From positions 1-36,732 of the forward strand of contig JAAEQG010000493.1 of NCBI GenBank assembly GCA_024231775.1: a DNA stretch of 36,732 nucleotides, given 5' to 3'. This DNA is from a bacterium. GTDB lineage: Bacteria; Planctomycetota; Phycisphaerae; UBA1845. Below the pieces are notes generated by a model. It did not search any database. It was not told the origin of the DNA and saw nothing but the letters and a program-made list of their open reading frames with translations. Positions 1-36,732 of the stretch are shown piece after piece. The position numbers and the translations under genes were made by a program. Within the stretch, counting starts at the first letter, position 1. Each line of letters opens with the position of its first letter.

Positions 1-2474
1 CCGATCGGCGGGTAGTTGTCGATCACATCGACCACGTCCGTATCTTGCGCGCCGCCGTTGCTGCAGCAATCCGTCGCGTCGAAGGCCAACTGCACGGTGG
101 CTGGGCAACAGGTCAGATCGGACACCAACACCCGGCCGGTGACGGTGACCGACGGTGCGCTGGGCGGGAACGGATCGTATTCGACGTCCCCCAGCGTTGC
201 ATTATCCGTCAGAACTTGGGCGGCGACGACCACGTCAGCCGGATCCACGCAGCAATTGTCCGTCACGGTGACGCTGAACTCCACGTACGCCGTACAGTTG
301 CCATCGACCTCGATCGGCTTGACGGCGTTGGTGATCGCGCCGTCGATCGTGGGGATGGTGTCATCGACGACGGTGAAGGTCTGCGTGCGGAAGGTGGACA
401 AGCCTGCCTCGTCGGTCGCTTGATAGACTCGCTCGATGATCAGCGGATCGCCCACGCAGCCCGAACCACCGTTGTTCGTTTCACTTGCGACGCCTTTGAT
501 GATGTCGTTCGGGTCGGTACAGTTGTCGGTGGCCTGGACCAGCGAGGTATCCTCTGCGGGCAGTTCCGCCAGACACTGCAGGTCCTGATCCGCCGGGAAT
601 ACCGTGATCACAGGAGGCGTCTCGTCGCGCACCTCTACGTTGGCGACGCACGAACTCTCTTCTCCGGACAAGTCTGTTATGGTGAGCTTCACGGTGTGGG
701 CGCCGTCGGGGTATCCGCAGACCTGCACCGATTGCGCGCACCCCACCGAGGCGCCGTCCACTTCGGTTATGCAGAGGGTGTCGATGTCGCTCGCCCCGTC
801 GTCATCGGAGGATCCGTTGTCAACCTCTCCCACGGCAACGGGGATGCAGCAGCTGGTGTCTGCCACCTTGGAGATGGTCGACGCGGTACACCGGGCCACA
901 GGCGGCGTGTTCTCGAGGTTGTTGCAGTAGGTGAAGGTCATGGTCGGCGCCGGCGAGCTGATCGAGCGAACGACGAGTCCGGAGTCGGAGTCGTCCCACC
1001 AGTCCGTCTTGGGGTTCGTGGTCGGCGTGCACTCTGTGTAGGCGGGTGCCCCCCAGAGGTCGTCGGTATCGCCAGAGTTAACGTTGTTCTCCAGATGCCA
1101 GAGCCCGTCGGCTTGGACCAGGGTGACGTTGTAATGGAGGGCCAGTGTCATCTCCTGGTTGGTGTTGCTGCCGGCTTCGTCCACGTGCCAGATGGCCAGA
1201 CCGGCGTCGGGAATCCACGTGTCGCGTCCGGTCTGTTGGCGGTTTTCCAGGATGTAGTACTCCTGGGCGTTGCCGGGGTTGTCGAACTTGTAGATTTCAT
1301 TCGGATTGGTGCCGGCGGTCACGGTGAGGTCCTTCTGGCAGGTCGTCAACGCGTGTGTGGTCGTCCAGCCCACGCGCATCTTCAAGGGACCGCAGGGCTG
1401 AACCGGATTCGTCGCCGACGCGGCGCTGCACATGAGGCAGAACTGGCCCACGCCGGCGGAGTCCTCCGGTCCCGGGTCGCTGTAGTCATACAGGTCGGGC
1501 CAGCCCATCAGCATGTGGCCGTTCTCGTGGCAGAAGGTGGCGATCGTCAGGCCGCCGCCCATGTTGGTCATCTGGAAGCGCTCGACGTCGATCCCGTCGG
1601 CGGTCCAGGTAGTATTGAAGCCGATGGACCCGGGCCAGAGGCCCTCGGCCCAGTTGTTGCCGTGCTCCCCGACGTAGAACATGTTGAGGGCGTCGAGTTT
1701 GGTGTCTGAGTCCGCGTCGTAGGCGCTGAAGTCGAACCCGGCGGTCTCGAGCGCGTTGAGCGCTTCTTTAGTGAGGTCCTCGCCACGATCGCCCCATGGG
1801 ATGGTCTCGTCGGTGTAGTAGCTCTTGGGGTTTGCCGCGGTGTAGTAGGCGGTGACGAAGTTCGTGTAGGTCAGCGCCCCGCCGGACACGTCGAAGAAGT
1901 AGTCGCGTATCGAGCCGTTGTTACTGTTGCCCGAGTAGCCGACCTGATTGCAGTAGTTGTCCACGTCGGCCTGAGGTATCACGCCCGCTTCTTCGGGGAA
2001 GTCGATGAGGAGAGTGATGCCCGCGACGTCTCCGATACTGGGCCCACGTAGGCCGCCGCGTGCGGCCTGAGTCCTGGCCTGGATCTCCTCGAACTCGGCG
2101 CGGGCGTCCTGGATCTTGGCCATGGCAGCCGCCGGATTGATGCGGAGGTGCGGGGCCAGGCCCGCCGGAACCGTCTGCCCCAGGCGAACCCCGGTCGAGA
2201 CCAGGTCGTTCCCGTCCGCAGAGAGTTCCGCGTAGCAGAAGAACCTGGTCTGGGGATCGCGGACGACGGCGTAACCATCGAGCGTCTCGGTCACGCCATA
2301 GAACTCGTCACCCCAGATCCGCACCGACACCAGCGAACCGTTCGGCTGCAGAAGCTCGAACACTTCGCCGAAGGTCGGCGCTGCACTGGCCCTCGGGCCG
2401 GTCGCGAGCAGCGACACTGCCACACACGACACAAGGACCCCGCGAACCACCGTTGATACTCTTGTAGAAGCCAT
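1..2474 (-). CDS. Secreted M6-family (immune inhibitor A-like) metalloprotease, 3' end outside window
   Basis: The frame is open from an ATG at 2474 to the window edge, so the ORF track missed it; at least 824 codons are visible. A Shine-Dalgarno AGGAGG lies just upstream. The first ~32 residues form a signal peptide (VLVSCVAVSLLATGPRASA). A propeptide-like segment follows (FGEVFELLQPNGS). The zinc site is HENGH at residues 316-320 within CHENGHMLMGWPDLYDYSD, the usual M6 arrangement where HExxH is followed by G-x-PDLYD. The catalytic region appears to end near residue 470 (GLAIWHVDE). After that come Cys-rich Ig/HYR-like modules beginning TPPVARC and TPPVITVFP, with paired cysteines and ATDNC motifs, probably for surface or polymer contact. 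The likely role is extracellular protein degradation. Substrate and C-terminus are unknown. The 554-aa plus-strand ORF over it is an antisense shadow. Confidence 0.88.
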   Translation of the reverse strand, partial: MASTRVSTVVRGVLVSCVAVSLLATGPRASAAPTFGEVFELLQPNGSLVSVRIWGDEFYGVTETLDGYAVVRDPQTRFFCYAELSADGNDLVSTGVRLGQTVPAGLAPHLRINPAAAMAKIQDARAEFEEIQARTQAARGGLRGPSIGDVAGITLLIDFPEEAGVIPQADVDNYCNQVGYSGNSNNGSIRDYFFDVSGGALTYTNFVTAYYTAANPKSYYTDETIPWGDRGEDLTKEALNALETAGFDFSAYDADSDTKLDALNMFYVGEHGNNWAEGLWPGSIGFNTTWTADGIDVERFQMTNMGGGLTIATFCHENGHMLMGWPDLYDYSDPGPEDSAGVGQFCLMCSAASATNPVQPCGPLKMRVGWTTTHALTTCQKDLTVTAGTNPNEIYKFDNPGNAQEYYILENRQQTGRDTWIPDAGLAIWHVDEAGSNTNQEMTLALHYNVTLVQADGLWHLENNVNSGDTDDLWGAPAYTECTPTTNPKTDWWDDSDSGLVVRSISSPAPTMTFTYCNNLENTPPVARCTASTISKVADTSCCIPVAVGEVDNGSSDDDGASDIDTLCITEVDGASVGCAQSVQVCGYPDGAHTVKLTITDLSGEESSCVANVEVRDETPPVITVFPADQDLQCLAELPAEDTSLVQATDNCTDPNDIIKGVASETNNGGSGCVGDPLIIERVYQATDEAGLSTFRTQTFTVVDDTIPTIDGAITNAVKPIEVDGNCTAYVEFSVTVTDNCCVDPADVVVAAQVLTDNATLGDVEYDPFPPSAPSVTVTGRVLVSDLTCCPATVQLAFDATDCCSNGGAQDTDVVDVIDNYPPI

Positions 2475-2804
2475 CGCAAACCCTCCTAACGTCTGCCAAC
2501 CGGTTTGGTGTCTTTCCGCTTGACCTGTGGTCGTACGCTATTGAACAACGTAGACCCACTAAGCGGCCCATATGAACAACCTAAGGTCCGAGTTTAGCAA
2601 TCTGGGCGATATAATGCAAGACCAAAACGGACCTGGGGGAAGATGACAGCAATCTGGCGTGCGTCGCGGCGGACCCTGCACCTGCTCCTGGCGCATGCGC
2701 AGCGTGGTGCCTTACCACGTGGACCGATAACCACGTGGATCGTTTGCGTCCGAGGCGACATGGCTGGGGGCGGCGCCTGGCCGGCGGACTCACCCCCGCC
2801 ACGC
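2475..2804. other. Intergenic region, 330 bp, with twin CCACGTGG palindromes
   Basis: No convincing gene is present. It holds the leader of the metalloprotease (AGGAGG at about 2482-2487) and, close to the aminotransferase stop, two copies of ACCACGTGGA 16 bp apart. A TATAAT on the plus strand at 2610-2615 has no matching -35 and no plus-strand gene to serve. Confidence 0.6.
2714..2739. repeat. Two copies of ACCACGTGGA, 16-bp period
   Basis: ACCACGTGGA occurs at 2714-2723 and 2730-2739. Each contains the perfect 8-bp palindrome CCACGTGG. The two can also pair with each other as an 8-bp stem with an 8-nt loop, about 66-90 nt downstream of the aminotransferase stop. It could be a paired operator or a terminator-like hairpin. 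There is no clear U-tract. Confidence 0.5.
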
Positions 2805-3923
2805 TCAGTCGGCGAGCGCGCAGAGCACCGCGCATGCCTTGGTGAGCACTTCGTTGTCCGCCGCGTAGCTGATGCGGAAGTGGGTGTCCTGCTCGCTGAA
2901 GACGCCGCCGGGAATGATCAGGACGTTGTTCCGGATCGCCTCCTCGACGAACGCCGTCCCGGACTCGAACTTGGCGGGTGCCTTGGGGAAGACATAGAAC
3001 CCCCCCTGTGGCTTGACGAACTCAAACTTGTCGGCGAGAGCCTCGGTGACCAAGTCCCGCTTGGCGCCATAGGCGCGCACGGTGGCGGACATGTCGGTCT
3101 CCAGGGCGGTGAGCGCCGCCCGTTGAGCCATGTGGGGGGCGCACACGAAAGTGTACTGCTGGATCTTCATCATCGAGGTGATGACTGCCGACGGACCGGC
3201 GGCGTAGCCCATGCGCCATCCGGTCATCCCATAGCTCTTGCCGAACCCACGAAGAAGGAGCGTACGCTCGGGGGCAAAATCCACGGGACTGGGCGAGCGA
3301 GTCTCGTAGCTGAGCAGATTGTAGATCTCGTCGGAGACGATCAGCAAATCGTGCTTGCGGGCCAGCTCGGCGATGGCTTGCACGCGCGCCGCCTCGTGGA
3401 CCACGCCGGTCGGATTGCTGGGCGAATTCAGCAAGATGAGCTTGGTACGCGGAGTAATCGCCGCCGCGAAGCGCTCCGGGTCCGGCTGAAAGCCGTCGTC
3501 CAGCGGGACGATGACCGACCTCCCGCCCACCAGATGAGGCAACGACTTATAGGACACAAAGTACGGATCGCCGTAGATGACTTCGTCCCCCGGATTCAGG
3601 CAGGCCATCAGCGAGAGCAAGAGCCCGCCGGAAACCCCGCAGGTGACCATGAGTTCCGGATCCCACGTGGCGAACTCCGCGCCGAGATGGGCGCCGATGC
3701 CCTCGCACAAGGCGGGAAGACCACGCGTTGGGGTGTATCCGCTGTGTCCGTCGCGGATGGCTTCGATCGCCGCCTGCTTCACCGGTTCGGGTACGTCAAA
3801 GTCGGGCTGACCGATGGAGAGGTCCAGCGGACCGGTCATCGTAGCAGCCATGTCGAATATGCGCCGGATTCCGGAAGTGTCCACGGAGGCGACTTTGTCC
3901 GCGACGAAGTGGCTGGCGTTCAT
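2805..3923 (-). CDS. Class I/II PLP-dependent aminotransferase
   Basis: A 372-aa fold-type I aminotransferase. The track's start at 4103 adds a 60-residue low-complexity leader; ATG at 3923 (MNASHFVADK) is better because AGGGAC precedes it and family homology begins there (LSIGQPDFDVP). Visible motifs are the cofactor-binding NSPSNPTGVV, SDEIYNLLSY with the Asp that holds the pyridine nitrogen, and GFGKSYGMTGWRMG, where Lys229 is the predicted Schiff-base lysine. The C-terminal FRISYA supplies the substrate-carboxylate Arg. It should act in the cytoplasm on an amino acid and a 2-oxo acid. It resembles the aspartate/alanine aminotransferase subgroup but the exact substrate cannot be read from sequence. 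It lies downstream of the small basic protein gene on the same strand with about 200 bp between. Confidence 0.93.
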   Translation of the reverse strand: MNASHFVADKVASVDTSGIRRIFDMAATMTGPLDLSIGQPDFDVPEPVKQAAIEAIRDGHSGYTPTRGLPALCEGIGAHLGAEFATWDPELMVTCGVSGGLLLSLMACLNPGDEVIYGDPYFVSYKSLPHLVGGRSVIVPLDDGFQPDPERFAAAITPRTKLILLNSPSNPTGVVHEAARVQAIAELARKHDLLIVSDEIYNLLSYETRSPSPVDFAPERTLLLRGFGKSYGMTGWRMGYAAGPSAVITSMMKIQQYTFVCAPHMAQRAALTALETDMSATVRAYGAKRDLVTEALADKFEFVKPQGGFYVFPKAPAKFESGTAFVEEAIRNNVLIIPGGVFSEQDTHFRISYAADNEVLTKACAVLCALAD

Positions 3924-4121
3924 GATGGCGTCCCTGTGAGATCGGCAGCGTCGGGCAGTTTCCGAGAGTGGGCCAGACAGCGGAATGGGGTTATCACCGC
4001 AGGCGCGCAACCCATCCCTGCGGGTAAGCCACGCGCACGAGCCAGACTCAGGCGACCTGCGGGTCCGTTTGATTCGATCACCGGGCGCCGGTATCGTAGC
4101 CACCGCCCGGTGACGCGCAAT

Positions 4122-4364
4122 CTAGGACGCGCTGGCCGGAGCGCTCTTCTCGCCGGTGGCTTCCTCACCAGTGTCGGCTTTGACTTCCTTGATCTTCTTG
4201 CCAACCTTGGCTTTGCGGTTGGCGATCTTAGGCAGGCCGACCGGGCTTTGGTCCTCTTCCCAGCGATCGTCGCTCTTGAGGGCTTCGATACGCTCTGCCC
4301 GCTTGAGGACGTTTCGGTGACGAGCGAGCGACGCCCGACTTCTCAGCGACTTGTCCAACGACAT
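4122..4364 (-). CDS. PVC-superphylum small basic protein
   Basis: An 80-aa, highly charged protein starting MSLDKSLRSRASLARHRNVL and continuing KRAERIEALKSDDRWEE, with GLPKIANRK later. From memory this matches the small basic protein family restricted to Planctomycetes, Verrucomicrobia and Chlamydiae (TIGR04137-like), whose members begin MSLDKSLKSKG and have RHRNVLTRAERI. The basic character and near-invariant N-terminus suggest nucleic-acid or ribosome association, which is inference. AAGGAG lies about 9 nt upstream of the ATG. The acidic/alanine-rich tail (TGEEATGEKSAPASAS) is likely disordered. Only 13 bp separate it from the SPOR-like gene upstream, so the two are probably cotranscribed. 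It is the best taxonomic marker in the window. Confidence 0.85.
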   Translation of the reverse strand: MSLDKSLRSRASLARHRNVLKRAERIEALKSDDRWEEDQSPVGLPKIANRKAKVGKKIKEVKADTGEEATGEKSAPASAS

Positions 4365-4377
4365 CGACGCAAACTCC

Positions 4378-5211
4378 TTACCAGCGATCTCCAGTCAGTT
4401 TCTTGAAGTAGGCGGTCGCGAAGTTATGCCGCCCACCTCCGGCGGCGTACTCCCGCCCCGCCCCTCGCACCTTGGCGAGATGCCCATCCGCCAACCGTTT
4501 CTGAACCGGATCTTCGAGGTCGAACCCGGTGGCAGTGAGCAAACGATACCGATACGTCCCGGAGCTTTCCAGCTCCAGAATCACAGCCGCGATCCCCTTC
4601 TCGCCCAGGAAGGCCCGCGCTTGGATGACATCGGCGTGGGCGTCGAGCTTAAAATCCTGGACGACAATGTAGTTATATCCCTGCACCCATGCCCCAGGTG
4701 ATCCCGCACCAGTTTCGGAAACCTCCTGAGCCCGAGGGCCAGCCTGTCTAGTCTGCCCGGCCGCCGTAGCCGAACTCGTGGGATCAACCCCGATCCCCTT
4801 GAACAAGTTGGCGGTCGGCTCGGACCGTCGAGCCTGTTCGATTTCGTCAACTACGCGCTGCTGAACCGCCAGGCGACCGAGTTCCTTGCCCTCCCGTTTG
4901 CCCAACCGATAGCCAACAATACCGGCAACACTCAATCCAGCTACCGCCAACGCCACGACGATCGTCGCCGCAGCTTGGGTGAGCGACAATCGGATCCGCC
5001 CTCCCACAACTTCACAGAGCGCCTCGCCGCCGGCGGGCGGAGTCGGTGACCCAGCCCCGAGAGACGAACGAACCGGCTCGGGCGACGACTGCGGAGGCGA
5101 CGGCGCGGACCCGGAGGATGAGCTGGCTGGCGTCTGCTCGGCAGACTCCGCCTCCTGGTCTCCCCCACGCATCAACTCGAAGAGGGCGGGCCCCTTCTTG
5201 GTCTTGCCCAT
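4378..5211 (-). CDS. Single-pass membrane protein with SPOR-like C-terminal region
   Basis: A 277-aa protein. The N-terminus MGKTKKGPALFELMRGG is basic and typical of a planctomycete family seen beside the small basic protein gene. Residues ~20-65 are Ser/Pro/Glu-rich and disordered. A hydrophobic segment (AAATIVVALAVAGLSVAGIVGYRLG) forms one membrane span near residues 80-105. A coiled region follows (GRLAVQQRVVDEIEQARR). The C-terminus NYIVVQDF...DVIQARAFLGEKGIAAVILE...YRYRLLTATGFD looks like a SPOR-type fold, often tied to peptidoglycan binding; this is a weak match. The ATG at 5211 is preceded by GGGAGAGG. It is the first gene of a likely operon with the small basic protein. Confidence 0.72.
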   Translation of the reverse strand: MGKTKKGPALFELMRGGDQEAESAEQTPASSSSGSAPSPPQSSPEPVRSSLGAGSPTPPAGGEALCEVVGGRIRLSLTQAAATIVVALAVAGLSVAGIVGYRLGKREGKELGRLAVQQRVVDEIEQARRSEPTANLFKGIGVDPTSSATAAGQTRQAGPRAQEVSETGAGSPGAWVQGYNYIVVQDFKLDAHADVIQARAFLGEKGIAAVILELESSGTYRYRLLTATGFDLEDPVQKRLADGHLAKVRGAGREYAAGGGRHNFATAYFKKLTGDRW

Positions 5212-5263
5212 CGCCAGCCTCTCCCGGACATATTGCCCCCCTGCCGCTCATCCAAACCCCGTC

Positions 5264-5291
5264 AGGATACCCGCGGGCCGCGATTATTCAA
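5264..5291 (-). promoter_or_regulatory. Possible sigma70-like promoter of the SPOR-like gene
   Basis: On the minus strand TTGAAT and TATCCT are separated by 16 bp, each matching 4 of 6 consensus bases. The predicted start site is about 45 nt before the ATG at 5211. It is a moderate match only. Confidence 0.3.
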
Positions 5292-5404
5292 GTCCGCCCC
5301 ATGAAGAACCTGCCCGGCTGGCGTTTCGTTCCGGTCCAATCTCCCCGCCAGGCTGATAGGCCGGGTTGCGGTCTTCCCCGGTTTGGGGCATCCTCAGCGG
5401 CATC

Positions 5405-5875
5405 ATGCAGAGCAATACGCCCGATATTAGCGTCCGCGAGGCCAAGGAACCGGACCTCGAGGTGATGATCGAGTTCAATCGGGCCATCGCGGCGGAAACG
5501 GAGGGTAAGACTCTCGACACCGCGACGGTCTCTGAGGGAATGCGGCTGGGCTTGGCGGACCCCGGTAAATGCCGCTACTTCGTGGCGGAGGTGGGCGGAC
5601 GGGTCGTGGGCCAGACCATGGTAACCCTGGAGTGGAGCGACTGGCGCTGCGCGTGGTTTTGGTGGCTCCAGAGCGTCTACGTCCAGCCGGAGCATCGAGG
5701 CCGGGGAGTCTTCGCCGCGCTGTATCACCACATCCTCGACGCCTGCCGGGCCAGACCGGACACCTGCGGACTGCGACTCTACGTCGAACGGAACAACCGC
5801 CGGGCAATTGACGCCTACCTGCGCCTCGGGATGCACTCGGCAGAATATGAAATGATGGAGTATACGTGGGGCTAA
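5405..5875 (+). CDS. GNAT family N-acetyltransferase
   Basis: A 156-aa acetyltransferase if translated from ATG 5405 (MQSNTPDISVREA); the track's start at 5366 adds 13 residues with no family features. No strong ribosome site is visible for either start. The acetyl-CoA pyrophosphate loop is QPEHRGRGVFAAL (the Q/RxxGxG/A motif), preceded by the beta-4 strand WWLQSVYV and followed by LRLYVERNNRRAIDAYLRLGM, the standard C-terminal GNAT strand and helix. It transfers an acetyl group from acetyl-CoA to an unknown amine. It stands alone on the plus strand and converges on the methyltransferase, with 28 bp between the stops. Confidence 0.88.
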   Translation: MQSNTPDISVREAKEPDLEVMIEFNRAIAAETEGKTLDTATVSEGMRLGLADPGKCRYFVAEVGGRVVGQTMVTLEWSDWRCAWFWWLQSVYVQPEHRGRGVFAALYHHILDACRARPDTCGLRLYVERNNRRAIDAYLRLGMHSAEYEMMEYTWG

Positions 5876-5903
5876 GCGGTCCGCGGCGCGAGTCCACCTC
5901 GGG

Positions 5904-6584
5904 CTACTGCGCGGCGTCGCCCACGGTGACGAGCAAGGGGAACCACAAGTTCAGCTTGCGTTGGCGAATCGAGGAGAACCCGGCTGAACGGAAGTAGTTG
6001 TGGATCGCCGACCAGGGGGCGTGATAGACGTTGCTCTCGACCCGACCGACGATGACGTCGAAGGTGACCCACCCGATGATGTTGTCGCGAAAACCGTCGA
6101 TGAGGATGAGCCGGCCATCCGGTTTGAGCACCCGGCGCATGTCATTCACCACCGCCTGCTGATCCGGATAATGATGGAATGAGTTTGAACAGGTGACGAT
6201 GTCGAAGGACCCGGCGTCGAAGGGAAGATGCTCACTGTCGCCGGTGGCGAAGCGGGCGGGGTCGGTGCGGCGCCCCTGGCCGTTGCGGCCAGCCTTGGCT
6301 GATGCTTCGCGACACATCGCTTCGGCGTAATCCATCCCCACCACGCGCACCGGCCAGGAGGAACCCGCGAGCCATTCCGCCAGTGTTCCCGTCCCGCATC
6401 CGATGTCCAGCACGCGGAACGGTCGGCGATGCACCTCGTACCAGCCCCCAATCTCCTCCATGAACGCGGCGTATGACGGCCGGAACATAAAGTGGTTGAG
6501 CAGCGACCGGTCGTACGAATCCGCCCAGGTCTCGAACTCGTGCTTGGCGAGGCTCTTCATGTCGGCGGCGGGCGCCTGAGTCAT
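5904..6584 (-). CDS. Class I SAM-dependent methyltransferase
   Basis: A 226-aa protein from ATG 6584 (MTQAPAADMKSLAKHEF), preceded by GGAG; the listed start at 6635 adds 17 unlikely residues. The SAM-binding motif I is VLDIGCGTGTLAEWL, followed by the acidic-end motif GMDYAEAMC, motif II region FDIVTCSNSFHHYPDQ, and a later LKPDGRLILIDGF. These are the features of Methyltransf_11/25-type enzymes. The early FETWADSYDRSLLNHFMF is common in quinone- or small-molecule methyltransferases, but the substrate cannot be deduced. It lies downstream of the catabolic operon on the same strand, separated by 244 bp with hairpins, so it may be an independent unit. Confidence 0.88.
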   Translation of the reverse strand: MTQAPAADMKSLAKHEFETWADSYDRSLLNHFMFRPSYAAFMEEIGGWYEVHRRPFRVLDIGCGTGTLAEWLAGSSWPVRVVGMDYAEAMCREASAKAGRNGQGRRTDPARFATGDSEHLPFDAGSFDIVTCSNSFHHYPDQQAVVNDMRRVLKPDGRLILIDGFRDNIIGWVTFDVIVGRVESNVYHAPWSAIHNYFRSAGFSSIRQRKLNLWFPLLVTVGDAAQ

Positions 6585-6799
6585 TCGATCTTCACTCCGG
6601 GAGCTTGTACAGGTAGAGCGCCAAGCGGTCGCCAACTGCTCAAACCGCGCCTTGCGGGCTGGTGACCGCGATCATGAAGCGGGAGAGACTATCAGATGGG
6701 CCTGTGAATTACCAGGAAAAACCGCCGGCCAGCCCCTCGCGGGAGCAGTTATCGCCCGCCAGGACCCCGCGCTGGCGCTTGGGGCTCTGATTGACCTGA

Positions 6800-6834
6800 T
6801 GGGATCCCAATGCCCCGCCCTGAGGGGGTCAGGG
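6800..6834 (-). terminator. Palindrome and hairpin at the 3' end of the catabolic operon
   Basis: CCCTGA-GGGGG-TCAGGG (6818-6834) is a perfect 6-bp stem that includes the stop codon of the B12/GTPase gene. The perfect palindrome TGGGATCCCA (6800-6809) lies just downstream in the direction of transcription. There is no U-run, so intrinsic termination is uncertain. Confidence 0.3.
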
Positions 6835-7938
6835 GCGCAGGCCGACCACCCACTCGGCGACCTGGTCGATGCCCTCGCAATGCAGCGTGCTGACCTTCCA
6901 CAGAGGGCGATCCGTGCCCACGGCTGCGGTTAGCTGAGCCACCGTGCGGTCGGCGCCTTCGAGATCGGACTTGTTCACCACGAAGCACGAGGCGATTTCC
7001 ATCAGACCCGCCTTGGAGAACTGAATGGCGTCGCCGGAATCGGGCATGAGCAGCAGGAGCGTCTTGTCGACCAACTCCCGCACAGCGACGTCGGCCTGAC
7101 CGGCGCCAACCGTCTCCAGCAGGATCACGTCAAAACCAAAGCCCTTGAGCAGAGCGAGGACCTCCTCGATCTTGGGTCCGAGCCCGCCGAGCACGTCGCC
7201 GGAGGACAGGCTGCGGATGAACAGGTTCTGATCCGGCGTGCCCGCCATCATCCTCAGACGATCGCCGAGCAGCGCCCCACCGGTCACCGGGCTGGAGGGG
7301 TCCACCGCTACCACGGCGACCTTGAGGTCGCGGGTGCGCAGCTCGCGGCTGAGCTTGTCGATGAAGGAACTCTTGCCCACCCCCGGCGAGCCGGTAACCC
7401 CGAGCACCAAGGCCTTGCCCGCTGGCGGAGACCAAGCTCCATCGGTAGTACCGCGCTGGACGTGGGTGATTAACTTGGACAAGGCAACCTGGTTGCCTAT
7501 GGCGTATCCGGCCCGGGCATCATCGAGCGTACCATGCACAGCCTCCGCCCCCAGGCGATCGATCTCGCGGAGAATGTCCTCCAAACTCGAACCAGGTCCG
7601 AAGATGGCGGCGACGCCCATCTGACGCACAGCGTCGTAGTCGGAAGTGGGGATGATCCCGCCCAAGACCACGGGAACGTGTTCGATCCCGTACTGCTTGC
7701 GCCACTTGAGCACCTCGGGCATAACGGTCATGTGCGCCGCGGAGAGCAGGCTGACCCCGACGACATCGACGTCCTCCTGCATGGCGGCGCACATGGTGCC
7801 CTGGGCAGTCTGCCACAGACCCGTGTAGATGACGTCATGGCCGGCGTCGCGAAACAGTCGGGCCAATACCTTCACGCCGCGGTCATGTCCGTCGAGTCCG
7901 ATCTTGCTCAAGAGTATGCGATAGGGTTGTTTGGTCAT
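6829..7938 (-). CDS. B12-binding domain fused to MeaB/ArgK-type GTPase (acyl-CoA mutase small subunit plus chaperone)
   Basis: A 369-aa fusion from ATG 7938 (MTKQPYRILLSK); the track's longer start at 8019 adds a 27-residue leader. Residues ~5-130 form a cobalamin-binding domain: DGHDRG (D16-x-H18-x-x-G21, lower axial His), GVSLLS and VVLGG. Residues ~175-369 form a MeaB-type G domain: P-loop GSPGVGKSS at 183-191, AVDPSSPVTGGALLGDR, ETVGAGQAD (G3 region) and NKSD (G4). The long C-terminal dimerisation arm of stand-alone MeaB seems absent. Together it would supply the B12-carrying subunit of the mutase and the GTP-dependent gate that loads and protects the cofactor. The mutase large subunit is encoded just upstream. 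The first two modules of IcmF have the same order, but this B12 domain looks like the methylmalonyl-CoA mutase type. Confidence 0.92.
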   Translation of the reverse strand: MTKQPYRILLSKIGLDGHDRGVKVLARLFRDAGHDVIYTGLWQTAQGTMCAAMQEDVDVVGVSLLSAAHMTVMPEVLKWRKQYGIEHVPVVLGGIIPTSDYDAVRQMGVAAIFGPGSSLEDILREIDRLGAEAVHGTLDDARAGYAIGNQVALSKLITHVQRGTTDGAWSPPAGKALVLGVTGSPGVGKSSFIDKLSRELRTRDLKVAVVAVDPSSPVTGGALLGDRLRMMAGTPDQNLFIRSLSSGDVLGGLGPKIEEVLALLKGFGFDVILLETVGAGQADVAVRELVDKTLLLLMPDSGDAIQFSKAGLMEIASCFVVNKSDLEGADRTVAQLTAAVGTDRPLWKVSTLHCEGIDQVAEWVVGLRP

Positions 7939-8225
7939 GGGCGATTTTCTCGCGGTGGTTGTCTGCGATCGGGCAGGGTTCTGTTGTGCAGGTGCGGAGC
8001 ACATGTAGCTGATGGACAATCCGACAGTGAAGCGAACTCAGTCTGTACGACGATCAAGTACCGCTCTCCCCGTTCTCCTGGTGCCGTCTCCAGCAAGATC
8101 GCTGCGGTCTAGTTAGGTCCGCTCCCTATACGGTCGCGGCTCGGTTTCGGCGTCCGCGATGTACAAACAGGTCTCGCGAAGCACCAGTACCATAGACGCA
8201 AAAGGCGGCCGCAGTCCCTGGGAGT
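7939..8225. other. 287-bp gap inside an otherwise tight operon
   Basis: This lies between the mutase stop and the B12/GTPase start, both on the minus strand. The reading frame of the GTPase gene stays open back to 8019, so part could be coding. No promoter, RNA structure or other gene was convincing. Confidence 0.5.
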
Positions 8226-9857
8226 CTACCATTCCGGTCCGCCATCGTAGGATCCGAAGACGGTCTTCATCGTGTCCATCATCTCCCCCACGGTTACATC
8301 AGCCTCCGCCGCTTCGATCAGGGAGGGCATCATGTTCTCACCGGCCCGGGCGGCGTCGCGCACACGGCCGAGCGCCGCTCGATGACGGGTGGGGTCGCGC
8401 TCAGCCTTGAGCTGCTTAAGCCGGGCCACCTGCTTGTCTTCAGTCTCCTGATCGATCTGGAGAATGTCGAGGGGCTGCTCCTCATCGTCGCGGAACTCGT
8501 TGACCCCGACGGTGATCGCCTGGCCGGACTCGTGGGCCTTGGCTTGGCGCAGGGCGCTCTCGGCGATCTTGCGGCGGAAGTAGCCCTGGTCGATCGCAGG
8601 CAAGACTCCGCCCAGGGCGTCGATCTCGCCGAAGATGGCGTTGGCTTGTGCTTCGATGCGATTGGTCAGGTTCTCGAGGTAGTAGCTGCCCGCCAGCGGA
8701 TCCACCGTATTGGGAACGCTGGTTTCATGGGCTAAGACCTGCTGGGTGCGCAGAGCGACCCGCACCGCATCGGCGGAGGGCAACGCCAGGGTCTCGTCGT
8801 AGCTGTTGGTGTGCAACGATTGCGTCCCGCCCAGCACCGCCGCCATCGCCTGATAGGCCACCCGCACGATGTTGTTCAGCGGCTGCTGCTCAGTGAGGGA
8901 GACGCCGGCGGTCTGAGCGTGGGTCCGCAGCCACCAGCTACGGTCGTTCTTCGCGTGGTACTTGTCGCGCATGACCCGAGACCAGATCCGCCGGGCGGCG
9001 CGAAACTTGGCGATTTCCTCGAAGAAGTCGTTATGCACGTCGAAGAAGAAGCTCAACCGCGGAGCGAACGCATCCACCTCCAAGCCGCGCTTGACCGACT
9101 CCTCGACGTAGGCCATCCCGTCAGCCAAGGTGAACGCCAACTCTTCCGCGGCGCTGGCCCCCGCTTCGCGGATGTGATACCCGCTGATGCTTACCGTGTT
9201 CCACGACGGCATGTGCTGCACGCCGTACTCGATGGTGTCGATGACCAGCTTCACGCTGGGCCTCGGCGGGAAGACGTACTCGTTTTGAGAGTGGAACTCC
9301 TTGAGGATGTCGTTTTGCAGGGTCCCGCGGAGGCGCTCGACGGGAACGCCCTGCTCCTTGGCCACCGCGATGTAGAAGGCCAGCAACACCGCGGCCGGCG
9401 CGTTAATGGTCATCGACGTGCTGACCTCGCCCAAGTCTATACCATCGAACAGCCGGCGCATATCCGCCAGCGAAGACACCGCCACCCCACACCGCCCAAC
9501 CTCGCCGAGTGCCAAAGGGTCGTCACTATCGCGCCCCATCAGCGTGGGCAGGTCAAACGCCGTACTCAAACCGGTCTGGCCTCTGGCCAGCAGGTACTTG
9601 AAGCGTTCGTTGGTATGCTCCGCCGCGCCAAAACCGGCGAACTGGCGCATGGTCCACAACCGCCCACGGTACATGTCCCGGTGGATACCCCGGGTGTAGG
9701 GGAACTGTCCGGGCTCGGCGAGCGACTCCGCGAGATCGAACCCGCGCAGGTCGTCCGGTCCCCAGCACGCCTTACCGTCGTCTGGGCCCCCCGCCGGCGT
9801 CGGCTGGCTGGACGGTGCGTTCGCCCCGGTCGATACCTTGATCCCGTGCGCCCCCAT
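8226..9857 (-). CDS. Acyl-CoA mutase large subunit with isobutyryl-CoA mutase-type active site
   Basis: A 543-aa TIM-barrel large subunit of a B12-dependent acyl-CoA mutase, without its own B12 domain. Start ATG 9857 follows GAGGAGT and lies 5 bp after the hydratase stop. Motifs: [61 protein letters not shown] (Tyr227/His228) and [13 protein letters not shown]. Aligned by eye to Propionibacterium methylmalonyl-CoA mutase, Tyr89 is Phe73 here and Arg207 is Gln191. The Phe/Gln pair is the known signature of isobutyryl-CoA mutase, since Arg207 binds the methylmalonyl carboxylate. The predicted reaction is isobutyryl-CoA to n-butyryl-CoA. Its cobalamin subunit is the downstream B12/GTPase fusion. 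An unusual Leu replaces Pro in the usual R-P-W motif. Confidence 0.93.
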
Positions 9858-9862
9858 ACAGG

Positions 9863-10618
9863 TTACTCCTCAGTCCAGCGGGCGGCGCGTTTCTCCAGAA
9901 ACGCACCCATGCCCTCGCGGGCTTCATCGCCTGCAAAACACTCCCGAAACGCCTCGGGCTCGTCCCCTCCCAGCAAGACACGCTTGGCCAGCCCGATGGC
10001 CCGCGGACCACCGCGGATCACACTCTTGAAAAGTGTATCGATCGCGGCGCCGATTTCATCCGGAGCTTGCACCACCTCGTCAACCAACCCGCACTTCAAA
10101 GCGTCCTCCGCCTTGATGGGCACGCCGCCAAACACCAGTCGCCGAGCCCGCTGCGGACCCACGATCTTGGCGATGCGCCCGATGCCGCCCCAACCGGGAA
10201 TCAGCCCGAGGTTGGTCTCCGGCAGGCCGATCTTGGCGGCTGGAGCCGCAACGCGGAAATCGCACGCCAGGGCAATCTCGCACCCGCCGCCCAACGCAGC
10301 CCCGTGGACGGCTGCCACCGTAACGCACGGCAGCCCAGCCAGGGCGTCCATCACCGCGTTGCCACGCACGCAAAGGTGTTTGGCGTCCTCCGGCGAGTAG
10401 CCGGCCATCTCTTTGATGTTGGCTCCGGCGATGAACACCTTGCCCTCGGCGCGCAGCGTGCAGAAGCGCACCTCCGCGTGCCCCGCCAGCTCCTCGACCA
10501 CCTGCCCCAGGCGTTCGAGAACTGCCATGGACATGACGTTCAGCCCACCCTCAGTGTGGAACGTGATTGTGGCGCGTCGGCCATCGACGGTGAGATCGAC
10601 CCTTGTTTGACTACTCAT
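9863..10618 (-). CDS. Enoyl-CoA hydratase/isomerase (crotonase family)
   Basis: A 251-aa crotonase-fold protein. The CoA/oxyanion-hole segment is [16 protein letters not shown], followed by [16 protein letters not shown] and [14 protein letters not shown]. The two acids used in hydration (Glu144 and Glu164 in rat mitochondrial hydratase) are both present, in GGCEIAL and LPETNLG, so true hydratase activity is likely rather than only isomerase. The expected reaction is crotonyl-CoA plus water to 3-hydroxybutyryl-CoA. Its start overlaps the end of the dehydrogenase gene by 8 bp and its stop is 5 bp before the mutase start, giving strong evidence for cotranslation. Confidence 0.93.
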
Positions 10619-11474
10619 ACTCGAAGAATCCCCTCTTGGTCTTTCGCCCCAGGCGGCCGGCTTGGACCATCTTGCGGAGCAGCGGGGCTGGGCGGTAGCG
10701 GTCCAGGCCCAGGTCGCGGTGCAAAACCTCCATTATGTCCAAGCACACGTCCAGCCCGATCAGGTCGGCGGTGTGCAGCGGACCCATCGCGTGGGCACAG
10801 CCGAGGGTCAGCACCTTATCGATGGTCTCCGCCTCGGCGATGCCCTCATGCAGACACTCGACGGCTTCGTTGATCAAAGGCATCAGCACGCGGTTGGACA
10901 CGAATCCGGGATAGTCGGTGACCTTGAGCGGGGTCTTACCCACCGCCTCCGCCAAGGCGCAGGTCCGGGCGATGGTGTCGGCAGCGGTCTCCAGCCCGAT
11001 GACCACCTCGACCAACTTCATCACCGGAACGGGATTGAAGAAGTGCATGCCGATAAAGCGACTGGGGGCCTTGGTCAGCGCCGCCAACTTGGTGACACTG
11101 ATGCTGCTGGTGTTGCTGGCCAGCAGGGCACCGGCGGGTAGCTGGGCGTCGATCGCCTCGATAACTTCCTTCTTGACGGCGGGTTGCTCGGTGACGGCTT
11201 CAACCACCAACTGCACATCCCCGAGGTCGTTCAGGCTGCCCAGCGCGGTGATGCGCTTCTGCGTAGCCTCGGCGTCGGCGGCGGTGATCCTCTCCTTGGA
11301 CACCGCCTTGTCGAGCATCTTCTTGATGAACTTCTGAGCACCATCCACAGCGGATTGCTGGGCGTCGAACATGCGCACCGTAAACCCGGACTGGGCAAAC
11401 ACCTGCACAATACCCCGCCCCATAGTCCCCGCGCCAATCACCGCCACCGGTCGATCCGTGGATATCGCAGTCAT
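10611..11474 (-). CDS. 3-hydroxyacyl-CoA (3-hydroxybutyryl-CoA) dehydrogenase
   Basis: A 287-aa enzyme from ATG 11474 ([14 protein letters not shown]); the track's start at 11642 adds 56 residues antisense-like to the previous gene. The NAD site is [11 protein letters not shown] (GxGxxG). The active-site region is [17 protein letters not shown], containing the catalytic His, and [11 protein letters not shown] with SNTSSISVT upstream. The length fits the stand-alone Hbd/PaaH type. It would oxidise (S)-3-hydroxybutyryl-CoA to acetoacetyl-CoA with NAD(P). The start and the preceding acyl-CoA dehydrogenase stop share the 4-bp overlap ATGA, and its own end overlaps the hydratase start. No thiolase for the final step is in the window. 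Confidence 0.94.
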
Positions 11475-12640
11475 AGTGTCGAACTCCAGTTCTGCTCGAG
11501 AGCCTTCATGACTCCGCGGGCGATCACCAGGCGATGTATCTCGCTGGTGCCTTCGTAGATTTCCGTGATCCGGGCGTCTCTGAGCAGCCGCTCCGCCGGA
11601 TAATCCTTGCAGTAACCGTATCCGCCGAAGATTTGCACGCACTCGTGCGCGGCCCGATTCGCCGTCTCCGAAGCAAACAGCTTGGCCATGGCGCCCTCGT
11701 ACTCGTGAGGCCTATTCTGGTCCTTCAGCCAAGCTGCCCGGTAGATCAGCTCGCGCGAGGCCTCGATCGCCACCGCCATGTCGGCGATCTTGGCTTGAAT
11801 CGCCTGGAAAGCGCCGATCGGGCGGTTGAACTGCTTGCGCTCCGCCGCGTACTGCACGGACTCGCGCAGACAAGCTTCGGCGATGCCCAGAGCTTGCGCC
11901 GCGATCCCGATCCGCCCGCCGTCCAGCGTAGTCAGCCCCACACGCAATCCCTGCCCGGGCTCGCCCAGCAGATTCTGCTTGGGCACTACGCAATCCTCGA
12001 ACAGCAGCTCGGCAGTGGACGTGCTGCAAATACCCAGTTTCTCCTCTAACTTGGCCACCTTCAGACCGGGCGACGGCTGCTCCACGATGAAGGCGCTGAG
12101 ACGATGGCGCTTGTCGTCTGGATTAGTCACGGCGATGAGACAGATCAGCCCAGCCTCCTCGCCGTTGGTGGTGAAGATCTTGGTGCCATCGACATGCCAT
12201 CCGTCGTCCTTCTCGACGGCCATGCACCGCGCCGCCCCCGCATCGCTCCCGCTGCCCGGTTCGGTAAGGGCCAGGCAGCCCACGGTCTCTCCGCTGGCCA
12301 ACCCGGGGAGATACTTGGCCTTCTGCTCCTCGGTGCCGAACATGGCGATGGGTTCGACACAGAGTGAACCGTGGGCGCTGATGTGTACGCCGGTCGACGC
12401 GCACTGTTTGGACAGTTCCTCCACGACGATAGACGAGGCGATGCACCCCATTCCCGAGCCGCCGTATTGCTCCGGGACGGTAATGCCATAAAGCCCCATG
12501 TCAGCCAGTTCTTTGCGGAGGGCTGGGGGCATGCGATGTTCGCTATCGCGTTGGGCTGCACCAGGCGCGATCGCCCGGGTCGCGAAGTCGCGCACCGACT
12601 GCTGCAAGACCGCGTGGTCGTCATCCAGGGTATAGTTCAT
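11471..12640 (-). CDS. Acyl-CoA dehydrogenase, short-chain type (paralogue 1)
   Basis: A 389-aa FAD enzyme starting [19 protein letters not shown]/substrate motifs are [12 protein letters not shown] and [13 protein letters not shown]. The C-terminal catalytic segment [18 protein letters not shown] has the Glu base of short-chain and butyryl-CoA dehydrogenases. [22 protein letters not shown] is the usual adjoining motif. It would introduce the alpha,beta double bond in a short acyl-CoA and pass electrons to ETF, which is not encoded here. It overlaps the dehydrogenase gene by ATGA downstream, and the next acyl-CoA dehydrogenase stop is only 19 bp upstream. Which of the three paralogues acts on butyryl-CoA cannot be decided from sequence. 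Confidence 0.94.
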
Positions 12641-12659
12641 GAGCGGTGGCTCCGGGTGC

Positions 12660-13823
12660 TCACCTCGGCAGGTCCAACAACCGCCGAGCGATCACCATTC
12701 GCTGAATCTCGCTGGATCCTTCACCTATTTCGCAGAGCTTTGCGTCGCGCATCAGTCGCTCCACGGGCATGTCTTTGAGATATCCGTATCCGCCGTGAAT
12801 CTGGATCGCCTCCAGGCAGACCCGCGTAGCCATTTCCGAAGCGTACAGCTTGGCCATGGCTGACTCGAGGTTACTGCTCCGCCCGGCGTCCTGGAGCATG
12901 GCGGCTTTGCGGACGAGTAAGCGGGCGGCGTCGACCTGCACAGCCATATCCGCGAGCTTGAACTGGATGGCTTGATGCTTGGCCAGGGGTTTGCCGAACT
13001 GTTCTCGTTCGGTGGCGTATTGGGTGGCCTGCTCGAAGGCTCCGCGGCCCAAACCCACCGACAAAGCCCCGATGGTGATGCGCCCCCCTTCCAGAACCGT
13101 CATCACGTCGTAGAAGCCCCGGTTCAACTCGCCGACGAGGTTCTCTTGGGGGACGCGGACATCGTCCAAGGTGAGCTGCACGGTGTCGCTGGCCCGCATG
13201 CCCATCTTGTCTTCTTTGGGACTGATCTCCAGGCCCGGCGCGTCCCGCTCGACAATGAACGTGCTTATTCCCTTGGCTTTGGGCGCCTCGGGATCGGTGC
13301 GGGCATGGATCAGGAAGATACCCGCGCGGGCTCCGTTGGTGACGAACACCTTGGAACCATTGAGCACCCAGGTGTCACCGTCGAGCACGGCGGTGGTCTT
13401 CAGCGCGGCTGCGTCACTGCCCGAACTCGGCTCGGAGAGGCACCATGAGCCAAACAGCTCACCCTTGGCGAGGAGCGGTAGGTATTTCTTCTTCTGGGCT
13501 TCGTTGCCCCCGACCATGAGATGCCCGCCGCCGAGTCCGTTCTGCGCCGCCACCATGAGCGCGGTCCCCCCACAATGGCAAGCCAACTCCTCGATGATGG
13601 CGGACACCGCCAGGTAGCCGAGTCCGGCACCTCCATACTCGGGCGGCACGCGCATGCCCAAAAAACCCAGTTCGCCCAGCTCTTTGATGATCTCGCCGGG
13701 AATCTCGCCGGTCCGATCCCACTCACGGGCGTTAGGCCCGATCTTGTCGGCGGCGAACTTGCGCGCCATGTCGCGCAGCATGACCACATCTTCGGGAAGC
13801 TCGTAATCCATTGTGCTGACCAT
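12660..13823 (-). CDS. Acyl-CoA dehydrogenase (paralogue 2)
   Basis: A 387-aa acyl-CoA dehydrogenase from ATG 13823 (MVSTMDYELPEDVV) with GGGGGT just upstream; the track's start at 13835 is a TTG. Motifs: WCLSEPSSGSDAAAL, WVLNGSKVFVTNG, IQIHGGYGYLKDMPVERLMRDA and CEIGEGSSEIQRMVIARRLL, with the catalytic Glu in GEGSSEIQ. The substrate may be a short or branched acyl-CoA. It sits in the middle of three tandem paralogues, which suggests the operon handles more than one chain type, or that one member serves a branched substrate such as isobutyryl-CoA or 2-methylbutyryl-CoA. Confidence 0.93.
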   Translation of the reverse strand: MVSTMDYELPEDVVMLRDMARKFAADKIGPNAREWDRTGEIPGEIIKELGELGFLGMRVPPEYGGAGLGYLAVSAIIEELACHCGGTALMVAAQNGLGGGHLMVGGNEAQKKKYLPLLAKGELFGSWCLSEPSSGSDAAALKTTAVLDGDTWVLNGSKVFVTNGARAGIFLIHARTDPEAPKAKGISTFIVERDAPGLEISPKEDKMGMRASDTVQLTLDDVRVPQENLVGELNRGFYDVMTVLEGGRITIGALSVGLGRGAFEQATQYATEREQFGKPLAKHQAIQFKLADMAVQVDAARLLVRKAAMLQDAGRSSNLESAMAKLYASEMATRVCLEAIQIHGGYGYLKDMPVERLMRDAKLCEIGEGSSEIQRMVIARRLLDLPR

Positions 13824-13902
13824 ATCTACCCCCAAGGGCGCACCATGACGGGGGATCGAAAGACCTCCCCAGTCAAGACCAACCTCACGATGGCGACGTT
13901 AT

Positions 13903-13926
13903 ATCATTCGATCATTCGATCATCCG
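13903..13926. repeat. Short 8-bp tandem repeat between acyl-CoA dehydrogenase genes
   Basis: ATCATTCG, ATCATTCG and ATCATCCG occur head to tail, just 3' of the paralogue 3 stop on the transcribed strand. It may be slippage-generated spacer. No function is evident. Confidence 0.6.
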
Positions 13927-13934
13927 CTCCGCGG

Positions 13935-15074
13935 TCAGTATCCGAGTATCGACCGGGCGATCACCATGCGCTGGATCTCGCTGGTCCCCTCGTAGATGGT
14001 CGTCACCCGCGCATCGCGGTACAACTGCTCGACGCGGTACTCCTTCACGTAACCGAAGCCGCCGTGAACCTGCACAGCCCGGTCGGCGATGCGATTGGCG
14101 GATTCGGACGCGAATAACTTGGCCATCGAACTGGCCCTCGTATCCGTCCGGCCGGAATCGACCCGGCGCGCGGCGCGCACAATCAACTCCTTAGACGCTG
14201 CCAGCTCGACGGCACTGTCCGCGATCTTGTGCTGAATGGCTTGGAAGCGTCCGATCTCCTGGCTGAACTGTCGGCGCTCCCGTGCGTAGGAGACCATCTC
14301 ATCCAGGCAAGCCTCGGCGATCCCGGTAGCCTGGGCGGCGATGCCCAGCCGACCGCCGTCCAGCCCGGTCAGAAACACTTGCAGGGCTTTACCCTCCGGG
14401 CCGACCACGTGGTCGTCGGGGCAAAACACGTCATCAAAGGCGATCACTGCGGTCTCGCTGCCGCGGATACCCATCTTTCCGCGAATCGGCTGGCGCTCCA
14501 GACCGGGCGAATCCCCCCTCACCAGCATAGCGGTGAAGACCTTGCCCTCCGACTTGGGGGCGGTGCGGACCATGGTGAGGAACCACGAACCGTGCAGGCC
14601 GTTGGTGATCCACATCTTCTCGCCGCTGATCCTCCAACCGCCGTCGACCTTCACCCCCCTGGTCGTACAGGAGGCGGGGTCACTGCCGGCGTTGGCCTCC
14701 GACACTGCGAAGGCGGCCAGCGAATCGGCCGCCCCCCAGCGCTGAAGCCACTCCGAGCGCCTGGGCTCTTCAGCCCAGGCAGCCAGGATGTTGCCGACCA
14801 TGTTATGCACTGAGAGGGTCACCGCCGCAGAGGGCGAGGCGTAGGATATCTCGTGCAGAATGCTCAGGTAGGTTTCATACCGACAACCCAGCCCCTCGCA
14901 CTCCTGGGGGATGCAGATGTTGAGGAAGCCCATTTCGGCCAGCTGGTCGAGCACTTCGATGACGGTGTCGTCTGTCTCGTCCCAGCGCCGGTCTCGTTCC
15001 AGCAACTCATTGCGGGCGAACTCTCTCGCGCCGCTGATCAGCAGCTCCTGCCCTTCATCCAGTCCGACTTCCAC
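13935..15074 (-). CDS. Acyl-CoA dehydrogenase (paralogue 3, first gene of the operon)
   Basis: A 379-aa acyl-CoA dehydrogenase starting MEVGLDEGQELLISGAREF. Motifs: FAVSEANAGSDPAS (a variant of SEPxxGSD with Ala replacing Pro), WRISGEKMWITNG, VQVHGGFGYVKEYRVEQLYRDA and [19 protein letters not shown] with the catalytic Glu. It is clearly diverged from paralogues 1 and 2 (for example IPQECEGLGCRYETYL). It is the promoter-proximal gene, about 110 nt from the predicted transcription start. A 111-bp spacer separates it from paralogue 2, longer than the other spacings in the set. Confidence 0.93.
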   Translation of the reverse strand: MEVGLDEGQELLISGAREFARNELLERDRRWDETDDTVIEVLDQLAEMGFLNICIPQECEGLGCRYETYLSILHEISYASPSAAVTLSVHNMVGNILAAWAEEPRRSEWLQRWGAADSLAAFAVSEANAGSDPASCTTRGVKVDGGWRISGEKMWITNGLHGSWFLTMVRTAPKSEGKVFTAMLVRGDSPGLERQPIRGKMGIRGSETAVIAFDDVFCPDDHVVGPEGKALQVFLTGLDGGRLGIAAQATGIAEACLDEMVSYARERRQFSQEIGRFQAIQHKIADSAVELAASKELIVRAARRVDSGRTDTRASSMAKLFASESANRIADRAVQVHGGFGYVKEYRVEQLYRDARVTTIYEGTSEIQRMVIARSILGY

Positions 15075-15191
15075 GATGAGGGCTCTCCGCAGGTACGACG
15101 TACACCGCCGTCATGCATCGGTTCTCCGACCGATGATTCGGGTACCGAACACGGTCACGAATCCAACCGCGCGGCCCGAAGACGAGACTCG

Positions 15192-15220
15192 ATTATAGGG
15201 GACCGGAGCTCCCAAGCCAA
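15192..15220 (-). promoter_or_regulatory. Sigma70-like promoter of the acyl-CoA operon
   Basis: On the minus strand TTGGCT and a perfect TATAAT are separated by exactly 17 bp (TTGGCT at 15215-15220, TATAAT at 15192-15197). The predicted start site is near 15185, giving a leader of about 110 nt before ATG 15074. It is the best promoter match in the window and lies in the gap between the Gfo/Idh gene and the operon. Confidence 0.6.
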
Positions 15221-15308
15221 GACCCACGCTTCCCATGCCAAAGGCGCTTAAGCGTGCCGGTGGGCAACCTGCCGGGCGCTACGTGAACGCCGAATGGGCA
15301 TCACGGCC

Positions 15309-16328
15309 TTATCTCACCCCGGCCAGCTCCAGGAACTTGCCGGGGGATTCCGCCTCGCCGGTCTTGGCGGAGAGATAGGCGGCCTGGATCACCGCCATAG
15401 TAGGAAGGTGGTCGCGCGCGGTGGAGGAGAACAGGGCGGCTCCGTCCTGCCAGGACGCCACGAAGGCGCCCACCGCACCGCCATACCGGCTACGGCGCCA
15501 AACCCGCCGGTCCACAATCCGCCCGCCCTCCTGGCCTTCCACGCGCATCCGGTGCGGGGTGACTTCTGCGCGAGCTTTGGATCCGCGCAGCGCGATCTCC
15601 CAGCCGGGCGGCTCATCGGAGCGGTAACTGCTGAACGTAGCGACCCGATCGCCCGGGTAGCGACACACCACCGTCATGGCGTCTTCGGTATCGTAGGGGC
15701 GCGCTTCACCAGGCCCCACAATCCAACTGGATGCGGAGTACACCTGCTCGGGCAGTCCGCACGCACTGATGATCAGGTCGATCTGCTCATAAGCTTCATG
15801 GAGCAGGGCGCCCCCACCCGCCTGGCGCAGGTTTCCCCGCCAGGTCTCCGGATCGCAGCGTTTCCCCGCCACGGACAGGTCAATCGTATGTACTCTGCCC
15901 AGAAGGTCCTCGATCTTGCGCAGCCCGGTGTAGGCTGGCTCGGCGGACCACCGCCGGGCGACAACATAAGCGCCGCTCCTCCGCTCGAACGCCTCCACCA
16001 GTTCCGCCGCGCTGTGAAAATCCGTGGCCCAAGGCGCTAGCTGGAACACGCCGACCCCGCGCTCAGCCGCCGTAAGCAGGTGATCCGCCGCCTGATACGC
16101 CGGCGACGACACGAAGATGACCTCCGGACCGGTTTCCACGATCAGGAGGCGAAGATCGACAAAGGGCTCGGCGCGGACGCGCTCCGCCGCCACCCGCAGA
16201 CTCGGATGGTCCGAGTCCCCCACGGCTACCAGGTCAAGACCACGGTGGCCGGATACGGCGGATAGCAGCTCCTGCCCTTCATCCGCAACCCCCAGAACTG
16301 CACAGCGCAATCGTTTCACAACGCCCAT
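15309..16328 (-). CDS. Gfo/Idh/MocA-like oxidoreductase with degenerate motifs
   Basis: A 339-aa protein with the Rossmann start RLRCAVLGVADEGQELLSAV and a Gfo/Idh-like layout (ADHLLTAAERGVGVFQLAPWATD, then GGALLHEAYEQIDLI). Two hallmarks are altered. The dinucleotide loop GxGxxG reads GVADEG, with Ala at the middle Gly. The catalytic EKP motif, expected after the RGVGVF strand, reads QLAPW, so its Lys is missing. The His in LLHEAYEQIDLI may correspond to the family's HxxD region. It may be a sugar-related dehydrogenase with changed chemistry or a non-catalytic binding protein. The start lacks a clear ribosome site, so GTG at codon 4 is an alternative. The operon promoter lies just downstream. 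Confidence 0.72.
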   Translation of the reverse strand: MGVVKRLRCAVLGVADEGQELLSAVSGHRGLDLVAVGDSDHPSLRVAAERVRAEPFVDLRLLIVETGPEVIFVSSPAYQAADHLLTAAERGVGVFQLAPWATDFHSAAELVEAFERRSGAYVVARRWSAEPAYTGLRKIEDLLGRVHTIDLSVAGKRCDPETWRGNLRQAGGGALLHEAYEQIDLIISACGLPEQVYSASSWIVGPGEARPYDTEDAMTVVCRYPGDRVATFSSYRSDEPPGWEIALRGSKARAEVTPHRMRVEGQEGGRIVDRRVWRRSRYGGAVGAFVASWQDGAALFSSTARDHLPTMAVIQAAYLSAKTGEAESPGKFLELAGVR

Positions 16329-16688
16329 TGTATACGAACGGTCCGGGGCCGCGAGCCTCCGGACAATCCAACCGCACTGCGTCTGATCGGCGTAGCTTCA
16401 GTCCGGGGCGGAAGGGTCGGCATCCGCCGGGCGGTCGTCCGACCGATCCCACCCTCATCCCCTTGGCGAGGGCTGCCCTTCCTGTCAGGTCAGGTAGGAA
16501 TTCGGCCTAGCCCCACCGGGGCGCTTCCCAGGAGGGCAGCCTGTCTGCTACTCTTCCTCGACACGCCGCTGGCGAGCGAGGTCCGCACCCGCCAGACGAT
16601 GGCGGTGTGGCTGAGGTTAATCCGTCCTCCTCTCGGCGAGCGGAGGCACTGCGGTCGGTGATGAAACACTAAGCGAAGGGAGTATGGG
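16329..16688. other. Divergent intergenic region, 360 bp
   Basis: It separates the Gfo/Idh-like gene (minus) from the phosphodiesterase-like lipoprotein gene (plus). Only the ribosome site AAGGGAG before the latter was recognised. No confident promoter, RNA or repeat was seen. Confidence 0.5.
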
Positions 16689-17561
16689 GTGAACAGATTG
16701 ACACGCACTTGCGGAGTCTTGTTGCTGGCGATTGCCGCTGGATGCCATCCGCCGCTCGATCGATCTCCGGGGGCGGGAGTCCGCCCGGTGAGGACCGTAG
16801 TGCTGATTTCGCTTGATGGAGCGACGCCGCGCGGCATCGCCGCCGCCGACACCCCCAACATCGACCGGCTCATCGCCCTGGGCGCCATGTCCAGGAACGC
16901 ACGGACGATCACGCCCTACAAGACACTCCCGTGCCACACGTCCATGCTCACCGGCGTCGAGGTGGCTCGACATGGCGTCACCCAGAACAGCTTCAGCCAG
17001 CCGCTGCCCGTCCCCGCGGTGTCCACGGTCTTCGATCATCTCGACCGAGCCGGCAAGGACGCGCTGATGATCGTGGGCAAGTACAAGCTGCTCACCCTGC
17101 GCTCCGGGCACTTCGCGCCTCTGGCCCGCGTGGGCAGCGTCCTCCGTCGGGAGACCCGGTATCATGTTCCGGACTTCGTCTTCCTGCACAGCGCCGAACC
17201 CGACGTCTCCGGACACGCTGACGGCTGGGAGTCACCAGGGTACTTGCAGGCGATACACCTGGCCGATGCCATGGTTGGAGAAGCCATCGACTGGCTTCAC
17301 GAGAAGAACGTATGGGACGATGCCCTCGTCATCATCTCCGCAGACCATGGCGGGCACGAGAAGACCCACACCGGAGAGCATCCCGATGACGTGCATATCC
17401 CCTGGATTGCCTCGGGGGGCGCACTCCGTGAGTGTACCCTGCCGGACGGGTTGGAGATTCACGACATCGCCCCCACCGTGCTGCACGCCCTGGACCTGCC
17501 CGTCCCGTTGGAGATGGACGGTTCCGTCGTGACGGCGCTCTGGGAGACGGCGACGAAGTGA
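16689..17561 (+). CDS. Lipoprotein of the type I phosphodiesterase/alkaline-phosphatase superfamily
   Basis: A 290-aa protein starting at GTG 16689 after AAGGGAG; the nearby ATG runs into a stop. The lipobox IAAGC places the lipidated Cys at residue 19, so it should be membrane-anchored outside the cytoplasm. Metal-site motifs of the alkaline phosphatase/nucleotide pyrophosphatase fold are visible: VVLISLDG (first Asp), TPYKTLPCHTSMLTG with the likely Thr nucleophile, HSAEPDVSGHADG (Asp and His), ISADHGGHEKTH (Asp-His) and the His in DVHIPWI. It probably hydrolyses a phosphodiester or phosphonate/sulfate-type substrate; which one is unknown. At 290 aa it is shorter than typical NPP enzymes, with little between the metal motifs. 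Confidence 0.87.
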   Translation: MNRLTRTCGVLLLAIAAGCHPPLDRSPGAGVRPVRTVVLISLDGATPRGIAAADTPNIDRLIALGAMSRNARTITPYKTLPCHTSMLTGVEVARHGVTQNSFSQPLPVPAVSTVFDHLDRAGKDALMIVGKYKLLTLRSGHFAPLARVGSVLRRETRYHVPDFVFLHSAEPDVSGHADGWESPGYLQAIHLADAMVGEAIDWLHEKNVWDDALVIISADHGGHEKTHTGEHPDDVHIPWIASGGALRECTLPDGLEIHDIAPTVLHALDLPVPLEMDGSVVTALWETATK

Positions 17562-17869
17562 GCTAAGCACGGCCCGACTCAGGGAAGATCAGCGTCAAAC
17601 CCCTCCTTGAGGCATGACACCCCAATAAACACATAGTCTTGCGGTGTATATTTCGGGCAGTTAAAGGATTACGAGTGGTTTTTCGCTTCGGTCCGGCACG
17701 GGAGCGACCGATATCGAGTTGTCGTCTGCTCTCGTCCACGAGGCGCCGTCGACGGTCAAATGAGAAGCCCGATGTGGACCGTGGGGGATAGACAGGCCAT
17801 GGCAGACCATACCGCCTCGTCACACTCTACACAGCCCGTTCAATCGTCGCATTAACAAGGACCCGAGCA
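17562..17869. other. Intergenic region, 308 bp
   Basis: It lies between the phosphodiesterase-like gene and the PilZ gene, both on plus. It includes an AT-richer stretch around 17620-17680 and the ribosome site AAGGAC before 17870. No confident promoter or RNA was identified. Confidence 0.5.
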
Positions 17870-18511
17870 ATGGTAGGTATCGACTCCGGATTCTTCTTGC
17901 AGCTCCCGGGAAACTCGAAGCAGCGCGTTCTCCATCCCGCGAAGGTTCTTGGAGTGGCGGACGACGTGTACACCGCGGAAGTCGAGGAACTTGACCTGGC
18001 CGTCGAGGATGGTCTGGATGTTCTCGTGTACTTCGACAAATGTGATGGTTTCATGCAGAGGCCCGCTCGGATCGAAACTGTCGACACCATTGATGCGACC
18101 GATGAGACGGAACCGCAACTCCTCATTTCCCTCACTACAACAGGACCGGCCGTCTCCGCGGAGAATCGACAGCAGTACCGAGTATCGACGGTCATCATGG
18201 ACCTGACCGCACAGTTCGGCCCGGATTCCAAATGCCCGGTCGTCGACGTGAGCGCTCTCGGCTTCTCCGTCATTGCCCCAACGCAGTATGACTCTGGAAA
18301 CGTGGTCAGTGCGTCCATGAAATACGATGACCAGACATACGCCGGCGAGGTCTCTGTCCAGAGTGTCAGAGAGCTCAGCAAAGGACGGATTCGCTACGGT
18401 CTTCTCTGCGCGGATGCCAAGACATCGCAGGACAACCTCGCCAACGGCCTGCGGAAGATGAGCGTCAAGATCCAGCGCGAGCAGTTGCGTCGCCTAGCCG
18501 GCGCCGTTTGA
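17870..18511 (+). CDS. PilZ domain protein (c-di-GMP receptor candidate)
   Basis: A 213-aa soluble protein with AAGGAC about 9 nt before the ATG. The N-terminal ~100 residues form a beta-rich, YcgR-N-like module (HPAKVLGVADDVYTAEVEE, then GLDVLVYFDK). The C-terminal part has the two PilZ ligand motifs: RQQYR (RxxxR) near residue 102 and DVSALG (D/NxSxxG) near residue 125, followed by the expected beta strands. Both motifs are intact, so cyclic-di-GMP binding is plausible. Roles in surface attachment, motility or exopolysaccharide are possible, but no partner genes are adjacent. The next gene (DUF2079-type) is convergent. Confidence 0.82.
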   Translation: MVGIDSGFFLQLPGNSKQRVLHPAKVLGVADDVYTAEVEELDLAVEDGLDVLVYFDKCDGFMQRPARIETVDTIDATDETEPQLLISLTTTGPAVSAENRQQYRVSTVIMDLTAQFGPDSKCPVVDVSALGFSVIAPTQYDSGNVVSASMKYDDQTYAGEVSVQSVRELSKGRIRYGLLCADAKTSQDNLANGLRKMSVKIQREQLRRLAGAV

Positions 18512-18618
18512 TCGCGTCGGCGGCGCCATGATCTCTGCAACCTCGGCAGCCCGCGGGGAGATCGCCGCGGAGACCACCCCTTCTCTGCGGTTTCACCGGC
18601 ACCGGCTCGTCCCGCGCC

Positions 18619-20448
18619 TCAGCGGGCCAGGATGACGATGGGGCCGAGGACACAAACCGAGGCGAACCCCTCCGCACGAGCCCGCTCGAGGAACGCGTCT
18701 CCCCGGCTGGACTTCACCAGAGGATCCCAGCCGTCGCTGCGATCGAACACCAGTACGCACGCCGGACCGCTCTCCGCAGGGGAGGGCAGACGCCGCGCCG
18801 GATACACCATCCGATAGTGCGTGAAGTGTGCGGCAAGCCTCTCCGTCGCGACAATCGTCGTGCCTTCCGGTTCAAAACGATCCTGGACGAACGCCACCGC
18901 ATCCTGCCGCAGGCGTTGAAACGGCGCATCCGCTCGGTTAGCGGAGAACCGATGCGCCTGGGCGAGCGGAGACAGACCGAACACCTGATGGAAGCACAGC
19001 GCCGAGCACGCCAGCGCTACGGCTGGACCGAGCCTGACCGTACCACCCGACCCAGCGGGAGACGATTCACGCCCGGGGCGGCTGATGCCCAGTACCGCCG
19101 CCAGAAACAAAACCGGCAGCACCGAACTCTGGTGCCAGTACTTGATGTTGAGGTAGTCCTCCTCACGGAGCAAAGCCACCAGCATAAGCGTCGGCAGGGC
19201 TACCACGAGCACTTTCCACCCCCGCACCAGTCCCGGCGCCAGGGGCGCAAGCAGAGCCAGCAAGAACAGCCCCACCCGCGGACGACCCCAGCGAGCAACC
19301 ACGTCCCCCACCCCCAAGCTGCCAAACAAACCCACTCGGGTGTACTCCGCCGCGGGCGTGAACCGCGGAATCACCACCCCGGCGCACAGCGCCAGGTAGC
19401 TCAGCGACAAGACCACGATGAAGAACCCATCTCGGCGGCGTTCGCCGGTCATGACCAGATACACGCCCCAACCCAAAGCCACCCCACACACCGTCTCCTC
19501 GCACAGCACCGCCAGCAGCAAACAAGCGTGAGACCCCACCCAGCGCCGCTGCACCCCCAGGCACAAAGCCCCGGCAATCCACGGAACCGCGAGGTAGATG
19601 GACTGAAAACCGTAGGTGTTCGCGTACGGGAGTCTGGACACCGACGGCAGGGCCAGCCAGGCGATCGCGACCAGCAACCCGAACGCCCCCGAGCCGGTCC
19701 GCGCCCGGGCAGCCTGGTAGAACGGAACCGCCGCCAGATTCAACGCCAACGGACCGACCACCATCAGGAACACCGGTGATCGAACCACGCTGTAGAAAGG
19801 CGCCAACAAGTAGAACACCCACACCGCGTGGTACCCCAGGCGGGTGTCGGCGAATCGTCCCGGACCGACGTCCTTCCACGGCAGACAGTGCTCCAACTCG
19901 GTGACGAAGAAACCGACGTCGGCGTATCCCAGCATGAACTGCCGCCAGAGACGCACCTGCTCGGCGGCATGCCACCCGGTACACACCAGTATCAGGCCCA
20001 CCAGAATCCAGGGCGACCAACGGTCCCACCACGGCGATGACGCAGAACCTCCCACCGATCGTCCCAAGAGATCCAGCGACCACGCGCATCCCACCAACGC
20101 CACGCAAACCAATGGAAATGTGACCTCGACCCCCGCCATCCACGCGCACGCCACCGCCGCCGTCGCCACCATCGGCACCCCAGCCCGAACTGAAAAAACG
20201 CGCGGTTGGGTATCCAGGGAACCAGGCCGTCGGCGCCATCCACCGACCAGCAACCATCCGCAGGCCAGCGTCACCAAGCTCGGCGCCCAGAGACCCGTCC
20301 AGGACGCGAAGCCCTCGGGCGTCGCCAGGGAGTAGTCCACGACGTTGGTAACCCGGCGGGCCAACACACCATAAACCACGTACAGCCCCACCAGCCCCGC
20401 ACCGTACAGACCCGTTCTTGCGGCACGATGACTGATGGCTTCCGGCAT
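18619..20448 (-). CDS. DUF2079-type polytopic membrane protein
   Basis: A 609-aa protein with roughly ten or more hydrophobic spans through residue ~500 and a soluble C-terminal ~100 residues. The segment GYADVGFFVTELEHCLPW, followed by RLGYHAVWVFYLLAPFYSV, matches the DUF2079 pattern of acidic residues in an outward loop followed by H and a P-x-Y region. It resembles GT-C-like or mannosyltransferase-like membrane enzymes, so an envelope-glycan role is possible but unproven. The ATG at 20448 is preceded by GGTGAGAG. It lies downstream of the beta-propeller gene on the same strand. Confidence 0.78.
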   Translation of the reverse strand: MPEAISHRAARTGLYGAGLVGLYVVYGVLARRVTNVVDYSLATPEGFASWTGLWAPSLVTLACGWLLVGGWRRRPGSLDTQPRVFSVRAGVPMVATAAVACAWMAGVEVTFPLVCVALVGCAWSLDLLGRSVGGSASSPWWDRWSPWILVGLILVCTGWHAAEQVRLWRQFMLGYADVGFFVTELEHCLPWKDVGPGRFADTRLGYHAVWVFYLLAPFYSVVRSPVFLMVVGPLALNLAAVPFYQAARARTGSGAFGLLVAIAWLALPSVSRLPYANTYGFQSIYLAVPWIAGALCLGVQRRWVGSHACLLLAVLCEETVCGVALGWGVYLVMTGERRRDGFFIVVLSLSYLALCAGVVIPRFTPAAEYTRVGLFGSLGVGDVVARWGRPRVGLFLLALLAPLAPGLVRGWKVLVVALPTLMLVALLREEDYLNIKYWHQSSVLPVLFLAAVLGISRPGRESSPAGSGGTVRLGPAVALACSALCFHQVFGLSPLAQAHRFSANRADAPFQRLRQDAVAFVQDRFEPEGTTIVATERLAAHFTHYRMVYPARRLPSPAESGPACVLVFDRSDGWDPLVKSSRGDAFLERARAEGFASVCVLGPIVILAR

Positions 20449-20514
20449 GATCTCTCACCTGGGTACGGAGGATGCCCCGATCATGCAGAGCAACTCACCG
20501 CACACGAGCGCTCC

Positions 20515-20540
20515 GCATAACCGGGGCATGCATGTTATGC
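20515..20540 (-). other. Inverted repeat GCATAAC-N12-GTTATGC
   Basis: A perfect 7-bp inverted repeat lies between the beta-propeller stop and the DUF2079 gene, about 70 bp before its start. It could be a weak terminator hairpin or an operator; no U-run follows. Confidence 0.35.
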
Positions 20541-20595
20541 AAGCGTACAGCCCCGTCCACATGGAAACGAGGCTGCACACACGGACAGGCTCGGA

Positions 20596-23244
20596 TTATG
20601 GAATGACGAAGTCCTCCTGCTGGCAACGCTGGGCCCCGGTCTCGTAGTCATACCAGCAGTATTCGAGCGTGTACGCACCGGGCTTGATGTCCTCCAGCGT
20701 CGAGTACACCTCATAGCAGCAGGTGCAGCGACACGGGCTGGTGAGCACCTCTTCCTCGGTCATCCGAATGACGTTGTCCTCGGCGGTCATGGTGACCGCG
20801 ATCTCGTCCGGGCAGCAGTTGTAGGTGGCGTTGACGTGGACAACGTCCACGGTGTAGCCCCAGATGTGCAGGTCGATCAGGTCATCCTCGCTGCACGCGC
20901 TGTACCCGTTGGTTCCCGCACCGTTGGTATCGACATCCGGGACGGTTCCGTTGGTATCAACGTCAGGCAGCGTCCCGTTGGTCCCGACATTCGGTGCGGT
21001 TCCGTTGGTCTCGGCGTCTTCGTCGTCCTCCATGATCAGATCGTCCGGATAGATGTCCGGTTCATCTCCACGACCGTTCCCGTAATCGCTCAGGCAGCCG
21101 CTGTTGCCATACCGAGCCAAGTGCAGGTTGCCCAGCAGGATGACCCAGGGAACCGAGTTCACGTCCGCCACCGGAGCGCCCGCCACTACGTGGTCAGTGA
21201 CGGCGAAGACGTTCTCCTGCATAAAGACGCCGCGGGTGAAATTGCTGTAGTAGTAGCCCGCATCGAAGCCGGTAGGCAACTGTCCCAGAAGCTCGAAGCC
21301 CGCCTCCGGTGTGACCCGGTAGACCATCACCCCCTGGAACTCCTCTGCCGGCGGAAGGGCATCGGCGACCGTTACCGTAACGACGTCCACCGCGTCATCC
21401 TCCTGATCGCCGTTGGCTGGATCAGCGTCCAAGTCAACATCTCCCTCCTCGTCGAACGCCGCATCCCCATCGTCCATGAACTCCGGCCCGTAGTTGTACA
21501 TCTCCACGGGCACCGCCAGCAGATCCTGCTCCGCGTAGTAGGTCAGCGCCTTGGGGTTGTACAGAGCCTCGGACCACGCATCCGGATTCCCGATCAGCTC
21601 TTTGTAGGCCAACCGAGGCTGGGAGAAGTCGCTGATGTCGAAGATGGAGAGCTGCACACCCTGGGGCCAGACAAACATGCCATTGGTGGGCGCATCCTGG
21701 CCGATGGTCAGCAGGTGGTCCTCGCCCATCTCCATGATGAAGGTGCTGAACCCCGGGACCTTCAGCTTTCCGATCACCTGAGGATTCCTCGGGTTGGACA
21801 TGTCCAGGGTAAACAGTGGATCGGTTCGCTCAAAGGTCACCAGGAAGCCCCGCTCCCCGGAGAAACGGGCTGAACGGATTTCTTCGTTAGGGGCGATGTT
21901 CTCCGCCCGGCCCACGATGTTCAGGGCTTCGCCTTCCTCGGCGAGCACGTAGACATGATTAGCCGGCGGCGTTTCCAGTGCGACGGCGAACCCGCCCCGA
22001 TCGATCGTGGTGGCCACCCGTAGATAGCCCTGGTATTCACTCATCGAGTACTGGTTGAGAATCCGCCCGGGAACCGCACCGACCGCGGTTAGCAGCGGTC
22101 CGCTGTCGCTGAATGCAACCTTGTAGATGTCCGTGGTCTGGCGGGTGCCTCCGAAGAAGTCATACTCGGCGTCGGTCAGATAGAGGGCCTGCGTCGAGGC
22201 GTAGGTGTTGCCAGGGTAAGCCACCACCGCGGCGGACTTGAACGCCTCCGGAGTGTTGATGTCCAGGCTGACCACAGTGGTCATCCCGTAGCCGTCGGGG
22301 TCGAACGGGTAGTAGACGTCGTCCCAGCCCACGGTATTCCCGGACACCGGATCGTCTCCGGCGACAGCTACCTGGAAGTCAGGGAGGATCTCCTCCACGC
22401 TGACGTCCGCGACCACAGGCTCACCATCACGGTAGCTGATGAACGGGCTGAAGTAGTTCGGGTAGTTGACCAGCACCAGGTGCAGCATATCGCCGATCAT
22501 GCGGCTGGTGGACAGATCGCCCTCGAACCAGCTGGTAGACTCGATAACCGGGTTCGAGCGATCGGTCACGTCCACCACGGTCACCTGGGTGCGCGAACGG
22601 TAGATGCCCGGCGGAGCGACTATGTCCTCCGCGATCAGCACGACCGGAAGATCGTAGTACACCGAGGGACGAGTAAGCGCCACCACGTGATCCTGGAGCA
22701 GATAGAGATCGCGGCCGTAGCCCTCTAACTCGAGCGAAGCCAGCTCGGCCAGGGCCTCGCCGGGATCAGCTTGCACGATATGCAGGGTCGATTCGGACAG
22801 CACATAAACGTAGGTGCCGTCATTCTTGACGATATCCCCTTCCTGAACTCCTTCCTCTTGGGTCGTCGTGGTGGAGAAGCCGTCGTCCCCACCGCCCTCG
22901 TCGCCGCTATTGGCGTCGCCCTGCGCTTCTCCGCCGCCGGTGGGCTCTGCCGGAGGCCCCTCTTCGGAGGTCGGCGCGGCGTCGGCATCGTCCACGGCAA
23001 ACGTGCCACCGTCCCCGGCACGGTCATACCGCTGGTCCGTCTCGACCTGGTCAGTAAAGTACGCCTTGAACGCCGCCTCGGACTCGAACTGCTCAAGCTC
23101 GACCTTACCAGACTCCGTCGGGCCGGTGTTGGTGTTACCGTTGCCCGGCACCTCGCTTGGAGGCCATCCAGCAATCTCGCCCAGCACGTCGCATCCACCC
23201 ACGAGCATCAGCACCGGCATACACCACACCATACAGCGCATCAT
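20596..23244 (-). CDS. Beta-propeller lipoprotein with Cys-rich C-terminal domain
   Basis: An 882-aa protein starting at ATG 23244 with AAGGAGT upstream. The lipobox LMLVGGC puts the lipidated Cys at residue 18. A disordered Gly/Glu/Asp-rich linker (residues ~30-125) precedes TQEEGVQEGDIVKNDGTYVYVL, a hallmark of the PF09826-type beta-propeller family. Blade-like repeats follow to about residue 700 (for example VVDVTDRSNPVIESTS, LSIFDISDFSQPRLAY). An acidic insert lies near residues 595-620. Residues ~739-775 are a TNG..PDVD repeat encoded by a 27-bp tandem DNA repeat. The final ~100 residues are Cys-rich (SPCRCTCCYEVYS). It is probably a surface-anchored binding or scaffold protein; no catalytic residues are recognised. 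Confidence 0.85.
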   Translation of the reverse strand: MMRCMVWCMPVLMLVGGCDVLGEIAGWPPSEVPGNGNTNTGPTESGKVELEQFESEAAFKAYFTDQVETDQRYDRAGDGGTFAVDDADAAPTSEEGPPAEPTGGGEAQGDANSGDEGGGDDGFSTTTTQEEGVQEGDIVKNDGTYVYVLSESTLHIVQADPGEALAELASLELEGYGRDLYLLQDHVVALTRPSVYYDLPVVLIAEDIVAPPGIYRSRTQVTVVDVTDRSNPVIESTSWFEGDLSTSRMIGDMLHLVLVNYPNYFSPFISYRDGEPVVADVSVEEILPDFQVAVAGDDPVSGNTVGWDDVYYPFDPDGYGMTTVVSLDINTPEAFKSAAVVAYPGNTYASTQALYLTDAEYDFFGGTRQTTDIYKVAFSDSGPLLTAVGAVPGRILNQYSMSEYQGYLRVATTIDRGGFAVALETPPANHVYVLAEEGEALNIVGRAENIAPNEEIRSARFSGERGFLVTFERTDPLFTLDMSNPRNPQVIGKLKVPGFSTFIMEMGEDHLLTIGQDAPTNGMFVWPQGVQLSIFDISDFSQPRLAYKELIGNPDAWSEALYNPKALTYYAEQDLLAVPVEMYNYGPEFMDDGDAAFDEEGDVDLDADPANGDQEDDAVDVVTVTVADALPPAEEFQGVMVYRVTPEAGFELLGQLPTGFDAGYYYSNFTRGVFMQENVFAVTDHVVAGAPVADVNSVPWVILLGNLHLARYGNSGCLSDYGNGRGDEPDIYPDDLIMEDDEDAETNGTAPNVGTNGTLPDVDTNGTVPDVDTNGAGTNGYSACSEDDLIDLHIWGYTVDVVHVNATYNCCPDEIAVTMTAEDNVIRMTEEEVLTSPCRCTCCYEVYSTLEDIKPGAYTLEYCWYDYETGAQRCQQEDFVIP
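20921..21028. repeat. 27-bp coding tandem repeat, four copies
   Basis: Four units begin CCGTTGGT at 20921, 20948, 20975 and 21002. They encode nine-residue repeats of the TNG..PDVD type near the C-terminus of the beta-propeller lipoprotein. The last unit is more diverged. The array likely varies in copy number between strains. Confidence 0.8.
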
Positions 23245-23307
23245 ATCGTTGACTCCTTGATTGATTCAGGTATCTGACCGCGAATCGGAACCTCCGTGTC
23301 CGCGGGG

Positions 23308-23337
23308 ATAGTACGTGAGGGTCAAGTGGCCGGTCAA
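23308..23337 (-). promoter_or_regulatory. Sigma70-like promoter of the beta-propeller gene
   Basis: On the minus strand TTGACC (5 of 6 matches) and TACTAT (4 of 6) are separated by 18 bp, with a predicted start site near 23301 and a leader of about 57 nt before ATG 23244. Confidence 0.45.
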
Positions 23338-23679
23338 CCGATCTGCTCAAAAGGCTGGAGAATCCATGCGGCGTACAACAATACACAGTTCGCCCGTTTA
23401 CGCTCCGCCTGCCCCATAGCTTCAGCCGCATACCCATCCCCAGGTGCCCCATGAGAGCGAATCCGCAATGATCCGCGTTGATCTGCGGCCCGATTCTGCC
23501 TGGAGGGGTGATGCGCCAACCCCCCCGGAAGCCTTGCCCCGGTGCATTGCAGGCGGCTGAACGGTTGCCATCGATGAGGAAGTTATGGAGCTTCGGTGGT
23601 GGAGGATTGTCGATGACGCTCTCGAATCGAGACGCGGTGGGCGGACTGGCCGAATCTCCGTCATCCCCGCGCAGACCAA

Positions 23680-23700
23680 GGGCTGCCACGCGGGCAGCCC
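23680..23700. other. Perfect 8-bp GC-rich hairpin
   Basis: GGGCTGCC-ACGCG-GGCAGCCC is an uninterrupted 8-bp inverted repeat with a 5-nt loop. It lies in the 630-bp gap about 175 bp past the TPR protein stop. No U-run follows on either strand, so it may be a dispersed palindrome or a transcript stabiliser. Confidence 0.5.
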
Positions 23701-23874
23701 GGGGTCGGCGTTATGTTACCCACAGTCACCGTGCCGCGATGCGCTCTCTCAGAGCGGGAGGCCCCATATACCCCCTGTCAGCGCACAGTCCTGCGCTGCC
23801 TGAACTCCACAGAGGAACGCTTGCCCCAGCACCTACCGTTCAGCTTCCCAGGTCTCTGATCCACTACCGAGTCA

Positions 23875-26538
23875 TCAGATGCTCGGCGGGACGTCTGCCG
23901 CCGGTTCGCTGTTGCTTCCGGCGCGCTCCTCCGGTGAGACATAGTGCGTCGTTGTATGCGTATGCCACTTCTGCCCGTCAAACGTAGTGTGCGTCGCCGT
24001 GGATTTGTAGAAGTCGATTCTTTGCGCCGCCGGGGCGAGCTTGCCCAGCATCCCGCCGATTCTCGAGATGATGGAAGACGCCTGTGGATCGGGCAGGAAC
24101 GGCCCCACCATCGAGCCCGCCATGGAGGCTATGCCCAGACCGGCTGCCAGATCGGCACCGAAGTTGCGTTCGTCCGTCAGGGTGATGGCGGAGAACGGTC
24201 CCGGGGGAACGATTGCCTCACTCATGGCCTGCTCGTTCTCGCGGATGTTCGGATGCTCACCCTTGGCCGTCGCCAGACACAGAGCCACCGCATCGGCTGA
24301 GCTACCGAAGATCAAGTGCCCATCGGCGACACCCCAGACCGCCGGTTGAGGCATCATGCCCACCTGGAGGTTCTCAAACCCTTCGAGTTGCTCGTGTGGA
24401 CAGGGGCTGGTGCGAATGGCCAGCATAGCCAAGCCCATCATGGCCGGATTCTCCGACGCCGCCTCGCCGAGCTGCGTGGAGACGAACGCGATCGCGGCGC
24501 CCACCGCATCCCTGGCGGATTGCTCGTCAGTCACCTTGAGTAGCAGCACAGAACCCTGGTCCGCCGCGAGGGTCACACTCACGCTGGTTCCTTCGATCCA
24601 GCCGAGCACGTCCTCCTGGACATCAACGCCAAACTGCGTCTGGAACTGGGACCACTTAGCCAGCACTTCCTCGCCGTCGTCCCCGGCCATGCCGATCGTG
24701 TCCAGAATGAAGTTGTACAGTTCAACCAGGCTCACACCATTGCTGATGGAAAACGATACGGTCTCCTGCGGGAGGTACCGATCGAAGTTGGTGAGCTGCG
24801 CCTGCTTGCCGAAGACGGGGTAGATGGCTCGCTCGGCGGCGTCGGGGACCAGGACGGCGATGGACTCGGTGTGGGCGTCAAAACCGTCGGTGGTGCCCAC
24901 GGTCGCGGTGTAGTCAATGATCCCCGCTGCATCCATCGCCCGATCCACAAGCTTCTGCACCAGCTTCAACTTGCCGGCATCGCGACCTCCCCTGCGTTTG
25001 GCGGCGTACTTCTTGGCTTTCGCCAAGGCTGCTTGGTAGCGCTTCTGGTCATGAAGGGGTTTGAGGTCGGGATCTTTGGCGATATGTCGCGGGGAGTAGA
25101 AACCTCCCTCCACCGCCTGTTCGAGGAAGTCCAACCCCTTGCCATTATGACCCAGAAGGGTATGGAAACAAGCCAGATAGTAGAGCACCCGTGAATCGGT
25201 CGGGGCCACAGCGTGGGCTTGCTCAACGAGCTTAAGCCCTTGCTGATAATCGTCGTTCTTGTAGACCTTCCAGGCTTGCATGGACAGACGGTAGGCCTCT
25301 CCGCTGCGGGTGGAGTTCTCGACGATGTCCTTGGCTCCGGCTCCGGCGGCCAGCTCTTTGGCGTTCTCCAGGGCCTCTGCATACCTGGCTTCGCCACGCA
25401 AACTGTCAAGATCGGAGTCGCCGGAAATCTTGCTCGGCGCATAGAATCCGCCCTCGACCGCTTCCTCCAGCCAGTCCAAAGCCGAGTCCTTGTTGCCGAG
25501 CATAGCGTTGAAACAGGCCAGGTTGTAGAGGATCATGGAGCTCTTCGGGTCTGCGTCGTAGGCTTGCTCGACCAGCTTGAGAGCTTCCTTCATGTCGCCC
25601 CGTTGGTACGCGGACAACGCAGCGTCGTGGAGTTTGTCGGCTTCCGCGGACATCTTCGCACGCACATACTCATCCTCCGGCGCCGCGATCAGCCCGGTCA
25701 GCGTCTTGACCGCGTTGGGAATGGGCTCGAGCAGGGCCTGCATGTCGAAGAACTCCATGCTGTCCTCCGCTGCGGGCAGTTGGGCGAAGGCGGCCTTGAA
25801 GCGAGGACTATCCGCCAGCGGGGTGCCGGCACTGCTCCCGCCGAGCAAGTCCAGAACCTCGGGCAGCAGGCGTTCACCCATGACGATGATGACCAGATCA
25901 TTATGCGCGGCTACGGTGATGGACATAATCGTAACGTTGGGTATTGCGGGGACCAGGCTGGCGGTGGGCACTTTGCCATCCAGGCGAGAACCCCGTTTGA
26001 CCGAGAGAGCTTCAACCCCCACCGCCTGATTAAGCTCTTCAGCGAAACCGTCAAGTATCGCCGCCAGACCTTCGAAGTTGCGGGCCGCCCCCTCGACACT
26101 GCCACGAAACAGCCAGACCATGTCCGGCATCATGACCATTCCACGTTCACCGATGATCGTTGGCGGTCCGAGGCGTTCCGCGAAGACCATCTCCTTGGCA
26201 TCCAGATCGTCCCAGTCCACGGCTGCCAGCAACTCCGTCGTCCGCCTCTTCAGACGATCGACTTCGGCTTGCTGCTCGGCGTCCAGGAACGAGCCGATCA
26301 GCTCCATGACGTCATCTCCGATCCCCGTCTCGGCCAGAGCGTTGAGCACGTCGTCCCAGTATTCGTCGATGAAGGCCCGCTCCGGATTGTGGCGTTCGGC
26401 AACGAACAGAAATACGTCGTTGGGCACCACGTCCGCCAGGGTAAACCCCTCTGTCACCTTCTGGGCTGGGGCCACCAGGGCCATCGCCCCCACTGCCGTC
26501 GCCAACGCGCCAACTGCAACGAATCCCATAGCCTTCAC
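23875..26538 (-). CDS. Large exported TPR-containing protein of unknown function
   Basis: An 887-aa protein if started at GTG 26538 (VKAMGFVAVGALATAVG), which follows AAGGAG with an 8-nt spacer; the track's ATG at 26706 lies in repetitive DNA and is unlikely. The N-terminus is a signal or anchor segment. DVVPNDVFLFVAERHNPERAF opens a family common in planctomycetes, and a second such region occupies the C-terminal half (ETVSFSISNGVSLVELYNFI). Two ~80-residue TPR-like modules sit in the middle at about 313-395 and 431-510. Each has ALKLVEQA or GLKLVEQA, then LYNLACF or LYYLACF, then EAVEGGFY.P or QAVEGGFY.P, so they arose by internal duplication. It is probably a periplasmic or surface protein with protein-binding TPRs. 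Function is unknown. Confidence 0.8.
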   Translation of the reverse strand: MKAMGFVAVGALATAVGAMALVAPAQKVTEGFTLADVVPNDVFLFVAERHNPERAFIDEYWDDVLNALAETGIGDDVMELIGSFLDAEQQAEVDRLKRRTTELLAAVDWDDLDAKEMVFAERLGPPTIIGERGMVMMPDMVWLFRGSVEGAARNFEGLAAILDGFAEELNQAVGVEALSVKRGSRLDGKVPTASLVPAIPNVTIMSITVAAHNDLVIIVMGERLLPEVLDLLGGSSAGTPLADSPRFKAAFAQLPAAEDSMEFFDMQALLEPIPNAVKTLTGLIAAPEDEYVRAKMSAEADKLHDAALSAYQRGDMKEALKLVEQAYDADPKSSMILYNLACFNAMLGNKDSALDWLEEAVEGGFYAPSKISGDSDLDSLRGEARYAEALENAKELAAGAGAKDIVENSTRSGEAYRLSMQAWKVYKNDDYQQGLKLVEQAHAVAPTDSRVLYYLACFHTLLGHNGKGLDFLEQAVEGGFYSPRHIAKDPDLKPLHDQKRYQAALAKAKKYAAKRRGGRDAGKLKLVQKLVDRAMDAAGIIDYTATVGTTDGFDAHTESIAVLVPDAAERAIYPVFGKQAQLTNFDRYLPQETVSFSISNGVSLVELYNFILDTIGMAGDDGEEVLAKWSQFQTQFGVDVQEDVLGWIEGTSVSVTLAADQGSVLLLKVTDEQSARDAVGAAIAFVSTQLGEAASENPAMMGLAMLAIRTSPCPHEQLEGFENLQVGMMPQPAVWGVADGHLIFGSSADAVALCLATAKGEHPNIRENEQAMSEAIVPPGPFSAITLTDERNFGADLAAGLGIASMAGSMVGPFLPDPQASSIISRIGGMLGKLAPAAQRIDFYKSTATHTTFDGQKWHTHTTTHYVSPEERAGSNSEPAADVPPSI

Positions 26539-26895
26539 GATTTCGGCTCCTTGACTTCGCCGGCCCCCGGTCACCCGGGGTCGGCTTGCGTTTCTGCGGA
26601 GGCCACCGGTCCAACTAAGGGCCGAGTCCGCGATGCTAGCATCCGTGATGCTAGCATCCGTGATGCCCGCATCCGCGACGGACCGCATCCACAGATCAAA
26701 CTCCACCCATCTATGCGACGTCGCCGGAGGGGGCGCCTCATCTTTGTGGGGATAACCTGCCCGTAAGGTCCGATAATTCCAATCCGGAAGACCAACCGCC
26801 CAATCAGAGCCCGGAGCGCAAGCGACGGGTCAGCCCGATACGGTTCGCCGCGCGGACCGCAGACGCCCGGAGAGGGTGGACCACGGTGGGAGGGG
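26539..26895. other. Intergenic region, 357 bp, upstream of the TPR protein
   Basis: It separates the kinase stop from the TPR-protein GTG. It holds a 15-bp tandem array of palindromes (26632-26673) and the AAGGAG site of the TPR protein. No gene is supported. Confidence 0.55.
26632..26673. repeat. Tandem 15-bp repeat of 12-bp palindromes
   Basis: GATGCTAGCATC, a perfect 12-bp palindrome, occurs at 26632-26643 and 26647-26658; the third copy GATGCCCGCATC is at 26662-26673. All are spaced 15 bp apart. They lie about 95-135 bp upstream of the TPR-protein start, so they could be operators or an unstable repeat. Confidence 0.75.
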
Positions 26896-29800
26896 TCACC
26901 CATCCACGGGGGCGTCACCGGAAACTCGCCCCAGCCGCGTGCGCCAGGCGGACACTTGGGCGGGTTTGCCCCAGACTTCATAGAGCTGGATGATGCGTTC
27001 AACGGCACGGCGGGCCTGTGTGGGAGGAACGTCGGGGTCTTGGGTCATCAGTTCAAAGCCACCGATCAGCAAGGGTTCGGCGTCGGCGTATCTGCCCTCC
27101 CCGGCGATGGCTTCGCCGAGTCGGCTGCGCGCGTCGCCGATCAGCCAATGTTTTTGAGGCAGTTCCTTCTGTCGGGTGGCGAGGCAGGCGCGGAGTTGGG
27201 CAGCCGCCTCGCCAAAGCGTTCCTGCTCGAGGAGAACCTCGCTCCGGCGAACGAACGACGCGCCGGGGATCGAACCGAAGGCCAGCGACTCGCCCAGGCG
27301 TGCGCCCAAGCCTCGCCAGGAAACGCCGGCTGCCCCGGCTAGATTCCCACTCTCCAGCAGGTAGTCGATGAGCTTGTCTTGCAGGGCTTCCTGATCATAG
27401 GGTCCACCGATTCGAGCACGGGCAACGGCCCGGCTTTGGGTCTGGACGGCCTGATCCAGATCCCCGGTCATCTGGTGGGCGCGGGCCAGCGTGGCGAGGA
27501 TGTCCGCATCGCGTCCACCGTCCAGCTCCACCGCTCGCTCAGCCACGTCCAGCGCCGTCGCGGCATCCCGCAGGTCGGCTGGCTCGCAGTACAACAGTTC
27601 CCATGCGTAGGCGTGCAAGGTCAGGGCATCGGCGTCGGGTTGTTGGGCGGCGCGGCGCAAGTGAGCCTGGCGCTGCTCCACCAGTGGGCGCATCTCAGCC
27701 TGCTTCCCTTGAGTCTGGAGCACGCGGGCGAGATCGTTCATCAGAATCAGGGTGCGGGGATGATCTTCACCAAATACACGACCGGCCAAGGCGTAGGTCC
27801 GGCGGTGGAGAGTCTCGGCTTCTGCAAAGTCCTGAGTGTCTTCCAGCAGCAGGCCCAGGTTGTTCATGGCGGAGGCGGTGTCCGGGTGCTCGGTCCCCAG
27901 AACCTGGCGGCTGAGTTCGAGGGCCCGGCGTAGGAGGGGTTCCGCTTCGGTGATCTTGCCCAGCGCTCGGCAAACTGCTCCCAGGTTACCCATCGATGCG
28001 ATTGTGGAGGAGTGCTCCTCGCCAAGCACGCTGCGTCGGCGCTCGAGGGTCTGTCGGTGAATGCTCTCCGCCTCCTCCAGGCGGCCTGCGCCGGCGAGGG
28101 CCAGGGCAAGCTCGCTCATGGTGGAAAGCGTATCGACGTTTCTTTCACCCAGAACCGCGCCCTGCACCTCGACGGCGTGGCGCAGCAGGGACTCCGCTTC
28201 GTGGAACTTGCCCCGAACCCTGAGCAAACGGGCCAGGGCAAGGTCGGCGCGCAGCTTGTCTGGATGTTGGTCGCCGAGGGCCGCTCCGCTCACTTCCACC
28301 GCCTTGCGCAGATGCACTTCCGCCGCGGGGTAGAGCCCCAGGGCCTGGTAGGTCTCGCCGAGCGTAACCCGAAGATCCGCTTCCACGTCCGGCTGTTCGC
28401 TGAGCGCCCCTTCCTCGATTCGTTGGGCCGCCTCATCCAGCACGTAGCGAACCGTAATCTCGCGGCCGAGCGCCTTGCTCGGATCGACCGAGTTCAGCAT
28501 GTGCCGCAAGAACCCGCTGACTGTCGCGGATTTGTTTGCCTGCCGGCGGGCGTGGATAGCGTTAGCCACCGCCAACTCGCGCTGCTCTTGGGCGCCGGCC
28601 CGAGCCTGCTCGGCTGCATCTCGTTCGATGCGTAGCTCCGCACGGGCTCGATTGGCCTGGACGAACCCCAGCCCCGCCAGGGTCAGCCCGAGCACCAGCG
28701 ACGCGGAGACTATGGACCCCGCCACCACTCCGGCCCGATGTCGGCGTACGAACTTGCCCACCTTGTACGCCGCCCCCGGCGGACCCGCCTCCACCGGTTC
28801 ATGTCGAAGATGCCGCTCGACGTCGGCAGCCAGGTCGTTGGCGGTCTGATACCGCCGGGTCCGATCCTTCTCCATCGCCTTCATGACGATCCAGTCCAGG
28901 TCGCCACGTATCAGGCGGGAGAGGTTGGCTGGTTCGGTCTTGCGCAGGGCGGCGATCGAGGTGGCGTCGGCGCTTTCGCCGAGCGTGTGCAGGCGGGCGG
29001 ACGGCGACGGCGGATCCACCTCCCGGATGATCCGGTGGATATCTTCGTATGACGCTTGGCGCAGAGTCTTGCGCTCGTGCGGCGTCGTGCCGGTGAGCAA
29101 CTCGTAGAGAATCACGCCCAGAGAATAGATATCCGTGCGCGTGTCCACGTCCAGTCCGCAGATGTCCGCCTGGTCCGGACTCATGTATTCCGGCGTGCCC
29201 AGGAACTGGCGAAACCCGGTGAAGAGGGTCTTATCGGTTAGCCGCTGGCTGGTCGCTTTGGCGATACCGAAGTCGATCACTTTGGGTACCGGACGAGTGT
29301 CGTGCAGGGTGACCAGCACGTTATTCGGCTTGAGATCACGATGAATGATCCCCTTTTGATGGGCGTGTTGCACTGCGTGGCAGATGGGGACGAACAGTTC
29401 CAATCGTTCTTGGGTAGTCAGCTTATGCTGGTCGCAGTAGGTCGAGACCGTAACACCTTTCACCAACTCCATCACGAAATAGGGGCGCCCGGTTTCGGTG
29501 GCTCCGGCGTCGAGGGCTCTCGCGATATTGGGATGGTTCATGACCGCCAGGGCTTGGCGCTCGGCCTCGAAGCGGGCGATCACCTCCTTGGTATCCATCC
29601 CCAGCTTGATGATCTTGAGGGCCACCCGTCGGCGGATGGGCTCTTCCTGCTCAGCCATGTAGACAATGCCGAACCCCCCTTCGCCGATTCGCTCCAGGAT
29701 GCGGTAAGGCCCGATGCGTTTGGTGGTGACGATAAACGGTGTCGGAGAGTCCAGGGTCGAATCCGGATCGATCGGCGGGTGTTCGAGAAAATCCCCGTCG

Positions 29801-29964
29801 CGCTCGTGGCTGCTCAATAACCCCTCAACATGCTCACGAAACTGGACGTCGTCACCGCAGGCCTGGTCCAGGTACGCGGCACGGTCCGCGGCCACACCCT
29901 TCTCCAGGGCAGCGTGAAAAACCTGCTCCAGCCTCTCATGATTGGAGGAACCCAAAACGTACAC
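26896..29964 (-). CDS. Transmembrane Ser/Thr protein kinase with C-terminal TPRs
   Basis: A 1022-aa protein with a GTG start at 29964; no strong ribosome site, so the exact start is uncertain. Residues 1-65 form the typical leader (HERLEQVFHAALEKG). The Hanks-type kinase domain spans about 85-360: GEGGFG loop, VALKI with Lys117, HRDLKPNNV (Asp210), DFG at 231-233 and GTPEYMSPDQA. The usual SPEQ/APE acid is Asp here. A single span (AGVVAGSIVSASLVLGLTLAGLGF, ~411-436) follows, then a coiled segment and kinesin-light-chain-like TPRs (~535-760: LGEEHSSTIASMGNLGAV, LGTEHPDTASAMNNLGLL). The kinase should be cytoplasmic with the TPRs across the membrane. The ECF sigma gene lies just upstream on the same strand, the usual pairing. 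Confidence 0.93.
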   Translation of the reverse strand: MYVLGSSNHERLEQVFHAALEKGVAADRAAYLDQACGDDVQFREHVEGLLSSHERDGDFLEHPPIDPDSTLDSPTPFIVTTKRIGPYRILERIGEGGFGIVYMAEQEEPIRRRVALKIIKLGMDTKEVIARFEAERQALAVMNHPNIARALDAGATETGRPYFVMELVKGVTVSTYCDQHKLTTQERLELFVPICHAVQHAHQKGIIHRDLKPNNVLVTLHDTRPVPKVIDFGIAKATSQRLTDKTLFTGFRQFLGTPEYMSPDQADICGLDVDTRTDIYSLGVILYELLTGTTPHERKTLRQASYEDIHRIIREVDPPSPSARLHTLGESADATSIAALRKTEPANLSRLIRGDLDWIVMKAMEKDRTRRYQTANDLAADVERHLRHEPVEAGPPGAAYKVGKFVRRHRAGVVAGSIVSASLVLGLTLAGLGFVQANRARAELRIERDAAEQARAGAQEQRELAVANAIHARRQANKSATVSGFLRHMLNSVDPSKALGREITVRYVLDEAAQRIEEGALSEQPDVEADLRVTLGETYQALGLYPAAEVHLRKAVEVSGAALGDQHPDKLRADLALARLLRVRGKFHEAESLLRHAVEVQGAVLGERNVDTLSTMSELALALAGAGRLEEAESIHRQTLERRRSVLGEEHSSTIASMGNLGAVCRALGKITEAEPLLRRALELSRQVLGTEHPDTASAMNNLGLLLEDTQDFAEAETLHRRTYALAGRVFGEDHPRTLILMNDLARVLQTQGKQAEMRPLVEQRQAHLRRAAQQPDADALTLHAYAWELLYCEPADLRDAATALDVAERAVELDGGRDADILATLARAHQMTGDLDQAVQTQSRAVARARIGGPYDQEALQDKLIDYLLESGNLAGAAGVSWRGLGARLGESLAFGSIPGASFVRRSEVLLEQERFGEAAAQLRACLATRQKELPQKHWLIGDARSRLGEAIAGEGRYADAEPLLIGGFELMTQDPDVPPTQARRAVERIIQLYEVWGKPAQVSAWRTRLGRVSGDAPVDG

Positions 29965-30121
29965 CCCACGAGGTCTAGTGCGGCTGCGCCCCAGCCTGGC
30001 GCCACACGTTCCGCATCAATGGTGGGCCGCCGATCCCGCGGCCACATGCGGTCAGCTACGAACCGTCATTATGAGCATATGCGCCAAACGTCCACCCGGC
30101 GCCTCGACGGATCTCCCGAAT

Positions 30122-30688
30122 TCACGCCGGATCATCCCCCTTGCTGATCTCATGCCGTAGCCATGCTCGGGCAAAGCTCCAGTATCGATCGGCCGTGGCC
30201 CGGGAGATTCCCAGAATCGAACCAGCCTGCTCGACGGTGAGACCTGCAAAGTAGCGCAGTTTGACCAGCTCGGCCTTTATCGGAGCCTCCCCCGCCAGCA
30301 TCTCCAGAGCTTCATCGAGGGCGATCAGGTCGATCGAGTCCGGCATGACCACGGCGTCGGCTTCGTCAAGTTCATACTTCTGGCGTCCGCCGCCGTGCTT
30401 CATCCTCGCTTTTCTTCGGGCCGACTCGACCAGTATTCGGCGCATAGCCTCGGCGGCGGCGCCGAAGAAGTGGGCGCTGTTTTCCCAGGGGGCAGCCTCG
30501 CCGCCCAACAGCCTCAAGTAGGCTTCGTGAACTAGTTCGGTACCCTGCAGGGTCTGACCCGGGCGTTCGCGAGCCAGCTTCCTCGCCGCCAGCCTGCGCA
30601 GCTCGTCATAGACCGCGGCGAGGAGTTCGTCTGAGGCATGCCGCTCTCCCTTGCGAACCGCCTCGAGGATGCGCGTGACGTCGGTCAT
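30122..30688 (-). CDS. ECF-family RNA polymerase sigma factor
   Basis: A 188-aa sigma factor from ATG 30688 (MTDVTRILEAVRKGE); the track's 30784 start adds 32 residues. Region 2 is recognisable (ELVHEAYLRLLGG, HFFGAAAEAMRRILVESARRKAR). Region 4 is LVKLRYFAGLTVEQAGSILGISRATADRYWSFARAWL with the helix-turn-helix. It resembles the TIGR02999/PF07638 type of ECF sigma common in Planctomycetes and Acidobacteria next to TPR kinases. The kinase gene begins 157 bp downstream, so phosphorylation may control its activity, although no anti-sigma factor is seen. No consensus ribosome site precedes the start. Confidence 0.93.
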   Translation of the reverse strand: MTDVTRILEAVRKGERHASDELLAAVYDELRRLAARKLARERPGQTLQGTELVHEAYLRLLGGEAAPWENSAHFFGAAAEAMRRILVESARRKARMKHGGGRQKYELDEADAVVMPDSIDLIALDEALEMLAGEAPIKAELVKLRYFAGLTVEQAGSILGISRATADRYWSFARAWLRHEISKGDDPA

Positions 30689-30845
30689 GGATTCGGTGCG
30701 ACTGTGGCACGGTAAAACCCGCCGACCACATCGGTCGGCCAACGACGAGTCTGCCATACCGACAGCCTGACCACAAGTCCGCACCTAGCCGCAGGCATGC
30801 GCCGCATGCGATTCCCATTCACCAGCCGCGCCATCCCGGCGTAAC

Positions 30846-32018
30846 TCAGGGAACTTCGGCGACACGAAACCCGAGGCCGTCGTTCTGGTTCGTCGGGGTG
30901 GCGTTGTAGCGACTCGCCGCGAGCAGGTTGCCGTCGGGGCTGCCCCGCGACCCGCCACGACGCCCGCGATACGAACCGTTAAGTATGGCCTCATCCCACT
31001 CCCACACATTCCCACCCTGGTCGAACGTGCCGTAGGGACTGTCAGACAAACCGAAGTACCCTACCTCTGTGCGCCAGTATGGACCTCCGATTGCGTAATT
31101 ACCATCGAAGAAGTTTGCCGAGTTTCCGGTGTCACCGCCTGGATTCCCGTTGTCCGGGACCGCGTTGCTGCCCATGGGGTATTCCCAATAGTTCCCCGTC
31201 ACGCCATCGTTCATGTGATACGCAGCCTTGTACCACTCGTCCTCAGACGGGATCACCCAGGTGGCATCCGGTTCACGCGTGACGAGCATGAGGGCTTCGC
31301 TGCTGGTCGCCCCGTCCAGGAAATACGAGCCGTCTTCGGTGGTGGTCAGGTCCTGCGCGCCCGTGGGCTGGCCGTTGTGCAGCCAGTTGGCAAACCGGGC
31401 CGCGTCGCCCCAGCTCACGTAGTTCACCGGGCGATTGGCCCAGTCGTCTTCCGTCCCACTGGGGCGCCCGCTGAAATCGTAGGTGTAGCTGCCGTTGCTC
31501 CCGATCTGCGTGATCTGGCACCCGTACGAAGAGCTGTCCATGTCCGTGCCGTACAGTCCGTAGGGGTCACTGGCCGCGACGGCGTTGAGGAACTCAGCAT
31601 ACTGGCCCGCGGTCACCTCGTACTTACCGATGTTGTAGGTGTAGCCCACCGCCCCACAGATGCGATCAGCCCCATGACCTCCCGCACCAGCCCCGGACAG
31701 CTCCCCGTCGTTTTCCGGGTTACCGATGGTGACCGTGTCGATCACGACGGCGACGGAAGTCCCAAAGACCCGCCGAAACCTCGCGAAGTCGTAAAGGTCA
31801 ACATCCGTGTCCGAGTCGAAATCGAAGACCTCACAGCCGGCGCCCAACCCTCCGCCCGGACCAGTGAGGCATACCGGAAGGTGGGAGTAGTCGTCCAGAT
31901 CGATGACCCCATTCGTGTTCCAATCCCCGAGGGCGAAGCCCATCGCCGGAGCTCCAGCTCCGAACAGAACCAGCCCGGCCACCAAAGCTAACATCGCCGT
32001 CAGTCTTCGCGCGCGCAT
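30846..32018 (-). CDS. Secreted SUMF1/FGE-fold protein with dockerin-like repeats (copy A)
   Basis: A 390-aa protein with GGGAGGA before ATG 32018. A signal peptide (LALVAGLVLFGAGAPAMG) precedes two EF-hand/dockerin-like loops: DWNTNGVIDLDDY and DFDSDTDVDLYDF. From about residue 95 it has the SUMF1 fold: YNIGKYEVTAGQYAEFLNAV, VNYVSWGDAARFANWL, WVIPSEDEWYKAAYH, GGNVWEWDEA and a C-terminal GLGFRVAEVP. The region where formylglycine-generating enzyme carries its catalytic cysteines has none (RRGGSRGSPDGNL), so it is probably not an FGE but a structural or binding member. Copy B next to it is a tandem duplicate. Confidence 0.87.
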   Translation of the reverse strand: MRARRLTAMLALVAGLVLFGAGAPAMGFALGDWNTNGVIDLDDYSHLPVCLTGPGGGLGAGCEVFDFDSDTDVDLYDFARFRRVFGTSVAVVIDTVTIGNPENDGELSGAGAGGHGADRICGAVGYTYNIGKYEVTAGQYAEFLNAVAASDPYGLYGTDMDSSSYGCQITQIGSNGSYTYDFSGRPSGTEDDWANRPVNYVSWGDAARFANWLHNGQPTGAQDLTTTEDGSYFLDGATSSEALMLVTREPDATWVIPSEDEWYKAAYHMNDGVTGNYWEYPMGSNAVPDNGNPGGDTGNSANFFDGNYAIGGPYWRTEVGYFGLSDSPYGTFDQGGNVWEWDEAILNGSYRGRRGGSRGSPDGNLLAASRYNATPTNQNDGLGFRVAEVP

Positions 32019-32058
32019 CTTCGTGTCCTCCCTGGAAAACAGCCTCCAGTGTCACATC

Positions 32059-32116
32059 GACCCAACAGGAGAGCCGCTTTGCCCCACTCTCGGAATCTGA
32101 TGGACCCAACAGGAGA
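32059..32116. repeat. Direct repeat GACCCAACAGGAGA, 44-bp period
   Basis: The 14-mer occurs at 32059-32072 and 32103-32116 in the leader of SUMF1 copy A. The paralogous leader of copy B has only diverged versions. Function is unknown. Confidence 0.6.
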
Positions 32117-32119
32117 CAC

Positions 32120-32184
32120 ATTGTACCGTCCCCAGCAGAATCGGGCGCCGAAATAGGAACATGCAACGGAGGACCCGCCCCGAA
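32120..32184 (-). promoter_or_regulatory. Upstream block of SUMF1 copy A: -10-like TACAAT and conserved 50 bp
   Basis: TACAAT on the minus strand at 32120-32125 aligns with TATAAT upstream of copy B. The 50-bp block at 32135-32184 matches 33491-33540 at 45 of 50 positions with no gaps. A shared promoter/operator is plausible. No good -35 is evident. Confidence 0.45.
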
Positions 32185-32218
32185 ACGTCCGTTCACCAGC
32201 CGCGCTATCCCAGCGTAC

Positions 32219-33373
32219 TCAGGGGACTTCGGCGACACGGAACCCGAAGCTGTAGTACTCGTACGCCGGGTCGGAGTAGCTACGGCGGTACGCCGCGCGC
32301 AGGGTGAGGGCGACGTTGTAGTAGAACGACCCGGCCCGCAGGCCGCGATACGCACCGTAAGGTACGGCTTCATTCCACTCCCATACGTTGCCACCCTGGT
32401 CGAACGTGTCGTAAGGGCTGCCAGACGGCTTGGCGTCGTACGCGCCAACCTCGGTGCGGTAGTACGGGCTGCCTATCGCATAACCGCCGACATAATAGTT
32501 CGCCGAGCCGTTCGTCAGGTCCGTGCCCGGCGTGGCCTCCGGAGTCGGGGCCGTGTTCGATGCCGTGGGGTAGTCCCAGTAGTTGCCCGTCACGCCGTCG
32601 TTCTTGTGATACGCCGCCTTGTACCACTCGTCCTCCGACGGGATGACCCACGTGGCGTCCGGCTCGCGGTCCACGGCGAGCAGCGCGGCGTCACTTGTTG
32701 CGCCGTTGAGATGGTAGGAGCCGTCTTCCGTCGTGGTCAAGTCCTGCGGCCCCGTCGGCTGACCATTGTGCAGCCAGTTGGCAAACCGGGCCGCGTCGCC
32801 CCATGAGACATAGTTGACCGGGCGGTCCGCCCAATCCACTGCCACGCTGTACGTGTAGTTCGGCGACGAGCCGGTCCGTTCGATCTTGCACCCGTAGCTG
32901 CTGCTCCACATGGACCCGTTGTACAGCCCGTAGGTGTCATTGTCCGCCACGGCGTTGAGGAACTGGGTGTACTGCCCGGCCGTGACCTCGAACCTGCCGA
33001 TGTTGTACGCGTAGTCCACCGCGCCACAGATGCGATCCGGGCCGTCGCCGCCGTAGCTCTCGCCCGACCACTCCCCCGCGTTGCCCGGGTTGCCCACGGT
33101 GACCGTGTCGATCACGACATACGCAAGCGGCCCCGTCAGGCCCTGCTGAAAGAGCGCGAAGTCGTCGAGGTCTGTATCGCAATCCCTGTCGGCATCGCCC
33201 CACGGCCGCCCCTGACTGTCAACCACCGTGCCTGCAGGGGTGTTCTCGCAGACGTCGATCGGATCGTCCACGCCGTCGCCATCCGAATCAACGGCCCACA
33301 CCGGCGACGAGGCCCACGACAGCGCCAGCCAGGTGGTCAAAGCTAATACCGCCGTCATTTTTCGCACTGGCAT
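32219..33373 (-). CDS. Secreted SUMF1/FGE-fold protein with calcium-binding repeats (copy B)
   Basis: A 384-aa protein from ATG 33373 (MPVRKMTAVLALTTWLAL) with AAGGAGGA upstream; the track's 33475 start adds 34 residues. A signal peptide is followed by a TSP3-like calcium loop, DSDGDGVDDPIDVCEN, and a dockerin-like DADRDCDTDLDDFALF. The SUMF1 domain parallels copy A: YNIGRFEVTAGQYTQFLNAV, VNYVSWGDAARFANWLHNGQP, WVIPSEDEWYKAAYH, FDQGGNVWEWNEA and SFGFRVAEVP. The FGE catalytic cysteines are absent (RAGSFYYNVALTL). It forms a head-to-tail pair with copy A, including similar 5' and 3' flanks. The cargo or partner of the calcium-binding modules is unknown. Confidence 0.87.
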   Translation of the reverse strand: MPVRKMTAVLALTTWLALSWASSPVWAVDSDGDGVDDPIDVCENTPAGTVVDSQGRPWGDADRDCDTDLDDFALFQQGLTGPLAYVVIDTVTVGNPGNAGEWSGESYGGDGPDRICGAVDYAYNIGRFEVTAGQYTQFLNAVADNDTYGLYNGSMWSSSYGCKIERTGSSPNYTYSVAVDWADRPVNYVSWGDAARFANWLHNGQPTGPQDLTTTEDGSYHLNGATSDAALLAVDREPDATWVIPSEDEWYKAAYHKNDGVTGNYWDYPTASNTAPTPEATPGTDLTNGSANYYVGGYAIGSPYYRTEVGAYDAKPSGSPYDTFDQGGNVWEWNEAVPYGAYRGLRAGSFYYNVALTLRAAYRRSYSDPAYEYYSFGFRVAEVP

Positions 33374-33473
33374 CTTGTGTCCTCCTTGGAAAGCAGCACT
33401 CAACATCACATCGATCGGACGGGAAAGCCACCTTGCCCCTCCCGCGGAATCGTATGGACCCACGCGAAGGTGC

Positions 33474-33540
33474 ATTATACGCCCCGCGTCGCAGAATCGA
33501 GCGCCGAAATGGGAACATGCGACGGAAGACCCGCCCCGAG
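33474..33540 (-). promoter_or_regulatory. Upstream block of SUMF1 copy B: TATAAT and conserved 50 bp
   Basis: A perfect -10 TATAAT lies at 33474-33479 on the minus strand, about 100 bp before ATG 33373. The 50-bp block 33491-33540 is 90% identical to that upstream of copy A; all five differences are transitions. No consensus -35 is visible, so an activator or another sigma factor may be used. Confidence 0.5.
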
Positions 33541-33566
33541 AGCCCCAACCGAGGGGCAGAGCGGAC

Positions 33567-33799
33567 CCCTAACCCGGATCATTCATGAACGCAGAGAGCG
33601 CAGAGTATTATGCAGCAAGAGATTGCGACCGGATTGCGCTGGGGCACCCTCTGACAGGGTGGATGCGGCCGCACCTGAGCCCTTCTTCTCCATACTCCGT
33701 CTTCTCTGCGTCCTCAGCGTCTCTGCGTTCAATCCACTTCCTTTGAGTCCTTCACCGTGCTCGCCAACCTCCAGATGGCATGAATGATCCGGGCTAAGG
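33567..33799. mobile_element. 233-bp nested inverted-repeat element (MITE-like)
   Basis: Outer arms CCCGGATCATTCATG (33573-33587) and CATGAATGATCCGGG (33779-33793) are a perfect 15-bp inverted repeat, extending to 21 bp with two mismatches at the outer ends. Inside are opposed CGCAGAG-type arms: GAACGCAGAGAGCGCAGAG (33587-33605) against CTCTGCGTCCTCAGCGTCTCTGCGTTC (33704-33730). An inner hairpin CACCCT-CTGAC-AGGGTG is at 33645-33661. No ORF of note and no clear target duplication were seen. It may be a non-autonomous mobile repeat. Confidence 0.6.
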
Positions 33800-33801
33800 C
33801 A

Positions 33802-33829
33802 ATGGGGCGCCCATCACTGGGCACCCCAT
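33802..33829 (-). terminator. Hairpin downstream of hcp
   Basis: On the minus strand ATGGGGTGCCCA and TGGGCGCCCCAT pair over 12 bp with one G-U wobble and a GTGA (GNRA-type) tetraloop, 60 nt after the hcp stop. Only a weak U-rich tail (TTGCCTT) follows. It is probably a terminator or a stabilising 3' hairpin. Confidence 0.5.
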
Positions 33830-33889
33830 CTCATGCTCACCCTCCGGGATGAACCCGCCACCCCACCGCCGGGCTCTCAACACACGTTG

Positions 33890-35182
33890 CTAAACGCCGA
33901 GTGCACGGTTCAGGTCTTCCTGGGCACTCTTGCCGGTCAGACGCAGATCGAACTTCTCCTGCAAGATCTTGAAGACGTTGGGCGACACGAAGCCCGGCGG
34001 GTTCGGTCCAATGGTGATCCCCTTGACCCCGAGGGCCAACAGCGTGAGCAGCACGGCAACCGCCTTCTGCTCGAACCAGGAGATTACCAGGGTCAGCGGC
34101 AGATCGTTGACCGAACAGTCGAAGGCCTTGGCCAAAGCTACCGCCACCTGGATGGCGCCGTAGGCGTCATTGCACTGGCCCATGTCCAGCAACCGCGGCA
34201 GCCCCAGCAACGTACCGTAGTCGTGATCGCGAATCCGGTACTTCCCGCAACCGAGGGTCAGAATGAACGAGTCCTTCGGGGTCGCCTGGGCGTAGTTTGA
34301 GAAGTAGTTGCGCCCCGGTTCGGCGCCGTCACATCCACCGATGAGGAAGAACCGGCTGATCTGCCCGTCCTTGACCGCCTGCACGATGGTCCCCGCCAAG
34401 TCCAGAATCGCACTGTGGTGGAATCCGATCTGCGACTCGCGGACGATGTTGTCCTTCAGGGGCGTACAGCTCTTGGCTTTGGCGATGAGCGGAGCGAAGT
34501 CGTTGGTCTTGAAGCGGTGGCCTCCCGGAACGGCGGTGACGCGCGTGGTGAACAGCCGGTCGGCGTAGCTATCCAGGGGAAGCAGGACGCAGTTGGTGGT
34601 AGCCAGCACCGGTCCGCTGAATATGGCGAACTCCTTCTTCTGTTTCTGCCAAGCCCCGCCGAAATGGCCGACCAGGTGCGGGAACTTGCCCAGCTCGGGG
34701 TACATGTGGGCGGGCATCATCTCGCCGTGGGTGTAGACGTTGATCCCGGTGCCCTCGGTCTGCTTGAGCAGATCGTAGAGATCAACCATATCGTGTCCGG
34801 TGACCAGGATACCCGGCCCCGCTACGGTACCCTCTTGTATCGTGACCGGCGACGGCTTGCCGTAGTTCTCCACGTGGCCGGCGTCGAGCATCTCCATGGC
34901 CCGCAGGTTCATCATGCCACACTCGAGCACCAGCTCCAGGTGGGTCTCGAGATCGAAGTTGACGTTGGTCACCGTGGCGAAGAGCGCTTCCTCGACGAAG
35001 GCGTCAACCTCCTCGTCCACCTTGCCCAGTCGCCGGGCGTGATGGGCGTAGGAGCACATCCCCTTGAGGCCGTAGAGCAGCAGCTCCTGCAGGGACTGAA
35101 TGTCCTCGTCCTTGCCGCAGACTCCCGGGGTCGTCTGGCATCCGGTTCCGTGGGCAGTCTGCTCGCACTGGTTACAAAACAT
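33890..35182 (-). CDS. hcp: Hybrid-cluster protein (hydroxylamine reductase/NO-reductase type), short form
   Basis: A 430-aa Hcp from ATG 35182 (MFCNQCEQTAHGTGC), preceded by GGAGA; the track's start adds six residues. The N-terminal cluster Cys are C3, C6, C15 and C22. All hybrid-cluster ligands of the family are visible: His in VTGHDM, Glu in THGEMMP, Cys in TTNCVLLP, the persulfide Cys in GGCDGAEPGR, Cys in LGCGKYR, Cys in GQCNDAYG, and Glu/Lys in WFEQKA. At 430 aa it lacks part of the N-terminal helical region of the ~550-aa enterobacterial form and resembles the shorter class III type. It should reduce hydroxylamine or NO under anoxic, nitrosative conditions in the cytoplasm. Its ferredoxin gene lies 175 bp upstream on the same strand. 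Confidence 0.95.
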   Translation of the reverse strand: MFCNQCEQTAHGTGCQTTPGVCGKDEDIQSLQELLLYGLKGMCSYAHHARRLGKVDEEVDAFVEEALFATVTNVNFDLETHLELVLECGMMNLRAMEMLDAGHVENYGKPSPVTIQEGTVAGPGILVTGHDMVDLYDLLKQTEGTGINVYTHGEMMPAHMYPELGKFPHLVGHFGGAWQKQKKEFAIFSGPVLATTNCVLLPLDSYADRLFTTRVTAVPGGHRFKTNDFAPLIAKAKSCTPLKDNIVRESQIGFHHSAILDLAGTIVQAVKDGQISRFFLIGGCDGAEPGRNYFSNYAQATPKDSFILTLGCGKYRIRDHDYGTLLGLPRLLDMGQCNDAYGAIQVAVALAKAFDCSVNDLPLTLVISWFEQKAVAVLLTLLALGVKGITIGPNPPGFVSPNVFKILQEKFDLRLTGKSAQEDLNRALGV

Positions 35183-35357
35183 CTGTGGGTCTCCTTTCAT
35201 CTGAGCGTGCGGGGCGGCGGCTTAAGACCTCCCGTACGCCGTGGACTAAGCCGATCTTCAGGGCAAACGAGTTTGTCTTGAACATCAGCATGTGGATTCT
35301 TGTTCCGCGATAACAACCCCACCGCTGAAGGGCTGGGACACGCGTAACCGCCTTCGG

Positions 35358-36110
35358 CTACGCAACCTCGTTGGTTTCGACGATACTCCCCTCCGGCCCG
35401 ATCACCCAGTCGCCGATCGGCAGACTGGACCCCGCCACCTGACGAGCGCTCCGGGCCAGCATGAGCAATCCGCCGCAGCAGGGCACGCTCATCCGAGCCA
35501 CGGTCAGGCTGCGCAGGTTGGCTTCCGCGAACAACGTGGTCAGTTTCTCCACATACCCGGTCTGATTGTCAAGCTTCGGGCAGGCGAGCGCCACCGCCCG
35601 ACCGGAGAGCAGGCGGGCGTGGAAGTCCGCCATGGCTATGGGTACGCACGGAGCGCAGATCAGCAGGTCCGCCCCCTGCAGAAACGGCGCGGTGGGCGGA
35701 AGCAGGTGCAACTGAACCGGCCAGTGACTCAGGGCACTCGGAGCGGCGGAGGTATCATTTGCGAGGCGCTCCTTCCGGGTGGCGGTGGAGGAGAAATCGA
35801 ACATCCGAGCCGACGGGCATCCCCCTACCGGTGCGGGATGGTCGGTCTTCTGGGCGAGATGGGCTTGCACCGCCTGCTCGTCGAAGGCCTCCGCTGCGCG
35901 TTCCTCGATGCTGATGGCGTCCTGCGGGCAATCACCGAGGCAGGCACCGAGGCCGTCGCAGAACCGATCCGAGATAAGCCGTGCCTTGCCGTCCACGATC
36001 CGGATGGCCCCTTCCGCGCATGACGGAATGCACTGGCCACAACCGTCGCACTTGTCTTCGTCGATACGCACAATCTTGCGCTTGCCGGTCAAGATGGGAT
36101 GAGGCTGCAT
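35358..36110 (-). CDS. 4Fe-4S ferredoxin-type protein upstream of hcp
   Basis: A 250-aa protein from ATG 36110 (MQPHPILTGKRKIVRI), with AAGGAGA upstream; the track's 36206 start adds 32 residues. The first cluster site CDGCGQCIPSC (C21, C24, C27, C31) is complete. The second, CDGLGACLGDCP (C51, C57, C61), has Leu where the second Cys would be. The C-terminal ~130 residues carry more cysteines (LLICAPCVPIAM, ALACPKLDN, SVPCCGGLLML) and may bind another cofactor. It is likely the electron donor to Hcp. The promoter region upstream carries an FNR-type box. A partner reductase is not in the window. Confidence 0.88.
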   Translation of the reverse strand: MQPHPILTGKRKIVRIDEDKCDGCGQCIPSCAEGAIRIVDGKARLISDRFCDGLGACLGDCPQDAISIEERAAEAFDEQAVQAHLAQKTDHPAPVGGCPSARMFDFSSTATRKERLANDTSAAPSALSHWPVQLHLLPPTAPFLQGADLLICAPCVPIAMADFHARLLSGRAVALACPKLDNQTGYVEKLTTLFAEANLRSLTVARMSVPCCGGLLMLARSARQVAGSSLPIGDWVIGPEGSIVETNEVA

Positions 36111-36197
36111 AAGCGTCTCCTTGTCTGAGCGGGTCCAGAGGTTGCCCGGTTGATTCCTTTTCGTCCAGGTGCGTTGCCCCCGCCATCTTCGTGTGCG

Positions 36198-36238
36198 ATT
36201 ATGCACCGCAAAATGCGGCTGTCCTTGACCTGGATCAA
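36198..36238 (-). promoter_or_regulatory. FNR/Dnr/HcpR-type box with class II promoter for ferredoxin-hcp
   Basis: TTGAC-CTGG-ATCAA at 36225-36238 matches the Crp/Fnr-family TTGAy-N4-rTCAA palindrome. On the minus strand a -10-like CATAAT is at 36198-36203, giving a predicted start near 36191. The box centre is then at about -40.5, the spacing used by FNR-type activators at class II promoters. It lies between the ferredoxin gene and the divergent Crp/Fnr gene, so it may serve both. Confidence 0.65.
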
Positions 36239-36328
36239 GCCGGGGGCGATTCGTTCGGGTATTCCGGACCGAGGGGCGGGGTGGCGGGTGGGATGCCGGC
36301 TAATGGACGTTGCCGGGGAAGGAGTTTG

Positions 36329-36732
36329 ATGATGGAGCATCCTGGGACCGCGCAGTACATCATCACGAACTGCCGATTCTTCTCGGAGGTCCGGGGCGAT
36401 TCTCTGGAGCGGCTGGTGTCGCTGGCCCGGATTAGACACTACGCGAAGGGTGAGTTGGTGTTCCGCCAGGGCGAGCCCTGCCCCGGCGTGTTCGTGGTCG
36501 GGAGCGGGGCGGTGCGGATCTTCAAGACCGCCCCCAGCGGCAAGGAGCACGTTCTTCACTTCGTCAGCCCCGGGCTTACGTTCGCCGAGGTGGCCGCCAT
36601 CGGCGGGTTTGCCTGTCCGGCGTTTGCCGAAGCCACCGCGGATACCTCCTGCGTGCTCCTACCGATCGATCCCTTCCGACGAGCGCTGCAGGACGATCAT
36701 GAGCTGTGTTTGCAGATCATGTCCAGCATGGC
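36329..36732 (+). CDS. Crp/Fnr family transcriptional regulator, 3' end outside window
   Basis: The frame is open from ATG 36329 (or the next ATG, 36332) to the window edge, 134 codons, so the ORF track omitted it. AAGGAG lies 5-8 nt upstream. The cyclic-nucleotide-binding-type beta barrel is clear: YAKGELVFRQGEPCPGVFVVGSGAVRIF, then EHVLHFVSPGLTFAEVAAIGG and a later LLPIDPFRRAL. The N-terminal Cys cluster of oxygen-sensing FNR is not present in its usual form. The DNA-binding HTH would lie beyond the window. Divergence from the ferredoxin-hcp pair, with an FNR-type box between them, suggests an HcpR/Dnr-like NO or redox regulator; the inference rests on context. Confidence 0.85.
   Translation, partial: MMEHPGTAQYIITNCRFFSEVRGDSLERLVSLARIRHYAKGELVFRQGEPCPGVFVVGSGAVRIFKTAPSGKEHVLHFVSPGLTFAEVAAIGGFACPAFAEATADTSCVLLPIDPFRRALQDDHELCLQIMSSM

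Follow-up and report, generated by a model that had tools for sequence, protein, structure and literature searches.

The window, a stretch of 36,732 nucleotides from an uncultured Phycisphaerae-like bacterium (GenBank assembly GCA_024231775.1, contig JAAEQG010000493.1), carries an element of 221 bp (33573-33793), with the hcp gene on one side and, on the other, a minus-strand ORF that starts at 33475; the element is very probably a non-autonomous MITE mobilised by a transposase of the IS1380 family. We read it so because intact IS1380 elements elsewhere in the phylum carry ends akin to its own and likewise duplicate a YTAR target. The element is short and non-coding, it has inverted ends, dispersed copies and a target-site duplication, and its ends match those of an autonomous transposon found in other genera. 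Known bacterial MITEs include RUP, NEMIS, Nezha and others (PMC3733652). The element resembles bacterial MITEs in general, which are of 70-300 bp with 15-30-bp inverted ends, no coding capacity and dispersed copies, and it differs from them in its assignment to IS1380, no IS1380 MITE of the phylum having been found in the literature searched. That literature yielded no paper dealing with both IS1380 and YTAR and none describing this MITE family; while the kind of element is known, the family of this host looks undescribed.

Anatomy of the element and its copies

Both ends are perfect 15-bp terminal inverted repeats, CCCGGATCATTCATG on the plus strand (33573-33587) and CATGAATGATCCGGG on the minus strand (33779-33793), and the pairing reaches 21 nt at 90% with the flanks counted. 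The left CGCAGAG arm, AACGCAGAGAGCGCAGAG (33588-33605, plus strand), has one unit more or fewer in other copies, and no other stretch is as conserved across the family as the right arm, TCTTCTCTGCGTCCTCAGCGTCTCTGCGTTCA (33700-33731, minus strand), with 98% mean column identity (permutation p <1/3000); the two arms pair perfectly over 12 nt (TGAACGCAGAGA/TCTCTGCGTTCA). The core between them (33606-33699), with no gene evident, varies between copies (81% mean column identity) and holds at 33645-33661 a small central hairpin of 6 bp, CACCCT/AGGGTG (33645-33650/33656-33661). A 3' spacer of about 47 bp (33732-33778) separates the right arm from the right end in the own genome; it is missing from the copies of the same-genus genome G002, where end and arm are contiguous and form a longer inverted repeat (L064, L077). 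The tetranucleotide CTAA stands on either side as the target-site duplication (33569-33572 and 33794-33797), such 4-bp duplications being significant over 80 elements. The original prediction of a nested inverted repeat with three levels was borne out at every level, while its length of 233 bp was too generous, as it took in both CTAA duplications and 2 nt beyond each. The element was also correctly said to abut the 3' hairpin of hcp, for which we noticed an inverted repeat at 33802-33829, 3' of the gene (33890-35200, minus strand; the NCBIfam match is to hydroxylamine reductase).

The own assembly (G000; 6.7 Mb) is fragmented into 1677 contigs, in which about 15 copies, some of them partial, were observed at unrelated loci, the search having returned, besides the copy in the window, 12 near-full and two partial copies of 79-92% identity. 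The end motif, with up to two mismatches, occurred 56 times in this genome and its reversed control three times. The element cannot be put down to chance because of these further copies and the excess of the end motif over the control. When the copies were aligned they had sharp common ends, at which homology stopped exactly save for a 4-bp direct repeat. One copy (C79) has 422 bp between its ends and a partly different interior. Judged from their sequences, 80-96% identical, the copies suggest that the activity of the family may be old. Thus the predicted dispersed, cargo-less and non-autonomous nature of the unit agrees with about 15 copies and with no gene being evident in 221 bp, and the opposite outcome, a single copy at a conserved locus, is refuted, since the element is multicopy and hcp orthologues elsewhere are without it. 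These orthologues, from three other genera, also lack the downstream synteny and are therefore weak evidence. No orthologous empty site was obtained, the joined flanks matching only other dispersed repeats in G001 and G002 of the same genus. No plasmid matched the element, and viral contigs contained three lone ends. A second dispersed repeat of about 190-300 bp, with the edge AGCGGTTTCAGTCNTTCCGTAGC and over 20 own-genome matches, was noticed in the flanks of three loci (L009, L002 and L005 on C657, C1571 and C709 of G000), and one MITE copy lies exactly at its edge.

Target-site duplications and insertion sites

Exact 4-bp repeats flank seven of the 14 paired own-genome copies (CTAA three times; TTAG, CTAG, CTGG and ATAG once each), and in most of the remaining pairs the 4-bp repeats differ by one transition. 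Of 80 paired elements drawn from many genomes, 36 are flanked by exact 4-bp duplications, the mean of 5000 shuffles being 10.8 and their maximum 21, and no excess was seen for lengths of 2, 3, 5 or 6. The duplications prefer YTAR. Odd cases, with TTCG/TTCG, TTAT/TTAT or CTGG/CTGG on the two sides, argue for a true duplication beyond mere target preference.

Some copies lie directly at gene ends. When ORFs of 200 codons or more were considered, 19% of the ends flanked by NTAR coincided with a stop codon, against 4% of other YTAR sites, but when compared with intergenic sites only, the excess was small and depended on the ORF cut-off. We therefore rejected targeting of stop codons, as avoidance of coding DNA largely suffices. 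YTAR includes TAA and TAG, so that the duplication rebuilds a stop codon; at two loci (L129, L135) a MITE was inserted where two convergent open frames apparently share a CTAG stop, and each frame retains its own TAG after the duplication.

Relation to IS1380 and rival explanations

In genomes of the phylum that have these ends, IS1380 transposases, recognised by NF033539, were found within ends of the same type at several loci. The element L142 of genome G414 reads CTAG|CCCGGATCCCTCACA...CGTGAGGGATCCGGG|CTAG, and at L143, in another genus, CTAA|CCCGCATTATTCATG, a left end matching at 14 of 15 bases, stands upstream of an intact transposase. A left end of this type also belongs to the IS1380 at L145. 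At L147 (CTAG|CCCGGACTATTCACG...GGTGAATTGTCCGGG|CTAG) such ends stand on both sides of an internally deleted IS1380 transposase gene, and this locus is a MITE in the making. In a search for ends in which no sequence was assumed, the IS1380 copies of six further loci (L241, L242, L243, L245, L249 and L257) proved to have CCCG(G/C)AT..CTCA ends and to be flanked by exact YTAR duplications, so that the 4-bp YTAR duplication is common to the element and to the intact IS1380 of these six loci and of L142. A second IS1380 subgroup (L252, L259, L260) has other ends (TCCTAAAACAAGC and similar) and the same duplication. The element thus shares with IS1380 insertion sequences the CCCG(G/C)AT...TCA ends and the YTAR duplication, and differs from them in having no transposase gene, in its 221 bp against about 1.7 kb, and in inner arms of other origin.

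Since no IS1380, intact or otherwise over the cut-off, was found in the fragmented own assembly, that IS1380 moved this particular family is something we infer, though strongly. The closest end match is the 14/15 of L143, from another genus; within the same genus, G001 had only IS1380 fragments and G002 had none, and no IS1380 match was obtained in the TIR-rich genomes G325, G262 and G092. Even in G414 only about 10 of 15 bases are shared between the ends of IS1380 and those of the MITEs. As we picture it, an IS1380-family DDE transposase would act in trans by binding the CCCGGATNATTCATG ends, would excise the 221-bp unit and would integrate it at a YTAR site, duplicating those four nucleotides in the process; the parent IS1380 would have been lost from the own genome or be missing from its fragmented assembly.

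Elements of the IS5 group and IS701 likewise duplicate YTAR, and a MITE mobilised by one of these or by another YTAR-duplicating DDE family would also account for the several TIR-rich genomes without IS1380 and for a lone own-genome end (L043) that adjoins an IS5-like transposase N-terminal fragment, recognised by eye only. We consider this origin unlikely, because several genomes with such TIRs have IS1380 elements whose ends match, the IS1380 ends determined de novo share the CCCG.AT...TCA pattern along with the YTAR duplication, and no IS5 element with such ends was seen, IS5 elements not having been searched for systematically. A REP/RAYT-type palindrome, or a regulatory hairpin such as a terminator or structured RNA, rather than a DDE-type element, would suit the strong folding of the unit (better than 200 of 200 shuffles, z -3.6), the copies directly at gene ends and the related elements that are bare palindromes of 36-44 bp (L104, L112); the 4-bp target duplications and the defined ends speak so plainly against it that we give it almost no credence. 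A structured RNA in particular was rejected, there being no Rfam family above threshold and almost no covariation, with compensatory changes at only 3 of 53 pairs. In G022, G002 and G031, GxxExxY genes lie between inverted arms of CGCAGAG or CACAGAG placed tens of bases away, which would suit another reading, the entire unit as a GxxExxY inverted-repeat cassette that has no gene. We find this very improbable: the cassettes are without CCCGGAT ends, across the phylum such ends occur with no CGCAGAG arms, and lone CGCAGAG words occur without the ends. The unit itself has no GxxExxY gene between its arms and does have CCCGGAT ends, and we rejected its membership of that class. Mobilisation by IS1380 is hence the reading that we retain.

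CGCAGAG arms and GxxExxY genes

Many intergenic sites in the own genome and in its sisters have the CGCAGAG word but not the ends, and CGCAGAGACGCAGAG has about 200 matches in G002. A scan of 84,980 species, with one genome per species, which may leave out own-genome records, returned CGCAGAG joined to a CCCGGAT end in only two Phycisphaerae MAGs. The arms are a separate dispersed word, which as far as found has joined the element in no other genus. Between species, as judged from one G001 copy, the arms are 91-96% identical, against 85-92% for the terminal repeats and 64-67% for core and spacer; this may mean that the arms are of importance to the element, or that they are kept uniform by the word's numerous other copies.

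In relatives, inverted CGCAGAG arms bracket GxxExxY (TIGR04256) genes (L189, L194, L196; CACAGAG at L190). These cassettes have the same word and the same inverted layout as the element, and differ from it in having a gene between the arms and no CCCGGAT ends. The suggestion that the repeats are of the kind that flank GxxExxY genes accordingly stands for the arms and fails for the CCCGGATCATTCATG ends, which are IS1380-type with YTAR duplications; no GxxExxY gene was found inside CCCGGATCATTCATG-type ends. In the same bacterial family, GxxExxY genes have inverted words, CGCAGAG, CACAGAG or CGCAGATTT, within tens of bases on both sides (additionally L188, L191 and L198), as if gene and word travel together. 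The intergenic DNA of the genus is also rich in other short-period words, AAACGTCG, AATGGAGAATGG, AAGCACAGAAGGCACAAA and ATCCGCGTTCATCCGCGG, often beside CGCAGAG (L019, L021, L022, L024-L030, L067-L081). We put forward only tentatively that CGCAGAG is a module in its own right, mobile or under selection and linked to GxxExxY genes, and that IS1380-type ends of this genus acquired it and constraint has since retained it.

Spread across the phylum and significance

Of 392 genomes sampled from the phylum, 55 (about one in seven) contained the end TARCCCGGATNATTCATG with at most one mismatch, and reversed-pattern controls were near zero. Ends numbered 386 in G414, 99 in G190 and 67 in G117, and elsewhere in the phylum they surround unrelated short interiors, typically of 36-230 bp. 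With 386 ends in 5.9 Mb and a single intact IS1380 found, G414 (L142, L114-L141) displays an extreme MITE expansion. At two loci (L104, 1480-1515; L112, 1472-1515) palindromes of 36-44 bp consist of little beyond two ends and retain exact 4-bp duplications.

An anonymous repeat has thereby become a classified element. Many MITE families have arisen independently from IS1380-type ends across a phylum that is apparently Planctomycetota, one genome of which has several hundred such ends, and a transposable element whose ends have incorporated CGCAGAG words offers a system in which to ask what role this widespread word has around GxxExxY genes.
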